From contig NZ_BJKN01000001.1 of NCBI RefSeq assembly GCF_006538365.1, forward strand, positions 1,173,583 to 1,237,582: DNA of 64,000 nucleotides, in the 5' to 3' direction. This document shows, in pieces, positions 1-64,000 of the stretch. Each line of letters opens with the position of its first letter. Position 1 is the first letter of the stretch. The notes below the pieces were generated by a model that searched no databases, had not been told where the DNA came from, and worked only from the letters and a program-made list of their open reading frames with translations. Position numbers and translations under genes: made by a program. The stretch is from Moorella sp. E308F (GTDB lineage Bacteria > Bacillota > DSM-521 > Neomoorellales > Neomoorellaceae).

Positions 1-879
1 ACCCTGGATCTCAAAGTCAGGTCCCGGTATTTTTATAACTTCACCTGGCAGGAACAGGCGGATGTCCCGCAGTTGTTCTTGCGAACCCAGTAGGGTTTTA
101 TTGAGGTTTTGCTGACTGAAGGCAGCTACTACCTCGCCTCGGTCTAAATTAACCTGAATAGAATCCGGCCGTAAGCTTCGCCAGGGCAGGGCTGGCAACT
201 GTTGCAAAAGATATTGCAAAGCCGGCAGGGCTCCGGCCCAGGCTTTCTCCAGGGCCAGCAGGTCCCGGGCCCAGGTGGTATTTTGCTGGCGCAGGGCTTT
301 AAGCTTCTTTTCCTGTTCTTCCTTTAGTGCCGCCAGATTTTTTTGAGCCGCCAGGCAGGCTTCCCGGGCCAGTTGCAGTTCCCTTTCTTTGGCCGCCACC
401 AGGCTGCTTTTTTCCCGGGCCAGGCTGGCCAGGGCCAGGTTATGACGGACGATACCGAAGAAATGACCGGCCAGGTGCTTTAATAATTCCCAGCGGATAA
501 AAAAATCAGGCAAGTTGTTACTTAAAAAAGCAGCCGTTATAAAGGGAGAAGAGCCATAGATGTAAAAAAAGCGTAAACTGCGGCCGAAATCCCGGCGCCC
601 GGCAGCCAGATCAGCCTCCGCCCGGTCCAGTGCGGCCCGGGCAGCCCGCAGCTCTTCCTGGACAATTTCCAGGCGTTTTGCCAGCTCCTGGTTCTCGGCA
701 GTGATCTTTTGTAAGCGCGCGTCCAGGCGCAGGATATCCTGCAGGATACGGCTTTCCTGGTTCTGGCTGTCCTGAAGGCGCTGCCGTAAGGCATCTTTTA
801 TATCCACGGCCCCGGAGGCGGGAATATTAACGGCCAATAAAAAAAAGAAGATCGTCAGCCAAACTATCCGGCGGCGCAT
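1..879 (-). CDS. exported coiled-coil protein (partial, runs off the window)
   Basis: Read from the complement. It starts at an ATG at 879 behind a GGGAGG ribosome site and stays open for 293 codons to the window edge, so the C-terminus is missing. The first ~24 residues form a signal peptide: MRRR, a hydrophobic stretch, then an SGA-like cleavage site. The rest is charged and heptad-like, rich in Gln, Glu, Leu and Arg (about residues 25-100 and 145-215), as in the coiled-coil part of PcsB/EnvC-type proteins that control cell-wall hydrolases. The catalytic or terminal domain would lie outside the window, so the peptidoglycan link is only inference. It is divergent from the tRNA genes that follow. 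Confidence 0.7.
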   Translation of the reverse strand, partial: MRRRIVWLTIFFFLLAVNIPASGAVDIKDALRQRLQDSQNQESRILQDILRLDARLQKITAENQELAKRLEIVQEELRAARAALDRAEADLAAGRRDFGRSLRFFYIYGSSPFITAAFLSNNLPDFFIRWELLKHLAGHFFGIVRHNLALASLAREKSSLVAAKERELQLAREACLAAQKNLAALKEEQEKKLKALRQQNTTWARDLLALEKAWAGALPALQYLLQQLPALPWRSLRPDSIQVNLDRGEVVAAFSQQNLNKTLLGSQEQLRDIRLFLPGEVIKIPGPDFEIQG

Positions 880-970
880 TGTTTTCCCTCCCGGTTATAA
901 TATTCGCCAGGCAAGGGCTAAATCCTGCTGTCGATGGAAAAAGATGTAAAATTTATCCATTAAGTCGACC

Positions 971-999
971 TTGACAGGCTTATGCGAAAAGATTATAAT
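971..999 (+). promoter_or_regulatory. sigma-A promoter of the tRNA pair
   Basis: TTGACA at 971-976 and TATAAT at 994-999 are both perfect consensus hexamers separated by 17 bp. The promoter lies 20 bp before tRNA-Ala and is oriented towards it. Confidence 0.85.
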
Positions 1000-1019
1000 A
1001 AAACCTGCATTGATAGTAA

Positions 1020-1095
<76 letters not shown>

Positions 1096-1108
1096 CAAGG
1101 TTTTATAG

Positions 1109-1183
1109 GGGCGCGTAGCTCAGTGGGAGAGCGCTTGACTCACATTCAAGAGGTCGCAGGTTCAATCCCTGCCGTGCCCACCA
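1109..1183 (+). tRNA. tRNA-Val (anticodon CAC)
   Basis: Cloverleaf with acceptor GGGCGCG/CGTGCCC (one G-U pair), D arm GCTC/GAGC, anticodon stem CTTGA/TCAAG with loop CTCACAT (anticodon CAC), T arm GCAGG-TTCAATC-CCTGC, and encoded CCA. It lies 13 bp after tRNA-Ala and is probably cotranscribed from the 971 promoter. Confidence 0.95.
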
Positions 1184-1217
1184 GGATAGTTAAGCAGTTT
1201 CAAGGGCTTCAAGCATC

Positions 1218-1266
1218 GTGAACAGCTTCCTGTTAGGAGAAACAGGAAGCTGTTCACATTTTGTTC
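1218..1266 (+). terminator. hairpin terminator after the tRNA pair
   Basis: A perfect 17-bp stem, GTGAACAGCTTCCTGTT with its complement, has a 6-nt loop and is followed by ATTTTGTT. The T-run is modest, but the stem is very strong. Confidence 0.7.
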
Positions 1267-1320
1267 ACCTGCAACCCAGGGCCGGCAGTCATGAGTTGCC
1301 GGCTACAGGGGGGCTAAAAT

Positions 1321-1704
1321 ATGGGTACCCAACCTGACGAACTGGCTGCTTATTATGCGAAAAAATACCCTTTGACTTTTACCGACGATTATTCAAAAAC
1401 TGACCCTTTCCTAACCGAGCTTTATAGGGAAGCCTGGCAGGTTGCTGTCCGAGCTGCGGCCATATTAAAAGAGCGATATGGTGCCCAAAAAGTGGTGGCC
1501 TTCGGCTCTTTGGTTGATCGATCCCGCTTTTCGCACTGGTCCGATGTTGACCTGGCGGCGTGGGGCATCCCGGACAACCGGTTCTACGCCGCAGTGGGGG
1601 CGGTGACGGGTCTTAGTGAAAAGTTTAAAGTTGACCTAGTTGACCCGGAAGACTGCCGCGCATCTTTACGCAGGGCTATAGAAAGCGAAGGGGTTGAGCT
1701 ATGA
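1321..1704 (+). CDS. minimal nucleotidyltransferase (MNT), antitoxin-type
   Basis: 127 aa. It carries the polymerase-beta-type nucleotidyltransferase signature GS-x(10)-D-x-D: FGSLVDRSRFSHWSDVDLA near residues 60-80. Small MNT proteins paired with HEPN proteins act as MntA antitoxins that nucleotidylate or neutralise the HEPN RNase (family knowledge). The start at 1321 follows a GGGGGG purine run. Its stop overlaps the ATG of the HEPN gene (ATGA, 1701-1704), which shows the usual HEPN/MNT operon. The partner is broken here, so this gene may be a leftover. Confidence 0.8.
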   Translation: MGTQPDELAAYYAKKYPLTFTDDYSKTDPFLTELYREAWQVAVRAAAILKERYGAQKVVAFGSLVDRSRFSHWSDVDLAAWGIPDNRFYAAVGAVTGLSEKFKVDLVDPEDCRASLRRAIESEGVEL

Positions 1705-2197
1705 AAAAGAAGTACCTTGCCCTGGTCGGCCGCATCCGAGAGGAGCTCGCTGAAATCCAGCAGGCCGTCGACCGCGCCCGAACCGGATAGGAACGCTATC
1801 AACTTACAGGCGATGATTTTTACCTTGACAGCGTAGCTTTTAATCTTCACAGCTTTTATACGGGGCTGGAGAGGATTTTTGAACTAGTTGCCATCAATCT
1901 GGAGCAAAGTAAGCCGGAGGGGCAAAACTGGCATCAGAGCTCTTGCACCAGATGGCGGTTGAGATTGAACTGATACGTCCCCCTGTCATCTCCAGGGAAA
2001 CCAGGAACAGCCTGGATGAATACAGGGGCTTCCGTCACGTTGTGCGCAATATATATACCTTCCGTCTTTCTCCTGCCCGCATAAAGCCTTTACTGGATAA
2101 CCTTGCGGAAGTTTGGGAGCGCACAAGAAGGGAATTAGAAAGGTTTCTTCTTTTCATTGAAGCAAGGGGTAATTTCATTGAGGAGATGCCTCTATGA
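1701..2197 (+). pseudogene. HEPN-domain protein (HepT-like), broken by a stop and a frameshift
   Basis: Translation begins at the ATG at 1701, overlapping the MNT stop. After 29 codons it meets TAG at 1788-1790, at a place where TGG (Trp) would continue the alignment. The same frame continues as convincing protein (YQLTGDDFYLDSVAFNLHSF and onward) to about 1935. There CATCAGAGCTC looks like CATCAGGAGCTC with one G lost. The second frame then continues with HQMAVEIE and RGFRHVVRNIYTF to TGA at 2195-2197. Two independent lesions make a functional toxin unlikely. The joined reading frame would be about 165 aa, normal for a HEPN protein. Confidence 0.8.
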
Positions 2198-2274
2198 CGG
2201 AATTGGACACGCTTACCGAGGTCGACCTCCGGCAAGTTTGGGGTAATGAAGCAAAGGATTTTACCCCGTGGTGA
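2194..2274 (+). pseudogene. N-terminal stub of a DUF4268-like protein
   Basis: The ATG at 2194 overlaps the HEPN stop. The 26 residues (MTELDTLTEVDLRQVW then NEAKDFTPW) resemble the N-terminus of DUF4268-type nuclease-like proteins, which typically continue with LAENLDLLGEALG. Here the frame ends with TGA directly after FTPW and a hairpin follows, so the rest of the gene is gone. The family match is from memory. Confidence 0.45.
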
Positions 2275-2278
2275 AATC

Positions 2279-2315
2279 AAGCCCTCTGGGGGATTACCAG
2301 AGGGCTTAGTATTTG
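2279..2315 (+). terminator. hairpin, possible terminator
   Basis: AAGCCCTCTGG at 2279-2289 pairs perfectly with CCAGAGGGCTT at 2297-2307 across a 7-nt loop. Only a short T-rich tail (AGTATTTG) follows, so termination may be weak. Confidence 0.45.
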
Positions 2316-2335
2316 CTTCTATGGCAACCGTGTAG

Positions 2336-2503
2336 CAGCGATATCCCCCAAAATTGATACTCACCCCGCATACTCCTCAAATCTATGGCGATATTACGGA
2401 AGTTCTCATTAAGACCAGCAATAATAGCTGGCGAAAAATTGAAAAATACCATGGGCAGAAACTTACTATAGAGGAGATTCGTGCTCTGCAGTCCCATCGG
2501 TGA
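2336..2503 (+). pseudogene. C-terminal remnant of an unrecognised gene
   Basis: This frame is open between TAG at 2333 and TGA at 2501 with protein-like composition (PPKLILTPHTPQIYGD, then TEVLIKTSNNSWRKIE and LTIEEIRALQSHR). It has no start codon with a ribosome site, so it looks like the tail of a truncated gene. No family was recognised. Confidence 0.3.
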
Positions 2504-2577
2504 TTATGCCGTGTTTCTAGGGGGATTACTTGCAAACAGCACACTTGGACGGAAATGAAATGGGAAGGTTTAAAGAG

Positions 2578-2925
2578 TTACGGTAAAACATCGTCTGAGA
2601 CCTGGAGCGCGGCGATAAAGGCGGCGATGTTCTTGGCCGGGACGCCGGTCCGTTCGGCCAGTAGTTTGACCAGCGGGTCGTCGGCCAGGGAATAATAGTT
2701 GGCCAGGGGTAAATGGTCGGTGGCTTTACCGAGCCCTACCAGCTCGTCCAAGGAAACACCAAAAAGCTGGCCAAGTCTAATCAGCGTCTCCAGGCCTGGC
2801 TGCTTTGTCCCGCGCTCCCAGTTGGCTACGGTGGGACGCTCTACGCCGACCATCTTGGCCACATCTTCCTGCCGCAGGCCCCTCCGCTGGCGTAACTGCT
2901 TTAGAGACTCCCCGAACTTCAGCAC
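2578..2925 (-). CDS. Xre-family helix-turn-helix regulator
   Basis: About 115 aa. An N-terminal HTH_3 domain (roughly residues 3-60; LRQEDVAKMVGVERPTVANW is the helix-turn-helix, followed by ERGTKQP) is joined to a ~50-residue tail resembling LexA-less Xre regulators. The start chosen is GTG at 2925, because AGGTGGTG lies at normal spacing before it. The GTGs further upstream sit inside that ribosome site. No target is visible. It is convergent with the MNT remnants and divergent from the long gap that follows. Confidence 0.8.
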   Translation of the reverse strand: MLKFGESLKQLRQRRGLRQEDVAKMVGVERPTVANWERGTKQPGLETLIRLGQLFGVSLDELVGLGKATDHLPLANYYSLADDPLVKLLAERTGVPAKNIAAFIAALQVSDDVLP

Positions 2926-2937
2926 GATTATCACCAC

Positions 2938-3701
2938 CTATCTCAATAATTTGCTTCTAGCTTGTTAAATCTTCTGCTCTCTTAGATTTTCATTTTTTAT
3001 GATGAGGTCCAAGAGGGCAGATGAAGCCTAGTTATTGTGATAATGCGGCATCGCAAAACGAAGGCCTATGTGAGTTTTACCCGTGGCTTGTATGATATGA
3101 CCAATGGTTAAATTTCCAGCTGCTCATTTATGTTTTTGTAAAAAGTGTTTGATCCTTGCGGTACCTTTGGGACAATCACGGTAGAACCGATAGCGGGGCA
3201 GTTTCATCACCTCCTGCACTACCTACTGCCTTTTTACACTTTGAGACAATAACATTTCCAATTCAGGGTCTTGATATTTTACTGCGAGCCTAGGTTTCCA
3301 ATGGAAACATTATATGCATAGAATCCCGCCCTTACTTAAAATATAACCTATGGAGAACGCTCGCTCACAGCGGAATATTAATAAAGGGACAGTTTAGCAT
3401 TATGATTAGGATGAAAAACCGTCCCGGAGCTGCAACATAAATATACTTATCCAATTATAACCTTTTAGAAGTGTTGTGAGAAACCCTTTTAAATCACAGC
3501 TGGCCGCAGTAGTGGTGCCATTGCTAATAAGGATACGAGGCCGGTTGCCGAACACCTGCCACTAGAATTCATGAGCCTTCATCGTTCGACAAGATTTTTA
3601 TGTGGGCAGCCATCTTCTATTGACAAGTTCCCAAAAGAGCACATATAATGTTTCCTAAAGGCACAAAAAGGCGAGTGATACGCCTGAAAAGGAGGCAGCC
3701 G
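2938..3701. other. long non-coding gap
   Basis: About 760 bp with no convincing gene on either strand. The only structure I see is a 7-bp perfect inverted repeat, GTTTCCA-A-TGGAAAC, at 3294-3308, which could be an operator for a dimeric regulator such as one of the two flanking Xre proteins. No tRNA or riboswitch fold was found. The base composition is AT-rich compared with the flanks. Confidence 0.4.
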
Positions 3702-3941
3702 ATGCGCACTGCCCTGCGCAAGGCGCGGCTCAAGGCCGGCCTGACACAATCAGAACTGGCCCACCAGGTGGGGTTGAGACGTGCTTCCTACACCAATATT
3801 GAGAAGGGGCACAAAAACCCTTCCGTGAGTACCGCTCTCCGCATCGCCCGGGCCCTTAACCGACCGGTTGAGGAGCTCTTTGCCGACGAGCTCTATGCCT
3901 TCCATGGTGCTCGGAGCGGGAGAAGGGCGATGGGCGGTTGA
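3702..3941 (+). CDS. small Xre/Cro-type DNA-binding protein
   Basis: 79 aa, almost entirely one HTH_3 domain (KAGLTQSELAHQVGLRRAS, then YTNIEKGHKNPSVSTALRI). ATG at 3702 is chosen because AAAAGGAGG ends 7 bp upstream; the frame extends further upstream, but without a ribosome site. Proteins of this size (the YgzD/Cro-like group) usually act as autorepressors. Its neighbours are of unknown function, so its target cannot be told. Confidence 0.75.
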   Translation: MRTALRKARLKAGLTQSELAHQVGLRRASYTNIEKGHKNPSVSTALRIARALNRPVEELFADELYAFHGARSGRRAMGG

Positions 3942-4140
3942 TCGTCGGGAGTAAATATTGCCATTGCTGCCGCTGATTATGCATCTGGCCGCGGTCTGGA
4001 GCAACACCTTGGAGCCGAACCATGCGCTGGACTTCGGCATCCTCACCCTTAAAATAAAGTCCTGAGCTTTTTAAATAGGGTAACAGACTGGGCAACGTCG
4101 ACTGCTAGAAGTCGTTGGACATCTTAAGGGGGAGCGAAAT

Positions 4141-4302
4141 ATGGTTGATGGCCCATTAACTGAAGAAGAAATTAACGAGCTGTTAGCTGCGTATGAAGAA
4201 CTAACAAGCCGGATTAGAGAGGGCAAAGTTCTACCGCTCACGGATCTGTCTATACAGGAAGAAACGGTGAATAAGAATAATAAGAATTATTCCTGGGAAT
4301 AA
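4141..4302 (+). CDS. small acidic protein of unknown function
   Basis: 53 aa, starting at ATG 4141 behind AAGGGGGAG. The sequence (MVDGPLTEEEINELLAAYEE and onward) is rich in Glu and predicted mostly helical, ending in an Asn/Lys-rich tail. No domain recognised. It sits 60 bp before the c-di-GMP riboswitch on the same strand. The good ribosome site and clean ORF are the only support. Confidence 0.5.
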   Translation: MVDGPLTEEEINELLAAYEELTSRIREGKVLPLTDLSIQEETVNKNNKNYSWE

Positions 4303-4363
4303 AGGGTGTACATTTTTGTGAGTAAGCCAGGTAATACCAAAAGTTAAAAAGGTTGTTATCAGA

Positions 4364-4451
4364 CACCGTTAAGGGCAAACCAGTCGAAAGACTGGGGCGC
4401 AAAGCCGTGGGCCTAAGGCTTGTATAAGCTATGGCTGTCAGGTTGCCGGTG
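4364..4451 (+). promoter_or_regulatory. c-di-GMP-I riboswitch (GEMM)
   Basis: The conserved core is unmistakable: AGGGCAAACC, then the tetraloop-capped helix CCAGTCGAAAGACTGG, GGCGCAAAGCC, GGGCCTAA, the second hairpin, and GGTTGCCGG closing. The P1 helix is CACCG (4364-4368) with CGGTG (4447-4451). GEMM-I aptamers bind cyclic di-GMP and often control motility and chemotaxis genes (established). The next complete gene is the chemoreceptor at 4797, with a terminator in between acting as the likely expression platform. Confidence 0.93.
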
Positions 4452-4488
4452 GACCTTCTTAGAGACGAAGGGAATTATGTTGGCTCTT

Positions 4489-4523
4489 AGAGGGAACAGG
4501 TAACCTGTCCCCTTATTTTTTTG
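4489..4523 (+). terminator. intrinsic terminator, riboswitch expression platform
   Basis: GGGAACAGGT pairs with ACCTGTCCC (one bulged A) and is followed by TTATTTTTTT. It lies 40 bp after the c-di-GMP aptamer. Ligand binding is expected to decide read-through into the chemosensory operon. Whether the switch is ON or OFF cannot be told by eye. Confidence 0.8.
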
Positions 4524-4527
4524 TTAG

Positions 4528-4719
4528 ACGGAAATTATTTTCCTTTACTCAGTATCCTACCCAAACAAAGTTTATATCGAAGGGATACCTTGCGAACCAG
4601 ACAAGTATCGGTACTTAGGGTTAGAAACGCTCATAAGTTTTTTAACGGGACAGTTTGCCCGAGGTATTGTTTTTGGAGAAATGGGCAAGGAGGGATGGCT
4701 ACATGAAAAATGGAAATAA
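4528..4719 (+). other. possible gene remnant between terminator and chemoreceptor
   Basis: One frame, opening right after a TAG at 4525, reads 63 protein-like codons: TEIIFLYSVSYPNKVYIEG, then YRYLGLETLISFLTGQF and GIVFGEMGKEGWLHEKWK, stop at 4717. There is no normal start codon or ribosome site, so it is either a truncated remnant or chance. It fills most of the 275 bp leader before the chemoreceptor gene. A second overlapping frame (4521-4706) looks less protein-like. Confidence 0.3.
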
Positions 4720-4796
4720 ACGGATAAATAGTTGAAAATAGCATTTAAATTTATTTAATAACACTTAAAATATTAAATTCAGGAGGACTGATAACC

Positions 4797-6740
4797 ATGG
4801 CTATTGATGCCACCAAAACACTAGAGCCATTACCTTCTGCTAGTCGAGGGATATACAGCGATACCAGTAAGAGTGGAGCAGTCAAAGAAAGTGACAAAAA
4901 GGAAATGGAGTTACGGAGGAGGCAGGCACGTACTTTTGCGAAGCAACAACAGATTGCCGAGCGGATAGCCAGCGCGACGGAACAACTTTCTTCTGGCGTA
5001 GAAGAGGCTTCCAATGCAGTAGAAGAATTGCGCACTGCCATGGAGCAGATAGCCAGCGGAGCACAAGAGGCCAGCGGTGCTACCCAGCAGTCCCTGTCCG
5101 CTATTCAGGTTATTGGCGAAGCTGCCAAGGTGTCGGTAAAGCAGACCCGGGAATCTCTCACTCGTTGTGAAGCCATTAGAAACCTGGTGAGCCGCACGAG
5201 TGAGGATATTGAGGTCCTGATACAAGGGGTAGACGCCAGCGCCGCCAGGAGCGAGGAGTCGGCTATGCTGGTAGCAAAGCTGGAAGAAGAAGCGTCCAAG
5301 ATTGGCGAGATTGTCCGCACCGTGGTAAGGATAGCTGACCAGACCAACCTTCTAGCCCTGAACGCTGCGATTGAGGCGGCGCGGGCTGGGGAGCACGGCC
5401 GCGGGTTTGCTGTAGTGGCGGACGAGGTAAGAACCTTGGCAGAGACTTCCGAGAAAGCGGCCAGCGACATTCGGAAGATAGTCGGTAGCGTGCAGGAAGA
5501 CGTGCGAACGGTGGCTGAAGCCATCAACAAGGCGGCTGAGGTAGCCAGGGGTGAGACGGAAAAAGGCAAGGCCATCACGGAAGAGCTTAAGAAGATAGCC
5601 GCTTCTGTAGCCAATGTAGTGGAAGGAGCTACCAGAATCGAGCAGCTGGTCACGGAAGTAGAAAAAGCGGTAGCCGAGTTCCAGAAAGGTAGTGAACAGA
5701 TAGCTGCTAATGCTGAGGAGCAGGCCAGCGCCGCCGAGCAGGCCTTGCAGGGGGTTCAACAACAGGTCCAGGCACTAAACGAAATAAGCAATAATAGCAA
5801 TAATTTAGCAGATTTAGCTGATGAACTCAAGCATTCGACCGATGTGGTCAAGTCAGCAGAGGGCCTGGCGGCGGCGGCAGAAGAACTATCCTCGGCCATT
5901 GAGGAGGCCAGCCGTTCGGCAGAAGAGATTAATGCGGCCCTAAATCAGATGGCGAAATCGGCAGAGCAGCAGGCTTCAGCGTCCGAGGAAGCCTCCGTCG
6001 CCATCAAGCAGATCGAAAAATCGATGGGAGTAATTGCGAAGGAGGCCGATGATTCCAGAGCGGCAGCAAAGGAGCTCAGCGACTTGCTGGCTGCAAATAA
6101 AGTCAGGGTAAATGAGCTGATTAAAGGCATCAGGCAGGCAGCAGCAACCAACCTTGAGAACGTACAGAAAGTTAACCAGCTGGAGCGGAACGCCCGCATG
6201 ATCGACAAGATAGTAGACACCATTGCGAGCGTAAGCATCCAGACCAACATGCTGGCAGTAAGCGGCGCTATTGAGTCAGCCCGGGCGGGTGAATACGGCA
6301 AGGGGTTCGCGGTAGTAGCTTCAGACATCCGGAACCTTGCCCAGGAGAGTGCCCGCAATGCTGAGCAGATTAAGGAAATGGTAAAGGGTATTCAAGAGCA
6401 AGTAATGAACGTACTCCGGGACATTACTACTATTGGAGATGTAGTTCAAAAGGAAGCGGAAAAAGCTCAAAAGACAACGTCCGACCTTGACCTTATCGAA
6501 GCCGATATGCGGGTGGTCGTAGAAGGGGTGGAAACGGTTAAAAAGCAGGCTGATGAAAGCCTCCTGAGGGTGGAAGAAGCAGCCAAAGGAGTAGAACAGA
6601 TAGCCACGTCTGCCCAGGAAGCCAGTAAGGCGGCACAAGAAGCAGCCGTCGCCAGCCGCCAGCAAGCGGAAGGCATGAAGGAGCTTGCCCAGGCTATCGA
6701 GGAGATTGCAGCCATGGCGGACGAGCTCCAGCAGGGCTAA
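4797..6740 (+). CDS. soluble methyl-accepting chemotaxis protein with two signalling tips
   Basis: 647 aa; ATG 4797 lies behind AGGAGG. No transmembrane segment and no recognisable sensor domain: nearly the whole protein is Ala/Glu-rich heptad coiled coil. The canonical receptor hairpin tip that binds CheA/CheW occurs twice, at about residues 178-216 (QTNLLALNAAIEAARAGEHG, then GFAVVADEVRTLAE) and at about 475-518 (QTNMLAVSGAIESARAGEYG, then GFAVVASDIRNLAQ). Usual receptors have one tip. The arrangement suggests a cytosolic receptor able to contact two arrays or to crosslink one. It is the first gene of the c-di-GMP riboswitch-led operon and 30 bp before the triple CheW gene. What it senses is unknown. 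Confidence 0.92.
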   Translation: MAIDATKTLEPLPSASRGIYSDTSKSGAVKESDKKEMELRRRQARTFAKQQQIAERIASATEQLSSGVEEASNAVEELRTAMEQIASGAQEASGATQQSLSAIQVIGEAAKVSVKQTRESLTRCEAIRNLVSRTSEDIEVLIQGVDASAARSEESAMLVAKLEEEASKIGEIVRTVVRIADQTNLLALNAAIEAARAGEHGRGFAVVADEVRTLAETSEKAASDIRKIVGSVQEDVRTVAEAINKAAEVARGETEKGKAITEELKKIAASVANVVEGATRIEQLVTEVEKAVAEFQKGSEQIAANAEEQASAAEQALQGVQQQVQALNEISNNSNNLADLADELKHSTDVVKSAEGLAAAAEELSSAIEEASRSAEEINAALNQMAKSAEQQASASEEASVAIKQIEKSMGVIAKEADDSRAAAKELSDLLAANKVRVNELIKGIRQAAATNLENVQKVNQLERNARMIDKIVDTIASVSIQTNMLAVSGAIESARAGEYGKGFAVVASDIRNLAQESARNAEQIKEMVKGIQEQVMNVLRDITTIGDVVQKEAEKAQKTTSDLDLIEADMRVVVEGVETVKKQADESLLRVEEAAKGVEQIATSAQEASKAAQEAAVASRQQAEGMKELAQAIEEIAAMADELQQG

Positions 6741-6770
6741 AGGAATAGGGGTAAACGAGGAGGAAAGTAT

Positions 6771-8276
6771 ATGGCAGTAGCCGGTGGGTCGGTTGCAAGC
6801 TCTGACCAATATGTGGTGTTTCGCTTGGGCGAGGAAAGCTACGGCATAGCAATAGAGTACCTCCAGGAGATCATTCGCGTTCCGTACGTGGTGAAGGTGC
6901 CCCTAACGCCCCCGTACATGCGGGGGCTCGCCAACCTGAGGGGCAACATTCTCCCGATTTATGACACCCGCCTGCGGTTAGGTATAAACGCTACGGATGA
7001 TGACGAGAGCAACCGGGTGATAGTTGTTAATGCTGGAGGGAAGCAGGCGGGCTATGTAGTGGACCGGGTAGAAGGCGTTATAGATATTCCCAGGGAAGCC
7101 GTAGAGGAATTCCGGGAAAAAGGTGATACTGGAGGTTACGTAACCAGGGCAGCCCGTGTGGGCGAGGGCAAGCTTGCCCTTCTTATAGATATGGACAATA
7201 TGCTTAAAGATATAGGTTTAAACGACAGCAGGATAACTTCTATCAAAGGCAATAAAGATTACGAGAACCCTGGTGCTAAAGAAGAAAGTAGTGCCGAGGA
7301 AAACGAGCAACAGCTTCTGACCTTTCAGGTAGGAAAAGAAGAGTACGCTTTGGACATCGCTGACGTTCAAGAGATAGTGCATTTGCCGGAAAACTGGAAT
7401 GTAGTACCTGATGTTCCTCCCTATGTCCTGGGACTGGTGTCGCTGCGGGACAGGGTTTTACCCCTCATCAGTATGAGGAAGCTTTTCGGCCTTCCGGAGG
7501 GTGATGTTCCTGGTGGCAGAATAGTAGTAGCGTACGTAGGGGAAGGCAAGAGAGTAGCCGTTGGTCTAGTAGTGGACAGCATAGCTGAAGTTTTGAGAGT
7601 GGCAGAGCGGATATTGGAACCGGTGCCTTCCGTGGTGCGTTGTGCCGGGGATGAATTTGCTGCCATATGCCGGCTGGCAGACGAGCGCATGTTATTTGTA
7701 CTTGACGCCTCTAGACTGTTACGAGATGTTGCGTTTCTTACGGAATGGGAACAGGGAGGAACAGAGGAAGCAGGTGCTTCTAGCCGGAGGGTGTTGGAAG
7801 AGGAGCGGCAGCTTGTGACTTTTTTCCTGGATGAGGAAGAGTTTGCTCTGCCCATAGACAGCGTCCGTGAGATAATTCGCGCAGGCCGTATAACCGTCGT
7901 ACCCAGGATGCCGGACTTTGTGAAGGGGATATTGAATCTTCGAGGGAGTATAGTGCCCATTATCGACTTGCGGTGCAAATTCGGCTATCCCGAGAGAGAA
8001 ATAGATGAACAGGTACGAATTTTAATCTGCGAAGGGAATACATCAGTGATGGGCCTGATGGTCGACGGCGTAAAGGAAGTAGCCAAAATTAGTATGAGCA
8101 GCATTGAAGCCACGCCTCAAGTTTTAGTGAAGGACAGTATCCAGTCTTTCGTTGCAGGGATAGCCAAGTTTGGCGGCGAGCGTAACGTAATACTTTTAGA
8201 CCCGGCGCGTGTACTGTCCTGGGAAGAGCGCGACAAACTTATAGAAGCGGTGGAGGAGACGGATAGCGGCAGATGA
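6771..8276 (+). CDS. triple-domain CheW coupling protein
   Basis: 501 aa, consisting of three consecutive CheW/SH3-like domains at about residues 12-150, 182-325 and 345-490. Each starts with a YVVFRLGEESYGI-like strand pattern (LLTFQVGKEEYALDI; LVTFFLDEEEFALPI) and contains the G-[IL]-x-N/S-L-R-G core (LANLRGNILPIYD; LVSLRDRVLPLIS; ILNLRGSIVPIID). CheW joins receptors to the kinase CheA; a triple version could bridge several receptor or kinase units and suits a two-tip receptor. ATG 6771 follows GAGGAGG. The stop overlaps the cheB start (ATGA). Confidence 0.92.
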   Translation: MAVAGGSVASSDQYVVFRLGEESYGIAIEYLQEIIRVPYVVKVPLTPPYMRGLANLRGNILPIYDTRLRLGINATDDDESNRVIVVNAGGKQAGYVVDRVEGVIDIPREAVEEFREKGDTGGYVTRAARVGEGKLALLIDMDNMLKDIGLNDSRITSIKGNKDYENPGAKEESSAEENEQQLLTFQVGKEEYALDIADVQEIVHLPENWNVVPDVPPYVLGLVSLRDRVLPLISMRKLFGLPEGDVPGGRIVVAYVGEGKRVAVGLVVDSIAEVLRVAERILEPVPSVVRCAGDEFAAICRLADERMLFVLDASRLLRDVAFLTEWEQGGTEEAGASSRRVLEEERQLVTFFLDEEEFALPIDSVREIIRAGRITVVPRMPDFVKGILNLRGSIVPIIDLRCKFGYPEREIDEQVRILICEGNTSVMGLMVDGVKEVAKISMSSIEATPQVLVKDSIQSFVAGIAKFGGERNVILLDPARVLSWEERDKLIEAVEETDSGR

Positions 8277-9325
8277 AGCCTATACGGGTACTCGTAGTAG
8301 ACGATTCGGCTTTCATGCGAAGAGTTATAAGGCAAATATTAGAAGGAGCACCCGATATCGAAGTAGTGGACGTGGCACGGGATGGGCTGGAGGGTACGAA
8401 GAAGGCCATTACCCTCCAGCCCGACGTGGTTACCATGGATATCAATATGCCGGGGATGGACGGCCTTACCGCCCTGCAGCATATAACCGCGAAGACAAAG
8501 GCCAAAGTAGTCATGATATCTTCGTTAACCAGGAAGGACGCGCTTATAACGCTAGAGGCCCTCGAGCTGGGGGCGGTGGATTTTATAACGAAACCGGACG
8601 GCACCATATCGCTGGGTATAAGCCGGCTTGCGGATGAGATTATAGGTAAGGTGCGGGCGGCGGCTAAAGCGCGGGTGCGTACGAGAACGCCTGGTAGAAG
8701 GGTTCCCCGTGTGGAAAAACGAGTCCCGGTAACTACTGTCACGGACCTGGACTGGGTAGTAATGATAGGCGTATCCACGGGAGGGCCCAGGACTCTGGAG
8801 GATATACTGCCGTACCTGCCCGGGGACCTGCCTGCCGGAGTGGTAGTAGTACAGCACATGCCGCCGCGCTTTACTGCCAGCTTTGCGCAACGCCTCGATC
8901 ATTGTAGCAACCTGCATGTGCGTGAAGCCCAGGAGGGAATGAGATTGAGCAACGGCTTGGCGGTAATTGCTCCTGGGGGCTACCATCTTATGTTCAGGCG
9001 GCAGGGTGGGGCTGTTACCTGCTATTTATCTCTCAGGCCGGAGGACGACGAATTTCGGCCTTCAGTAGATGTAACCTTGCGCGCTTTGATGGAGGCGTTC
9101 GACCCCAAGCGTATCATTGGGGTCCTCCTTACAGGAATGGGAGACGACGGTGCGGATGCGATGGTAGAATTAAGAAAGCGCGGCGGCTGGACTGTAGCCG
9201 AGAGCGAGGAGACGGCGGTAGTGTGGGGTATGCCCCGTGCCGCGATAGAACGTGGGGGCGCGGACGTAGTAGCCCCCAGTTATGAGATAGCGGACATTAT
9301 ACGGCGGAAAGTCGGAAACAGGTAG
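8273..9325 (+). CDS. cheB: chemotaxis response regulator / protein-glutamate methylesterase CheB
   Basis: 350 aa. The N-terminal receiver domain (~1-120) has acidic pocket DD at 10-11, phospho-acceptor Asp56 (TMDINMPG) and the Lys of TKPDG. The C-terminal CheB methylesterase (~155-345) has the serine nucleophile motif GVSTGGP, the histidine in QHMPPRFT and the aspartate in LLTGMGDDGADAM. It removes methyl groups from receptor glutamates when phosphorylated by CheA. It starts inside the CheW stop (ATGA overlap). No separate cheY is present in the operon, so CheB holds the only receiver domain seen. Confidence 0.95.
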   Translation: MKPIRVLVVDDSAFMRRVIRQILEGAPDIEVVDVARDGLEGTKKAITLQPDVVTMDINMPGMDGLTALQHITAKTKAKVVMISSLTRKDALITLEALELGAVDFITKPDGTISLGISRLADEIIGKVRAAAKARVRTRTPGRRVPRVEKRVPVTTVTDLDWVVMIGVSTGGPRTLEDILPYLPGDLPAGVVVVQHMPPRFTASFAQRLDHCSNLHVREAQEGMRLSNGLAVIAPGGYHLMFRRQGGAVTCYLSLRPEDDEFRPSVDVTLRALMEAFDPKRIIGVLLTGMGDDGADAMVELRKRGGWTVAESEETAVVWGMPRAAIERGGADVVAPSYEIADIIRRKVGNR

Positions 9326-9384
9326 GTGTTGATGGGAGAAGGCTTTAGGTATTTTTGCGGCCCTCCTTCGGGATACTGGCCGCG

Positions 9385-9489
9385 ATGGAGGGTAATAACG
9401 GTTCATGCTTTAGGCCGAAGCAGGTGTCCTGGGAGCTTATGACGGGCGTAAAATTGCCTGCTAAGAGTATCAAAGGAGAAGGGCGATGA
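9385..9489 (+). CDS. possible small coupled ORF before cheR
   Basis: 34 codons from ATG 9385 (MEGNNGSCFRPKQVSWELM onward) end in a TGA that overlaps the cheR ATG as ATGA, the junction style used elsewhere in this operon. The frame is open further upstream to about 9350, with possible TTG starts. No clear ribosome site and no family recognised. It may be only a leader that couples cheR translation. Confidence 0.3.
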   Translation: MEGNNGSCFRPKQVSWELMTGVKLPAKSIKGEGR

Positions 9490-10289
9490 CTAAGGCAGAG
9501 TTTGAACGCCTGCGGGAGTACATATATCAAGAATCAGGTATTTACTTTGAGGACAGCAAAGTCTACTATGTAGAGAAACGCGCCAGGCAGCAGGTGGAGA
9601 AGTACGGGTTCAAGGATTTTACAGCTTACCTGGGAGCCCTGAGGTTTGACAGTACGGGCAAGATGCGGCAGGAACTGCTGAACAGTATTACCGTTAACGA
9701 AACTTACTTTTTCCGCGAGTATGAACAGTTGAAGTGCTTGGCGGAAGAAATCGTACCTCTCTGGTGCCGGAACGGTGTAGGACGCAGCGGCGTCAAGATA
9801 TGGTGTGCGGGATGTGCCTCCGGTGAAGAAGCTTATACCCTGGCTATCGTAATGCAGGAGATGGCGCCCGACATACACTGGGAGATATACGCTACCGATA
9901 TAGATACGGAGGTATTAAATAAAGCCGAAAAAGGCATTTATAATCACTATGCTGTCCGCCAGGTGCCTGAAGTCTATCTTAAGCGATACTTTAGCCCTTT
10001 GGGTGATAAATACACTATATCTTCCTTGTTGAAGCGAAAGGTGAAGTTTTCCCACTTAAATCTTGTAGACGATGCTGGAATGCGCAAGATGAAGGGCTTT
10101 CACGCTATATTCTGTCGCAATGTCCTGATATATTTTGACGACCTTTCCCAGCGGCGGGTGGTCTTGCACTTTTATCAGGCCCTGGAGCCCGGAGGATATG
10201 TGTTCTTAGGACATTCAGAGTCTATGAGCCGGATAACAACTGTTTTTAAGCCGGTGCGGTTTAAAAATGCTATTATTTACCAGAAGTAG
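9486..10289 (+). CDS. cheR: chemotaxis protein methyltransferase CheR
   Basis: 267 aa, the normal length. N-terminal helical CheR domain (~1-75), then a SAM-dependent methyltransferase domain. Visible signatures are SITVNETYFFRE, the SAM-binding WCAGCASGEEAYTLAI, the acidic YATDID loop and FCRNVLIYF. It methylates receptor glutamates using S-adenosylmethionine and opposes CheB. ATG 9486 follows AAAGGAGAAGG. It has no C-terminal TPR or pentapeptide-binding extension. Confidence 0.95.
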   Translation: MTKAEFERLREYIYQESGIYFEDSKVYYVEKRARQQVEKYGFKDFTAYLGALRFDSTGKMRQELLNSITVNETYFFREYEQLKCLAEEIVPLWCRNGVGRSGVKIWCAGCASGEEAYTLAIVMQEMAPDIHWEIYATDIDTEVLNKAEKGIYNHYAVRQVPEVYLKRYFSPLGDKYTISSLLKRKVKFSHLNLVDDAGMRKMKGFHAIFCRNVLIYFDDLSQRRVVLHFYQALEPGGYVFLGHSESMSRITTVFKPVRFKNAIIYQK

Positions 10290-10330
10290 TAACGAGGAAA
10301 GTTAAGCCGTCTTTGGCGAGGGAGCGTAAT

Positions 10331-11299
10331 ATGGAGAAGGGGTCCAAAACTTTAAGGATTACGGCTCACGAGCTTGGGAGCCGCGATGTGTGGCCTTTGC
10401 TGCGGGAGATGGAGGAAAAAGGGTGGCTTGAACAGATAAATCTCTTGGATTACGGCGAAGAATACAGCCTGGAAATTGTAGTCAGGTCCGAACAAAACAT
10501 AGAACCATCCGAGCGGCTAATAAGGGACTACTTAGAGGGCAAAACGGTCGTGACCGATACTACCCGTATAGCGCGTGATGTGGGCCGGGAGATGGTAGAA
10601 ACCAAGACGGTCAGGGTAGAACAGGGTAAAATAGACAAGCTTTTAGCTCTGGCGGGCGAGCTTATAGTTAGCACCAACGTGCTCGCTCACTTAATAAAAC
10701 GTCTCGAAGAGCTGGGTTTGCCGGTTGAAATGGTAAGGGAGTTCAAAGAATACCAGTCGGCGCTTAGTCGAACAAGCTGGGGGATTCAAGATGTAATTAT
10801 GGATATGCGGCTTATGCCAGTGGGTTTTGTGTTTGAGCGGTTCCGCCGGGTAGTACGAGAACTGGGGCAGGAACTGGGGAAAAAGGTACAGTTTAAAGTT
10901 CTCGGCGATGAAGTTACCATAGACCGTAACGTTGCCGCTACTATATACGAGCCTCTTCTCCATCTAGTCCGTAACGCTATTGATCACGGTTTAGAAGGGC
11001 CCGAAGACAGAATTCGGTCAGGGAAGCCCCCGGAAGGAGAACTGCTTTTGAGAGCGGAACGCAAGGGGGAGCACGTGGTTATTACGGTGAAAGACGACGG
11101 TACGGGGATTGACGCTGAGGTGGTCAAGCGTAAGGCGGTGAGCCGTGGATTAATAACTGAAGAACAGGCAGAGATGATGGGCTTTAACGAGGCTTTGGAA
11201 CTCATATTTGCACCTGGTTTTAGTACAAAGGACGAGGCCGGTGCGGTTTCCGGACGGGGTGTAGGCATGGACGTAGTCCGGGAAACGGTAGAACGGTAA
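10331..11299 (+). CDS. CheA-like histidine kinase core (dimerisation + ATPase), truncated by an in-frame TAA
   Basis: 322 aa from ATG 10331 (GAGGGAG before it). It lacks the phospho-accepting P1 domain. Residues ~85-150 are the dimerisation helices (KIDKLLALAGELIVSTN), and ~150-322 is most of the HATPase domain: N box HLVRNAIDHGLEGPEDR, G1 DDGTGID, lid and G2 FAPGFSTKDEAGAVSGRG. TAA at 11297-11299 interrupts what continues in the same frame as GGKVKVRSEVGGGTEVALE, the last ATPase strands of CheA; TTA (Leu) would restore the frame. Either a nonsense mutation or a true split gene, since the next piece has its own start. Confidence 0.85.
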   Translation: MEKGSKTLRITAHELGSRDVWPLLREMEEKGWLEQINLLDYGEEYSLEIVVRSEQNIEPSERLIRDYLEGKTVVTDTTRIARDVGREMVETKTVRVEQGKIDKLLALAGELIVSTNVLAHLIKRLEELGLPVEMVREFKEYQSALSRTSWGIQDVIMDMRLMPVGFVFERFRRVVRELGQELGKKVQFKVLGDEVTIDRNVAATIYEPLLHLVRNAIDHGLEGPEDRIRSGKPPEGELLLRAERKGEHVVITVKDDGTGIDAEVVKRKAVSRGLITEEQAEMMGFNEALELIFAPGFSTKDEAGAVSGRGVGMDVVRETVER

Positions 11300-11314
11300 G
11301 GTGGGAAGGTAAAG

Positions 11315-11764
11315 GTGCGCAGCGAGGTGGGGGGTGGCACAGAGGTAGCCCTGGAACTGCCTATCTCGCTGAGCATAACAAAGGTTGTACTCTTGGATTG
11401 CGGCGGTCTGTACGGAATCCCGGTAGGGGAGGTAAAAGAGATCGTAAAGGTAGAAGCCTCCAGGCTTCACTCTTTAAAAAAGAGTGAAGTAGTTGTCTTG
11501 AGGGAAACCATATACCCCGTGGTCCGGCTTTCTCGTGTACTTGACACTAAGGTAGAGGAGGTAGAAAGCGATGAACTTACACTAATAGTCCTGCTGGCAG
11601 GTGTTGCAATAGCCGCGCCCAAAGTTTTAGGCGAACAAGATGTAGTGTTAAAGAACCTACCGTCCCAGCTTTACCATTTGAAGTTGTTTACTGGTGCGGC
11701 AATACTAGGGAACGGGGACATTGCTCTGATTTTAGATACTAGTGTCGTCGGAAGGATGGTGTAA
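11315..11764 (+). CDS. CheA C-terminal piece: last ATPase strands + CheW-like P5 domain
   Basis: 149 aa in the same frame as the kinase core, beginning 15 nt after its TAA at GTG 11315, with GGTGGGAAGG upstream that could serve as a ribosome site for re-initiation. It starts with the GGGTEVALELP strand that ends CheA ATPase domains and continues as a CheW-like P5 domain (VVLLDCGGLYGIPVGEVKEI and onward), which docks to CheW and receptors. Together with the preceding gene it makes a CheA lacking only P1/P2. If both are translated, the two halves could assemble; if not, the kinase is dead. Confidence 0.75.
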   Translation: MRSEVGGGTEVALELPISLSITKVVLLDCGGLYGIPVGEVKEIVKVEASRLHSLKKSEVVVLRETIYPVVRLSRVLDTKVEEVESDELTLIVLLAGVAIAAPKVLGEQDVVLKNLPSQLYHLKLFTGAAILGNGDIALILDTSVVGRMV

Positions 11765-11770
11765 ACTCCT

Positions 11771-12658
11771 GTGGAGATTGACTTGCTGCGTGAGTTTTTA
11801 AACGAAGCTCACGAGCAATTGGACATGTTAGAGCAGCTGTTTTTAAAGTTAGAGGAAAGCGATAATAGGACCATTGATGCGATTTTCAGGATTGCCCATA
11901 CCCTCAAAGGCTCAGCCGCTTGTGCAGGACTTAAAGATGTAGCAGAGTTCGCCCATAAGATGGAAACTTTACTTGACAGTATTCGGAAAGGTGAAGTGGT
12001 GATAAGCGAAAGTGTCTGCAACCTTTTGCTTCAATCCGGAGATGTCTTAAGGGCGCTGATACATGGTGTTGAGGAAGGGCTGGAGAATTATGTTCCTCCG
12101 GAATACAGTACGATCGTGAACGAGCTTGAGCGCGCCTTTGCCAGAAGTTTCATTTCTGCGCGGGAGAATGACAATACCTGTGAAAAATTGCTCGTGCGGG
12201 TTGGGCTTGACCGGTCTTCAGAAATGCGTGCCGCCAGAGGGTTTGTGATACTGAAACGGCTGGAAGACATGGGCAGATTGAAGTTTTCGCGGCCTTCGGA
12301 GAACGAATTGCTCAGCGGGCAGGTAGTTCCCGATGCCATACTAGTAGTTGTAGAGGGCGATATGGAGGATCAAGATCTCTATGAGTGTATAGCTGGATAT
12401 CCGGACGTAACAGACGTCGATGTTAGGTACATGGTGGAAGTACGGGAAACCGATTGGATGAGATATAAGGAATATGTAAGTGTACTGGAATCAAAGGGGA
12501 AACGTATAGTCCTCGACTTCGTACCCGGTACCCTGAAGCTTGATGGCGGTGCTTTGAGGTTTCTTAGCGAAGCCTTGCGACGCGGGTGGCTCCTGCATTC
12601 AAACGACGACCTTACTTATAGAGTGCTAAGTCGGATAACGTTAAAGCAAGTGGGTTGA
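11771..12658 (+). CDS. HPt (CheA P1) protein with P2-like domain
   Basis: 295 aa. Residues ~1-105 form an HPt helical bundle with the phospho-accepting histidine in FRIAHTLKGSAACAGL. Residues ~135-220 resemble the CheA P2 regulator-docking domain (RAARGFVILKRLEDMG then DLYECIAGYPDVTDVDV). The last ~60 residues (KRIVLDFVPGTLKLDGGA) look like a short STAS-like ending. These are the N-terminal parts of a CheA, placed on a separate polypeptide downstream of the kinase core, so phosphotransfer would occur in trans. GTG 11771 follows the previous stop by 6 bp. The C-terminal assignment is tentative. Confidence 0.8.
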   Translation: MEIDLLREFLNEAHEQLDMLEQLFLKLEESDNRTIDAIFRIAHTLKGSAACAGLKDVAEFAHKMETLLDSIRKGEVVISESVCNLLLQSGDVLRALIHGVEEGLENYVPPEYSTIVNELERAFARSFISARENDNTCEKLLVRVGLDRSSEMRAARGFVILKRLEDMGRLKFSRPSENELLSGQVVPDAILVVVEGDMEDQDLYECIAGYPDVTDVDVRYMVEVRETDWMRYKEYVSVLESKGKRIVLDFVPGTLKLDGGALRFLSEALRRGWLLHSNDDLTYRVLSRITLKQVG

Positions 12659-12671
12659 GGAGGCTTTTTTC

Positions 12672-12824
12672 GTGGGTAGAATAATATACTTGACCTACAT
12701 AGGGCACAACGGAAAGGTTCAATTGCCGCGAAGGGTTTTGGATGAGCTTAAATGGAAAGAAGAAGATTGCTTTAAAATTGAGGTTAAAGGACAGGGCAAA
12801 GTGGAAATTAGGAAGAGTAAGTAA
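12672..12824 (+). CDS. AbrB/SpoVT-like swapped-hairpin protein
   Basis: 50 aa starting at GTG 12672 with GAGGAGG 8 bp upstream. The sequence (IIYLTYIGHNGKVQLPRRVL, then DELKWKEEDCFKIEV) has the beta-hairpin pattern G-K-V-x-L-P-x-x-V/L-x-x-L of AbrB/MazE-type DNA-binding domains. It is the last gene of the chemosensory operon, 13 bp after the HPt gene. It could be an operon autoregulator or an orphan antitoxin; no toxin lies next to it. Confidence 0.65.
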   Translation: MGRIIYLTYIGHNGKVQLPRRVLDELKWKEEDCFKIEVKGQGKVEIRKSK

Positions 12825-12868
12825 CAACCTGAGCGGCCTCTGTTAATTCTCGGACAACACCGCAGAAA

Positions 12869-12897
12869 TTGACTCCGGTAAAAATATAGTTTACCAT
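12869..12897 (+). promoter_or_regulatory. putative promoter of yqeY
   Basis: TTGACT at 12869-12874 and TACCAT at 12892-12897 with a 17-bp spacer, about 40 bp before the yqeY start. The -10 is poor. Confidence 0.4.
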
Positions 12898-12939
12898 ATT
12901 GTCAATAGCTACCTGAATTTAAGGGAGGCCAATCAGGGA

Positions 12940-13377
12940 GTGAAGGAAAAACTTCAGCAGGACATGAAAGAAGCCTTGAAAAACCATGATAAAATCCGGT
13001 TGCAGACTATCCGCATGGTATTGGCCAGTATCAAAAACGCCGAGATCGAAAAAATGCATCCCCTTTCGGACGAAGAGATGGCTGCCGTTATCCAGCGGGA
13101 AATAAAAATGAGAAAGGAAGCTTTAGAACAGTTTGCCCGTGGGAGAAGGGAAGACCTGGTCCGGCAGGCTGAAGCGGAGATCAAAGTCCTGGAAGACTAC
13201 CTGCCCGAGCAGCTGAGCGACAGCGAACTAAAAGCCATCATCCAGCAGACTATCAGCGAAGTAGGGGCGCAGTCGAGCAAGGAAATAGGGAAAGTAATGG
13301 CCGCCTTGATGCCTAAAATCCGCGGCCGGGCCGACGGCAAGAAAGCCAACGAAATGGTAAGGCAATTACTGGCTTAA
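12940..13377 (+). CDS. yqeY: GatB/YqeY-domain protein
   Basis: 145 aa, full length for the family. An N-terminal helical part (MKEALKNHDKIRLQTIRMVL) is followed by the three-helix domain shared with the tail of GatB (IGKVMAALMPKIRGRADGKK). YqeY is presumed to bind tRNA or assist amidotransferase-type reactions; its exact role is not settled. It is often next to rpsU in Bacilli and Clostridia, but here it stands alone. GTG 12940 follows AAGGGAGG with longish spacing. Confidence 0.9.
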   Translation: MKEKLQQDMKEALKNHDKIRLQTIRMVLASIKNAEIEKMHPLSDEEMAAVIQREIKMRKEALEQFARGRREDLVRQAEAEIKVLEDYLPEQLSDSELKAIIQQTISEVGAQSSKEIGKVMAALMPKIRGRADGKKANEMVRQLLA

Positions 13378-13415
13378 GAGGTACCTGCTTGTTAGGAGCT
13401 ACAGGATTCCTAGCT

Positions 13416-13826
13416 TTAAGGACCCCGGTTTTTATCCTTCCGGTAAACGGTACCATGTACCACGGCGATGGCTTCGCCCTGGCTGCTGTTTACAGTAATC
13501 CGGTAAACGCCCGTCCGCCTGGTGAGGTGCTCTTCCCGGGCTTCAGCTACAAGCCGTGTTCCTGCCCGGGCTGGTGCCAGGTAATTAATAGTTACCGAAA
13601 TAGCTACGGCCGGGTTGCCGTGGGAGTTGCTGGCTAATCCTAAGGCCGTATCGGCCAGGGTAAAAATGGCGCCTCCGTGACCGATGCCATGAAAATTGAG
13701 CATGTTTTCCGTGATGGTCATGGCCACCCGGGCATAGCCGGGGGCCAGTTCCAGGAGCTCAATTCCTAGGGAACGGGGAAAGGTATCGGAGGTATACCTT
13801 TCTTTTACTGCCTGCAAGAAATCCAT
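13416..13826 (-). CDS. PaaI-type hotdog thioesterase
   Basis: 136 aa. Hotdog-fold acyl-CoA thioesterase with the signature NFHGIGHGGAIFTLADTALG (HGG and the following Asp are the catalytic region) and the second strand NYLAPARAGTRL. PaaI proteins hydrolyse phenylacetyl-CoA-type or other acyl-CoA thioesters; the substrate here is not known. ATG 13826 follows GAGGGG on the complement. The next gene upstream on the same strand is 13 bp away, so the two are likely cotranscribed with the glycerate kinase gene. Confidence 0.88.
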   Translation of the reverse strand: MDFLQAVKERYTSDTFPRSLGIELLELAPGYARVAMTITENMLNFHGIGHGGAIFTLADTALGLASNSHGNPAVAISVTINYLAPARAGTRLVAEAREEHLTRRTGVYRITVNSSQGEAIAVVHGTVYRKDKNRGP

Positions 13827-13839
13827 CGATTTACCCCTC

Positions 13840-14082
13840 TCAAGTGGCTTCCCGGCGGCGGGCTATGACATGGTATGTCCTGCCGTCGCTGTCGCCGCGG
13901 CCCTGATAGTCGAGGCCGTAATCCTCTAAAAGCTTTATTAACAGGTCCGCCTGATGGGCATCGGCGGCCTCCATGGTAATAGTAAGGTGGTCTCCCGGGT
14001 TAAGTTCCGGCAGGACGTCCCGCACCCGGGCTAGATCGCTGCTGGTAATGGCGGTACCCATCCTTAAAGAAATATCAGGCAT
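13840..14082 (-). CDS. small conserved-looking protein, unknown function
   Basis: 80 aa from ATG 14082 behind GGGAGGAGG. The pattern ELNPGDHLTITMEAADAHQA, DLLIKLLEDYGL, then TYHVIARR recalls the beta-alpha-beta layout of TusA/SirA-like domains, but the Cys-Pro motif is missing, so sulfur transfer is not supported. It lies between a PaaI thioesterase and a glycerate kinase on one strand. Confidence 0.6.
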   Translation of the reverse strand: MPDISLRMGTAITSSDLARVRDVLPELNPGDHLTITMEAADAHQADLLIKLLEDYGLDYQGRGDSDGRTYHVIARRREAT

Positions 14083-14142
14083 AAGGGGCCTCCTCCCTGA
14101 CTTTTTCTTTAGTTTTGCCGGGGAAGAGGCCTTTTAATGCCT

Positions 14143-15285
14143 TTATTTATTCATCACTGTAAGCAGCCGCACCAGCCGTTCGGCAGCATCGGCCAGGAGG
14201 GTGGCGGCGTTTTCCAGGCAGTATGCTAAAGGTACCGGCCGGGGGACGATGCTCATAAAGCCCTTAATGCCGTGGTCATAGACGGTGCCGGCACCTTCGC
14301 CGATAGAACCTACCAGGGCGACCACCGGGATGCCGTATTTCCCGGCCACCCGGGCAACGCCGGCGGGAACTTTACCAAAGGCCGTCTGGTGGTTGATTTC
14401 TCCTTCGCCGGTGATGACCAGGTCGGCGCCCCTGGCCAGGATGCCGTCGAGATCTACGGTTTCTATAACCAGTTCAATACCACGCCGCAAGCCGGCGCCC
14501 AGGAAGGCTACCAGGCCGGCTCCCAGGCCGCCGGCGGCACCGGCTCCGGGCAGTTCCCGGACGTCTTTCCCCAGGTCTCGCTCAATTGTGTCCGCCAGCC
14601 TGGCCAGGGCGGCATCCAGGCGGGGGACCATTTCCGGCGTGGCGCCCTTCTGGGGACCGTAGACCGCCGATGCTCCCCGGGGGCCGCATAAGGGGTTGTC
14701 CACGTCGCAGGCTACCAGGATTTCCGCTTCCTTTACCCGCGGGTCCAGACCCTGGATTTCAATGCGTTCCAGTTCCTCCAGCCCGGCAGCGCCCGGCCCG
14801 ATATCCTGTCCCCTGGCATCGAGAAGTTTCACCCCCAGGGCCTGGGCCATACCGGCGCCGCCGTCATTGGTGGCACTGCCGCCGATGCCCACAATTAACC
14901 GCCGGCAGCCGGCGTCCAGGGCCTGGCGGATGAGCTCACCGGTACCGTAAGTGGTGGTAAACAGGGGGTTACGCTTTTCCCGGGGTACCAGGGGCAGGCC
15001 CGACGCCTGGGCCATTTCCACCACGGCGGTGGTACCATCCCCCAGGATACCCCAGGCGGCCCGAACCGGTTCCCCCAGGGGACCGGTGACGGTGGTGGTG
15101 ATTATCCGGCCGCCGGTTGCGGCTACCAGGGTAGTTGTTAAACCTTCACCGCCGTCGGCCATGGGCACGGTGACGGTTTCTGCCTCCGGGAAAACCCGTT
15201 TGATACCTTCAGCTATAGCCGCCGCAACTGCGGGCGCGTCCAGGCTTTCTTTAAAGGAATCCGGAGCAATGACAATACGCTTCAT
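14143..15285 (-). CDS. glxK: glycerate kinase (GlxK/GarK family)
   Basis: 380 aa, normal for the GK-I/GlxK family, which phosphorylates D-glycerate with ATP to 2-phosphoglycerate. Start MKRIVIAPDSFKESL is the characteristic N-terminus; other signatures are PMADGGEGL, VGIGGSATNDGGAGMAQALG and the C-terminal LVITGEGEINHQTAFGKVP. ATG 15285 follows TGGAGGT on the complement. It is probably the first gene of a three-gene operon running leftwards. An IS element lies about 75 bp upstream of it. Confidence 0.93.
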   Translation of the reverse strand: MKRIVIAPDSFKESLDAPAVAAAIAEGIKRVFPEAETVTVPMADGGEGLTTTLVAATGGRIITTTVTGPLGEPVRAAWGILGDGTTAVVEMAQASGLPLVPREKRNPLFTTTYGTGELIRQALDAGCRRLIVGIGGSATNDGGAGMAQALGVKLLDARGQDIGPGAAGLEELERIEIQGLDPRVKEAEILVACDVDNPLCGPRGASAVYGPQKGATPEMVPRLDAALARLADTIERDLGKDVRELPGAGAAGGLGAGLVAFLGAGLRRGIELVIETVDLDGILARGADLVITGEGEINHQTAFGKVPAGVARVAGKYGIPVVALVGSIGEGAGTVYDHGIKGFMSIVPRPVPLAYCLENAATLLADAAERLVRLLTVMNK

Positions 15286-15357
15286 TTTTTACCTCCAGTT
15301 CCAAAAACCTTAAAAACCTTCTTTAAATATTCGCCGGGAATGTAAAAATACCTCCCA

Positions 15358-15366
15358 TCCCCAGCC
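15358..15366. repeat. left target-site duplication of the ISL3-type element
   Basis: TCCCCAGCC at 15358-15366 is repeated exactly at 16764-16772 on the other side of the element. ISL3 elements are known to make 8-bp duplications, so one base may be coincidence. Confidence 0.8.
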
Positions 15367-15390
15367 GGCTCTATGTCAATAGTTGTGGGA
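15367..15390. repeat. left inverted repeat of the IS
   Basis: Outer GGCTCTAT and inner TGTGGGA match the right end. The transposase stop codon lies inside this repeat. Confidence 0.8.
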
Positions 15391-16615
15391 TTAAATTTTG
15401 AGGGCAACATCCCAGGAAAATTTTCTTGATGAAATGATTACGATTCCTAAAACCAAAACTTAATCGTTTCAGCATTTTGCTTAAAGTATTCTTGCCTTCT
15501 ATATAACCATTGGTGTACCGGCGGCCTTGCTGGGTGTATCTAACCAGGTTTAATATTTCTGACCTCCAGAACTTAATAGTACGAGCCCATACCCGTCCCT
15601 CTACATTTTCAGCGCATTCTGCATTTATAAGCCAACGGCTTAAGGCAATTTCTGCCTCTTCAACCCGGTCCATCTTTATGATTTGTCTTAAATCTTCTTT
15701 TAGCTGGTATAGTTCATAGAGGGACGGGTATTTATTCTTAATTTCTTCTAGCTGCTGTTGTTGTCTGGAAGTAAGTTTTTCTTTAGCCTTGAGCAAGGGT
15801 AGGCGAGGTATATTCTCCTTGCCTGCTTCTTGCTCTATCTTGCGTGCTTCATTTAAGCGACGGTTGGCATCCTGAATTACATGGAAAGGGTCTACTATTA
15901 TCCTGGCTGAAGGAAAGATTGCTTTTATTAACTTGCGCCAGGAGTCTTTCATGTCAATTACTACTGCTTCTACTTTAACCCCGGCTTTTTTGAGCCCCTC
16001 CAGGTAAGCCTTTATAGTTGCTTTCCTGTCATCACCCAAAATCGTCAAAGGCCTCTTATCCGGTTCCAGGCGCCCTACTACGCATACATAATCATTCCCG
16101 CTAAAGGACAGTTCATCTAAGGTTAAGACTATGGGCTCTTGAGTATCATCTGCTGGAAGACCGGACTGGATATACTTGTCTAGTAATCTTATAACCCTAT
16201 TAGGAGTAAGGTGTAATATTCGGGCTGCATAGGTAAAGCTCATCCTCTGGGCATAATACACTACTGTCTGCACTCCTAGTTTTGTAAATCTGGCCCAGGG
16301 GATGGTATTCGGAGGACGAAGGGTAAAAGTCTTATGACAATGGTAACACTTATACCGTACAGGAACCCAGGATAAAAAAATCCATCTCCCGTATAAAAAA
16401 GCGTGACGAATTTTCCTTTCTTGGGGCTTCCGGTTCTTCTTTAAAATGCCGTGCTTATGTAATTTGCCTTTGTTACATGCAGGGCATAATGCTGGCGGCT
16501 CTAGCGTCACCCTTAACACAATATCTTTACGTTCCTGCCGTTCTCCTAAAATGGACTGGAGTATTTTATCAAAATTCTCTTGTCCCTTGAGGGTGATCGT
16601 GCTATTCTTATTCAT
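15371..16615 (-). CDS. tnp: ISL3-family transposase
   Basis: 414 aa, apparently intact. The N-terminal zinc-ribbon has CPACNKGKLHKHG plus YKCYHCHKTF, then a helix-turn-helix (YAARILHLTPNRVIRLLDKY) and a DDE domain: VLTLDELSF (first Asp), VVIDMKDSWRKLI and IIVDPFHVIQDANRRLN (second Asp), and a late Glu in YTNGYIEGKNTLSKMLKRLS. It cuts and pastes its own element. ATG 16615 follows AGGAAAGGAG on the complement. The stop falls within the terminal repeat, as is common for compact IS. Confidence 0.93.
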   Translation of the reverse strand: MNKNSTITLKGQENFDKILQSILGERQERKDIVLRVTLEPPALCPACNKGKLHKHGILKKNRKPQERKIRHAFLYGRWIFLSWVPVRYKCYHCHKTFTLRPPNTIPWARFTKLGVQTVVYYAQRMSFTYAARILHLTPNRVIRLLDKYIQSGLPADDTQEPIVLTLDELSFSGNDYVCVVGRLEPDKRPLTILGDDRKATIKAYLEGLKKAGVKVEAVVIDMKDSWRKLIKAIFPSARIIVDPFHVIQDANRRLNEARKIEQEAGKENIPRLPLLKAKEKLTSRQQQQLEEIKNKYPSLYELYQLKEDLRQIIKMDRVEEAEIALSRWLINAECAENVEGRVWARTIKFWRSEILNLVRYTQQGRRYTNGYIEGKNTLSKMLKRLSFGFRNRNHFIKKIFLGCCPQNLIPQLLT

Positions 16616-16739
16616 GGGGGCACTCCTTTCCTAATGGGGTTTTTGTTTGCTAACATTTGATTTGGATGTGCCCCCCTCTTTTTCCTCCTTTAACTTCTAA
16701 AATCTCTTCTCCTCTGTCCTTCTATCTCTTCCTATCCCC

Positions 16740-16763
16740 TCCCACACTTTTTATTATAGAGCC
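16740..16763. repeat. right inverted repeat of the IS
   Basis: TCCCACA at 16740-16746 and ATAGAGCC at 16756-16763 are complementary to the left end. Confidence 0.8.
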
Positions 16764-16772
16764 TCCCCAGCC
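16764..16772. repeat. right target-site duplication
   Basis: TCCCCAGCC, identical to 15358-15366. It directly abuts the -35 box of the next promoter. Confidence 0.8.
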
Positions 16773-16801
16773 TTGACACTTAAAAAAAGCATATTTATAA
16801 T
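16773..16801 (+). promoter_or_regulatory. consensus promoter of the M-box transport operon
   Basis: TTGACA at 16773-16778 and TATAAT at 16796-16801 with exactly 17 bp between. It begins immediately after the IS target duplication, so the insertion removed or displaced everything upstream of the -35. Confidence 0.88.
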
Positions 16802-16832
16802 GAATGTAACGGCGAAAATTTGTTATTTCACA

Positions 16833-16990
16833 ATCCTTCGTTAGGTGAGGCTTCTGCATAGACAGACGCCACTGCCCGGAAACGTCGAAAGACGCCAATG
16901 GGTCAACAGGTATTACCGGCTTAAGGTTTTACCTAATGTGGCTGAGAGTTTTCTCTAGCTATGCACGTGCCAAAGCTCAACGAGTGGGGG
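16833..16990 (+). promoter_or_regulatory. M-box (ykoK) magnesium riboswitch
   Basis: The order of conserved blocks matches the ykoK leader: CTTCGTTAGGTGAGGC, GCCACTGCCC, ACGTCGAAAGACGCCAATGG, GTCAACAGG, TTAAGGT, ACCTAATGTGGCTG, GCTATGCAC and GTGCCAAAGCTCAACGAG. M-boxes fold when Mg2+ is plentiful and shut off downstream genes, typically mgtE, corA or P-type Mg2+ ATPases (established). Here the downstream genes are an ABC permease and ATPase, which is unusual. Confidence 0.92.
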
Positions 16991-17016
16991 TTAATAGGGC
17001 TATTGATGAACTCTAT

Positions 17017-17045
17017 GTCTTCCCACTTGGGAAGACTATTTTATT
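17017..17045 (+). terminator. terminator hairpin of the M-box expression platform
   Basis: GTCTTCCC at 17017-17024 pairs with GGGAAGAC at 17029-17036, followed by TATTTTATT. It lies 27 bp after the aptamer and 20 bp before the permease ribosome site, as expected for transcription attenuation. Confidence 0.75.
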
Positions 17046-17063
17046 GGTTGGGAGGTGAACCCC

Positions 17064-18782
17064 GTGGCGCGGGCAACGAACCTGGCTTTAACTATGATTA
17101 TGGCAGCCCTTTTAATCGCCTTTGCCTACTTTGCCTACCAGGGCCACCAAGCTGTTGCCCTGGCAGGAGGGACAACAGTTGTTACCAGCATAGGCATCCT
17201 GCCTTATTACGCCTTCCGTTCCTTTTTAAGGATGCTGGGCGCATATATCCTTTCTTTTATCTTTACTCTTACTTATGGCTATAAAGCCGGGACAGACCCA
17301 CGAGCCGAGCGCTGGCTCATTCCCATCCTGGATATCCTCCAGTCAGTGCCCATCCTGGGGTTCTTCCCTGCCGCTGTTTATTTTTTTGTCTCCCTTTTCC
17401 AGGGAAGCCTCCTGGGGGTGGAGCTGGCTTCCATCTTTCTTATTTTTACCAGCCAGGCCTGGAACATGACCTTCGGTTTTTATGAATCATTGACGACAAT
17501 TCCCCGGGATCTTAAAGAGGCCGCTGATGCCTACCGGTTGACGGGTTGGCGCCGTTTCCAGAAACTATACTTTCCCGCCGGTATTCCTAAACTGGTCTAT
17601 AATAGCATTCTATCCTGGAGCGGGGGCTGGTATTTTCTTATTGCCGCTGAAATTATTGCTATTGGTCCCGCTAGGTACTCTCTACCGGGTCTGGGTAGTT
17701 ACCTCATCCGGACTACGGAAGAGGGGGATTTGGGGTTGACGATAGCAGGACTTTTAACCCTGATAACTTTAATAACTCTGATGAATATTTTTATCTGGCG
17801 TCCCCTCTCCATCTGGGCCGAAAATTTTAAGTATGAATTTGACAGTGGCGGCGCAAGATTAACCAGGGGATGGGGTTACCGCCTCTGGCACGAAGCCCCC
17901 TTTTTCCGGGAATTCAGGCGTGCGCTTATATCATTGGGAGCAGGCTTAAGTATTATAATAGAAAATATGTACCAAAAGATTTATACCTGGAATGGTAAGG
18001 GGCTTAATTATCAGCGTTATCTCACCTTGATTTGGCACTTTATTACTTGGTTAATGATTTTACTGCTGGGCGTGGCCCTATTCCGCGGTCTGGTGGCCCT
18101 GGGTACCCTGTTCATGATGCCCTGGCAGCCTGAGGTCTTCAGCATCCCCAAGGCCATTTTCTTTTCTTTTTTACGTTTACTGGCAGCATACATTCTCTCC
18201 CTTGCTTGGACAGTCCCGGCGGCCATCTGGATTGGCCATAATGAGCGGGTTTATGAAATCATGACGCCTGTTTTTGAAGTTCTAGCTTCAGTACCGGCAA
18301 CGGCGTTATTTCCTATTATTGTTTTTATCCTGGTAGGGATCACAGGAGGTATGAACTTGGCAGCTATTATCCTCGTATTGACAGGTATGCAATGGTACCT
18401 CCTTTTTAACCTTATTGCCGGGGTAAAAAGCATTCCCAAGGATTTAAAAGAGGCAGCAGCCGCTTTTGGTCTCCAGGGAACCAGGTATCTACGCCGGGTA
18501 GTTTTACCAGCTTTGGTACCCTCCCTCATAACAGGCAGTATCACATCATGGGGGGGCGGCTGGAATGCCCTGATAGTTGCTGAATATGTTGTTTATGCCG
18601 GTCAGATTTACACTGCTTTTGGTATTGGATCCTTGTTGGATACTGCCATTTATGGGAGCGGCAGCTTCCAAATAATCTGGTCCAGTCTCATAGCCATGGT
18701 AGCAACTATCGTCTTTCTCAACCGCTTTTTCTGGCGGCGCCTGTACGAAATAGCTGTTGCCAGGTTTACTATAGGAGATTAA
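17064..18782 (+). CDS. fused two-domain ABC transporter permease (nitrate/sulfonate-type fold)
   Basis: 572 aa. Two BPD_transp_1 permease domains in one chain, each with ~6 membrane segments and an EAA coupling motif: DLKEAADAYRLTGWRRFQ with SWSGGWYFLIAAEI near residues 150-210, and DLKEAAAAFGLQGTRYLRR with SWGGGWNALIVAEY near 465-510. GTG 17064 is chosen because GGGAGGTGA stands 5 bp before it; a GTG at 17055 lies inside that site. The fold resembles SsuC/TauC/NrtB permeases, yet the gene is led by an M-box and has no substrate-binding protein gene nearby. The substrate may be a divalent cation or its chelate, but that is inference. Confidence 0.9.
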   Translation: MARATNLALTMIMAALLIAFAYFAYQGHQAVALAGGTTVVTSIGILPYYAFRSFLRMLGAYILSFIFTLTYGYKAGTDPRAERWLIPILDILQSVPILGFFPAAVYFFVSLFQGSLLGVELASIFLIFTSQAWNMTFGFYESLTTIPRDLKEAADAYRLTGWRRFQKLYFPAGIPKLVYNSILSWSGGWYFLIAAEIIAIGPARYSLPGLGSYLIRTTEEGDLGLTIAGLLTLITLITLMNIFIWRPLSIWAENFKYEFDSGGARLTRGWGYRLWHEAPFFREFRRALISLGAGLSIIIENMYQKIYTWNGKGLNYQRYLTLIWHFITWLMILLLGVALFRGLVALGTLFMMPWQPEVFSIPKAIFFSFLRLLAAYILSLAWTVPAAIWIGHNERVYEIMTPVFEVLASVPATALFPIIVFILVGITGGMNLAAIILVLTGMQWYLLFNLIAGVKSIPKDLKEAAAAFGLQGTRYLRRVVLPALVPSLITGSITSWGGGWNALIVAEYVVYAGQIYTAFGIGSLLDTAIYGSGSFQIIWSSLIAMVATIVFLNRFFWRRLYEIAVARFTIGD

Positions 18783-18796
18783 CGGGGGTGGTATGG

Positions 18797-19546
18797 TTGG
18801 CTTTACTCGAAGTAAACCATGTTTATAAAACCTATACTGACGCCAACCGGTCCCTCACAGTTCTTAATGATATCTCTCTTAACGTCGCTAAGGGTGAATT
18901 TGTCTGTCTGGTAGGCCCGTCCGGTTCCGGCAAGAGTACTCTGCTGAGGATGGTTGTTGGTCTGGACCGTCCATCTCGGGGACAAATATTTTACCGGGGA
19001 AAACAGGTAAGCGGTGTTATGGATAAGATGGCTATTGTTTTTCAGTCCTTTGCCCTGCTGCCATGGTTAACAGTGATGGAGAATGTGGCCCTGGGTTTGG
19101 AGGCTAAAAATATCCCGCGGGCTGAAAGGGAGAGAATAGCCAATAAATATATTCAAAAAGTAGGGCTGGACGGATTTGAGGATGCTTACCCGCGGGAACT
19201 TTCCCGGGGCATGAAACAGAGGGTGGGTATTGCCCGGGCCCTGACCATGGAACCGGAACTCCTCTGCATGGATGAACCCTTTTCCGCCCTGGATGCCTTT
19301 ACGGCCCAGAACCTGCGGGAGGAGCTTTTAGACCTGTGGCTGGATGTAACGCTTCCCGTAAAGTCGGTCCTCATGGTGACCCATGGCATTGAGGAAGCTG
19401 TCTTCATGGCCGACCGGGTGATTGTGCTGTCCAAAAGGCCGGCCCGGATACTGGCCGATGTCCGTATAGACCTGCCTCGCCCGCGTAACATGAAGGATGA
19501 AGCCTTCGCCCGGGTTACGGATAAAATATACTCGCTTTTGTTCTAA
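18797..19546 (+). CDS. ABC transporter ATP-binding protein, partner of the fused permease
   Basis: 249 aa. Walker A GPSGSGKST, Q-loop VFQSFALLPWLTV, signature LSRGMKQRVGIARAL, Walker B LLCMDEPFSALD and switch histidine VTHGIEEA are all intact, so it should hydrolyse ATP to drive the permease. TTG 18797 is preferred: GGGGGTGG ends 5 bp before it, and the alternative GTG at 18788 lies inside that purine run. It starts 14 bp after the permease stop and ends without the C-terminal ~140-residue extension that related ATPases carry; such a domain is encoded separately at 21267. Confidence 0.92.
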   Translation: MALLEVNHVYKTYTDANRSLTVLNDISLNVAKGEFVCLVGPSGSGKSTLLRMVVGLDRPSRGQIFYRGKQVSGVMDKMAIVFQSFALLPWLTVMENVALGLEAKNIPRAERERIANKYIQKVGLDGFEDAYPRELSRGMKQRVGIARALTMEPELLCMDEPFSALDAFTAQNLREELLDLWLDVTLPVKSVLMVTHGIEEAVFMADRVIVLSKRPARILADVRIDLPRPRNMKDEAFARVTDKIYSLLF

Positions 19547-19554
19547 GAAGAAAC

Positions 19555-19584
19555 AAGGGGACGGGTAACCGCCCCCTTTTAACT
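19555..19584 (+). terminator. terminator of the M-box operon
   Basis: AAGGGGACGG pairs with CCGCCCCCTT around a short loop (one mismatch or bulge), followed by TTAACTTT. It lies 8 bp after the ATPase stop, between convergent genes. Confidence 0.55.
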
Positions 19585-19623
19585 TTACAAAGCCTCGGCT
19601 ATTTAGCTGCTAGCCAGGGAAAT

Positions 19624-20976
19624 TTACCTTTGCTCCAGGGGAATATACTTTCTTTTACCAATCACATTTTTGTAGGCCGGTCTGATAATCCTGCCTCCAC
19701 TTACCAGTTCTTCCAGCAGGTGGGCACACCAGCCGGAGATCCTGGCTATGGCAAAAATTGGGGTATAAAGCTCCACGGGAATATTTAACATCTTGTACAC
19801 AAAACCCGAGTAGAAGTCCACATTGGGAGCGATAATCTTTTCATTTCCTTTTTTAGAGGCAAATAATTCGGGTCCAACTTTTTCTATGGTCAGGTAGAGG
19901 CCGAATTCATCTTCCATGTTTTTCTCTTTAGCGAGTTCAGCAGCCTTGGCTTTTAATAATACAGCCCGGGGATCGGACAGGGTGTAAACGGCATGGCCGA
20001 GGCCATAGATTAATCCTTTTTTGTCAAAGGCTTCCTTGTTGAGAATTTTGGTCAGGTAATATTTAACTTCTTCTTCATCGGCCCAGTCTTTTACATTGTT
20101 CTTTATATCATCCATCATTTCCATAACTTTAATATTGGCGCCGCCGTGCTTAGGCCCCTTTAGTGAACCGACCGCGGCCGCAATAACGGAGTATATATCT
20201 GTCCCTGTCGAGGAAACAACATGGACGGTAAAGGTTGAGTTGTTCCCTCCGCCGTGCTCAGCATGGAGTACCAGCGCAAGGTCCAGCAATTCGGCTTCCA
20301 GACGGCTGTACTGGTTGTTAGGCCTGATCATGTATAGGAAATTTTCGGCAGTGCTCAGCTCTTTTTGCGGTAGGTGAATATACAAACTTTGATTTCCATG
20401 ATAATGGGCTTTAGCCTGGTAACCATAAGCCACCATGATGGGGAAGCGGGCAATCAGCTCAATACTCTGCCTGACGACGTTTTTGATACTTAAATCATCC
20501 GGGTTTTTATCATAGGAATAAGATGCTAAAACGCTCCTCGCTAATTTATTCATAATATCATTACTAGGGGCTTTTAAAATCATATCTTCAACAAATCCAT
20601 CAGGGAGGCTGCGGTTTTCTGCCAGGAGATTGCTAAAATTAACCAGGTCCTGACGGTTAGGCAGTTCTCCGAAGAGAAGGAGATAAGAAACTTCTTCAAA
20701 ACCAAAGCGTCCTTCCGCCTGGAAATTTGTGACAATATCCCAGATGTCAATTCCCCGGTAGAGCAACCGTCCCTGATCGGGAATCCTTTCGCCTTCATCT
20801 AGAATGTAACCGTGGACTTCCCCGATTTCCGTAAGCCCTACCAGCACGCCGGTGCCATCGCTGTTGCGCAAGCCCCGTTTTACATTGTATTTTTCATATA
20901 AAGTAGGCTCGATGTAATTATTTTTTTCAGCCAGTGCAGCAAGTCGTTCCAGGTAGCTCTTGTCTTCTATCTGCAC
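19624..20976 (-). CDS. gltA: citrate synthase
   Basis: 450 aa. Type-Si fold citrate synthase, condensing acetyl-CoA and oxaloacetate. Catalytic regions are visible: LHAEHGGGNNSTFTVHVVSS, GPKHGGANIKVMEMM and YGLGHAVYTLSDPRA; the last holds the second active-site histidine. The N-terminal extension (YIEPTLYEKYNVKRGLRN) is typical of long clostridial forms; 2-methylcitrate synthase activity cannot be excluded. GTG 20976 follows AAAGGATG. It is monocistronic, convergent with the ABC transporter. In an acetogen it would feed glutamate synthesis through an incomplete TCA path (inference). Confidence 0.93.
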   Translation of the reverse strand: MQIEDKSYLERLAALAEKNNYIEPTLYEKYNVKRGLRNSDGTGVLVGLTEIGEVHGYILDEGERIPDQGRLLYRGIDIWDIVTNFQAEGRFGFEEVSYLLLFGELPNRQDLVNFSNLLAENRSLPDGFVEDMILKAPSNDIMNKLARSVLASYSYDKNPDDLSIKNVVRQSIELIARFPIMVAYGYQAKAHYHGNQSLYIHLPQKELSTAENFLYMIRPNNQYSRLEAELLDLALVLHAEHGGGNNSTFTVHVVSSTGTDIYSVIAAAVGSLKGPKHGGANIKVMEMMDDIKNNVKDWADEEEVKYYLTKILNKEAFDKKGLIYGLGHAVYTLSDPRAVLLKAKAAELAKEKNMEDEFGLYLTIEKVGPELFASKKGNEKIIAPNVDFYSGFVYKMLNIPVELYTPIFAIARISGWCAHLLEELVSGGRIIRPAYKNVIGKRKYIPLEQR

Positions 20977-21183
20977 ATTAATACATCCTTTCTACTACAA
21001 GGATAAAGTTATTTATCCCTTATATATTCTTCACCAAAACTTGTTTTCCTTTTTTGGGGGAAATATAGGCTTAAGCTACCCCTCCTGAAGGCCTGGTGCA
21101 GCCCGGGGTAGAAAAACCCAGGTTGTTCCTTGGATGCACTTAATTTCTAACTAAATCCCGGCAATAAAAGTTTGGATCAGGTG

Positions 21184-21212
21184 CTGAATCCTGTTCTAAG
21201 ATCTGGTATAAT
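21184..21212 (+). promoter_or_regulatory. weak putative promoter before the ABC C-terminal-domain gene
   Basis: CTGAAT at 21184 and TATAAT at 21207-21212 with 17 bp between. Only the -10 is good. Confidence 0.35.
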
Positions 21213-21266
21213 ATGATAAAATAGTGGTACCTGAAAATGGTATCTAAATAGGGGGTCATAGCCACT

Positions 21267-21749
21267 GTGGACGCCGGGCCTTTACCCCAGGTAGGTATAG
21301 GGATGGTCATCGGCCTGCTCGAAATGCTGGAGGATGTCCGGGGAAGAGAAGATATCTTTAAGCTGGCCGGCAGTCTTTCGATGGAACTGGATGATATCGG
21401 GCCGGTCATAGAAGCGGCTAAGGTGCTGGGCTTTATTGAAACTACCAACGGTGATATTACCTTGACCGGGCTGGGTTCCCAGCTACTAAATGCCGGCATA
21501 AATAAGCGTAAAGACATAGTTGCCGGCCGGCTGCAGCAGCTGCCGGTCTTTAAAGAGGTCCTGGAGCTAATTAACTCCAGGCGTGGACGGCAGGTGCGGC
21601 GGGAGCAGGTTATCAGCCGTTTTGCCCGCAGGATGTCTGATGAGGATGCTGAACTCCTGTTTAAAACCCTTGTGGACTGGGGACGGTATGCCGGGATTAT
21701 CGGTTATGATACTAAAGGTGAAGTTTTATATTTGGATGAGGAAGAATAA
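21267..21749 (+). CDS. free-standing ABC-ATPase-associated C-terminal domain
   Basis: 160 aa, no ATPase core. The whole protein looks like the AAA-associated domain (PF09821-like) usually fused to the end of nitrate/sulfonate-type ABC ATPases: GMVIGLLEMLEDVRGREDIF, DDIGPVIEAAKVLGFIE, DITLTGLGSQLL, then LVDWGRYAGIIGYD and GEVLYLDEEE. It probably regulates or senses for an ABC ATPase in trans, plausibly the M-box transporter ATPase 1.7 kb upstream, which lacks this domain. GTG 21267 has GGGGG about 11 bp upstream. The family name is from memory. Confidence 0.75.
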   Translation: MDAGPLPQVGIGMVIGLLEMLEDVRGREDIFKLAGSLSMELDDIGPVIEAAKVLGFIETTNGDITLTGLGSQLLNAGINKRKDIVAGRLQQLPVFKEVLELINSRRGRQVRREQVISRFARRMSDEDAELLFKTLVDWGRYAGIIGYDTKGEVLYLDEEE

Positions 21750-21759
21750 AGATATGCAA

Positions 21760-21795
21760 CTGGCCCTTGACAAACATATCAAGGGCCAGTATAAT
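21760..21795 (+). promoter_or_regulatory. tRNA promoter overlaid by an 11-bp palindrome
   Basis: TTGACA at 21767-21772 and TATAAT at 21790-21795, 17 bp apart, form a consensus promoter for tRNA-Ala. CTGGCCCTTGA (21760-21770) and TCAAGGGCCAG (21779-21789) are perfect inverted repeats covering the -35 and the spacer. The repeat may be a terminator-like stem for the preceding gene or an operator. Confidence 0.75.
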
Positions 21796-21807
21796 AGACA
21801 GTGCTGT

Positions 21808-21883
<76 letters not shown>

Positions 21884-21887
21884 GAAA

Positions 21888-21926
21888 AGAAAAGATGCCG
21901 CATAAGGAGCGGCATCTTTTCTTTTT
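21888..21926 (+). terminator. terminator of tRNA-Ala(GGC)
   Basis: AAAAGATGCCGC pairs with GCGGCATCTTTT around ATAAGGA, and the 3' arm runs into TTTTCTTTTT. Confidence 0.85.
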
Positions 21927-21970
21927 ACCACAGGAGAATAGGCAGTATAGGTTCCGGGAAGAGGGATTTT

Positions 21971-22705
21971 ATGGTCAAGCTGCCTGAAAATCTGATCAAA
22001 GCTCGTTTCCTTATCCGGCCCAACCGCTTTACCGTAGTAGCGGAAAGGGGCGGGCAGCATTTAACAGCTTTTCTGGCCGACCCCGGGCGGCTGGCAGAAT
22101 TGCTGTTACCCGGAACCGAGCTTTACCTGGCCCCGGCGCAAGCCGGGGAAAAGCGGAAAACTGTCTACGACGTGGTTTTGTTACACCGGAACGGCACCTT
22201 TATTTCTCTGGACAGCCGCCTGCCCAACCGCCTTTTTGCCGCTGCCTTCCGTTCCGGCGGACTGGGGGCCTTTCAGGGCTACCGGCAGCTAACGGCGGAA
22301 GTCCGGGTCGGCTCCAGCCGCCTGGATTTTTTGTTGACCGTGGGAGGGGAGAAAGAGGCGGGACTACCTGGTGAAGGATTACCACCGTGTTATGTTGAGG
22401 TCAAGTCAGTAACTCTGGTAAACAGCGATAGGGTGGCCCTGTTTCCCGACGCCCCCACCAGTCGCGGCAGCCGCCACCTGCAAGAGCTGATGGCTTTGCG
22501 GGACAGGGGTTGCCGGGCGGCGGTGGTGTTTATAATCCAGCGGGAAGACGCCCTGATCTTTGCTCCCAATGAAGCCACCGATCCTCTTTTTGCCCGGACT
22601 TTGCGGGAAGCGGCGGCTGCCGGGGTCGAAGTTTATGCCTATCGCTGCCGCATCAGCCCGGTGGCGGCCCGCCTCAGTACTGCCGTACCTGTAAAGCTGG
22701 CCTGA
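21971..22705 (+). CDS. sfsA: SfsA family DNA/RNA nuclease-like protein
   Basis: 244 aa, normal length. N-terminal OB-like part (FLIRPNRFTVVAERGGQHLT, then LADPGRLAELLLPG) and a C-terminal nuclease-like domain with DFLLTV, CYVEVKSVTL and FPDAPTSRGSRHLQELMAL. SfsA was named from sugar fermentation stimulation in E. coli and resembles a restriction-type PD-(D/E)xK nuclease; its cellular role is uncertain. ATG 21971 (MVKLPENL) is the start consistent with the family; upstream codons run through the tRNA terminator. Confidence 0.92.
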   Translation: MVKLPENLIKARFLIRPNRFTVVAERGGQHLTAFLADPGRLAELLLPGTELYLAPAQAGEKRKTVYDVVLLHRNGTFISLDSRLPNRLFAAAFRSGGLGAFQGYRQLTAEVRVGSSRLDFLLTVGGEKEAGLPGEGLPPCYVEVKSVTLVNSDRVALFPDAPTSRGSRHLQELMALRDRGCRAAVVFIIQREDALIFAPNEATDPLFARTLREAAAAGVEVYAYRCRISPVAARLSTAVPVKLA

Positions 22706-22835
22706 GCGACCTTTGCTGCAGCTTGCGTCATTGCTGGTAAAAAATGTCCCCGTGAAGGGCAGGAAATTTGCGGTATGCGTCGAATAGTTACCTCCAGGTG
22801 AAGAGAAAATGACAATTCCTTAGCACATAAGCTGG

Positions 22836-23105
22836 GTGGTTTTGGGCAGCGGCTTTTTAAGTTTGGCCATCAGCGCCTGGCTGGCCCCGGTAACGAGCCG
22901 GGCCAAACCGATAAACTCTCCTGCTTTGCGGCGCAAGTTTCACCGGGTGGCCGTAAGAGTCACGATAACAGTGCCGGTAATGTTGCTTTTCATAAGTGGG
23001 CGACGGCCCACCCTGGCCCTGGCCGGGGCTGCCGGCCTGAGCTGGCAGGGTGCCATTATTTATCTTGCCAGCGTAAGCCGGCAGAAGGAGGTGAAACCGG
23101 GATGA
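22836..23105 (+). CDS. small putative membrane protein, unknown
   Basis: 89 codons from GTG 22836. Hydrophobic at the start (GSGFLSLAISAWLAPV) and at VTITVPVMLLFIS and LALAGAAGLSWQGAIIYLAS, with a basic stretch between, so two or three membrane segments are possible. The ribosome site is weak. It ends with GGAGGTGAAACC, which serves the next small ORF, suggesting a real two-gene unit. No family recognised. Confidence 0.4.
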   Translation: MVLGSGFLSLAISAWLAPVTSRAKPINSPALRRKFHRVAVRVTITVPVMLLFISGRRPTLALAGAAGLSWQGAIIYLASVSRQKEVKPG

Positions 23106-23200
23106 AGCGCCCGGCGGTGGTCTTCCTGACGGCGGTTGCTTTTATTGCTACCTTTCTGGCCTATATAAATGCTGCCTCGGCCTATTATGGATTGGTATGA
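23102..23200 (+). CDS. 32-residue hydrophobic peptide
   Basis: ATG 23102 lies 7 bp after GGAGGTGA and overlaps the end of the preceding ORF. The peptide is MKRPAVVFLTAVAFIATF followed by LAYINAASAYYGLV: a basic start and a single membrane helix. Function unknown. The strong ribosome site and overlap favour translation. Confidence 0.4.
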   Translation: MKRPAVVFLTAVAFIATFLAYINAASAYYGLV

Positions 23201-23240
23201 AACTGAGGTACCTCCAAGTTTAAGAAAGTAAAACATAAAG

Positions 23241-23271
23241 TTAGAGAGGTGGATTTTATCACCTCTCTAAA
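23241..23271 (+). terminator. hairpin before the GGDEF/HD-GYP gene
   Basis: TTAGAGAGGTG pairs with CACCTCTCTAA around GATTTTAT. A short AATTT follows. It is either a weak terminator for the small membrane ORFs or a leader structure; it ends about 20 bp before the next start codon. Confidence 0.45.
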
Positions 23272-23291
23272 ATTTATGGAGAAGGTTTAAC

Positions 23292-24977
23292 ATGAAATGG
23301 AAGGAAGAACGGAACCGGAAGATAGCTAAATATGTCTTATTCTTTTACCTGGGTGCTTTGACTGTTATGGCTATATCCCTGTTAAGCGCCCTTGAATTGA
23401 CATATTTTCCTAAAAGGATGTATCTAAATTATCCGGTAAGCGGTCTCTTCCTGGGTGTTTTCGCTTTAGCAGGAATACTTTATCTCACCAAAAAAGATTA
23501 TGTGACAGTTCTTACTTCGAGCGAACCGCCACGTACCATCAGCTTGCTGATAAGCATTCTTATCTGGGCCTTTACCATAGCTATCGTCTTTATATCGGAC
23601 TTCCACGGCAGTTCCTTTAAAGTCCTTTTCTTTGTCCCGGTGATCTATGCAGCTATAAATCACGGTCAAAAATATGGCCTTATATTTTCTTTATTATGTG
23701 TCATGCCCCTTATTATTTCTGACTTGCTGCATTACTCTCCTGAAGGGGTCAATAAAGCCCTGGAAGCCGATCTGGTCCTCAGCTTAATTATTTTTATGGC
23801 CGCCTGGCTCATCGGGGGATTTCTGGATATTGAAAGGGAAACCATTAAAAAGCTGGCAGAGATGGCAAACAGGGACGACCTGACAGGCTTATGGAATAAA
23901 CGTTATTTTTACTACGCCCTGGAAGACCTGTTTACCCGGGCTAAAAAGGAAAATTTAAACCTCTCCCTGGTTCTTGCCGATGTTGACTACTTTAAAACGT
24001 ACAACGACGCTTTGGGTCATCTTGAGGGAGATAAGGTTTTAAAGAAAATTGGCGAAATTATTGGCCGGGCAGTACCAGAGGGGGCTGTAGCTGCACGTTA
24101 TGGAGGCGAAGAGTTTGCGGTACTGTTGCCCGGGTACTCCAGTCAGCAGGCCCTTATTGTTGCTGAACAGATTCGTAAAGAGGTCGAGAATTACTCTTTC
24201 TTTGGCCAAGAGTACCAACCGGCCCAAAAGATCACCCTGTCTCTGGGTATTGCTACTTACCCTGTTCATGCTAAAACATCCACAGAGCTTATTCGCCGGG
24301 CCGATGATGCCCTCTTCCGGGCCAAATCGGTACGTAAGAACAGGACGGAGATTTATTTTTCCGTTTTAGACGAGCTCTGCGCCGCATATAACAGTACGGG
24401 TGAGGACCTGCTTAGTACTTTGAAGACCCTGCTCAGTGTCATCCAGGCCAAGGATCGCTATACACGAGGGCATTCCGAACGGGTTACAGAGTATGCAGTA
24501 GTTGTTGGCGAATATCTCAATTTACCCGGAGAAGAGTTAAATACCTTGAGGCTCAGCGCTTTTCTCCATGATATCGGTAAGATAGAGATAGAACGTGAAC
24601 TTTTAAACAACCCGCTTCCTTTAAACGAGGAAGAACGTTTGCTTTTTCAGCAACACCCGGTCTGGGGAGCGGAAATAGTTCGTTCCGTACCCCTGCTGGG
24701 CAAATGCACCCCCATTATTCTTGCCCATCACGAGAATTTTGACGGCTCAGGTTACCCTTGTGGACTGAAAGGCGAGGCTATACCCCTTGGTGCCAGGATT
24801 TTACGAGTGGTAGACAGCTTTGACGCCATGGCGACCAATAGGCCCTACCGCCGGGCTTTAACTGTCAGCCGTTGCCTGGAAGAACTCCGGCGAGGGGCTG
24901 GAACCTTATATGATCCAGAAATTGTTACGGCCTTTCTCAATGTTTCAGAACGCATTTTTCGCCTGCTGGCAAGTTAG
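23292..24977 (+). CDS. membrane GGDEF + HD-GYP protein (c-di-GMP synthesis and breakdown)
   Basis: 561 aa. About six membrane segments span residues ~12-180. A GGDEF domain (~190-355) has RDDLTGLWNKRYF and the intact active loop RYGGEEFAVLLPG, so a diguanylate cyclase is expected. An HD-GYP domain (~365-560) has RGHSERV, LHDIGKIE, AHHENFDGSGYP and DSFDAM, the metal ligands of an active c-di-GMP phosphodiesterase. Both activities in one membrane protein imply control by an unknown membrane or periplasmic signal. ATG 23292 follows GGAGAAGG. It is a single gene, and a likely source or sink for the messenger read by the riboswitch at 4364. Confidence 0.92.
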   Translation: MKWKEERNRKIAKYVLFFYLGALTVMAISLLSALELTYFPKRMYLNYPVSGLFLGVFALAGILYLTKKDYVTVLTSSEPPRTISLLISILIWAFTIAIVFISDFHGSSFKVLFFVPVIYAAINHGQKYGLIFSLLCVMPLIISDLLHYSPEGVNKALEADLVLSLIIFMAAWLIGGFLDIERETIKKLAEMANRDDLTGLWNKRYFYYALEDLFTRAKKENLNLSLVLADVDYFKTYNDALGHLEGDKVLKKIGEIIGRAVPEGAVAARYGGEEFAVLLPGYSSQQALIVAEQIRKEVENYSFFGQEYQPAQKITLSLGIATYPVHAKTSTELIRRADDALFRAKSVRKNRTEIYFSVLDELCAAYNSTGEDLLSTLKTLLSVIQAKDRYTRGHSERVTEYAVVVGEYLNLPGEELNTLRLSAFLHDIGKIEIERELLNNPLPLNEEERLLFQQHPVWGAEIVRSVPLLGKCTPIILAHHENFDGSGYPCGLKGEAIPLGARILRVVDSFDAMATNRPYRRALTVSRCLEELRRGAGTLYDPEIVTAFLNVSERIFRLLAS

Positions 24978-25064
24978 GAAATATTGGCGGCCGGCCGCGC
25001 GCGGGAGGATTCAGTAGGTCGAGAGCTAAATTTAATGTTAAGCTGAAAACGTTATAAAACTATT

Positions 25065-25307
25065 ATGGAAGCAGGAACTGGTATGGCTGTTTACCGGCTG
25101 GATACATGCGGGGAAATGTGCCCGATACCGATTGTGCGCACAAAGGTCAAGCTCAAGCAGCTGGCCCGGGGCGATATTCTCATTGTTACCAGTGACCACA
25201 GTTGCACCAGCCAGTCCCTGGCCGAAACAGTGCAAAAAATGGGGTACCGCGTCGAGGTCAGGGGGGTGGCCAACGGCATCTGGGAAGTTGTAATTGAGAA
25301 GGGTTAA
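25065..25307 (+). CDS. TusA-family sulfur carrier protein
   Basis: 80 aa (or 74 from ATG 25083). Signature CGEMCPIPIVRTKVKLK carries the active Cys-Pro-x-Pro; the C-terminal half GDILIVTSDHSCTSQSLAET is typical of the fold. TusA-like proteins carry persulfide sulfur, and members next to YeeE/YedE permeases serve thiosulfate or selenium use. Here the permease gene is 1 kb downstream, past a LysR regulator. Neither start has a strong ribosome site. Confidence 0.85.
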   Translation: MEAGTGMAVYRLDTCGEMCPIPIVRTKVKLKQLARGDILIVTSDHSCTSQSLAETVQKMGYRVEVRGVANGIWEVVIEKG

Positions 25308-25373
25308 CCTGACTGGCCCGGGTTCAAGGTAGAGAGAAGCAGAAGAAGAGATACATGGGGGCTGGCTAAAGGT

Positions 25374-26267
25374 TTAACAGAAAGCCTTCTTATTAGTTAA
25401 CAAGAAACGAAAAAACTTCTTTTGCAAACTTGTGGCCGGTTTACCGGCCGGGTAAACAATATTAAAGGTGCTGCGAAAGGAAATGCCGTCCACCTGCAGG
25501 GCTTTTAAAGTGCCGGCATGAATTTCCCGCCGGATGGCCAGGCGGGAGAGGAGGGAGACCCCGTGACCGGCAGTAATGGCCGATTTAATGGCGTCGTTCG
25601 AATTTAACTCCAGGACGACATTCAGGTCGGCAATGGTTAGACCCTGCCCGGCCAGGGCGCGGGCAATCACCCCGCGGGTACCGGAGCCCTCTTCCCTGAG
25701 GATTAAGGGCAGGCGGCGGAGTTCTTCTAAAGTCACCCGTTCCGGGCCCTGCCAGCCGGCAGGTACAATTAAAAGGAGCTCATCTTCAGCTACCCCCCGG
25801 GTGGCCAGGCCGGACTGGTCGACAGGCCCTTCAATGAGACCGATATCAATGGTCCTATCTAGCAATTTCTGGATGGTTTCTTCCCGGTTGCCGACCAGCA
25901 GCTTGATATTGGCATCGGGATATTTTTCTTTAAAGCTATAAATGGTGCAGGGCAGGGCATAGCTGCCAATGCTGCTGCTGGCGCCGACAATGAGGCGTTC
26001 CTGGCCGCTCTTCCAGTTGTTGAGGTCGCGTTTTAGATTTTCTGCCAGCTGGAGAAAGGTCTGGCCGTATTCGTAAACGATTTCCCCCAGGGGCGTTAAC
26101 TCCACCCCTTTGGTAGTGCGGGTAAAGAGTTCGACTTCCAGGTCGTTTTCTAGGAGCTGGATTTGATAGCTCAGGGAAGACTGGGACATGTGCAAGATGC
26201 GAGCTGCTTCGGAAATGGATTTTACCTGAGCTACCGTGCAAAAGGCGTGCAGGTGGTTAAGGTTCAT
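25374..26267 (-). CDS. LysR-family transcriptional regulator (CysB/CbbR-like)
   Basis: 297 aa. N-terminal winged HTH (AQVKSISEAARILHMSQSSL then SYQIQLLENDLEVELFTRTT) and a substrate-binding effector domain (~90-290). Divergent from the YeeE/YedE permease gene with a 78-bp shared region, the classic LysR layout, so it most likely controls the sulfur module in response to a sulfur compound (inference). ATG 26267 follows GGGAGGG on the complement. Confidence 0.9.
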   Translation of the reverse strand: MNLNHLHAFCTVAQVKSISEAARILHMSQSSLSYQIQLLENDLEVELFTRTTKGVELTPLGEIVYEYGQTFLQLAENLKRDLNNWKSGQERLIVGASSSIGSYALPCTIYSFKEKYPDANIKLLVGNREETIQKLLDRTIDIGLIEGPVDQSGLATRGVAEDELLLIVPAGWQGPERVTLEELRRLPLILREEGSGTRGVIARALAGQGLTIADLNVVLELNSNDAIKSAITAGHGVSLLSRLAIRREIHAGTLKALQVDGISFRSTFNIVYPAGKPATSLQKKFFRFLLTNKKAFC

Positions 26268-26345
26268 GGACCGGCCCTCCCTGCCTGATGGTTACAGTTT
26301 TATTATAGCATATGAAACCACCTGAAGGATAAGGCGGTAAGTATC

Positions 26346-27545
26346 ATGGTAACAGAGCTGCAAAAGGAGTTACGATTGGCTAAACAGGTTAAGCTCAATC
26401 TCAGGTCCCAGGAACCTTACGCCCTTGGTGCAGCCCTGCTCGCTGCCGCTATCTACTGGTGGCTGCAGGGACGCGGGCCGGGCCTGGGGGAAGCCTGGCT
26501 TTTTGGCCTGGGCTTTGGCTTTGTCCTCCAGCGCAGCCGCTTTTGTTTTGTGGCCGCTTTCCGCGACCCCTTCATTACTGGCAACACATCCTTGAGCCGA
26601 GCAGTGGTCATCGCCTTGATGGCAGCAGTCCCGGGGATGGCCCTGGTAGCATGGACAGGGGTTACCCTGGCAGATGTTCACCCGGCAGGCTGGCATACTG
26701 TGGCCGGCGGCCTCCTTTTTGGCGTGGGGATGGTCCTGGCCGGCGGCTGTGCCAGCGGCAATTTAATGCGGGTGGGCGAAGGGCACTTGCTGCAATGGCT
26801 GGTCCTGGCTGCCTTCATCGGCGGCTCCCTCTGGGGAGCCCATGATTTCGGCTGGTGGCAGCAGGTAAGTATCAGCCGTTCCCCCACCCTGTTTCTCCCC
26901 GAAGTGCTGGGCTGGGGGCCGGCCCTTCTTATCCAGCTCCTAGCCCTGGTGATGGTGTACCTGGGCTTAAACCTCCTGGAAAGGCGTTCCTTTCCGGGTT
27001 TTACCGCCGCCGGGAGACAGCGGCAGCCCTTTCACCTGCGCCGCCTGTGGACCCATCCCTGGCCTTATTGGACCGGGGGACTGGCACTGGCAGTCCTGGA
27101 TGTAGCTTTAACCTGGCGCGGGGGCCAGCCCTGGGGTATTACCACCGCCTTCAGCTACTGGGGCGCCTGGCTCTGGGAGGCTTTTACCGGGGCGCCGCCG
27201 GGATGGTACTATTTTTCCCTGCCGGCCCACAGCCGGGCCTTGAGCCTGGGGTTTTTGGCTGAGCCCCGAACTCTTCTCGACCTGGGGCTCATTGGAGGAG
27301 CCTTTTTAGCCGCCCTGGCAGGTTCGGAATTTCGTTTCCACTGGCCGCGGCGCTGGCCCCTGGTGCCAGCTGCCTTAATAGGCGGGCTGTTGATGGGTTA
27401 CGGGGCCAGGATTGCCATGGGGTGCAACATCGGCGCCCTTTTCAACGGCATCGCTTCCTTTTCCCTCCACGGCTGGCTTTTCGGTTTGGGCCTGGCCGGC
27501 GGTGCTTACCTGGGGAGCAAGCTCCTCCTCCGTTTCCTGGTATAA
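26346..27545 (+). CDS. YeeE/YedE-family permease (thiosulfate or sulfur-compound uptake)
   Basis: 399 aa, about ten membrane segments. Conserved cysteine-containing patches QRSRFCFVAAFRD, GGCASGNLMRVGEGH and, in the second repeat, YGARIAMGCNIGALFNGI are the hallmark of YeeE/YedE proteins; TsuA, the structurally known member, imports thiosulfate through such cysteines. The duplicated two-half layout fits. ATG 26346 has AAGGCGG upstream. It sits between a LysR gene and a PhsABC-like reductase, which supports thiosulfate or polysulfide as substrate. Confidence 0.88.
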   Translation: MVTELQKELRLAKQVKLNLRSQEPYALGAALLAAAIYWWLQGRGPGLGEAWLFGLGFGFVLQRSRFCFVAAFRDPFITGNTSLSRAVVIALMAAVPGMALVAWTGVTLADVHPAGWHTVAGGLLFGVGMVLAGGCASGNLMRVGEGHLLQWLVLAAFIGGSLWGAHDFGWWQQVSISRSPTLFLPEVLGWGPALLIQLLALVMVYLGLNLLERRSFPGFTAAGRQRQPFHLRRLWTHPWPYWTGGLALAVLDVALTWRGGQPWGITTAFSYWGAWLWEAFTGAPPGWYYFSLPAHSRALSLGFLAEPRTLLDLGLIGGAFLAALAGSEFRFHWPRRWPLVPAALIGGLLMGYGARIAMGCNIGALFNGIASFSLHGWLFGLGLAGGAYLGSKLLLRFLV

Positions 27546-27637
27546 ACCTGCACCTATCGAAAGGTCTGGTGGCCGTCGAAGATACCGTTAGACAATTCAT
27601 GAACCAGAAGACCGCCAGGCCGCATGATTCCTGGCCT

Positions 27638-27667
27638 AAGGGGAGCTTTTGCAGCTCCCCTTTCGCT
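27638..27667 (+). terminator. terminator after the YeeE/YedE gene
   Basis: AAGGGGAGCT pairs with AGCTCCCCTT around TTTGC, followed by TCGCTTTA. Confidence 0.75.
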
Positions 27668-27810
27668 TTACCGGAGCATTCCCGAGGGGCAGGAGAAAGG
27701 AATGTTGACTGGTAAAATATATTGTGAAAGTAACATTGAGGGCAAATGGCAGGGCGGGGATATGTGTTAGCGCCAACAGGAAACATTCATCCAGTTTCGG
27801 AGGTGAGGGC

Positions 27811-29982
27811 ATGTTAGAACAAAGAATAAGCCGGCGAACCTTCCTGAAAGGCTCCCTGGTGGCCGGGGCCCTGGCCACCTTTGGCGGCATGCTGGTTCCC
27901 CGGGAGCAGGCGGGGGCGGCAGGGGCAGTAGCCCCTGAAACTTCCCGGACCGTTCCCACCATTTGCGAAATGTGCGGGGTTAAATGCGGTATCCTGGCTC
28001 ATGTCAGGGAAGACCGGGTTTGGCGTCTTACCGGTAACCCCAGGGACCCCCAGAGCAGCGGCCGTTTATGTGCCCGGGGCAATGCCGGGATCAAAACTCT
28101 CTATGATCCCGACCGCCTGAAGGGTCCCATGAAGAGGGTGGGCGAAGGGAAGTTCCAGCCCATCAGCTGGGAGCAGGCTTTTAAGGAAATTGGCGCCAAA
28201 TTACAGGAACTGAAAGGCCGTTACGGCCCCCAGACCCTGGTCTGGCTGGCTCACCCGGAGCTTATTTCTCCTTTAGAGAAGCATTTCATGGCTGCCTTCG
28301 GTTCCCCCAATTATACCGGCCATGGGCCGACCTGTTACAGCAGCCGTAACGTTGCTTTTGAGCAAATGTACGGCGGCGTTCCCGGGGTTGACTACCGCAA
28401 TGTCAGGTACTACGTTGCCTTTGGCCGTAACCTCACAGGAGGTATTAAAAACCCTGACATTCAAAAGATAGTTGCCGCCAAAGCAGAAGGCGCCCACCTG
28501 GTGGCCGTAGACCCGAGGTTGAGTGATTTTGCCTTCTATGCCGATGAATGGCTCCCCATCAGGCCGGGTACCGATCTGGCCATGATTCTGGCCCTGATTA
28601 ATGTTATCATTAATGAAAATCTGTATGATGCTTCCTTTATAGCCGAACGTACCGTTGGTTTTGAAGAATTGAAAGCCGGGGTGGCCGCTTATACCCCTGA
28701 ATGGGCGGCCAAAATCACGGGAATAGACGCGGCGACCATCGGCCGCATCGCCCGGGAACTGGCAGCCGCCAAACCGGCAGCAGCCGTCGATCCCGGCTGG
28801 CATGCCGTTACCGGTTCCCAGTATTACAATAGCGTCCAGACGGCCCGGGCCGTAGCCGCCCTCAACGCCCTGTTGGGGAACCTGGGTGCCAAAGGCGGCC
28901 TGGCCTTCCCGTCCAGGATTAAGCTGGGTGATCCATCCAGTATCATGGGCCCCAAACCGCCGGCGGCGGCGGGGCCGCGCTGGGATGGGGCCGGTAGCGA
29001 GAAATGGCCTCTCAATAAAGCCCACGGCATGATCCAGGTTTTCCCTGAGAGGGTCAAAAAAGATAAACCATACCCTATCAAAGCAGTGGTAATCCAGCAC
29101 CTGAACCCGGTGCGCTCCAGTACGGATTCCGGGGCCTTTATTGAGGCGTTGAAGCAATTGGAACTTGTGGTGGTCATCGATATCCAGATGAACGATACGG
29201 CCTACTATGCCCACTATGTGTTGCCGGAAGCCACCTACCTGGAAAGGTACGACCCCTTGATGACGGCGGGCAACAAAGTGGTGTTGCGCCAGCCGGCAGT
29301 AGAGCCCCTTTTTGATACCAGAGGTGCTGAAGAAATCATCGCTGGCCTGGCTAAAGCCGCTGGTTTAAGTGAGTACTTTAACTTTACCCTGGAGCAATAT
29401 AACGACGCCCTGCTGGCTCCCCTGGGCCTGACCCAGGCGCAGCTGGCCCGGGTAGGGGTAGCCGAAGTAGAAGCCCAAAAACCCGATTACACCAAACTCA
29501 AGACGCCTTCCGGCAAAATTGAGCTGGCCTGCCAGGCCTTTGTCAAGGCCGGCAGCACCCTGACCCCGGCCTGGGAGCCGCCTCTGGTGGAACCGGGGGT
29601 AGACGAGTTCCGTTTCATCCAGGGCCATGTACCCATGCACACCCATACCTCTACCGACAATAACGCCTACCTGCACGCCATCATGCCGGAAAACGAGCTC
29701 TGGATCCATCCCGGCCGGGCCGGCAAGCTGGGCATCAAGACGGGGGATCTCGTCGAAGTGACTTCCCGGGTAGGCAAGGTTAAAGTGAAGGCCCGGGTGA
29801 CGGAAGGCATCCATCCCGAGGCAGTTTTCCTGGCCCATGGCTTTGGCTGCGGTGTTCCTTTAAGAAAGCTGGCCTATAACAAAGGCGCCAATGACAGCGC
29901 TTTGATACCGATTATTACAGCGCCTGTCTCCGGGGCGGCGGCCCAGTGCGAAACTTTGGTGACGGTACGGAAGGCAGGGTGA
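27811..29982 (+). CDS. molybdopterin oxidoreductase, PhsA/PsrA-like (thiosulfate/polysulfide reductase catalytic subunit)
   Basis: 723 aa. A twin-arginine signal (SRRTFLKG, then a hydrophobic stretch) sends it outside the membrane. The Fe-S site C-x2-C-x3-C...C (ICEMCGVKCGILAHV then LCARGNAG) is followed by bis-MGD domains; Cys in GHGPTCYSSRNVAFEQM is the likely molybdenum ligand, as in PhsA/PsrA and Nap-type enzymes. ATG 27811 lies 8 bp behind GGAGGTGAGG; upstream codons would bury the signal peptide. It is first of three genes with Fe-S and cytochrome b subunits. Neighbouring thiosulfate-type permease and TusA suggest sulfur oxyanion or polysulfide reduction. A different substrate cannot be excluded. 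Confidence 0.88.
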   Translation: MLEQRISRRTFLKGSLVAGALATFGGMLVPREQAGAAGAVAPETSRTVPTICEMCGVKCGILAHVREDRVWRLTGNPRDPQSSGRLCARGNAGIKTLYDPDRLKGPMKRVGEGKFQPISWEQAFKEIGAKLQELKGRYGPQTLVWLAHPELISPLEKHFMAAFGSPNYTGHGPTCYSSRNVAFEQMYGGVPGVDYRNVRYYVAFGRNLTGGIKNPDIQKIVAAKAEGAHLVAVDPRLSDFAFYADEWLPIRPGTDLAMILALINVIINENLYDASFIAERTVGFEELKAGVAAYTPEWAAKITGIDAATIGRIARELAAAKPAAAVDPGWHAVTGSQYYNSVQTARAVAALNALLGNLGAKGGLAFPSRIKLGDPSSIMGPKPPAAAGPRWDGAGSEKWPLNKAHGMIQVFPERVKKDKPYPIKAVVIQHLNPVRSSTDSGAFIEALKQLELVVVIDIQMNDTAYYAHYVLPEATYLERYDPLMTAGNKVVLRQPAVEPLFDTRGAEEIIAGLAKAAGLSEYFNFTLEQYNDALLAPLGLTQAQLARVGVAEVEAQKPDYTKLKTPSGKIELACQAFVKAGSTLTPAWEPPLVEPGVDEFRFIQGHVPMHTHTSTDNNAYLHAIMPENELWIHPGRAGKLGIKTGDLVEVTSRVGKVKVKARVTEGIHPEAVFLAHGFGCGVPLRKLAYNKGANDSALIPIITAPVSGAAAQCETLVTVRKAG

Positions 29983-29988
29983 GTTTAG

Positions 29989-30684
29989 ATGGCTAAGTTT
30001 GGTATGCTCGTAGACCTCACGCGTTGTGTAGGCTGCCACGGCTGCACCGTGGCCTGCCAGGCCAGGTGGGACTTATTACCCCAGGTGCAGTTTACCAAAG
30101 TCCACCGTTATGAGATGGGTACTTTCCCCAAAGTCAAAGGCGGGGTGGTAACCACCCAGTGCATGCACTGCGACGATCCCCCATGTGCCCGGGTCTGTCC
30201 TACCGGAGCTACCCGGAAACGTGCCGATGGTATTGTTGTAGTTCATGAGCAGGAGTGTATCGGCTGCCGCTACTGCCAGTCGGCCTGCCCCTATGACGCC
30301 CGGAGCTTTAACCCGGAACGGAATATTGTCCAGAAGTGTTATTTTTGCTATGACTTTGTAGAGAACGGGCAAAAACCGGCCTGCGTGGACACCTGTATGG
30401 CCGCGGCCAGGATTTTTGGTGACCTGGAAGATAAGGGGAGCGAATTATCCCAGGCCATAACCGCCAGGAAAGCCGTCCAGATCAAAGGAACTTCCATCTT
30501 TTACGTACCGCCGCGGAACCTGGATACCTCCGTCCTGCCGCCGGATTTCCAAGAACCCGGTGCCGTACGCATCTGGCAGGATATTGTCCACCCGGGCGGG
30601 AAGACCATTATGGGCCTGGCTGCCGGCGCCGTAATTGCCGGTTTAGTGATCAATAATATTAAAGGGGGCGGCAACAATGACTGA
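29989..30684 (+). CDS. 4Fe-4S electron-transfer subunit (PhsB/PsrB/NrfC-like)
   Basis: 231 aa. Four cysteine clusters of the PhsB/NrfC pattern: CVGCHGCTVACQ, CMHCDDPPCARVCP, CIGCRYCQSACP and CYFCYDFV...CVDTC. A C-terminal hydrophobic segment (MGLAAGAVIAGLVI) probably anchors it at the membrane. It passes electrons between the cytochrome b subunit and the molybdopterin subunit. ATG 29989 begins 6 bp after the catalytic gene stop. There is no Tat signal, so export would be by hitch-hiking with the catalytic subunit. Confidence 0.92.
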   Translation: MAKFGMLVDLTRCVGCHGCTVACQARWDLLPQVQFTKVHRYEMGTFPKVKGGVVTTQCMHCDDPPCARVCPTGATRKRADGIVVVHEQECIGCRYCQSACPYDARSFNPERNIVQKCYFCYDFVENGQKPACVDTCMAAARIFGDLEDKGSELSQAITARKAVQIKGTSIFYVPPRNLDTSVLPPDFQEPGAVRIWQDIVHPGGKTIMGLAAGAVIAGLVINNIKGGGNND

Positions 30685-31354
30685 AGAAAGGGTGGAGCGC
30701 TTTAACCTGGCCGAGCGCCTGGGTCACTGGAGCCATGGTATCTCCTTTGTCGTCCTGCTGCTCACTGGTTCAGCCCTGGTCTTCCGGGGTTACGCCAGCT
30801 TGATAGGACCCGAAGGGTTGCGTCTCTTTCGCAGCATTCATCACGTTATGGCCTATCCCTTTACTTTCCTAACGGTAATTATCCTCCTTTTTGGTACGCC
30901 GCGAAGTACATGGCAATGGCTGAAGGAGTGCCTTACCTGGGGCCAGGACGACTTCCGCTTTATTGCCGCTTTCCCCCGGGAATTTTTCGGGCTGAAGGTG
31001 CAGCTCCCGGAGCAGGGCAAATTTAACGCCGGGGAAAAGCTCAATTCCCTCCTGACCATTGCCGGCTCTATTTTAATGGCCGCTACCGGCTGGATCTTGC
31101 TTCTGCGGGACAGCGTGGCTCCTGCCCTGGTGGCCTGGGCCCTGCCTCTGCATTCGGCCGGAGCCCTGGTTATGGGCGGGGTCATCCTGGGCCATATTTA
31201 CCTGGCCCTGGGTCACCCCAATTCCCGCGAGTCCATCAACGGCATGCTATCGGGTAAGGTAGCGGCCAGGTTTGCCCGCGAACACCATGCCCGCTGGTAC
31301 CGGAAACTAAGAGCTGGAGAGGATCAGGTGAAAGGACAACAAAAAATTGCTTGA
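30677..31354 (+). CDS. membrane cytochrome b subunit (formate dehydrogenase gamma-like)
   Basis: 225 aa, four membrane helices. Haem-ligand histidines are visible in LAERLGHWSHGISF, RSIHHVMAYPFTF and VILGHIYLALGHP. It oxidises quinol and hands electrons to the Fe-S subunit; it resembles FdnI/PhsC-type cytochromes rather than the NrfD type. It overlaps the Fe-S gene by 8 bp, with GGGGCGG upstream. A quinone pool is implied. It ends the three-gene reductase operon. Confidence 0.9.
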   Translation: MTEERVERFNLAERLGHWSHGISFVVLLLTGSALVFRGYASLIGPEGLRLFRSIHHVMAYPFTFLTVIILLFGTPRSTWQWLKECLTWGQDDFRFIAAFPREFFGLKVQLPEQGKFNAGEKLNSLLTIAGSILMAATGWILLLRDSVAPALVAWALPLHSAGALVMGGVILGHIYLALGHPNSRESINGMLSGKVAARFAREHHARWYRKLRAGEDQVKGQQKIA

Positions 31355-31370
31355 CAAGACCTGTCCGGTG

Positions 31371-31402
31371 TTGCCCTGGATTAATTCCAGGGCAATAATA
31401 TT
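31371..31402 (+). terminator. terminator of the reductase operon
   Basis: TTGCCCTGG pairs with CCAGGGCAA around ATTAATT, followed by TAATATTATTTT. Confidence 0.75.
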
Positions 31403-31483
31403 ATTTTAGAAGGAAAAGGTTTGTTTTGTAGCGAAATAAACAGGAACTATGAGATAGACAAAAAGGTACAGGAGAGAAAAACA

Positions 31484-32479
31484 GTGGCAGGTGCAGGTCG
31501 CTATCAAAGGGGTGTCAGCGCCGTTATCCCGGCCTACAACGAGGCGGCTACGGTAGGTAAAGTAATTGAGACTTTAAAACAAGTGGCCAGCATCGCCGAA
31601 ATCATCGTGGTCAGCGACGGTTCGGAAGATGCTACGGCCAATGTGGCCCGCCGTCACGGTGCCCGGGTAATTGAGCTAGAAATCAATGGCGGTAAAGGGG
31701 CGGCCATGACCGTCGGTGCCCGTGCAGCCCGGGAAGACATTCTGCTTTTCCTGGATGCCGATCTGGAGGGGCTGACGGCAGCCCACGTCGAGGCCCTGGT
31801 TGCCCCTTTGCTGACCGACAGCGCGGATATGACGGTAGGCATCTTCAGCCGGGGGAGGTCGCTTACGGATCTGGCCCAGGTGGTGGCTCCTCACCTTTCC
31901 GGGCAGCGGGCCATCCGCAAAGAACTGTTTCTGGCGGTGGGGGCAGAAAAAAGCCGTTTTGAGGTCGAAGTATTGCTCACCAGTGAAGCCCGCGCCCGGC
32001 GCTGGCGGGTACAGAAAATACCCCTGGCCAATATGACCCATATCATGAAGGAAGAAAAGCGGGGGTTGTACCGGGGTGTAATCGCCCGTATGGGAATGTA
32101 TAAAGACATCCTGGGCTATATCTTGCGCCTGACGCGCAAAAAAATAAAAACACGTCCGGTAGCGATCCTGTTTTTACTGCTTTTCCTGGTGGCAGCCTTG
32201 AATTATGATATCCTGACCATGCGGGCTGCGGCAGCCGCAGCCCGGAATATTCCTGTTCTCGATCTTCCGGACGGGGGCAACCGCATTCTGGTCATTTCAC
32301 CCCACCCCGATGACGAAACCCTCGGTGCCGGGGGCCTCATCGCTGAGGCCAGAGACCGGGGGGATGCCATAAAGGTAGTTATTATGACCAACGGCGATGG
32401 TTTCCGGCGGGGAGTGGAAAAGTTCAACGGTCCTTTGCCGGCAGGGTCCAGGAGCTGGCGGGTGTCTGCTCCGGCCTGA
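31484..32479 (+). CDS. family-2 glycosyltransferase fused to a truncated PIG-L deacetylase
   Basis: 331 aa. The GT2 domain (~10-170) has VIPAYNEAATVG, VVSDGSEDATA, the DxD region FLDADLEGL and the late FEVEVLLTSEARARRWRV. One membrane segment (VAILFLLLFLVAALNYDIL) leads to the start of a PIG-L/LmbE deacetylase domain with its metal motif SPHPDDETLGAGGLI. After about 50 residues the PIG-L match stops at RRGVEKF and the frame ends in an unrelated tail (LPAGSRSWRVSAPA). The C-terminal half is lost at a deletion junction near 32421. GTG 31484 follows AGGAGAG; the frame extends upstream to a TTG at 31421. Confidence 0.75.
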   Translation: MAGAGRYQRGVSAVIPAYNEAATVGKVIETLKQVASIAEIIVVSDGSEDATANVARRHGARVIELEINGGKGAAMTVGARAAREDILLFLDADLEGLTAAHVEALVAPLLTDSADMTVGIFSRGRSLTDLAQVVAPHLSGQRAIRKELFLAVGAEKSRFEVEVLLTSEARARRWRVQKIPLANMTHIMKEEKRGLYRGVIARMGMYKDILGYILRLTRKKIKTRPVAILFLLLFLVAALNYDILTMRAAAAAARNIPVLDLPDGGNRILVISPHPDDETLGAGGLIAEARDRGDAIKVVIMTNGDGFRRGVEKFNGPLPAGSRSWRVSAPA

Positions 32480-33189
32480 TCGTCCCGGTGGGACACCTCT
32501 TCGACCAGGAGGAGCCTACCAATATCTGCGGCATGCACGTTCATATCAGCGGTTTCCCGGACCGCGAGCGGGCCTACCGCAACCTGGTCTACTTTTTGCC
32601 TCTCCTGGCCTTGCTGGTAATTAACTCTCCCGTTGCCGGCAACCGCTGTTACGGCCAGTCCTACCGGTGGGCAGAGGCTTTTGCCATCGGCCCTTTACGG
32701 GATGACAGGCGCTACCGTTTTCAGGATCTTATTGAATCCAAACGCCTGGGTACCCTGGAGATTCGGGTTTTCGACCCGGTGTGGGACCTGGAACGCATCC
32801 GGATTCTCCTGGAGTGTATCCAGGCCATCCTCCTGGCTGATGCAGATTATCCCGGTGATATAAAGGTTTATAATGGCCTTCGCCTGAAGGTAGCCAGAGA
32901 GGGTTACATAGAGGAATTACGCCCGGTTTACCGGGACTTAACCCGGCTCCTGCCGGTGCCGGAAGACCTGTTCCGCCGTACCCCGGCCGACACCGTCAAG
33001 GAACTCTGGCTCCGGGAGGGTACTCTGGCCACTTATGCCGCCCTGGACAATGCCTACCGCAATGGGGTCTTGAAGCCCCGGCCCTTGCGACCGGTAAAAG
33101 TCAGCTGGCCCTTGATGCTGGCCGGCTTTTGCGGTTATTATTTACCCAAAATGCCCTATAATATCAAGAAAGTGTGGTCGGAATGGTGA
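32422..33189 (+). pseudogene. C-terminal part of a GCS2/YbdK-like glutamate-cysteine ligase-family protein
   Basis: From about 32422 this frame reads GCS2-like sequence: SFAGRVQELAGVCSGLIVPV, NICGMHVHISGFPDRERAY, INSPVAGNRCYGQSYRW and KRLGTLEIRVFDPVWDLER. The N-terminal 120-150 residues of a normal ~370-aa carboxylate-amine ligase, with the EEE-type start, are missing. They are replaced by the out-of-frame PIG-L segment. GTG 32488 could start a 233-aa product, but it would lack half of the active site. Probably non-functional. Confidence 0.7.
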
Positions 33190-33899
33190 CCTTTTTTAAG
33201 ATCCTGGCGGGCCTTGCCGCCATCGGCGGTGGCATCTTCTGGTACCTGCGCAAGGTATGGTTTTATCGCGACCCGGTGCGGGTGGCGCCGCAAGAGGAAG
33301 GGGCCATCCTGGCCCCGGCCGACGGCAAAGTTGTCTATATCAAGCCCTTTCGCGATGGCCGGGTGGTAGCGGAGAAACTGGGCCGGCCCATTCCCATTGA
33401 GGAAATAATGAAAGCTCAGGGCCTTAGTAACAGGGGCTGGATCGTTGGTATCTATATGTCTCCCCTGGATGTCCATTTTAACTATGCTCCCATTGATGCC
33501 CGGGTGGAGAATATGGTCCATACCCAGGCCAGGGTGAATTTGCCCATGGTCGACCTGTGGGAATATATTCGCCTCACCTATCTCCGGCGGGCGGTAGATC
33601 TTTTCAGCCACCGCTACCGCCTGGTAAATGAACGATTGACCATCTTCTTAAGGGGCCGTGACGTGCAGCTGGCCATGGTGGAGATTGCCGATAAGTTTGT
33701 CAATAAGATCAAATGTTTTATCACTCCCGGCCAGGCCGTTACCCGGGGCCAGAAGGTCTCCTTTATCGAACGTGGTTCCCAGGTAGACCTGGTTATCTTC
33801 AAGGATGATGTAGAGTTTGCCGTCCGGGTGGGCCAGCAGGTTTACGGCGCCCGGACGGTGGTGGCCCGTTACCGGGCGGCAGGCAGGGCAGAGCAGTGA
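33183..33899 (+). CDS. psd: phosphatidylserine decarboxylase-like protein
   Basis: 238 aa from ATG 33183, overlapping the preceding stop. One N-terminal membrane segment, then the Psd fold: FYRDPVRV, ILAPADGKVVYIKPF, IYMSPLDVHFNYAPID and the self-cleavage site ERGSQVDLVIF around residue 197, where Gly-Ser becomes the pyruvoyl group. It forms phosphatidylethanolamine or an analogue by decarboxylation. The short form resembles the PSD-A/archaeal type. It is in one run with the GT/PIG-L genes and a DedA protein, a membrane-lipid or glycolipid theme (inference). Confidence 0.85.
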   Translation: MVTFFKILAGLAAIGGGIFWYLRKVWFYRDPVRVAPQEEGAILAPADGKVVYIKPFRDGRVVAEKLGRPIPIEEIMKAQGLSNRGWIVGIYMSPLDVHFNYAPIDARVENMVHTQARVNLPMVDLWEYIRLTYLRRAVDLFSHRYRLVNERLTIFLRGRDVQLAMVEIADKFVNKIKCFITPGQAVTRGQKVSFIERGSQVDLVIFKDDVEFAVRVGQQVYGARTVVARYRAAGRAEQ

Positions 33900-34498
33900 C
33901 GGCCGTCCATGTCTATATGGCTCTCTTTGGCCTGCTGGTCGTTGAAGGTATGGGTGTCCCGGGCATCCCCTTTGAGCCGGTCTTCCTGGCCGCCGGTTAT
34001 TTAATCGAGCGCGGGGAGATGAACTTTTGGGGGGCAGTGACGGTCGGCAGCGCCGGCAATCTCCTGGGCAACTTGATAGGTTACTGGCTGGGGGCCAGGC
34101 CGGGGCGAGGCATAATCGAACGCTTTCTCCACCGGGGCTGGGGTCCGGACGGCCTGGCCACAACCCGGGACTGGCTGGACCGCTTTGGAGCGGCGGTAAT
34201 TATTTTTGCCCGCTGGTTTGGCCCCATCAGGACGCCGACCATCTTGGCAGCGGGTGTCCTGGGAATGAATCCCGGCATCTATGCCCTTTATTCAGCCCTG
34301 GGCGCCTTTACCTGGACTATGGCTTGGCAGTACGCCAGCTGGAAGGGGGCCCATTATCTCCTGGCGTGGTGGTACCTTTACCGCCGCTACGCCACCTGGT
34401 GGATGGATATCCTACTGGTCCTGGCATTCCTGGCGGTTACCGCCGGTTCTATCTATTATTGCTGGTACCGGCTAATGGTAAGAAATGGAAAAGAATAA
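33896..34498 (+). CDS. DedA/VTT-family membrane protein
   Basis: 200 aa, about five membrane segments. DedA signatures: EGMGVPGIPFEPVFLAAGYL, GSAGNLLGNLIGYWLGA, and the FARWFGPIRTPTILAAGVLGM re-entrant loop with its conserved Arg, shown here from residues ~105-125. DedA proteins act as lipid scramblases or transporters, in part for PE or undecaprenyl phosphate. GTG 33896 overlaps the psd stop (GTGA), supporting a lipid-linked operon. Confidence 0.9.
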   Translation: MTAVHVYMALFGLLVVEGMGVPGIPFEPVFLAAGYLIERGEMNFWGAVTVGSAGNLLGNLIGYWLGARPGRGIIERFLHRGWGPDGLATTRDWLDRFGAAVIIFARWFGPIRTPTILAAGVLGMNPGIYALYSALGAFTWTMAWQYASWKGAHYLLAWWYLYRRYATWWMDILLVLAFLAVTAGSIYYCWYRLMVRNGKE

Positions 34499-34500
34499 GT

Positions 34501-34529
34501 TTGACAAATCCCGTATCTTGTGTTAAAAT
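34501..34529 (+). promoter_or_regulatory. promoter of the c-di-AMP riboswitch transcript
   Basis: TTGACA at 34501-34506 and TAAAAT at 34524-34529 with 17 bp between, ending about 27 bp before the aptamer. Confidence 0.8.
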
Positions 34530-34555
34530 TATTTAGAACAAATGAATAAAAGCAG

Positions 34556-34765
34556 AGCGCTGAATCCCTTTTCAGGGAACGGGGGAACCAGTCTTTTGGG
34601 GTGAATCCCCGCGCTCAGTAGTCTTTACGTCTTCCCTAAAATCCCGTTATCCTAAAGGAAATTTTGGATAAAGCAAAGGAGCAACGGAAGAGAAACTGAG
34701 TGCGGGGTAGGGTTAGCTTTCGACCCGAACCCGGCAGCTAACTTCGTAAGCGTGGAAAGTGAAAG
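34556..34765 (+). promoter_or_regulatory. c-di-AMP riboswitch (ydaO/yuaA)
   Basis: Conserved ydaO blocks in order: GCGCTGAATCCC, ACGGGGGAACCA, TTTTGGGGTGAATCCCCGC, a variable hairpin region at 34620-34700, then GGGTAGGGTTAGCTTTCGAC, CCGAACCCGGCAGCTAAC and TTCGTAAGCGTG. The class binds cyclic di-AMP and usually switches off genes for osmolyte or K+ uptake and cell-wall remodelling (established). A strong terminator follows, then an aminomutase gene. Confidence 0.93.
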
Positions 34766-34796
34766 AGGCATCGTACCCCTTTAATTTCTTGTACCC

Positions 34797-34828
34797 AAAA
34801 CCCCGGTTCAGGCCGGGGTTTTATTTTA
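34797..34828 (+). terminator. terminator, c-di-AMP riboswitch expression platform
   Basis: AAAACCCCGG pairs with CCGGGGTTTT and is followed by ATTTTAT. It stands 25 bp before the start codon of the aminomutase. Confidence 0.88.
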
Positions 34829-34852
34829 TAACAGGAAGGGAGGTAGAAACTC

Positions 34853-36136
34853 GTGAGTGTCTGTCCAAACAAAGGGAAGCTGATGAGTAGAGAAGCCAAA
34901 AGGGAAATTGCATTGCAAAGGGCAGCTGAGTTAAAGGCCAGGATTATTGATTACCTGGACGCCAGAGATGCCATCCCCAGCGGTTTGGAAGTCGCAGCGG
35001 AGATTGAAGCCAGCCGGCAGCGGATTATGGCCTATTTTGGTGCCAGTGAAGATGACTGGCAAGACTGGCGCTGGCAATTGCAGCATCGGATTACCTCGGT
35101 TGACGTCCTGGGGGAATTAATTCCCTTAACCGAAGCGGAAAAGGAAGCCATCAAGCGGGTCGAGCGTACCTACCGCTGGGCCGTTTCGCCCTATTATCTT
35201 TCTCTCATGGGCAAAGATGCCAGCTGCCCCATCCGGCGGCAGGCCTTACCCAGTGCCGCCGAGTTGGAGGATAAGGTCGGGGTACTCGACCCCATGGATG
35301 AGGAGCTGACGTCACCGGCACCGGCCATTACCCGGCGTTACCCCGACCGCTTGATTATTAACGTCACCAACCAGTGTGCCATGTACTGCCGCCACTGCCA
35401 GCGGCGCCGCAATATCGGTGAAGTTGACCGGAGCCGCAGCCGCCGGGAGCTGGAGCGGGCCCTGGAGTATATTCGCCGCAACAAAGAAATACGCGATGTC
35501 CTGATCACCGGCGGCGACGCTTTAATGCTGAGTGACGCCACAATCGACTGGCTGTTAACGGAACTGGATAATATACCTCATGTGGAGATTAAGCGCCTGG
35601 GCACCCGGGTGCCGGTTACTTTGCCTCAGCGTATTACGGCGGAATTATGCCGGGTACTGGCCAAGCACCCGCCGATTTACCTTAATACCCAGTTTAACCA
35701 CCCCCGGGAGGTTACGGCGGCAGCGAAAGCGGCCTGCGATCGCCTGGTGCAGGCCGGGGTGGTCCTGGGAAACCAGGCGGTTTTATTAAAGGGCATCAAT
35801 AACCATCCCTTTGTTATGAGGAAGCTCAACCAGGAACTGTTGAAAATCCGGGTACGGCCCTATTATATCTTCCACGCCAAGCCGGTTAAAGGGACGACTC
35901 ACTTTATCACTTCCATTGAGGAAGGCGTGGAAATAATGGAGCAGCTGCGCGGTTATACTTCCGGCCTGGCCGTACCTACCTATATAATCAACGCACCCCA
36001 CGGGCTGGGCAAGACGCCCATTTTACCACAGTATGTGCTGGCCTGCAATGACGACCAGGTCATCCTGCGGACCTGGGAAAAGCGGACCCTCTTTTACCCC
36101 AACCTGGGATGCCAGAAAGAACAGACTAAGGCTTAA
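34853..36136 (+). CDS. eam: glutamate 2,3-aminomutase-like radical SAM enzyme (KamA family)
   Basis: 427 aa. The radical SAM cluster is C175-x3-C179-x2-C182 (NQCAMYCRHCQRRRNIG), with the GGDALMLSD patch and the PLP lysine at about 387 (GLGKTP). In lysine 2,3-aminomutase two aspartates (Asp293 and Asp330 of the clostridial enzyme) bind the lysine side chain. The equivalent positions here are Lys343 (FHAKPVKG) and Asn380 (IINAPHG), the replacements reported for glutamate 2,3-aminomutase. So the likely product is beta-glutamate, an osmolyte. GTG 34853 follows GGGAGGT; an ATG at 34883 is possible. It is a single gene led by the c-di-AMP riboswitch. Confidence 0.85.
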   Translation: MSVCPNKGKLMSREAKREIALQRAAELKARIIDYLDARDAIPSGLEVAAEIEASRQRIMAYFGASEDDWQDWRWQLQHRITSVDVLGELIPLTEAEKEAIKRVERTYRWAVSPYYLSLMGKDASCPIRRQALPSAAELEDKVGVLDPMDEELTSPAPAITRRYPDRLIINVTNQCAMYCRHCQRRRNIGEVDRSRSRRELERALEYIRRNKEIRDVLITGGDALMLSDATIDWLLTELDNIPHVEIKRLGTRVPVTLPQRITAELCRVLAKHPPIYLNTQFNHPREVTAAAKAACDRLVQAGVVLGNQAVLLKGINNHPFVMRKLNQELLKIRVRPYYIFHAKPVKGTTHFITSIEEGVEIMEQLRGYTSGLAVPTYIINAPHGLGKTPILPQYVLACNDDQVILRTWEKRTLFYPNLGCQKEQTKA

Positions 36137-36140
36137 AACA

Positions 36141-36169
36141 AAAGCGCCGGGCAATTCCGGCGCTTTTTA
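36141..36169 (+). terminator. terminator of the aminomutase gene
   Basis: AAAGCGCCGG pairs with CCGGCGCTTT around GCAATT, then TTTAC. Confidence 0.85.
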
Positions 36170-36305
36170 CATACCATCTCCCTGATGGGAGCCCGGTGAC
36201 ACATTAAAATCCAAATAAAATAAACGTAACACCGTTCCTGATACCGGACCATAATTTACCAAAATCTCTGGCATATTCGGCATAAAACAAGAGAATCCTT
36301 GTTTA

Positions 36306-36334
36306 TTGACCGTTAAATTTTCCTGTGGTAGGAT
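36306..36334 (+). promoter_or_regulatory. putative promoter of the amidohydrolase gene
   Basis: TTGACC at 36306-36311 and TAGGAT at 36329-36334, 17 bp apart, about 50 bp before the start codon. Confidence 0.5.
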
Positions 36335-36386
36335 TAAGATTGGGTTAAATATAAACCAATATAATTATCAGGAAGGAAGATAAAAA

Positions 36387-37610
36387 TTGAATGATTTGTT
36401 AATCAGGCGCGCGCGGCTCATGGATGAGCCGGGAACTGTTGATGTAGCCATTAAAGACGGATACATTGTTGCCGCCGGGGGAGGAGTGGCCGGCTCGGCC
36501 CGGCAAATGGTCGATGCGGCAGGGAGACTCCTGATACCGGCCTTTGTCGATGCCCATACCCACCTGGACAAGGCCCTGACGGCGCCCCAGGAAGGCGCAG
36601 GCTCCCTGGCCGAAGCCATTGAGGATTTCCAGCGGCGCAGCCGCAAAATGGATAAAAATGATTTTATCGACCGCGGCCGCCGGGTGCTTAAAATGGCTCT
36701 GCGCCATGGGACGGCCACCATGCGCACCCATATTACCGTCAACGAAGCCCTGGGCCTGCGAGGTGTGGAAGCGGCCCTGGAACTCAAGGAAGAATTTGCC
36801 GGGAGAGTTGACCTGCAAGTATTTGCCATGCCCGGTGAATTGGAACCGGCACCGGCACCACCTTTAAAGGAACTCATGGAAGAAGCACTGCGCCTGGGGG
36901 TAGACGGCCTGGGCGGTGCCCCCCACCTGTCCGAAAGGATGCAGGAATGGGTAGATTATATCTTTGACCTGGCCGTGCGTTATAATGTCTTGATTGATTT
37001 CCACGTTGATGAGACGGATGCTCCTTCGGTTGCCTCCCTGGATTATATAGCGGCTAAAACCATCCAGACCGGCTTCCAGGGCCGGGTGGTGGCCGGTCAC
37101 TGCTGCGGCCTGGCGGCTGTGGACGAGGAGAAGGCTATCCGGACCATTGCCGCCGTGAAAGAGGCGGGCATCAGCGTTATTACTTTACCATCTTGCAATC
37201 TCTACCTCATGGGCCGCCGGGATAAGGGCCTGGTGCGACGCGGGGTTACCAGGGTCAGGGAGCTCCAGGCAGCGGGAGTAAATGTAGCCTATGCTTCCGA
37301 CAACATCCGCGATGCCTTCCGCCCCTTTGGGAACGCCAATATGCTGGAGGAGGCCCTGATTACCGCCCAGGTACTGCAGATGGGAACGCCCCTGGAGCTC
37401 AAAAACGTTATGAAAATGGGCACCTATAACGCCGCGGCCGCCATTGGCCTTAAAGCTTACGGTGTTAAAGCCGGTGACCGGGCCGACCTGGTTCTCCTGG
37501 ATGCTACCAGCCCGGCTGAAGCTATCATTGGGCAGGTTGAAAAGGTCTGTGTCATAAAGGGCGGCCGGGTGGCCGTGCGGAACGACAAAAAAAGCGACAT
37601 CATTATTTAG
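36387..37610 (+). CDS. amidohydrolase, cytosine deaminase (CodA)-like
   Basis: 407 aa. Metal-dependent TIM-barrel hydrolase with a composite small beta domain at both ends. Metal and catalytic motifs: VDAHTHLDKAL, TMRTHITVN, DFHVDETD, VAGHCCGL and AYASDNIRDAF. These place it with cytosine deaminase / N-isopropylammelide hydrolase-type enzymes acting on cyclic amidines or amides. The exact substrate cannot be told. Start is TTG 36387 with AGGAAGGAAG upstream. No transporter or pyrimidine genes lie beside it. Confidence 0.85.
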   Translation: MNDLLIRRARLMDEPGTVDVAIKDGYIVAAGGGVAGSARQMVDAAGRLLIPAFVDAHTHLDKALTAPQEGAGSLAEAIEDFQRRSRKMDKNDFIDRGRRVLKMALRHGTATMRTHITVNEALGLRGVEAALELKEEFAGRVDLQVFAMPGELEPAPAPPLKELMEEALRLGVDGLGGAPHLSERMQEWVDYIFDLAVRYNVLIDFHVDETDAPSVASLDYIAAKTIQTGFQGRVVAGHCCGLAAVDEEKAIRTIAAVKEAGISVITLPSCNLYLMGRRDKGLVRRGVTRVRELQAAGVNVAYASDNIRDAFRPFGNANMLEEALITAQVLQMGTPLELKNVMKMGTYNAAAAIGLKAYGVKAGDRADLVLLDATSPAEAIIGQVEKVCVIKGGRVAVRNDKKSDIII

Positions 37611-37683
37611 CGGTTGCGTCAGGGAAAAGCAACGGTTATACTACAAGTAGCAAGCGACATTTTTTTACTGTGGAGGAATGAAC

Positions 37684-38454
37684 TTGTTAGTAGATCTCAA
37701 TCCAATTGCCTTTCACCTGGGACCTATAGCGGTGCGCTGGTACGGCATCTTTATGGCCCTCTCTTTCCTGGTGGGTTCCTGGTACCTGTACCGGGAGGGC
37801 ATGAAAAGAGGCCTGGAAGAAGACTTCCTCCTCAACCTGGCCATTATTGTCATTATCTCCGGCGTTATTGGGGCGCGGTTAATGTTTGTCCTGGCCAATT
37901 ACCCCACATGGTTTATAACAGACCGCATCCAGATACTTAAAATCTACGAAGGTGGCCTCTCCTGGCACGGCGGCCTCCTGGGGGGGTTCCTGGGTGGCTG
38001 GCTTTATGCCCGCTGGAAAAGAGTTGATGCCAACCAGTTGGCGGACCTGGTGGTACCGGGTCTGGCCTTCGGCTATTTCCTCGTGCGTATCGCCAACATC
38101 TTTAACCAAGAGGTCTTAGGCCGGCCTACGGATTTTTGGTTCGGCCGCTGGCCGGCCCAGGTCATAGGTTCGGCCATTGGCCTCCTTTTACTGGCCCGTT
38201 ATTTTTATGTCCAGAGCAAAAATCCACCCCACGGCTACCAGTTCTGGTCCTTTATTTTCTATCACCAGGTTTTACGGGCCGTTGTTGAGGAAACAGTGCG
38301 GGATAACCCCCTGGAAGTGTGGGGTTATATTGTTCCCCACTGGGGCCTGGGCTTCTTCACCCTGACCCAGCTTACCACCCCTCCCATCCTGCTTCTCGCT
38401 TATTACTTCATGCGGCGCTCGCGCCGGGCCGCCAGGTTAAAGTATCGCAGATGA
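37684..38454 (+). CDS. lgt: prolipoprotein diacylglyceryl transferase
   Basis: 256-258 aa, about seven membrane helices. Moves diacylglyceryl from phosphatidylglycerol to the lipobox cysteine of prolipoproteins. Signatures: VRWYGIFMALSFLVG, GARLMFVLANYP, the GGLSWHGGLLGGFLGGW loop, and RIANIFNQEVLGRPTD. TTG 37684 is preferred because GGAGG stands 7 bp before it; the ATG at 37678 is only one base past the ribosome site. Substrates in this window include PstS and the sugar-binding protein at 46665. Confidence 0.92.
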   Translation: MLVDLNPIAFHLGPIAVRWYGIFMALSFLVGSWYLYREGMKRGLEEDFLLNLAIIVIISGVIGARLMFVLANYPTWFITDRIQILKIYEGGLSWHGGLLGGFLGGWLYARWKRVDANQLADLVVPGLAFGYFLVRIANIFNQEVLGRPTDFWFGRWPAQVIGSAIGLLLLARYFYVQSKNPPHGYQFWSFIFYHQVLRAVVEETVRDNPLEVWGYIVPHWGLGFFTLTQLTTPPILLLAYYFMRRSRRAARLKYRR

Positions 38455-38617
38455 AGGCGGCCAGCGGCAGCGACCAACCTGTCGCCGGCCATGACCTTAT
38501 CCACCGCTGTCAGGGATTATTTTTAATTGAGATATAATCTCAGCTTTATTTGTTCTTAACCTGAGGGCGTTACAATTACAATTGAAAAGAACACAGCACC
38601 TCAGGGGGGTAGGACAA

Positions 38618-38800
38618 ATGTTGAGACAAAAATTAGTTGCCCTGCTTAAAGAATGTTACTGGCTCCTGGAAAAGACAGTGGAAGGACCGCGGGAACTGCG
38701 GCAGATGCAGGAGCAGGTGGCGCGCAAAATCGCTGAATTTGAAGGCCGGCAGCAAGTTCAGGCCAATTTTGGGGTAAGTGGGGGCAAAAAAGTTGCTTAA
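38618..38800 (+). CDS. small helical protein, unknown function
   Basis: 60 aa from ATG 38618 with AGGGGGG 9 bp upstream. Charged and helix-prone (LVALLKECYWLLEKTVEGP then QEQVARKIAEFEGRQQVQ), no cysteine motif, no membrane segment. Not recognised. It is followed by a clear terminator, so it appears to be a self-contained transcript. Confidence 0.6.
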   Translation: MLRQKLVALLKECYWLLEKTVEGPRELRQMQEQVARKIAEFEGRQQVQANFGVSGGKKVA

Positions 38801-38811
38801 AAAATATTAGC

Positions 38812-38855
38812 GGCGGGGTCCAGGCTTCAGAGACGGGACCCCGCCTTTCATTTTA
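38812..38855 (+). terminator. terminator after the small helical protein gene
   Basis: GGCGGGGTCC pairs with GGGACCCCGCC around a 13-nt loop, followed by TTTCATTTT. Confidence 0.8.
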
Positions 38856-39018
38856 CCGGGCCCCCTTGACCAGCATATCAATGAGGTCGGGAAGAGGAGA
38901 CCTGGACCGGGATAACCTCCAGGTAGCGCTGGAGGCAGTGGGGATGTGCTACAGCCAGGCCCCAGGAAGCGCCATAAGCTTCCAGGAGCGATAAAAAAGC
39001 GGGGGTATAGAGTAAATA
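38853..39018 (-). pseudogene. decayed coding remnant
   Basis: On the complement one frame reads YLLYTPAFLSLLEAYGAS then LAVAHPHCLQRYLEVIPVQV, and after a one-base shift continues DLIDMLVKGAR to a stop at 38855-38853. Composition and the clean tail suggest the end of a real gene. The start is missing and the frame is broken. Family not recognised. Confidence 0.35.
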
Positions 39019-39048
39019 CCACCCGCCCGCTCACAGGGCCATTATGGT

Positions 39049-39393
39049 TCACCGGAACAGCCAGGACGCCAGAGCCACGGCTACCCCGGCCACGGCAACG
39101 ATGGTTCCGATTATCCAACGAGTGGTGTTGTGCAGCTCCAGGTGGAGGCCGTCAATTTTGGCGTCCAGTCTGTCGAACCTGGTATCTTGTTTTTCTATTT
39201 TGGCATCCGTTTCTTTGCGTAGGTCATCAATCTTGGTATCGAGCTTTTCGTCAAGTCTGCCCAGCTTGTCGTCCAGCTTGCCCAACTGCTGCATGATCAT
39301 GTTGAATGGGTCAAAGGAGGTACGGAAGGTGAATCCCTGCTCCTCGCTGCCAGCAGCCAGTTGCTTTCTGGTTTCGTCCTCGACCACAGCCAA
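39049..39393 (-). CDS. coiled-coil protein with C-terminal membrane anchor (XhlA-like)
   Basis: 114 aa starting at TTG 39393, 5 bp behind AGGGGAGG. A long charged coiled coil (KLDDKLGRLDEKLDTKIDD, then DAKIEKQDTRFDRLDAKID) ends in one hydrophobic helix (WIIGTIVAVAGVAVALASW). The layout recalls XhlA/DUF1640-type small proteins found in prophages and near recombinases. Function unknown. It is divergent from a recombinase fragment. Confidence 0.6.
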   Translation of the reverse strand: MAVVEDETRKQLAAGSEEQGFTFRTSFDPFNMIMQQLGKLDDKLGRLDEKLDTKIDDLRKETDAKIEKQDTRFDRLDAKIDGLHLELHNTTRWIIGTIVAVAGVAVALASWLFR

Positions 39394-39428
39394 GCCGCCT
39401 CCCCTCCCTTGCCCATATTCTACCACGT

Positions 39429-39655
39429 TTGCGGGAATGGGGGCAATACCTAGAACTCCGGGAAGCGAAGGTCAGCATCATCACGCCCGCCCAAGTGGTC
39501 AACTTCGACGACGAGGACAGCGAACTTGTTTCCGATATCTTTAATCTTTTCGCCCGGCACCAGCGGCGGAAAATCAAGAAAGCCATGCGCCGGGGCCGGG
39601 AAGAAGCCTTCCGCCAGGGCAAGTGGCCTGGACAGCCACTCTTCGGCTATCAACT
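39429..39655 (+). pseudogene. serine recombinase (resolvase-family) fragment
   Basis: About 75 codons matching the end of the catalytic domain of large serine recombinases: YLELREAKVSIITPAQVVNF, DDEDSELVSDIFNLFARHQR, then GREEAFRQGKWPGQPLFGYQ. The N-terminus with the catalytic Ser is missing. The C-terminus is cut where pstS sequence begins at about 39660. Confidence 0.7.
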
Positions 39656-39661
39656 AAAAAC

Positions 39662-40122
39662 ATTCCCCTTTACAGCAAGTGGATTGCCGAGTATCGCAAG
39701 GTGGCTCCTCATGTAACCATCGATTACCAGTCCATCGGCAGCGGTGGTGGTATCAAGGGTATCACCCTTATGCTTTCATCAAAAACCAGGCCGGTAAATT
39801 TGTCGAGCCTACCCTGGAAACCACGACGGCGGCTGCTGCCGGTGCCGCCGCCAATATGCCGGAAGATATGCGTGTTTCCATTGTCAATGCCCCCGGGGAA
39901 AACTCCTATCCAATTGCCGGATACACCTACCTGCTGGTGTATAAAGACCAGAAGGATAAGGACAAGGGTACGGAACTGGTTAAATTCCTGTGGTGGGCTA
40001 TTCATGATGGGGAAAAGTTCGCCGAAGACCTGCTCTATGCGCCGCTGCCCGACAACGTCGTGAAACTGGCGGAAGCCAAGATCAAGCAGATCAATTACAG
40101 GGGCGAACCCCTTTATAAATAA
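39662..40122 (+). pseudogene. truncated duplicate of pstS with internal deletion
   Basis: Begins in mid-gene (PLYSKWIAEYRKVAPHVTID) and lacks the signal peptide. At about 39762 it jumps from GGGIKGI to the C-terminal part in another frame (YAFIKNQAGKFVEPTLETTT to the stop at 40120). Compared with the intact copy at 40350 about 480 bp are missing. The C-terminal ~350 bp differ from the intact gene at only a few visible positions, while the N-terminal piece differs more. Confidence 0.85.
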
Positions 40123-40202
40123 ATCCTCAGCAATATTGCCGGGGATGAATTGCAGTAATTACTGGACGGGCTGGAAGCTGAAACTTGATTCATACCAGTT
40201 GG

Positions 40203-40228
40203 AAAAGCCGCGCGTGGCGCGGCTTTAA
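40203..40228 (+). terminator. terminator after the pstS duplicate
   Basis: AAAGCCGCGC and GCGCGGCTTT flank a GTG loop, followed by AATAATCCTT. Confidence 0.7.
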
Positions 40229-40234
40229 TAATCC

Positions 40235-40288
40235 TTAACAAGATATTAACATGGAGCTAATTTAAATATAACACCGGTTTTTTATAAT
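40235..40288 (+). promoter_or_regulatory. Pho box and promoter of pstSCAB
   Basis: TTAACA at 40235-40240 and TTAACA at 40246-40251 are direct repeats with an 11-bp period; CTAATT at 40257 is a weaker third copy. TATAAT lies at 40283-40288. PhoP-type regulators of Gram-positives bind TT(A/C/T)ACA repeats spaced by 5 bp upstream of -10 boxes, so phosphate-starvation control is expected. No phoPR genes are in the window. Confidence 0.7.
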
Positions 40289-40349
40289 AGTCTGTGGACA
40301 GGCAGAAAACGGCTGGTAGCATCATTAAAAAATAGGAGGAGAATTTTAA

Positions 40350-41456
40350 GTGCCCAGGAAGAAAAGCAAGCGGGTAGTTGTGCTGGTAATGGCGCTGGCG
40401 TTGCTAATGTTGGTGACCGCTTGCGGCAATAGCGGTGAAACCAGCAAAGGGCCGGGGGGGAGCAGCGACGGCAAGGCTCAAACCGTAGCCTTGAACGGTG
40501 CCGGCGCGTCCTTTCCCTATCCACTTTACAGCAAGTGGATTGCCGAATACCGCAAGGTGGCTCCCAATGTAACCATCGACTACCAGTCCATAGGCAGCGG
40601 GGGCGGCATCAAGGGTATTATCGAGGAGACAGTTGATTTCGCCGGCAGCGACGCGCCCATGACGGACGAGCAGCTGGCCAAGGCGCCGGGACAGATTTTT
40701 CATATTCCTACGGTTATGGGTGCAGTCGTAATCACCTACAACCTGGAGGGCGTCAAGACGGGCCTTAAACTGACCCCGGAAGTTATAGGCGATATCTTTT
40801 TGGGGAAAATTAAGAAATGGAATGACCCGGCCATAACTGCCATCAACCCCGGGGTCGAGCTGCCTGATAAAGAGATCACCGTCGTCCACCGCTCGGATGG
40901 CAGCGGTACTACCAATATTTTTACCGATTATCTTAGCAGCATCAGTAAAGAATGGAAGGAAAAAGTAGGCAAAGGTACTTCCGTGGAATGGCCTGCCGGC
41001 ATTGGTGCCAAGGGTAATGAAGGCGTGGCCGGTACCGTTAAACAGACGCCGGGCGGTATTGGCTATGTAGAACTCGCCTATGCCGTCCAGAATCAGCTGC
41101 CTTATGCTTTCATCAAAAACCAGGCCGGTAAATTTGTCGAGCCTACCCTGGAAACCACGACGGCGGCTGCTGCCGGTGCCGCCGCCAATATGCCCGAAGA
41201 TATGCGTGTTTCCATCGTCAATGCTCCCGGGGAAAACTCCTATCCAATTGCCGGATACACCTACCTGCTGGTGTATAAAGACCAGAAGGATAAGGACAAG
41301 GGTACGGAACTGGTTAAATTCCTGTGGTGGGCTATTCATGATGGGGAAAAGTTCGCCGAAGACCTGCTCTATGCGCCGCTGCCCGACAACGTCGTGAAAC
41401 TGGCGGAAGCCAAGATCAAGCAGATCAATTACAAGGGCGAACCCCTTTATAAGTAA
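40350..41456 (+). CDS. pstS: phosphate ABC transporter substrate-binding lipoprotein PstS
   Basis: 368 aa. Lipoprotein signal with lipobox LVTAC near residue 26, then the PstS fold. Phosphate-binding features: GAGASFPYPLYSKWIAEY, SIGSGGGIKG, FAGSDAPMTDEQL and VHRSDGSGTTNIFTDYL. It captures inorganic phosphate outside the membrane and delivers it to PstCA. GTG 40350 follows AGGAGGAG. It is first in pstSCAB, preceded by Pho boxes and a broken duplicate of itself. Confidence 0.96.
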   Translation: MPRKKSKRVVVLVMALALLMLVTACGNSGETSKGPGGSSDGKAQTVALNGAGASFPYPLYSKWIAEYRKVAPNVTIDYQSIGSGGGIKGIIEETVDFAGSDAPMTDEQLAKAPGQIFHIPTVMGAVVITYNLEGVKTGLKLTPEVIGDIFLGKIKKWNDPAITAINPGVELPDKEITVVHRSDGSGTTNIFTDYLSSISKEWKEKVGKGTSVEWPAGIGAKGNEGVAGTVKQTPGGIGYVELAYAVQNQLPYAFIKNQAGKFVEPTLETTTAAAAGAAANMPEDMRVSIVNAPGENSYPIAGYTYLLVYKDQKDKDKGTELVKFLWWAIHDGEKFAEDLLYAPLPDNVVKLAEAKIKQINYKGEPLYK

Positions 41457-41478
41457 TTCTTAAGGAAAACATACAGCA

Positions 41479-41512
41479 GGGGGAATCATGGGCCCGGCCC
41501 ATGATTTCCCCT
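41479..41512 (+). terminator. hairpin between pstS and pstC
   Basis: GGGGGAATCATGGG pairs with CCCATGATTTCCCC (one mismatch) around CCCGG; TATCTTTG follows. Probably an attenuator or mRNA-stabilising stem that keeps pstS expression above that of pstCAB. Confidence 0.6.
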
Positions 41513-41627
41513 ATCTTTGCTTGCGGGGAGAATTTACCCTGGAGGTACGTCAAATTTAGAGGATTTCAGACAGTAAACGGCGAATATCAACAATGTTTAT
41601 ATATCTAGAGCTGGCGGAGGATTGTAA

Positions 41628-42572
41628 ATGCAAAAGCCAAGCCACAAAAGCAGGCGGTTGGGCGATGCTGTCTTTCGCGGCCTTACCTTACTGGCGGCCC
41701 TGGTAATGGTAGGCCTGATAGTGGTTATTGCCATTCAATTAATCAAGGGATCCCAGCTGGCCTTTACCCGCTTTGGCCCTGGATTTGTTACCGGTTCCAG
41801 GTGGGACCCTGTCCACGGCAACTTTGGTTCTTTACCATTGGTTTATGGTACGGTTGTTTCTTCACTCATCGCCCTGATCATTGCCGTCCCTTTGAGCCTG
41901 GGGATTGCCATTTATCTTGCTGAACTGGCGCCCCAATGGGTGCGGACCCCCGTTTCTTTCTTGGTCGAACTGCTGGCTGCTATCCCCAGCGTTGTCTATG
42001 GTTTATGGGGGATATTTGTTCTGGTGCCCTGGGTACGGACAGTCTTAGAGCCATTTTTGCAAAAAACGCTGGGCTGGCTGCCCTTTTTTCAAGGCACTTA
42101 TTATGGTTTTGGCATGCTGGCGGCCGGCATTATCCTGGCCATCATGATTATACCTACTATTTCTGCAGTTTCCCGGGAAGTTTTACTGGCCGTTCCCGTC
42201 TCCCAGCGGGAGGCCATGCTGGCTTTGGGTGCTACTCGCTGGGAGACGATTAAGATGGCCGTCCTTCCTTATGGCCGGTCGGGCATCCTGGGGGCTGTCA
42301 TTCTCGGGCTGGGACGCGCCATCGGTGAAACCATGGCTGTAACTATGGTCATCGGCAACCGACCGCAGATTTCCCCGTCGGTTTTTGAACTGGCCCAAAC
42401 CATTGCCAGTATTATCGCCAATGAGTTCAGCGAGGCTTTTGACGATCTGCACCTGTCAGCCCTGGTGATGGCGGGATTGGTCCTATTTATTGTTACCCTG
42501 TTGCTGAATATTATAGCCCGCCTGCTGGTGTGGCGCATAGACAGAGTACCGGAAGGGATGAGCAGGGAATGA
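41628..42572 (+). CDS. pstC: phosphate ABC transporter permease PstC
   Basis: 314 aa, six membrane helices with the large first loop (FGPGFVTGSRWDPVHGNFGS) typical of PstC, and the EAA motif region REAMLALGATRWETIKMAVL. ATG 41628 follows GGCGGAGG. Its stop overlaps the pstA start (ATGA). Forms the channel with PstA. Confidence 0.95.
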   Translation: MQKPSHKSRRLGDAVFRGLTLLAALVMVGLIVVIAIQLIKGSQLAFTRFGPGFVTGSRWDPVHGNFGSLPLVYGTVVSSLIALIIAVPLSLGIAIYLAELAPQWVRTPVSFLVELLAAIPSVVYGLWGIFVLVPWVRTVLEPFLQKTLGWLPFFQGTYYGFGMLAAGIILAIMIIPTISAVSREVLLAVPVSQREAMLALGATRWETIKMAVLPYGRSGILGAVILGLGRAIGETMAVTMVIGNRPQISPSVFELAQTIASIIANEFSEAFDDLHLSALVMAGLVLFIVTLLLNIIARLLVWRIDRVPEGMSRE

Positions 42573-43420
42573 TTGCCGGACGAAACGAGCGCCGTAAGTT
42601 TATGAGCAGCCTGATGTTTGTGCTGGCCTTGGGTGCCACCGTGCTGGCCCTCGTTCCCCTGGGCAGCATTCTTCTCTATGTAGCCACCAGGGGCCTCATG
42701 GCCCTCAACTGGGACTTCTTTACCCAGCTTCCCAAGCCTGTTGGCGAACCCGGCGGCGGCCTGGCCAATGCCATTGTCGGCACCTTAATTTTAGTTGGAC
42801 TGGCCTCTATAATGGGGATTCCCCTGGGCATTCTGACAGGCATCTATCTCTCGGAGTTTGGGCGGGGACGACTGGCGTGGCTGGTCAGATTTATCTGTGA
42901 TGTCATGACCGGTGTCCCCTCAATTATTGTAGGTATCGTCGTCTATGGTACCATTGTCCTGGCCATGAAGCGCTTTTCCGCCATTGCCGGGGGAGTAGCC
43001 CTGGCCATTATCATGCTACCGCTAGTAACCCGGACCACAGAAGAGATGCTAAAACTCGTACCCAACAGCCTGAGAGAGGCATCCCTGGCCCTGGGGGCCT
43101 CCCAGTGGCGTACCACCTACAGCATTGTCCTGCGTAGCGCCATGGGGGGGATCATTACTGGTTCCCTCCTCGCGGTAGCAAGGGTTGCAGGCGAAACGGC
43201 ACCCCTCCTGTTTACGGCTTTAAATAGCCGCTACTGGCATACCAGCCTGGACCAGCGTATTGCCTCCCTGCCGGTATATATCTACACCTATGCCACCACT
43301 CCCTACGTGGACCTGCACCGGTTGGCCTGGGGAGCTGCCCTGGTGCTGGTGGCTATGGTTATGGTTACCAGCATCGCAGCACGGCTGGCCGGCCGCAAGG
43401 CCAGCGGAGGAGGTAGATAG
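42569..43420 (+). CDS. pstA: phosphate ABC transporter permease PstA
   Basis: 283 aa from ATG 42569, which overlaps the pstC stop. Six helices; EAA motif LREASLALGASQWRTTYSIV. PstA signature: DVMTGVPSIIVGIVVYG. The frame extends 13 codons upstream inside pstC, but the overlapping ATG is the standard start. Confidence 0.94.
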   Translation: MIAGRNERRKFMSSLMFVLALGATVLALVPLGSILLYVATRGLMALNWDFFTQLPKPVGEPGGGLANAIVGTLILVGLASIMGIPLGILTGIYLSEFGRGRLAWLVRFICDVMTGVPSIIVGIVVYGTIVLAMKRFSAIAGGVALAIIMLPLVTRTTEEMLKLVPNSLREASLALGASQWRTTYSIVLRSAMGGIITGSLLAVARVAGETAPLLFTALNSRYWHTSLDQRIASLPVYIYTYATTPYVDLHRLAWGAALVLVAMVMVTSIAARLAGRKASGGGR

Positions 43421-43423
43421 AGT

Positions 43424-44182
43424 ATGGACACCAGATTGATGGCCGAGGATCTCAGCGCCTGGTATGGCCAGAATCAGGTAGTAAAAAACGTCACCCTGCC
43501 GGTATACGCCAACCAGGTGACCGCCATTATCGGCCCCTCGGGTTGCGGCAAGTCTACTTTTATCCGCTGCTTGAATCGGATGTTTGAGGTAATCCCGGGA
43601 ACCCGTACCAGAGGCAGGGTGCTTCTGGACGGGGAGAATATCTATGATGATAAAGTCGATCCGGCGGAAATACGCCGCCGGGTGGGTATGGTTTTCCAAA
43701 AACCCAATCCCTTCCCTACTATGTCAATCTTTGATAATGTCGCGGCAGGACTTCGGCTGCACGGCCTGCCTCCCGGGACCACCGCGGAGGAAGTGGTGGA
43801 AAGGTGTCTAAAAATGGTGGGGCTGTGGGATGAGGTCAAGGACCGCCTCCGGGATTCTGGCGTCAGCCTGTCCGGGGGCCAGCAGCAGCGCCTGTGCATC
43901 GCCAGGGCCCTGGCCGTGGAGCCGGAAATTTTACTCATGGACGAACCCTGCTCGGCCCTCGACCCGGTTTCCACCCTGAAAATAGAAGAATTGATTAAAG
44001 GACTGAAAGAAAAGTATACAATTGTAATAGTGACCCACAATATGCACCAGGCCGCCCGGGTGGCCGATTATACCGCCTTTTTTCTTAACGGCCAGCTGAT
44101 AGAGTACGGCCCGACGTCGGATATCTTTACCAATCCCAGGGACCAGCGGACCGAGGATTATATTACCGGTCGCTTTGGTTAA
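43424..44182 (+). CDS. pstB: phosphate ABC transporter ATP-binding protein PstB
   Basis: 252 aa. Walker [11 protein letters not shown], the PstB-specific loop [21 protein letters not shown]-loop VFQKPNPFP, signature [15 protein letters not shown], Walker [13 protein letters not shown] and switch VTHNMHQA. It is the last gene; phoU, which often follows, is absent, and a terminator closes the operon. GGAGGAGG precedes ATG 43424. Confidence 0.96.
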
Positions 44183-44290
44183 ACCATTGGTCGCGCTTTA
44201 ATGAGCGACGGTTGCTTTCCAATCATCAGGGACCTTGCCTGCTGGCATGTCCACATACCTAAGCCGATAGACGAGTGTTTAAAAATTGCA

Positions 44291-44317
44291 GGAGGCCGCC
44301 TGCCGGCGGCTTTTTTG
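44291..44317 (+). terminator. terminator of pstSCAB
   Basis: GCCGCC and GGCGGC flank TGCC (stem extended weakly outward), followed by six T residues at 44311-44316. Confidence 0.8.
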
Positions 44318-44329
44318 TTGCATTAGTTA

Positions 44330-44346
44330 TTAACTGGTGCTTAACA
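44330..44346 (+). promoter_or_regulatory. second Pho-box-like repeat
   Basis: TTAACT at 44330-44335 and TTAACA at 44341-44346 again show an 11-bp period. It lies after pstB and about 160 bp before the LacI gene, with no clear promoter, so the match may be chance. Confidence 0.35.
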
Positions 44347-44439
44347 AAATAGTCATAATACATTTGTAGAGTGAGAAAGGAAAAATTTTTTTATTAGGCC
44401 AGCAGGAATTTAATAAAACACGTCGAATAAAACAATTAA

Positions 44440-44447
44440 AATCGATT
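44440..44447 (+). promoter_or_regulatory. candidate LacI-type operator
   Basis: AATCGATT is a palindrome with a central CG, the core arrangement of LacI-family operators, 57 bp before the regulator start codon in an AT-rich leader. Short, so weak evidence. Confidence 0.3.
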
Positions 44448-44503
44448 GCAGAAATATCGCTGAGATATGTATAAATATATCGAGAAAAGGATTTCAGAGC
44501 TAT

Positions 44504-45511
44504 ATGGTAAAAATGACTGAGGTTGCTAAACTTGCGGGGGTTTCTCCTTCGACGGTATCAAGGGTTTTATCTAACAGTCCATATGTATCCGAGGAAACTC
44601 GGCAAAGGGTTCTGGAAGCGGTTAAACTTCTGGAGTATAAACCCAATAGATTGGCCAGTAACCTTCGAAAAATGTCCTCGAAGACAATAGTAGTAGTTCT
44701 GCCTGATATTACCAATCCGTTTTTTGCCAGAATACTGCAAGGACTTGAGGATGTTGCCCGCGAAAATGGTTATCACGTTCTCCTCGGTGATACTGGTAAT
44801 AACCTTAAACTTGAAAAGGATTTCATAGATCTAGTTAGAGAGAGATTTGTTGATGGGTTGATTTTAGCCACGGCGAGAATCCGAAAAGAAGAGATATTGG
44901 CTATTAGCCAAGAAATGCCGGTGGTTTTAGCCTGTGAGTATGTAGAGGGTTATGATATACCTACTGTTTCTATAGATAATATCAGCGCTGCCCGCCAGGC
45001 CACAGAACATCTTATAAATCTAGGGCACAAAAGAATAGGATTTATTACTGGACCACTGGGGGTTATTCTTAGCAGGGATAGACTAAAAGGCTATCGGCAA
45101 GCATTATTGCTTCACGAAATTCCTATTGATGAATCATTAATCCAGGAAGGGGATTTTTCCGTAAAATCAGGATATGACATTATGATGAAATTTCTAGCTG
45201 TAAATCCACCGCCCACAGCAGTGTTTGCTTCCAATGACGAAATGGCTGTGGGGGCGATGAAGGCAATAAAACATAAAGGGATGCGCGTTCCTGACGATGT
45301 AGCTGTGATCGGTTTTGATGATATTCCGTTGTGCACCCTTGTGGAACCAGAACTGACAACGATTGCACAGCCAAAGTATGAGATTGGTACTCATGCTATG
45401 GATATGTTACTTAAAATAATTAAAGGAACAACAGTTACTCGTAGGCAAATAGTTTTAGATTATGAATTAATAATTCGCGCTTCATGTGGGTATAGACGTA
45501 GCGTAACGTAA
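44504..45511 (+). CDS. LacI-family regulator of the catabolic island
   Basis: 335 aa. N-terminal LacI HTH (TEVAKLAGVSPSTVSRVLSN) with the hinge region KPNRLASNLRK, then a periplasmic-binding-like effector domain (NPFFARILQGLEDVARENGY to DDIPLCTLVEPELTT). It likely binds a sugar or sugar derivative and represses the genes that follow on the same strand. ATG 44504 has only a weak ribosome site. It marks the start of a visibly AT-richer block. Confidence 0.92.
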   Translation: MVKMTEVAKLAGVSPSTVSRVLSNSPYVSEETRQRVLEAVKLLEYKPNRLASNLRKMSSKTIVVVLPDITNPFFARILQGLEDVARENGYHVLLGDTGNNLKLEKDFIDLVRERFVDGLILATARIRKEEILAISQEMPVVLACEYVEGYDIPTVSIDNISAARQATEHLINLGHKRIGFITGPLGVILSRDRLKGYRQALLLHEIPIDESLIQEGDFSVKSGYDIMMKFLAVNPPPTAVFASNDEMAVGAMKAIKHKGMRVPDDVAVIGFDDIPLCTLVEPELTTIAQPKYEIGTHAMDMLLKIIKGTTVTRRQIVLDYELIIRASCGYRRSVT

Positions 45512-45647
45512 GGCAAATATTTAAGAAAGAAGGTGATGATGGTTACAACGGCAAAAAGAAATGGAGATATGAATAAGTATCGTTTGTGTTTTTCCGCTTT
45601 ATTGAGAAGGAAGGGCAAAACTTTTAGTGGTGAGGAGGGCGGTGAAA

Positions 45648-46493
45648 ATGAAATATTCTTTTAATACATGGGTCTATAGTAGCTTTCCTACGTGGCTTCC
45701 ATCGTATCCTCTAGAAGAAGTAATCAGACGATTAGCTAGAATTGGTTATCAGGGGATTGAAATTGGTGCTGCAGCACCTCATGCTTATCCTAAACACTTA
45801 GATTCGGAACGAAGAAAATTTATCTCTAAAGTTTTAAAAGATAATAATATAGAAGTTTCAGCAATGTTACCTGCTCCGGGTGGTGGACAAGGAGTTAATG
45901 TAGCTTCACCTTATCCTGAAGAACGTAATGATGCAATTGCTTATTATATTGATGTAGTACGGCTTTGCGCTGAGTGGGGTGGTAAAGTAGTTATTTGGGT
46001 AGGTGGATGGCAGATTTTTGGAACCAGAAGAAAGGATGCTTTTTCTTGGAGTGCTGAATCTCTTTATAAAGTTGCAAAAGAGGCTTTAAAAGAAGAAATA
46101 ACAATAGTCGTTGAACCCACACCGGCTGACAGCAATCTAATTGAAACAGCAGATGATGCTTTAGAATTAATGGATGAAGTATCTTTACCAAATGTTAAAG
46201 TGATGTTTGATACTTACCATGTTTTATATAGAAATGAAGTAATTTCTGATTATGTATACCGTATGGGCAATAATTTAGCTCATATTCATGTTTCCGATAC
46301 TGATCGGCTCCCACCAGGTAGCGGACAAGCTGATTTTAGGCCTTTTCTACAGGCATTAAAAGATATCAATTATGACGGATGGCTAAGTTTTGAAATTGGA
46401 TTTGATAGACGAAATGATCCAGATAGTCTTGCTAAAAAAGCAATAGAGTATATGAAAGAGATAGAAGCTTCCTCTTATAATTTTACAAAGTAA
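45648..46493 (+). CDS. TIM-barrel sugar isomerase/epimerase-like protein (AP endonuclease 2 family)
   Basis: 281 aa. Xylose-isomerase-like TIM barrel: IGYQGIEIGAAAPHAYP, then metal-ligand residues Glu in IVVEPTPADSN, Asp/His in MFDTYHVLYRN, His in HIHVSDTDRLPPGSG and Glu in WLSFEIGFD. Family members include inosose dehydratase, hydroxypyruvate isomerase, D-psicose epimerase and 3-keto-glycoside lyases/hydratases; which one cannot be told. ATG 45648 follows GAGGAGGGCGG. First structural gene after the LacI regulator. Confidence 0.88.
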   Translation: MKYSFNTWVYSSFPTWLPSYPLEEVIRRLARIGYQGIEIGAAAPHAYPKHLDSERRKFISKVLKDNNIEVSAMLPAPGGGQGVNVASPYPEERNDAIAYYIDVVRLCAEWGGKVVIWVGGWQIFGTRRKDAFSWSAESLYKVAKEALKEEITIVVEPTPADSNLIETADDALELMDEVSLPNVKVMFDTYHVLYRNEVISDYVYRMGNNLAHIHVSDTDRLPPGSGQADFRPFLQALKDINYDGWLSFEIGFDRRNDPDSLAKKAIEYMKEIEASSYNFTK

Positions 46494-46570
46494 ATTTGCG
46501 AGATTATATTGATTGTAATCTTGTTACAAAGAAGGAAAGGGGGAAGGGAAAAATTTTAAGGAATCTACAG

Positions 46571-46610
46571 ATAAAGGAGGGGTAACCAAAATAAAGGAGG
46601 GGTAACCAAA
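46571..46610 (+). repeat. exact tandem 20-bp duplication carrying a ribosome site
   Basis: ATAAAGGAGGGGTAACCAAA occurs twice head-to-tail (46571-46590 and 46591-46610). Each unit contains a full AAAGGAGG, but neither is close to a start codon; the binding-protein gene starts at 46665 behind its own AAGGAGGG. Confidence 0.9.
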
Positions 46611-46664
46611 ATAAGTTTTTAAGATAGAGCAATAAGAACAATAATGCTTTAAGGAGGGAAATAT

Positions 46665-47654
46665 ATGAAACGATATTTAATTGGGTTAATAACTATATTA
46701 ATGATTATTTCAATAGTAGGATGTGGGAAGGCTGCTTTAAATGAAAAAAAGAGCGAAACTTCTAGCGGTAAAAGCGCATCTACTGATAAGGAAATTACAT
46801 TAGGCTTTAGCTTTGGGCAAAGTGTACACCCATTTTTTATAGCTATGGAAAAAGGTGCTCGCGATGCAGCCGAAAAAGCTGGTGTTAAATTACTTGTGAC
46901 TAGTGCCAACTATAAAATTGAAAATCAAATTTCCAATGTTGAAGATTTAATCCAGCAAAAAGTCGATGCGATCCTACTTAACCCAATTGATTCTAAAGCT
47001 ATAGCACCGGCTGTTAATGCGGCTAATAATGCGAAAATACCTGTAATCACCGTCGATATAGCTGCTGTTGGAGCGCCTACTGCTGCTCACGTTGCTTCTG
47101 ATAATAAAGCAATTGGTGGCATAGCTGCTAAATATATAATTCAAAAGCTCAATGGGAAAGGCAAAATTGCCATGATTACGTGGCCCACTATTACCTCCTG
47201 TCTTGATAGAGAAGTTGGATTTGAAGAAGTCATGAAAAATGAAGGTAAAGATATTCAAATTGTAGCTAAACAAGATGGCGGCATGGAAAGGGCCAAAGCT
47301 TTATCTGTGGCTGAAAATATCTTACAAGCACATCCAGATATTCAAGCTATTTTCGCTGTAAATGAAAGCGCCGCGATGGGGGCTTTAAGTGCAGTTCAAT
47401 CCCGTGGATTAAAAGATATATTTATTATAGGTGTTGATTCTACTCCCGACAACCTTAAAGCTATTAAAGATAAAACCCAACTTACTGCAACTGTAGCCCA
47501 GAATCCTTATGAAATGGGCAAAGTTGCTGTAGAACTAGCTCTTAAGAAATTAAAGGGAGAGAATATCCCCACATGGAATCCTATCCCTACCGATTTAGTA
47601 ACAATAGATAACGTAGATAAATTTTTAGCTCGGGAGGCTGAGTACAAAAAGTAA
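46665..47654 (+). CDS. sugar ABC transporter substrate-binding lipoprotein (RbsB-like)
   Basis: 329 aa. Lipoprotein signal with lipobox SIVGC near residue 20, then a type-1 periplasmic binding fold: GFSFGQSVHPFFIAMEKGAR, QQKVDAILLNPIDSKAI, SRGLKDIFIIGVDSTP. Relatives bind ribose, galactose, xylose, allose or inositol. ATG 46665 lies behind AAGGAGGG. With the ATPase and permease that follow it forms a CUT2-class importer; the LacI effector domain has the same fold and may bind the same ligand. Confidence 0.93.
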   Translation: MKRYLIGLITILMIISIVGCGKAALNEKKSETSSGKSASTDKEITLGFSFGQSVHPFFIAMEKGARDAAEKAGVKLLVTSANYKIENQISNVEDLIQQKVDAILLNPIDSKAIAPAVNAANNAKIPVITVDIAAVGAPTAAHVASDNKAIGGIAAKYIIQKLNGKGKIAMITWPTITSCLDREVGFEEVMKNEGKDIQIVAKQDGGMERAKALSVAENILQAHPDIQAIFAVNESAAMGALSAVQSRGLKDIFIIGVDSTPDNLKAIKDKTQLTATVAQNPYEMGKVAVELALKKLKGENIPTWNPIPTDLVTIDNVDKFLAREAEYKK

Positions 47655-47661
47655 TATAAAA

Positions 47662-47687
47662 GTGGGGTGAGGCTGTTGAAACCCCAC
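47662..47687 (+). terminator. hairpin between binding protein and ATPase genes
   Basis: GTGGGGT at 47662-47668 pairs with ACCCCAC at 47681-47687. No T-run follows, so it is more likely an mRNA-stabilising or partial attenuation stem favouring the binding protein. Confidence 0.45.
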
Positions 47688-47728
47688 CCCACCCAACCTT
47701 CATTTAAAAAAGTTAAGGAGAATAGCCC

Positions 47729-49234
47729 ATGGATGAAGGTCTTGTACTGACTGTTAAAGGCATCACAAAATCATTTACCGGTGTTACAGTTCTTAAGGAT
47801 GTAGACTTTGAATTACGTGTTGGAGAAGTGCACGCCCTCGTTGGCGAAAATGGAGCAGGAAAAACAACACTAATGAGAATTATAACCGGTGTATATGTAA
47901 AGGATAAAGGCGAAATTAAAATAAGAAGGAATGGGAAACTGTCTATTGTTAATATTTCAAGTCCGAAGGATTCTCGTGAGTTAGGTATTGCTATTGTACA
48001 TCAAGAGTTAAATCTAGTCCCCAATATAGATATTGCTGGAAATTTATTTTTAGGTCGCGAACCCCAAAAACATGGTATTTTAAACTATGAGCAGATGTAT
48101 ACAGAATCAGTAAAAGTTCTTAAAGCTCTTAACCTGGATATAGATCCACATATATCAGTAGATAGATTATCTATTGCTCAAAAACAAATGGTTGAAATAG
48201 CCAAGGCTTTATCGATGGATGCAAAAATTATAATATTAGATGAACCTACTGCTTCTCTTACCAACCAAGAAATTGAAACTTTATTTACAACGATTAATCG
48301 ACTACGCCAAAAAGGTGTAGCATTCATTTATATTAGTCATAGACTAGAGGAAATATATAAAATTGCTGACAGGGTTACAGTAATGCGCGATGGTACTGTA
48401 GTAGATACTTTGCCCGTGAAAAAATGTGATCGTGACACTTTAATTAAGCTTATGGTAGGTCGTGAACTAAAGAGTTATTTTAAACCCGCCAATCGTTCTG
48501 CAATTGGGTCAACAGCACTACAAGTAGAAAAACTGTCGACAGAAAAACTAAAAAACGTAAATTTTGAGGTAAGGTACGGTGAGATATTCGGATTAACAGG
48601 TCTCGTAGGCTCGGGAAGAACGGAGGTCGCAAGAGCAATTTTTGGTATTGATGAGCGTAAAGAAGGTTTAATAAAAGTTGATGGGAAAATAGTGAATATA
48701 AAGACCCCTATGGATGCAATTAAAATAGGAATTGGTTTAATACCTGAAGATCGGAAAAATGAAGGTCTAATTCTGGGTATGTCTGTAGCCAAAAACATGA
48801 CTTTATCATGGTTAAAGATCACGACAAAATTACTAATAGCCCAGAATGCAGAGACAAAACTAGTGGATGAATATATTAAGCAATTGAGGATCCATCTTGC
48901 AAGTAAAGAACAGGATGTAATTTTTCTAAGCGGTGGAAACCAGCAGAAAGTAGTAATATCTAAATGGTTGATGTGTAAACCTAAAATACTAATTTTAGAT
49001 GAACCAACTAGGGGTGTAGATGTTGGGGCCAAGAGTGAGATTTATGATATTCTTCGACGTCTCACACAACAAGGTGTTTCCGTGATGATTATTTCATCAG
49101 ACTTACTTGAAGTATTATCTATAAGTGATCGCATTGGGGTAATGTATGAGGGGGAATTGGTTTCTGTTATGGAGGCAAGTATAGCTACCCAGGAAAAGAT
49201 TATGGAGGCCGCAACAGGAGGGTTAAAAATATAA
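47729..49234 (+). CDS. sugar ABC transporter ATP-binding protein (RbsA/MglA-like, two ATPase domains)
   Basis: 501 aa, the normal length for a CUT2 ATPase. First domain: Walker A GENGAGKTTLMRI, IVHQELNLVPN, Walker B IIILDEPTASLT. Second domain: degenerate Walker A (GLVGSGRTEVARAI), signature LSGGNQQKVVISKWL and Walker B ILILDEPTRGVDVG. It powers import through the permease whose ATG touches its stop codon. ATG 47729 has TAAGGAG upstream. Confidence 0.95.
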   Translation: MDEGLVLTVKGITKSFTGVTVLKDVDFELRVGEVHALVGENGAGKTTLMRIITGVYVKDKGEIKIRRNGKLSIVNISSPKDSRELGIAIVHQELNLVPNIDIAGNLFLGREPQKHGILNYEQMYTESVKVLKALNLDIDPHISVDRLSIAQKQMVEIAKALSMDAKIIILDEPTASLTNQEIETLFTTINRLRQKGVAFIYISHRLEEIYKIADRVTVMRDGTVVDTLPVKKCDRDTLIKLMVGRELKSYFKPANRSAIGSTALQVEKLSTEKLKNVNFEVRYGEIFGLTGLVGSGRTEVARAIFGIDERKEGLIKVDGKIVNIKTPMDAIKIGIGLIPEDRKNEGLILGMSVAKNMTLSWLKITTKLLIAQNAETKLVDEYIKQLRIHLASKEQDVIFLSGGNQQKVVISKWLMCKPKILILDEPTRGVDVGAKSEIYDILRRLTQQGVSVMIISSDLLEVLSISDRIGVMYEGELVSVMEASIATQEKIMEAATGGLKI

Positions 49235-50214
49235 TGGCGCAGATAAATACGGATGGTTTACCAAAGCAAAAAAGCTTAGCCAAATGGTTAAAAGCCCGGG
49301 AAATAGGGTTGACCATAATTTTAATTATCCTTTCTATGATTTTTAGTATAATCAGCGATAACTTTTTTACGTTCTCTAATCTTATAAATGTCGCAAGACA
49401 GGTATCAGTTAATGCAATATCGGCGGTAGGCATGACTTATGTAATCTTGACGGCAGAAATTGATCTTTCGGTTGGTTCATTACTAGCAATGTCTGGTATT
49501 GCAGCGGCATCAGTATTCAATAAAGCGGAGTCGTTTTTCTTTGCCTTAATTGTTGCCTTGCTTTTATCAACTATAGTTGGCTTTTTAAATGGGTTTATCA
49601 CAGCAAAAGGGAAAATTAGTGGATTTATTACCACTTTAGCGATGATGAGCATAATTCGTGGACTAGGTTTCATATATACAGGTGGCTATCCTATTTCAGC
49701 GCAATCGGAAAAGTTTACTTCAATAGGAACGGGCTACTGGGGGCCTTTTCCAGTACCTGTTGTTATAATGATCATTATTATGATAGCAGGTCATTTGGTA
49801 TTAAATAAAACTAGTTTTGGGAGATATGTTTACGCAGTTGGTGGCAATGAGACTGCTGCCAAGTGGTCGGGTATTAATGTTACCAATATAAGAATAGCCG
49901 TATTTACTATCAGTGGCTTTTTGACGGGATTAAGTGGAATCATATTAGCTGGCCGCTTAGCTTCAGGACAGCCAGTTGCAGGGCAGGGATTTGAATTGGA
50001 TGTAATTGCTTCAGTAATTGTAGGCGGTACAAGCCTCATGGGAGGTAAAGGTACTATTATAGGTACCTTTATAGGCGCATTGCTTATTGGCATATTAAGT
50101 AATGGTTTAACACTGCTTAATGTGAATCCTTTCTTCCAAATGGTTGTAAAAGGTTTAGTAATTATTGGGGCAGTACTCTTAGACACTTTAAGCCGCAAGC
50201 GATTATATGCATAA
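49234..50214 (+). CDS. sugar ABC transporter permease (RbsC-like)
   Basis: 326 aa, eight to ten membrane helices. BPD_transp_2 signatures: VGMTYVILTAEIDLSVGS, GFITTLAMMSIIRG, YAVGGNETAAKWSGINV and VGGTSLMGGKGTIIGTFIGA. The ATG at 49234 overlaps the ATPase stop (TAATG). Completes the CUT2 importer. Confidence 0.95.
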   Translation: MAQINTDGLPKQKSLAKWLKAREIGLTIILIILSMIFSIISDNFFTFSNLINVARQVSVNAISAVGMTYVILTAEIDLSVGSLLAMSGIAAASVFNKAESFFFALIVALLLSTIVGFLNGFITAKGKISGFITTLAMMSIIRGLGFIYTGGYPISAQSEKFTSIGTGYWGPFPVPVVIMIIIMIAGHLVLNKTSFGRYVYAVGGNETAAKWSGINVTNIRIAVFTISGFLTGLSGIILAGRLASGQPVAGQGFELDVIASVIVGGTSLMGGKGTIIGTFIGALLIGILSNGLTLLNVNPFFQMVVKGLVIIGAVLLDTLSRKRLYA

Positions 50215-50240
50215 TTTTTATAATATGGAGGTTGATTTTC

Positions 50241-52187
50241 ATGCAATTTAATTACCTTTTTACACCCTTTAAACTTGGTAATGTAACTTTAAAAAATAGG
50301 ATTGTTTTTTTACCTCATTTTGTAGCATTAAGTGATGAAGAAGGAATGCCTACCGAAAGAGAGGCACGGTATTTAGCCGAACGCGCTAAAGGTGGTGCAG
50401 GCTTAATTATAATGTGTAACATTGCCTGTCTACCATCTGGGAAAATGTCACATCGGTTTATTAATGGTTGGGACCCTAAAATTATCACTGGTCTCAAGCA
50501 ATATGCTGACATGACACATGAGGCCGGGGGAAAAATATTTGGCCAAATCAATCATGGTGGACATACAACATTAATGGATCCACCACAAATATTATGGGCC
50601 CCTTCACAAATGCCAGAGCCTTCTTGTCAATATAATACAAAAGCTATGGAAACAGAAGATATTGAATCCGTTATTGAAGGGTTTGCTAAATCGGCATTGC
50701 ATTTTAAAGAAGCTGGGTTCGATGGAGTAGAGATAAAAGTGGCCCACGATGGTCTTTTACGGTCATTTATTTCGGATTTCTTTAACCGTCGTTCGGATAA
50801 ATATGGCGGTTCATTGGAAAATCGTCTTCGCTTGCCTTTAGAAGTTATTCATGCGATCCGCAAGACAATAGGACCTGAACTTCCTTTAGGAATTAGACTT
50901 TGCCTTGATGAATTTACACCTTGGGGCTATAATCTCGATTTTGGAATAGAACTTGCAAAGATTTTTGAGGATACAGGTGAGGTAACATATATTAGTACTG
51001 ATGCGGGTACTTTTTCTAGCTTTTATATGGAGATACCACCAATGGCCGTACCAGCTGGCTTTGCCGTATATATGGCTGCAGCTTTAAAAGAAACAATAAA
51101 ACTTCCTGTAATTGCATTCGGAAGAATAAATGATCCAGCTCAAGCAGAAAAAATTTTAGGGGACGGCCATGCTGATTTAATTGGTATGGCACGTCAATTA
51201 ATAGCAGACCCAGAAACACCTAATAAAGCCCGTGAAGGAAGAATAGATGAAATCCGACACTGCGTAGCATGTAATGATGGATGTATTTATCAAGTTATGC
51301 ATGAAAAGCCTGTGCGTTGCATTCAAAACCCAGCTGCAGGGCGAGAAAAAACCCTAGGTATCGGAACTTTAAAACCTGCTGAGGTTAAAAAGCGAGTTGT
51401 TGTCATTGGTGGTGGCGTTGCAGGTCTAAAAGTAAGTGAGATAGCGGCATTGCGTGGGCATAAGGTTATCCTATTTGAAAAGACAAATGAATTGGGAGGA
51501 CAAGTAATCCTTGCCAGTAAGTATCCGCTGAGAGACCAGCTTATAGAAGTTGCTTCATATTTAATTAAGCAAATAAATCGTCTAGGAGTAGAAGTTAGAC
51601 TTAATACTGAAGCAACTCCCGAAGATGTATTAGCTTTAAAACCCGATGCTGTAGTAGTCGCAACAGGTTCTTTTTCACCCAGATTGGATATACCTGGAAC
51701 AGAACAAGAAAATGTTTATAGTGTTTACGATGCCCTCAAAGAGGATGCTTCTATTGGTAATAGAGTTATGGTAATTGACCTTAATGGTCATTGGAAAGCA
51801 GCGGGGTTGGTTGAATATTTGGCAACGCAAGGCAAACATGTGAATGTAGTAACACCTCTAGTATTTTTTGGACAAGCTTTAGAGCCCAGTAATAGAGTTA
51901 TGCTTTATCAAAGGTTATTCACAATGGATGTTAAAATGACGCCCCATCATGAGGTAACTGCTATAAGAGGAAAGACTGCGACATTAAAGAATGTCTACTC
52001 GGGCCAGGAAATCGAAGTAGGTGATTATGATACTTTTATTTACGTTATTCACAACCGTTCCCATGAGGAATTATATTACGCCCTAAAAGGTAAATGTTCG
52101 GAGCTTTACCGCGTTGGCGATTGTGTGGCACCACGTATGATTGAACAGGCCATTTGGGATGGAGAAGAAATCGGGCGTAAATTGTAA
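50241..52187 (+). CDS. OYE-type Fe-S flavoprotein (2,4-dienoyl-CoA reductase / TMADH family)
   Basis: 648 aa from ATG 50241 behind ATGGAGGTTG. Residues ~1-340 form an FMN TIM barrel (GQINHGGHTT; VAHDGLLRSFISDFFNRRSD; AFGRINDPAQA). Cysteines CVACNDGC...RCIQN (~335-370) bind a 4Fe-4S cluster, and the C-terminal half holds FAD/NAD(P) folds (VVIGGGVAGLKVSEIAAL, VVVATGSFSPRLDIPG). Relatives are 2,4-dienoyl-CoA reductase, enoate-reductase-like enzymes, and trimethylamine or dimethylglycine dehydrogenases, some of which use an ETF. fix/etf genes follow directly, so it probably exchanges electrons with that module. Substrate unknown. Confidence 0.88.
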   Translation: MQFNYLFTPFKLGNVTLKNRIVFLPHFVALSDEEGMPTEREARYLAERAKGGAGLIIMCNIACLPSGKMSHRFINGWDPKIITGLKQYADMTHEAGGKIFGQINHGGHTTLMDPPQILWAPSQMPEPSCQYNTKAMETEDIESVIEGFAKSALHFKEAGFDGVEIKVAHDGLLRSFISDFFNRRSDKYGGSLENRLRLPLEVIHAIRKTIGPELPLGIRLCLDEFTPWGYNLDFGIELAKIFEDTGEVTYISTDAGTFSSFYMEIPPMAVPAGFAVYMAAALKETIKLPVIAFGRINDPAQAEKILGDGHADLIGMARQLIADPETPNKAREGRIDEIRHCVACNDGCIYQVMHEKPVRCIQNPAAGREKTLGIGTLKPAEVKKRVVVIGGGVAGLKVSEIAALRGHKVILFEKTNELGGQVILASKYPLRDQLIEVASYLIKQINRLGVEVRLNTEATPEDVLALKPDAVVVATGSFSPRLDIPGTEQENVYSVYDALKEDASIGNRVMVIDLNGHWKAAGLVEYLATQGKHVNVVTPLVFFGQALEPSNRVMLYQRLFTMDVKMTPHHEVTAIRGKTATLKNVYSGQEIEVGDYDTFIYVIHNRSHEELYYALKGKCSELYRVGDCVAPRMIEQAIWDGEEIGRKL

Positions 52188-52204
52188 ACAGGAGTGAACA
52201 TGAG

Positions 52205-53173
52205 TTGAGTAATAATGTCCTTGTCTTTATAGAAGGAGAAGAAGGACACATCTGTGAAGACAGTAAAAGTATTTTGAAGGAAGGTAGACGATTAGCTGAT
52301 GAAATGGGTGGCACCTTAGTGGGTGCCACCCACCGTGAAAGTATATTAAAAGATCAATTGAATAGCACTGAACTGGATGAATGCTGGGAATTACCATTAG
52401 GTATGACTGATGATCCCTGTGGGCAATTAGCAGGTCTAGCATTAGCAGAGTTAGCAAAAAATATACAGGCTAGGCTTATACTAGCAGCACATACTATGCT
52501 TGGGGAAAGTGTATTGGCAACCGCAGCAGCTTCTTTGGGCGGAACATTTTTCAGTTCATGCAGGGAAATTTCAATTAAAGATGCCAACTTTAATATCCAC
52601 CGCATAACATGCGGGGGTAAAGTTGATGAAATACGCACCCTTGTTTCGAGCGTTTGTTTGGGGACTATCATCCCAAGCGGTACCGGTCGTAAGCGTTTTA
52701 CGGGCAATAAAAGTGTAGAATACCGAGAGATGTTGACTTTAATAAAGGGCGCGGTACCTGAAATAACTGGAGAATTCAAGGCACCTCCTGATGAAATTGA
52801 TCTGACGGAAGCCGAGTTTATTGTAGCTATTGGAGGAGGCGTAGGAGATAGAAAAGGATATGACATGGCAGCAAGATTTGCAAGTCTTTTAGGTGCTACA
52901 CTTGGAGGAAGTCGAATTGCTGTAGATCGAGGCTTTCTCCCTAACAGCCGTCTTATCGGCCTAACTGGGCATGAGGTAGCCCCTAAGATATATATTGGTA
53001 TAGGTATTTCGGGAGCTCCCCATCATCTGAATGGTATTCGAGATGCCAAGGTAATTATCGGGATAAACAAAGATCCAAACGCTCCTTTACTAAAAGCTGC
53101 GGATATTGCTGTTGTAGGTGACGCTTATACAATACTACCCGCACTAATCGAAGAATTAGGAGGAGAACTCTGA
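52205..53173 (+). CDS. fixB: electron transfer flavoprotein alpha subunit (FixB/EtfA)
   Basis: 322 aa. Typical C-terminal FAD domain: GGSRIAVDRGFLP, LIGLTGHEVAPKIYIGIGIS, GAPHHLNGIRDAK and INKDPNAPLLKAADIAVVGD. N-terminal domain more divergent. Start TTG 52205 behind AGGAGTGA. Pairs with the FixA/EtfB subunit at 54772; the subunits are separated by fixC and fixX in this cluster. Its last base pair touches the fixC ATG. Confidence 0.92.
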   Translation: MSNNVLVFIEGEEGHICEDSKSILKEGRRLADEMGGTLVGATHRESILKDQLNSTELDECWELPLGMTDDPCGQLAGLALAELAKNIQARLILAAHTMLGESVLATAAASLGGTFFSSCREISIKDANFNIHRITCGGKVDEIRTLVSSVCLGTIIPSGTGRKRFTGNKSVEYREMLTLIKGAVPEITGEFKAPPDEIDLTEAEFIVAIGGGVGDRKGYDMAARFASLLGATLGGSRIAVDRGFLPNSRLIGLTGHEVAPKIYIGIGISGAPHHLNGIRDAKVIIGINKDPNAPLLKAADIAVVGDAYTILPALIEELGGEL

Positions 53174-54471
53174 TGGTAAAGCATTTCGATGTTATTGTAG
53201 TTGGTGCTGGATTAGCGGGTAGTGCTGCAGCGTTGACAATGTCTCGTTCGGGTTTAAATGTATGTTTAATTGAACGGGCTACAGCCCCTGGAGAGAAGAA
53301 TGTAACTGGCGGCGTGTTATATGGAAAAGTACTTGATGATTTGATTCCAGATTGGCAAAATAAAGCTCCCATTGAACGATGGATTGTCAAGAATGGTATC
53401 GGAATAGTTACATCTAAATCTTTAACCTTATTTCAATTTGAGACCGAGGACTTTTATAATCCACCTTATAACTCTTGCACCATTAATAGGGCCAATTTTG
53501 ATCTTTGGTTAGCTCAACAGGCGGAGGAAGCAGGAGCTACATTAGTAACCAATACTTTAGTTGAAGATCTTATTTTTAAGGACGGTTATGTGAAAGGGGT
53601 AAAGACACAACGGCCAGATGGTGAGTTGGAAGCAGATATCGTTATCTGTGCTGATGGTGTAAATTCTTTATTAGCTCAAAAAGCTGGTTTGCGCCAAAAA
53701 GATATAGCCCCCCATGAAGTTGGGATAGGGATAAAAGAAGTATGGTTATTACCTATCGAAAAAATTAATGAACGTTTTGGGCTTGAGGATAATCAGGGTA
53801 GTGCCTATGAATTTATTGGGACCTTTTTAAATGGGGTGCATGGTGGGGCCTTCCTTTATACCAACAAAAAGACTTTATCCTTAGGAATCGTTGTTAATTT
53901 AGGTTCATTACAAAAAGCAGCCGTGCAACCTAGTATGCTTTTAGAAGAATTTAAAGGTCAACCCCAAATACAAAAGTTTATAGAAGGCGGAACGTTAGTG
54001 GAGTATTCTGCTCATATGGTACCGGAGATTGGTTTAGAAATGGTGCCTAAATTATACGGTAATGGCGTTATGGTAGCAGGGGATGCTGCAGGTTTTGTTG
54101 TAACTAATGGCTTTACTTTTGAAGGGATGAATTATGCTCTTGCCTCTGGTAAAGCTGCAGGCCATACTGCTGTACACGCTATTAAGAACGGTGACGTATC
54201 AGCAAAGGCTTTGGCAGCATACAAGGATAAAATTAACGAATCATTTATTGGTAAAAACCTTGAAACGTACAGGAAAGTTTACCACGTTTTAGGTAACCCT
54301 CGGTTGAGGAAGGAATACCCTCAAATTATTGAAGAAATTGCAAAAGATCTATTTCTCTTTGATGGGAAACCGCGCCCTAAACTAGCAAAGATGGTTAAAA
54401 GCATAACGGGAAAAAAGGTAGCAATGTGGCAAGTTATTAGAGATGGTTTTGATATCTGGAGGTACATGTAA
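53173..54471 (+). CDS. fixC: FixC-type flavoprotein dehydrogenase (ETF:quinone oxidoreductase-like)
   Basis: 432 aa. N-terminal dinucleotide fold VVGAGLAGSAAALTMSRSG, then ERATAPGEKNVTGGVLYG, CADGVNSLLAQKAG, and the late FAD motif GVMVAGDAAGFVVTNGFTFE. FixC links an electron-transfer flavoprotein to the quinone pool and, in bifurcating FixABCX, works with FixX. ATG 53173 overlaps the fixB stop. Confidence 0.93.
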   Translation: MVKHFDVIVVGAGLAGSAAALTMSRSGLNVCLIERATAPGEKNVTGGVLYGKVLDDLIPDWQNKAPIERWIVKNGIGIVTSKSLTLFQFETEDFYNPPYNSCTINRANFDLWLAQQAEEAGATLVTNTLVEDLIFKDGYVKGVKTQRPDGELEADIVICADGVNSLLAQKAGLRQKDIAPHEVGIGIKEVWLLPIEKINERFGLEDNQGSAYEFIGTFLNGVHGGAFLYTNKKTLSLGIVVNLGSLQKAAVQPSMLLEEFKGQPQIQKFIEGGTLVEYSAHMVPEIGLEMVPKLYGNGVMVAGDAAGFVVTNGFTFEGMNYALASGKAAGHTAVHAIKNGDVSAKALAAYKDKINESFIGKNLETYRKVYHVLGNPRLRKEYPQIIEEIAKDLFLFDGKPRPKLAKMVKSITGKKVAMWQVIRDGFDIWRYM

Positions 54472-54474
54472 ACT

Positions 54475-54744
54475 ATGGATATACTGGAAAAGCTAATGCG
54501 TGTATATTTTATTTCAGATGAAAGACCTCATATAACGGTTAATAAATCTATCTGCCAATCATGTTCCAGCAAAGAATGCCTTCATGTTTGTCCAGCCCAA
54601 CGCTATACTTTAGAAGCTGAAGGTGTTCAATTTATTGCTGATGGTTGTTTGGAATGTGGTGCGTGTCGTATCTCTTGTAAATCAGGAGCCATAACCTGGA
54701 GTTATCCTCGAGGTGGCTTTGGTGTTCGTTTCCGTTTAGGATAA
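54475..54744 (+). CDS. fixX: FixX-type ferredoxin-like protein
   Basis: 89 aa. Cysteines CQSCSSKECLHVCP and CLECGACRISC support a 4Fe-4S cluster, followed by the typical end WSYPRGGFGVRFRLG. It starts 3 bp after the fixC stop. Functions as the Fe-S partner of FixC. Confidence 0.93.
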   Translation: MDILEKLMRVYFISDERPHITVNKSICQSCSSKECLHVCPAQRYTLEAEGVQFIADGCLECGACRISCKSGAITWSYPRGGFGVRFRLG

Positions 54745-54771
54745 AGATGTTTAGTGAAAGGGCGACAAGAA

Positions 54772-55599
54772 GTGAGAATTGCAGTTTTAACTCGAGAACA
54801 AATAGTGCCTGTAGGGTCTCCAATTTTTGCTGATGATAATAGAAATTTGAGCGACGTTACTGTAACTAATTTTACAGACGTCTCAGATCTTGCAGCCATG
54901 AGAGCAGCTGTTGCTATAAAAAAACAAGTACATGGAACGAATATAAACTTATATTACCTTGGTAAAAATATTTACACCTTACGCTCCATTATGGCAGTAG
55001 GAGCAGATGAAACAACAATGATAAAAGTTGATGATGATTTAGATGCCCTAACGACTGCTCAAATAGTTACCGAAGCTCTTCAAAATGAAAAATTTAACCT
55101 GATATTGACTGGCCAATACGGGGCTGGAGGAGATGGTACCGGGCAGGCTATAGCCAATTTTATTGGCTTAATGTTAATAACAGCGGCGGTTTCCATTGAA
55201 CTGTCATCTAAGGAGGGAAAATGTATAGCAATCCGGACACTAGGGCGCGGTCGCCGTCAGAAGGTTGTATTTAATTTACCTGCTTTAGTTATGTGTGATC
55301 GCACCATGGACACTGTTGAGTATTCTTCTTTACCTGAAATAATCCAGGCTGCTAAGTTACAAATAAAGGAATTTAAACCAATGGTGAAACACTATAGCTC
55401 TGAACGTATCAAGCTTCAGCTGCCAACCCCAAGGCCCAAAAAAATTTTTACTCCTGACAGCAATCTTAGTTCAAGTGATCGAATAAAGCAGATACTTTCG
55501 GGGGGGATTTCCAAGCGGGCTACAGACCGTTTGGAAGGCCCACCGAAGGAGGTGGCTAAACAGCTGTTAAGTCTTTTAAAGCGGGAAGGTATTCTATAA
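54772..55599 (+). CDS. fixA: electron transfer flavoprotein beta subunit (FixA/EtfB)
   Basis: 275 aa from GTG 54772 (MRIAVLTREQIVPVG); a GTG at 54754 in frame is less likely. Etf-beta signatures: LAAMRAAVAIKKQ, LILTGQYGAGGDGTGQAIAN and the C-terminal segment that covers EtfA. With FixB it forms the soluble flavoprotein heterodimer that accepts or donates electrons for the OYE-type enzyme or another dehydrogenase in the island. The AMP/FAD-binding details that separate bifurcating from simple ETFs cannot be judged by eye. Confidence 0.9.
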   Translation: MRIAVLTREQIVPVGSPIFADDNRNLSDVTVTNFTDVSDLAAMRAAVAIKKQVHGTNINLYYLGKNIYTLRSIMAVGADETTMIKVDDDLDALTTAQIVTEALQNEKFNLILTGQYGAGGDGTGQAIANFIGLMLITAAVSIELSSKEGKCIAIRTLGRGRRQKVVFNLPALVMCDRTMDTVEYSSLPEIIQAAKLQIKEFKPMVKHYSSERIKLQLPTPRPKKIFTPDSNLSSSDRIKQILSGGISKRATDRLEGPPKEVAKQLLSLLKREGIL

Positions 55600-55615
55600 G
55601 TTTGGAGGGGAAATA

Positions 55616-56782
55616 ATGCAAAAAATCAAAGTAGGCGTTATAGGTACCGGCTTTATTGGCCCTGAACATATTGAAGCTGTGCGCCGTTTGGGTTTTGTCG
55701 AAGTCGTCGCCCTGGCAGAAGCAAATAAAGAACTGGCCGAAAAAAGGGCGGTTGAATTAGGTATTGCCAAAGCCTACGGCGATTATCGAGAAATACTGGC
55801 GGATCCTGACATAAAGGTGGTACACAACTGTACGCCCAACAATTTACACTATAAGATTAACAAAGATATCATTATGGCCGGTAAACATGTCTTATCGGAG
55901 AAACCCCTGGCCATGACCAGCAGCGAGTCTGCCGAACTCCTAAAATTAGCAAGAGAACATAAAGTAGTTCATGGCGTTAACTTTAACTACCGGCAGTACC
56001 CTTTAGTGCAACAATTAAGGGCAATGATCAGAGAGGGTACTTTAGGTAAAGTTAATCTGGTTCACGGCAGCTACCTGCAGGATTGGTTACTCTATGATAC
56101 AGATTACAACTGGCGCCTTGAACCGGAAGTCGGGGGCAGTTCCCGGGCGGTGGCCGATATCGGATCTCACTGGTGTGACACCGTGCAGCACGTGATCGGA
56201 CAAAGTATTACTGAAGTATTTGCCGACCTGGCCACGATAATTCCTGTAAGAAAAAGACCAAAGCAAAGTGTGGCAACTTTTGGGGTTCAGGAATTACAGG
56301 CAGGGCAGTATGAGGAAGTACCTATAAAAACAGAGGATTATGCGACCGTACTCTTGCGTTTCAGCGGTGGTGCCAGGGGTGTCTTTACCGTTTCCCAGGT
56401 AAGTGCGGGGAGGAAAAATAGGCTTAGTTTTGAAATCGATTGCAGCAAATCGTCTGCCTTCTGGAGCCAGGAGGAACCCGAGCACCTCTGGATTGGCCAC
56501 CGCGAACGGCCTAACGAAATTCTTATGGCCGACCCTGCCTTACTTTCACCGGAAGCCCAAAATTATATCCATCATCCAGGCGGCCATAACGAAGGCTGGC
56601 CTGATGGTTTAAAGAATATGATGCATAATTTTTATAGCTTTATTTTGGAAGGGAAAGACCCTCTGGCAGATGCTGCCAACTTTGCCACCTTTGCTGATGG
56701 TCATGCGGCTATGTGTATAATTGAAGCAATTTTAGAAAGCAATGCCACCCAGAAATGGGTGAAAGTAAATAATAGCTTTTAG
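55616..56782 (+). CDS. Gfo/Idh/MocA-family oxidoreductase
   Basis: 388 aa. N-terminal NAD(P) fold with VGVIGTGFIGPEHIEAVRR, the EKP motif (HVLSEKPLAM) holding the catalytic lysine, and NFNYRQYPLVQQLRAMIREG; the C-terminal substrate domain has ADIGSHWCDTVQHVIG with the usual Asp/His pair. Such enzymes oxidise sugar or cyclitol hydroxyls, often at C3. ATG 55616 follows GGAGGGG. Base composition returns to host-like from here on. Confidence 0.92.
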   Translation: MQKIKVGVIGTGFIGPEHIEAVRRLGFVEVVALAEANKELAEKRAVELGIAKAYGDYREILADPDIKVVHNCTPNNLHYKINKDIIMAGKHVLSEKPLAMTSSESAELLKLAREHKVVHGVNFNYRQYPLVQQLRAMIREGTLGKVNLVHGSYLQDWLLYDTDYNWRLEPEVGGSSRAVADIGSHWCDTVQHVIGQSITEVFADLATIIPVRKRPKQSVATFGVQELQAGQYEEVPIKTEDYATVLLRFSGGARGVFTVSQVSAGRKNRLSFEIDCSKSSAFWSQEEPEHLWIGHRERPNEILMADPALLSPEAQNYIHHPGGHNEGWPDGLKNMMHNFYSFILEGKDPLADAANFATFADGHAAMCIIEAILESNATQKWVKVNNSF

Positions 56783-56803
56783 TTGAAGCTGGGAGGGAGT
56801 AAT

Positions 56804-57775
56804 TTGAAACTAGGGGTATTTACTGTCCTTTTTCAGAATAAACCGTTTGATGAAACACTGGATATTGTCAAAAGTTATGGCCTGGAAGCCGTGGAATTGG
56901 GTACTGGTAATTATCCCGGCAGCGCTCATTGCAATCCCGACGAACTACTTTCAGATACCCAAAAGCTCATCGCTTTTACCAAAGCACTTGAGGAAAGAGG
57001 ATTAATCATAAGCGCCCTCAGTTGCCACGGCAACCCCTTACACCCGCAAAAGGAGGTTGCGCGCAGGTTTCATGAAACCTGGCGCAAGACGGTCCTGCTG
57101 GCTGAAAAGTTGGGGGTGGAATGCATTAATGTTTTCTCCGGCTGCCCGGGTGACTCGGATAATTCCTTGCATCCAAACTGGGTTACCTGTGCCTGGCCAC
57201 CTGACTACCTGGAAGTTTTAAACTGGCAATGGGATACCAAACTTGTACCTTACTGGAAAGAAGAAGTAGCCTATGCTGCCCAACATAAGGTGCGTAAAAT
57301 AGCTTTTGAAATGCATCCTGGATTTATGGTCTATAATCCGGAAACTTTATTGAAATTAAGAAACCTGGTTGGGCCGGAGATAGGAGCTAATTTTGATCCA
57401 AGTCATTTAGTATGGCAGGGTATCGATCCGGTTGAAGCAGTTAAGGTGCTGGGGAAAGAAAACGCCATTTTCCATGTCCATGCCAAGGATACTTACCTTG
57501 ATAAGAGTAATATAAAGGTAAATGGAGTTTTAGATACTAAACCCTATCACCAGGTAGCGGAGCGTTCCTGGACCTTTAGGAGCGTAGGCTATGGGCTAAG
57601 CGAGGCGGTATGGAAAAATATTATCAGCGTCTTAAGGGTGGTTGGCTATGATTACGTTCTCAGTATCGAACATGAGGATTGCCTGGCATCTTCCCAGGAA
57701 GGCTTTTCAAAAGCGGTAAGCTGCCTCAAAGATTGTTTGTTCCGCGAGCCTGCCGGTGAAATGTGGTGGGCATAG
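56804..57775 (+). CDS. second TIM-barrel sugar isomerase/epimerase-like protein
   Basis: 323 aa from TTG 56804 behind GGGAGGG (upstream codons back to 56783 lack a ribosome site). Xylose-isomerase-like barrel with metal ligands in IAFEMHPGFMVYN, GANFDPSHLVWQG, HVHAKDTYLD and SIEHEDCL. The set Glu/Asp/His/Glu is complete, so an active isomerase, epimerase or lyase is likely. Not closely similar to the 45648 barrel, so it is not a simple duplicate. Between the Gfo/Idh and ROK genes. Confidence 0.9.
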   Translation: MKLGVFTVLFQNKPFDETLDIVKSYGLEAVELGTGNYPGSAHCNPDELLSDTQKLIAFTKALEERGLIISALSCHGNPLHPQKEVARRFHETWRKTVLLAEKLGVECINVFSGCPGDSDNSLHPNWVTCAWPPDYLEVLNWQWDTKLVPYWKEEVAYAAQHKVRKIAFEMHPGFMVYNPETLLKLRNLVGPEIGANFDPSHLVWQGIDPVEAVKVLGKENAIFHVHAKDTYLDKSNIKVNGVLDTKPYHQVAERSWTFRSVGYGLSEAVWKNIISVLRVVGYDYVLSIEHEDCLASSQEGFSKAVSCLKDCLFREPAGEMWWA

Positions 57776-58764
57776 TGAGTAAAGAGAGTATGCTGGCAGA
57801 GAATAATACCGGATTTACTATCGGCATTGATATGGGAGGCACCAAAATATTAACGGCGCTGGTAAACTCCCATGGAAATATTGTCAAGACTACTCGATAT
57901 TCTACCGCTGTAACTGAGGGCAAGGATAGAATAATCGCGCAAATAACCCAAAGTGTTCACGAAGTATCGGCGGGACTGGATCTCGGTAGAGATATAATAG
58001 GTATAGGTGTTAGCTGCGCCGGACCGGTAGATCCGGAAAACGGTGTTCTGGTTCAGGGTACTAACCTGGGGTGGGACAACGCCCCTCTGAAATCAATCCT
58101 GGAGGATAGGTTTAAATTACCAGTATATGTAGAGAATGATGCCAATACCGCGGCTATAGCGGAACACCGTTTGGGTGCCGGTGCTGGAAGTAAGGATATG
58201 GTGTATGTTACTATTAGTACAGGAATAGGCGGCGGCCTTATTCTGGGAGGGCAAATCTACCGCGGTGCCAATTTTGCTGCGGGTGAAATAGGACACATTA
58301 TTGTCGAAATTGAGGGGCCAGAGTGCAACTGCGGCAGCCGGGGTTGCGTTGAGGCTGTTGCTTCTGGTCCGGCAACGGCAAGAAGGGCGGTAGAGCGTAT
58401 ACGCAGGGGGGAGACTTCAGCTATTATACAAATGGTAGAAGGTGAGCTTGACAAAGTAACAGGAGAGATAGTTTATCGGGCTGCTGCCAACGGCGATTCA
58501 CTTGCTGGGGAAGTAGTTTACCAATCAGGTAGATATATCGGTGTAGCCCTAGCTAGCCTGGTGAATATTTTAAATCCGGAAGTAATCGTTATTGGTGGCG
58601 GTGTGGCCAAAGCAGGAGAACTTTTATTTAAACCATTAAGGGAGAATTTAACTATTAGGGTAATGCGATCGCAAAGGGAAAAAGTAAAAGTAGTTGCATC
58701 AAAGTTTGGTAGTTATAGCAGTGTATTGGGAGCGGCTTTCTTACCTTATTTAACCGGCGAGTAA
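57763..58764 (+). CDS. ROK-family sugar kinase
   Basis: 333 aa (or 329 from GTG 57775), no HTH. ATP and sugar-binding motifs: GIDMGGTKILTALVN, VENDANTAAIAEHRLG, STGIGGGLILGG, GHIIVEIEG and the zinc site CNCGSRGCVEAVASG. Phosphorylates a hexose or derivative, probably the imported sugar or its product. Overlaps the preceding gene by 13 bp. Last gene of the island; a terminator follows. Confidence 0.92.
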   Translation: MVGIVSKESMLAENNTGFTIGIDMGGTKILTALVNSHGNIVKTTRYSTAVTEGKDRIIAQITQSVHEVSAGLDLGRDIIGIGVSCAGPVDPENGVLVQGTNLGWDNAPLKSILEDRFKLPVYVENDANTAAIAEHRLGAGAGSKDMVYVTISTGIGGGLILGGQIYRGANFAAGEIGHIIVEIEGPECNCGSRGCVEAVASGPATARRAVERIRRGETSAIIQMVEGELDKVTGEIVYRAAANGDSLAGEVVYQSGRYIGVALASLVNILNPEVIVIGGGVAKAGELLFKPLRENLTIRVMRSQREKVKVVASKFGSYSSVLGAAFLPYLTGE

Positions 58765-58776
58765 CAACGTAAAATA

Positions 58777-58804
58777 ACCCCCACCTAACACTTAAGGTGG
58801 GGGT
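58777..58804 (+). terminator. terminator of the catabolic island
   Basis: ACCCCCACCT pairs with AGGTGGGGGT around AACACTTA. Only ATAAAC follows, so the T-run is poor, but the stem is strong and it stands 13 bp after the last stop. Confidence 0.6.
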
Positions 58805-58814
58805 ATAAACTATC

Positions 58815-59541
58815 TTAATTCATCCGGCAAATAGGAGGCAAAGTTTCCGACCACGGCAGGTACTGATCCAGGGCATTTTTATCCTGGAGGTCCAGGTTGG
58901 GAAGGTTTTCGAAAAGGTAAATGAGATAGTGGAAGGGATTTAAATTGTTTTCCTTAGCCGTTTTTATGATGCTGTAGGTAATGGCGCTGGCTTTAGCACC
59001 CCGCGGGGTGTTGGCAAATAGCCAGTTCTTACGGCCGATGACGAAGGGCTTGATGGAGCGCTTGTTGCGGTTGTTGTCGAGTTCCAGCCGCCCGTCTTGC
59101 AAGAAGACTACAAGTTTATCCCACTGACCGCACCTCGGTACTTATTTCATGTAAAGGGCCGCCGCAGAACGGGCAGACCCGTTCTTCTTCCGGCAGGCGG
59201 TTCTCTATTACTTTTACCGGCAGATCTTCCAGGTTCATCTCCCGAAGGCCGCGCCCTTTGCGGCGCTGGTAGGTGATGGTTTCCAAATCCGGCTCAGGCG
59301 CTTGCGGCCGGGCTTCCGCTTCGTTAAAAAGTAAAAGCTGTTTTTGTAAAGGTGTGGTCCGTTCGCTGGAAGAATCGAATTGCCGTTTCTTGCTTAAACG
59401 GAACTGCTCCATAAACCACTTTAACTTGGCGGTCAGTTCAGCATTTTGCTGTGACAGCTCTCTACATTGCTCTTGCAGCTGTAGGCAGAGGCTTTTCAGC
59501 TCTTCTATAGTCATGGCGGCGATAGATTGCGAAGTGATCAT
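58815..59541 (-). pseudogene. IS66 transposase (TnpC), central part deleted
   Basis: The N-terminal piece from ATG 59541 has the leucine-rich coiled coil (EELKSLCLQLQEQCRELSQQ) and zinc-finger start (RVCPFCGGPLHE), then reads HEISTEVRSVG and stops at 59116. The C-terminal piece continues from about 59120 in another frame as QWDKLVVFLQDGRLELDNNR, SIKPFVIGRKNWLFANTP and onward to 58815. Most of the DDE domain is gone at an out-of-frame deletion near 59117. Confidence 0.85.
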
Positions 59542-59567
59542 GCTTTAATGTTTCAAGCGGCCAGTTA

Positions 59568-59687
59568 TCATAATTGCCTGGGGCTAACGTCTTCATGGGC
59601 GGCGCACCTTTCTTTAACGCTTTGCCAGCTGATCTGGTATGCGGCTATCCGGGTTTCCCAAAGTGTTTGCCGTTCGGCTTTGTGGTC
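59568..59687 (-). pseudogene. IS66 TnpA-like scrap
   Basis: On the complement DHKAERQTLWETRIAAYQIS then WQSVKERCAAHEDVSPRQL matches the start of the IS66 accessory protein TnpA, but the in-frame start is lost and the frame stops after 39 codons. Confidence 0.65.
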
Positions 59688-59883
59688 ATAAAAAATCTCC
59701 CTCCGTTGATATTCTTGAGGGAGATTATCCTATAAATACTGCTTTGGTGCTAGGTGGGTTGAGTTTGACGCTTACGACGAAACTATTTTTTACGATGCCT
59801 TAAACCATTGATGTATCTATGGTTGGTAAATTTTTACGTTATGCCAAACTTGGGGTTCAAATGATGCTTAGGGATGAATTCCT

Positions 59884-60594
59884 CTAAATTAAGCTAAGAA
59901 GATTTTTGGTTAGTTGCTCTGGAGCCGAAAAGAAAGGAGAATGGCTTGTTTCCATTTTAATTACACGTTCACAAGGTAAATTGGTATACATTCTTTCTTG
60001 AACTACAGGAAAGATTGCATTATCTTTGGTGCAGGTAATATAAACTCTTGGTACCCTCCCAAATCGCGTAGGCGATGTTTGCACACGGGCATTGAATGGT
60101 TCAGGTGCTTGCGGTACAAGTAAAAGTTTCGCTAAAGTTATATCAGAATCAGGACAATCTGCATAAAAAACTTCTTTTATAGCGTCTTCTTTTACTGAAA
60201 AGGGACTGTTTTCATAGGGCATAACGAGATTGGGAAGAACCAGTGTCTGGTCACCCAATACCTGTAGAAGAGACTCGCCATTTTGGAGTAGAAATGCAGT
60301 AAGATAAACTAATCGTTTAATTTTATCAGGGCGTTCTTCGGCTACCTGGGTAATCACTACGCCTCCCATACTATGCCCTACTAAGATTACAGGTTCTGTT
60401 TCTGCATCTAACACCCGACATACGCAATCAACATAATCGCGAAGTGTTATTTTTTCGGGAGGCGTTTTATCGCGCCCATGAGAAGGAAGATCTACAGCTA
60501 CTACCTTATGACCATTTCGTTCAATAAGGGGAATTACTTTATACCAACACCACGCACCGTGCCAAGCCCCGTGGACCAATACAAAAGTACTCAT
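59884..60594 (-). CDS. alpha/beta hydrolase (esterase / hydroxynitrile-lyase-like)
   Basis: 236 aa. N-terminal FVLVHGAWHGAWCWYKVIPL (oxyanion-hole HG and the W-rich helix), nucleophile GHSMGGVV around residue 80, acid in CTKDNAI and histidine in ETSHSPFFSAPEQL. This layout is that of plant-type methyl esterases and bacterial EstC/salicylate esterase relatives. The substrate is unknown. ATG 60594 lies behind AGGAGGG on the complement. Alone between a dead IS and a long gap. Confidence 0.88.
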   Translation of the reverse strand: MSTFVLVHGAWHGAWCWYKVIPLIERNGHKVVAVDLPSHGRDKTPPEKITLRDYVDCVCRVLDAETEPVILVGHSMGGVVITQVAEERPDKIKRLVYLTAFLLQNGESLLQVLGDQTLVLPNLVMPYENSPFSVKEDAIKEVFYADCPDSDITLAKLLLVPQAPEPFNARVQTSPTRFGRVPRVYITCTKDNAIFPVVQERMYTNLPCERVIKMETSHSPFFSAPEQLTKNLLSLI

Positions 60595-60611
60595 TTAAAC
60601 CCTCCTAAAAG

Positions 60612-60639
60612 ATTATACAGAAACAATTCTTTAACCCAA
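60612..60639 (-). promoter_or_regulatory. putative promoter of the alpha/beta hydrolase gene
   Basis: On the complement TTGGGT (60639-60634) and a perfect TATAAT (60617-60612) with a 16-bp spacer, close to the AGGAGG of the gene. Confidence 0.45.
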
Positions 60640-61599
60640 GCTTGACGTAAAAATTACCAACCATAGATAATACAAAGGGTTTAATGCAATCGTAAAGAAT
60701 GGTTTCGTCATTCCAACTAGTACTCGGGCTTTTTTATATTAGTTTTACCTATTGGGACGCAATTATGCATTCACATTTCAATAATAGCCATTTCTTCTAA
60801 TGGGCAGATGGTATGTAAATGCTCACTTTGCTTCGCTACATTGAAAAATATTATCGCTAAAGTTGGATTTTTACATTAGTAAAGCTATATCATTCCTTTC
60901 TTTTATGATTCGACAATAGCGAATACAATTCATCACTTTTGTAGCTTTAATTCGTTAAAAAATATGGTTTTCCTTCAAAACCATATAAAATACTGTTCGA
61001 TAATACCGCAGCTTTAATTTTTGCTGAATAACCCTTGCCATAAATTAAGGACCTCCATACTGTATTAGTGCGATTGACGAGTGGTAATCTGCATGTCACC
61101 TGGTATGGTAAGTAGAGGCATTTCTGGAGGAAGCAGAAAGCCAAACGGATAGGCCGGACCTAAAAGCTGCCATATAGCGTTCTACTACTCTACGAAAGAG
61201 CGTCCAGCGTTTGATATGACCAACAATTTTGCGATAATGTAGAATGAAAAGGATTATGGTACGGCAGGAATACCGAATTTAAGCGAGAATATATATAAAC
61301 AGAAATACAAGAACTGCATTCGTCAATATCGAAAGCATTAATTCTAACAAGGCTATTAGGCAATTATTATGCCAGAAATAGCGAATAAATTTGGCATAGA
61401 ATGGAGCTGGCACATAGTGATATCGCTATAGCTGGCCCAAGCGGCAGATGACAATGGAGGGGGGTCTTGAACTTCTGGCAAGAAGCTATTGAGGAACATC
61501 CGCGTGAGAAGCTTTACTAATTTCATTAATTAAAAGTAAGGTAAATATTTTAATCAACACTATAATTGAAATCAAGGCAGTATTTGGGAGGCGATCTGT
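60640..61599. other. long gap without a recognisable gene
   Basis: Nearly 1 kb of AT-rich sequence with stops in all frames at short intervals. A 65-codon complement frame at 60947-61144 is the longest and has no ribosome site. I see no tRNA, riboswitch core or IS end; it is probably decayed DNA, plus the promoter region for the AOR operon near 61500-61590. Confidence 0.45.
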
Positions 61600-62064
61600 G
61601 TGCCTAAAGTTTTGTCAGTGGATCCGTCCAGATGTACGGGTTGCCACCGCTGTGAAATGTGGTGTTCGTTGACCAAATACGACGAGATTAATCCTTCCCG
61701 GAGCAATATTTATGTGATACGCCGGGAGCCGGCGGTGGACGTGCCGATGGTTTGCATTCAATGCGGCTTGTGTATAGATGTATGTCCTCGCAACGCGCTA
61801 AAGCGCGTTAGGAAGACCGGTGCGGTAGTTGTAGATGCTGAACTGTGCACCGGTTGCGGCATCTGCGTGAAGGTTTGCCCTTACGGTGTGCTCAGGGTTG
61901 ATGAGGAAACAGGTGTGGCGGCTAAATGCGATTTATGCGGCGGTTCACCGGCATGTGCAGCCCATTGCCCGCATGAAGCCATCCGGTACATGGATGCCAG
62001 TAAAGCTGCCGCTAAACGCCGTGAAATCTGGGCCGTTGCCCTAGCGGCTAAGAACAGAGCTTAA
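61600..62064 (+). CDS. ferredoxin-type electron-transfer subunit of the AOR
   Basis: 154 aa. Four 4Fe-4S sites in HycB/AOR-partner order: CTGCHRCEMWC, CIQCGLCIDVCP, CTGCGICVKVCP and CDLCGGSPACAAHCP. It carries electrons between aldehyde:ferredoxin oxidoreductase and ferredoxin or another acceptor. GTG 61600 follows GGGAGGCGATC. Ends 18 bp before the AOR gene. Confidence 0.92.
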   Translation: MPKVLSVDPSRCTGCHRCEMWCSLTKYDEINPSRSNIYVIRREPAVDVPMVCIQCGLCIDVCPRNALKRVRKTGAVVVDAELCTGCGICVKVCPYGVLRVDEETGVAAKCDLCGGSPACAAHCPHEAIRYMDASKAAAKRREIWAVALAAKNRA

Positions 62065-62082
62065 ATTGGAGGTGGCTATGTA

Positions 62083-63963
62083 ATGAGGTATGGATTTGCC
62101 GGCCAGTTATTACGAGTTAATCTAACAGATAGCATATATAAAGTAGAAGAGCTGGATGAAAAAGAGCTACGTAAATACATGGGTTGTTCAGGTTATGCCG
62201 CCAAACTCCTTTATCAAGAGATGCCCGGCGGGACGGATCCTTTGTCTCCTGAGGCGAAAGTAGTGATCGCAACCGGCGCAGTGAGCGGAACCCTTTGTCC
62301 CAGCGGCGGTAGCTATGAAGTTTGCTACAAGTCTCCTTTGACCGGGACCTGGAACCAGGCGCGCTCAGGGGGTGGATTTGGCCCCAAGTTGAAGTATGCC
62401 GGATTTGATTTTTTAGTCATTGAAGGTAGAGCGGCGGATCCTGTCTATATTTTTATTAATGACGGCAAGGTGGAAATCAAACCGGCCAAACATCTCTGGG
62501 GCAAGAATGTTGAAGATACCACAGATATTATAATCCGGGAACTGGATGATCCTGAGGTCTCTGTAGCTGCCATCGGCCAGGCCGGGGAGAATGGCGTTTT
62601 ATACTCTGCTTTGATTAATGACAGAGGACGCGCTGCTGCCAGGGGCGGTATCGGAGCGGTTTTTGGCAGTAAAAATTTAAAAGCGGTCGTGGTAAGAGGC
62701 AGCAGAGGCATTAAAGTGGGTAACCCGAAGCAATTTGTAGAGGCCATTGAGAAAGCGGAGCAGTGGTTAAAGAATTATCTCTTTGCCGCTATTCCCGCCC
62801 TCGGTACAGTCAATATGATGGTGCCGAACAGCACCCTGGGAATCCTCCCCACGAAGAATTTCCAGAAAGCCCATTTTGAAAACGTCGATAAAGTTTCCGG
62901 AGAACTGATTAATGAGAAGTATAACATTAAACGGCGGGCCTGCTACGGCTGTAGTTTTGCCTGCGGCCGCTATACTCATGTAAATGGTGGAAAATTTGCC
63001 ACGCCTCCCATGGAGGGCCCGGAATACGAAACTGTTGATATGTTGGGTCCCCTTTGCGGAATCGATGAGATCGAGGCCATCATCAAAGGTAATTACCTGT
63101 GCAATGTGTATGGTTTAGATACGATTAGCGCCGGGATGAGCATTGCTTTTGCCATGGAGTGCTACGAAAAGGGTCTCTTGACAGATGAAGACACTGAAGG
63201 GCTTCCTTTACGGTGGGGAGATGCCGAGGTCATGTTGAAATTGCTGGAAAAGATCGCCCATCGGGAAGGAATTGGAGCTTTCCTGGCCCAGGGTGTGAAA
63301 CGGATGGCTGAGAAATTGGGCCCTGCTGCCGAAGAAGCGGCTATACACGTCAAAGGTCTTGAATTAGCCGCCCATGAGCCCCGTTCGGAGTCCAAGTCCT
63401 TGGCTCTTCAGTATGCCGTTTCCCCACGGGGAGCCTGTCACATGCATCCCAACTGGGCCAGTGTATGGGACTTTCAAATTGACTGCGGCATGAAAGAATT
63501 TGGTTTGCCCTCGTGGCCGGCAGGCCCCCAGGAAGAATCTTTAAAGAGAAGTTTAGCCTACCGGTATGTCGTCTTACAGGGAGAAATCACCGAAATCCTG
63601 GGGGGGTGCATTTTCTTTTCCTGGGGAGCTGAGGGTAACTGCATCACACCGCAACTTTATGCTGAGATTGTAAGTGCTCTCACCGGATGGAACGTAACGG
63701 CCGCAGAACTATTGACAGCAGCAGAACGTTCCTGGAATTTGAAGCGGTGTTTTAATGCCCGAGAAGGTTTTACCCGCAAGGAGGACAGATTGCCTAAACG
63801 TATTTATAATGCTATTCCTGACGGCCCCTCCGCTGGCGCACGGGTAGAAAACCTTGATTTAATGCTGGATGGATATTATGAAGCCATGGGTTGGGACAAA
63901 CAAACCGGCCTTCCTACTCCTGAAAAGCTGAGGGAGCTAGGTCTGGAATTTGCGATCAACTAA
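62083..63963 (+). CDS. aor: aldehyde:ferredoxin oxidoreductase (tungstopterin)
   Basis: 626 aa, full length. N-terminal domain binds the bis-pterin tungsten centre (GYAAKLLYQEMPGG, then GAVSGTLCPSGGSYEVCYKS and GGGFGPKLKYAGFD). The cluster cysteines are CYGCSFACGRYTH near residue 290 and a late Cys in GGCIFFSWG. The enzyme interconverts aldehydes and carboxylic acids using ferredoxin; in acetogens it reduces acetate or other acids. ATG 62083 follows GGAGGTGG. Pairs with the Fe-S subunit gene just upstream. Exact aldehyde not known. Confidence 0.95.
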   Translation: MRYGFAGQLLRVNLTDSIYKVEELDEKELRKYMGCSGYAAKLLYQEMPGGTDPLSPEAKVVIATGAVSGTLCPSGGSYEVCYKSPLTGTWNQARSGGGFGPKLKYAGFDFLVIEGRAADPVYIFINDGKVEIKPAKHLWGKNVEDTTDIIIRELDDPEVSVAAIGQAGENGVLYSALINDRGRAAARGGIGAVFGSKNLKAVVVRGSRGIKVGNPKQFVEAIEKAEQWLKNYLFAAIPALGTVNMMVPNSTLGILPTKNFQKAHFENVDKVSGELINEKYNIKRRACYGCSFACGRYTHVNGGKFATPPMEGPEYETVDMLGPLCGIDEIEAIIKGNYLCNVYGLDTISAGMSIAFAMECYEKGLLTDEDTEGLPLRWGDAEVMLKLLEKIAHREGIGAFLAQGVKRMAEKLGPAAEEAAIHVKGLELAAHEPRSESKSLALQYAVSPRGACHMHPNWASVWDFQIDCGMKEFGLPSWPAGPQEESLKRSLAYRYVVLQGEITEILGGCIFFSWGAEGNCITPQLYAEIVSALTGWNVTAAELLTAAERSWNLKRCFNAREGFTRKEDRLPKRIYNAIPDGPSAGARVENLDLMLDGYYEAMGWDKQTGLPTPEKLRELGLEFAIN

Positions 63964-64000
63964 ATAAAAATGGCAGCTTTAGTACCGCTGTTCATTCCAT

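Follow-up and report, generated by a model that had tools for sequence, protein, structure and literature searches.

The locus lies in a window of 64,000 nucleotides (the whole stretch of DNA that was analysed) from Moorella sp. E308F. Between a glycerate kinase gene and a citrate synthase gene, a promoter, an M-box riboswitch and a terminator precede genes for a fused ABC-transporter permease and an ATPase, and the gene for a probable third component follows beyond the citrate synthase gene. The features, by window position, are:

14143-15285, minus strand: glycerate kinase gene, left flank marker (synteny)
16773-16801, plus strand: sigma-70 type promoter, TTGACA-17-TATAAT, 12/12 consensus matches
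16830-16995, plus strand: M-box (Mg2+-I / ykoK) riboswitch aptamer (RF00380)
16982-16990, plus strand: 3′ strand of the P1 helix, GAGUGGGGG, doubling as the putative left arm of an antiterminator (complementarity to 17020-17028)
17017-17036, plus strand: intrinsic terminator hairpin followed by a T-rich tail (terminator prediction)
17064-18782, plus strand: fused double permease with two BPD_transp_1 domains, COG4986-like, 572 aa (PF00528 in two stretches)
18788-19546, plus strand: ABC ATPase, 252 aa (ABC_tran, PF00005); alternative start TTG 18797
19555-19578, no strand assigned: candidate terminator separating the ATPase gene from the convergent citrate synthase gene, predicted on the minus strand
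19624-20976, minus strand: citrate synthase gene, right flank marker (PF00285, synteny)
21267-21749, plus strand: AAA_assoc_C protein, 160 aa, probable third component (PF09821, 108.8 bits)

An ISL3-family transposase gene (15371-16615, minus strand) lies between the glycerate kinase gene and the M-box promoter. Sister genomes, G008 and G010 among them, have too short a gap at this place to hold such a gene, and no long terminal inverted repeats were found in the transposase region (15371-16615).

A preliminary description of this DNA had identified the leader as an M-box and had named a covariance-model search as the check that could overturn the assignment. In that search (cmscan), the region matched the full RF00380 model (positions 1-169) with 146.3 bits (gathering score 44, E 3.3e-33), and it is the sole M-box in the 3.06 Mb genome. 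The order proposed at the same time, in which promoter, aptamer and terminator lead into permease and ATPase, was also borne out: the promoter is a perfect consensus, kept in 10 of 10 aligned family members with either ABC genes or corA downstream, and the hairpin at 17017-17036 follows the aptamer. The 5′ arm of this terminator (17020-17028, UUCCCACUU) is computed to be complementary to the P1 strand at 16982-16990. Forced folds of the leader gave −68.0 kcal/mol for the antiterminator and −69.0 kcal/mol for P1 plus terminator, and such near-equal energies fit a switch that metal binding could tip. Since shuffled 5′ arms reached a nine-pair helix in 11% of trials, the nine-pair antiterminator helix alone is weak evidence. 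Conservation at other M-box loci adds to the case for the putative antiterminator: terminators are present in 15 of the 18 other loci examined, and at two loci (L014 and L068) both antiterminator partners have changed in sequence yet are still complementary. Membership of the M-box class is thus indicated by the covariance model and, computationally, by a terminator/antiterminator pair coupled to P1. Members of this class are off at high Mg2+ (PMC4072509, PMC7266159). By analogy, we infer that the leader senses Mg2+ with OFF logic and should switch off when Mg2+ is high.

Riboswitches of other classes were detected as well. The window holds a c-di-AMP riboswitch (RF00379; 34548-34766, plus strand; 95.7 bits, gathering score 38) and a c-di-GMP-I riboswitch (RF01051; 4364-4450, plus strand; 85.5 bits against 35), and a c-di-GMP-II riboswitch (L014, 3933-4016, plus strand) lies near the M-box operon of genome G041, on the opposite strand.

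The permease ORF is open from a GTG at position 17055. Since this codon falls within the Shine-Dalgarno stretch GGGAGGTGAA, the GTG at 17064 is the likelier start, and it yields the 572-residue double permease that had been described. COG4986 is presumably the right name for it, judging from the description of that COG and from usage in PMC5746004. The EAA-type loops are visible in both permease halves. Inspection of the ATPase by eye showed intact Walker A, signature and Walker B motifs, and the ATPases found behind the permease in the family are 82–94% identical. Two importer-type membrane halves (PF00528) and an ABC ATPase (PF00005), as found here, are the parts of a type I ABC importer. 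In agreement with this, both halves of the predicted permease structure (pLDDT 83.7) match type I ABC importer permease folds. The best full-length structural match is the ferric-ion importer permease of Thermus thermophilus (9j4r; Z 24.1, 423 residues), with 12% identity across the aligned part and both halves covered; CmpB and NrtB are the closest solved permeases by sequence and by per-half fold. Against the NCBIfam equivalogs for nitrate, taurine, sulfonate and choline systems, the permease stayed below the cut-offs (best 81.9 bits against 209, for ntrB) and the ATPase under every one listed. A search of the M-box-controlled genes for MgtE and CorA Pfam domains returned only BPD_transp_1 and ABC/AAA domains. 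An argument from pore charge, built on a residue invariant in 56 homologs (D93), was weakened by the presence of E or Q at this position in some ordinary NitT-type permeases and was set aside.

ABC importers of the type I fold normally need a binding protein. As had been claimed, no binding-protein gene lies between the ATPase gene and the next, convergent gene (citrate synthase), and the neighbourhood survey found none recurring beside homologs of the permease system; a binding protein could be encoded elsewhere in the genome. By eye, a T-rich stretch is also present on the plus strand after the candidate terminator that separates the ATPase and citrate synthase genes.

The preliminary description had presented the system as permease and ATPase. 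Both parts stand, and a third conserved part, AAA_assoc_C, had been missed. In Moorella, the citrate synthase gene separates the ATPase gene from that for AAA_assoc_C; where a homologous locus extends far enough, the latter nearly always lies directly behind the former. ATPase ORFs of other lineages are 425–472 aa long and apparently include AAA_assoc_C, an apparent fusion that is judged from ORF length and, for G084, also from tblastn positions. The predicted AAA_assoc_C model (pLDDT 91) is a tandem winged-helix. Its first half matches winged-helix folds (best Z 11.5 over 68 residues), and the full length aligns with the part of FokI and Nt.BspD6I that recognises DNA (Z ∼11, 150–158 residues). 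Foldseek returned no match to the model reaching E 0.001, and a PDB sequence search with the family gave no matches. Because AAA_assoc_C is apparently fused to the ATPase elsewhere, we consider it likelier to act on the ATPase than on DNA.

The gene content of the locus differs among relatives. In most Moorella, the ABC version lies between glycerate kinase and citrate synthase. Two genomes (G008 and G010) have the order gatB, thioesterase, glycerate kinase, M-box, permease, ATPase, citrate synthase, and the window has the same order with the ISL3 transposase gene added. In G007, a genome of the same genus, both flanks are kept and the M-box is followed by corA, with promoter and terminator present. 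G006 has M-box, corA and citrate synthase, so that the right flank is kept and the left side differs, and in another genus of the family (G015) the order is glycerate kinase, M-box, mgtE, with the left flank kept and the contig ending after mgtE. The promoter and terminator are common to the ABC and corA versions. Thus, one control cassette serves three unrelated transporter types, two of which are established Mg2+ carriers. Of all the results, this exchange points most strongly to Mg2+ import: since the ABC transporter replaces ordinary Mg2+-transporter genes at the locus in relatives, it is probably an ATP-driven Mg2+ importer. The earlier suggestion had been of an ABC system for either Mg2+ or a Mg-linked compound; because of the exchange with corA (and with mgtE, where one flank is shared), plain Mg2+ is now favoured and a Mg-linked compound is less likely.

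The pairing of M-box and permease was followed in wider samples. An M-box precedes the permease in 12 of the 12 family genomes that have it, and since the order is the same in every one of them, chance pairing is excluded. Among 101 genomes (the organism's own and those of relatives), 14 carry a full-length permease, with an M-box directly upstream at 14 of 14 loci. These genomes hold 49 M-boxes that score above the cut-off, of which 14 lie before the double permease, 13 before MgtE and 8 before CorA; the remaining 14 fall outside the permease, MgtE and CorA searches. The permease was found at E < 1e-40 in 24 of 398 sampled Bacillota genomes; an M-box lies beside it in 15 and elsewhere in three, and none was found in six, including G302, where the permease is at a contig edge. 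In the three genomes with the M-box away from the permease, it precedes an Nramp-like gene (G175) or an MgtE-N/PRC-like gene (G245), both identified by eye, the third being G377. The double permease of G175 is encoded elsewhere than the Nramp-like gene with its M-box (L175, 1501-3172), and by eye one genome can thus hold both systems with the M-box only on the Nramp-like one. The M-box–permease pairing also occurs in G707, a genome of the actinomycete sample, and most permease homologs in other phyla are without an M-box. At least four changes of the M-box label are required in a tree of 84 permeases; this tree comes from a fast method and has long branches, leaves gains and losses undistinguished and scores contig-edge loci such as L158 as being without an M-box. 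A scan of 43 loci for other riboswitch classes before homologs without an M-box returned only four M-boxes and one tRNA. Around the homologs, the three components of the system, along with ORFs antisense to them, recur broadly; families other than these appear in at most 12 loci, mostly of related genomes, and neighbouring genes were set aside as a clue to the substrate.

As for the other Mg2+ transporters of this genome, no MgtE or Nramp gene was found in it, and there are several P-type ATPases, none above the cut-off of the MgtA model. The single CorA gene is without an M-box. From this repertoire, the ABC system would be a Mg2+-regulated route beside a CorA that is not under M-box control.

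Taken together, the sequence comparisons suggest, with a probability of about 0.7, that the locus is an operon repressed by Mg2+ and encoding an ATP-driven importer of this ion. When cytosolic Mg2+ is sufficient, the M-box would fold, P1 would hold GAGUGGGGG, the hairpin at 17017-17036 would form and transcription would end; at low Mg2+, GAGUGGGGG would instead pair with the 5′ arm of the terminator and the permease-ATPase message would be made. The fused permease would provide the two membrane halves that a type I importer needs and the ATPase its motor, Mg2+ would enter without a dedicated binding protein, and the AAA_assoc_C protein would probably regulate or stabilise the ATPase. The aptamer, promoter, terminator, gene content, conservation and locus exchange are observations of this analysis, beside which we infer Mg2+ as the substrate, import as the direction, the absence of a binding protein and the role of AAA_assoc_C. 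The only M-box of the genome sits before this operon, and the locus exchange, the recurrence in other Bacillota and an actinomycete, the lack of MgtE and Nramp and the importer folds likewise argue for a Mg2+ importer. Arguing against it, NrtB and CmpB, the characterised single permeases closest to this one, are anion transporters, the type I fold usually depends on a binding protein, many homologs are without an M-box, and CorA is already present.

Alternatively, a Mg2+-controlled operon might import something else of use at Mg2+ shortage, such as a Mg2+ chelate (Mg-citrate) or a substitute cation (polyamine). Relatives of the permease fold carry organic as well as inorganic anions, and citrate synthase adjoins the operon. 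However, citrate synthase also adjoins the corA version in G006 and G007, on which ground Mg-citrate uptake was dropped, and no metabolic gene recurs broadly beside the homologs. Considering also that the exchange partners CorA and MgtE carry the bare ion and that the permease falls far short of the curated thresholds of the nitrate, taurine, sulfonate and choline transporter families, we regard this alternative as unlikely. Somewhat less probable again is a broader divalent-metal importer (Mg2+ together with Co2+, Ni2+ or Mn2+), or a system for importing a different metal, placed under Mg2+ control in certain lineages. In line with it, many homologs have no M-box and the best full-length structural match is to a ferric-ion importer permease, but the type I fold that underlies this match says nothing on the metal, and in this bacterial family the M-box pairing is without exception. 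The ISL3 transposase gene just upstream in this genome raises the question of whether the M-box is a leftover or was displaced, without control over the ABC operon. This is highly improbable, given that promoter, aptamer and terminator are kept across the family, including genomes without the intervening transposase, and that the pairing recurs in distant lineages.

Returning to the Mg2+ importer, the same proteins may represent a further class of bacterial uptake systems for Mg2+, namely ABC importers that work without a binding protein and have a tandem winged-helix partner of the ATPase, spread over bacteria and archaea and brought under M-boxes several times independently; we give this wider proposal even odds. 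Because many homologs are without an M-box and at least three Bacillota genomes have theirs elsewhere, members of the family may transport other substrates or a wider range of them. If transport is confirmed, an ABC class would be added to the bacterial Mg2+ importers, a widespread ABC family with no assigned substrate, whose name derives from anion transport, would gain one, and a type I importer would be at hand that may run without a binding protein.

The pairing itself has been reported before: an M-box was noted in 2017 in the 5′ UTR of the ABC operon Bbr_0406-0407 of Bifidobacterium breve UCC2003, with a COG4986 permease, and metal homeostasis was suggested for this operon in one sentence of a transcriptome paper (PMC5746004). 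By its description, that operon resembles the Moorella locus in joining an M-box to a COG4986 ABC system; the report is a passing mention without test, synteny or phylogeny. A literature search, which covered few subscription journals, found no paper testing or generalising an ABC Mg2+ importer under an M-box. The M-box–ABC pairing, once mentioned, is therefore now generalised with stronger comparative support.

M-boxes almost always precede corA, mgtA or mgtE, and the bacterial Mg2+ importers known are CorA, MgtE, the P-type ATPases MgtA and MgtB, and NrmT (PMC4072509). NrmT was found through M-boxes and shown to move Mg2+ (PMC4072509). As at the Moorella locus, the M-box there preceded a transporter type not known for Mg2+, which makes it a precedent for our inference; NrmT differs in being a secondary transporter of the SLC11 family and in having been tested experimentally. 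In genomes related to this one, the genes for MgtE and CorA follow the same promoter and M-box, and their products are channel proteins without sequence relation to ABC transporters. To our knowledge, none of the established Mg2+ importers is of the ABC type. Among ABC systems, NrtBCD and CmpBCD differ from the Moorella system in their separate permease subunits, dedicated binding proteins and anionic substrates (nitrate and bicarbonate). FbpBC of Thermus thermophilus works with a binding protein and imports a metal ion, Fe3+, and its permease chain is matched by the Moorella permease over both halves.
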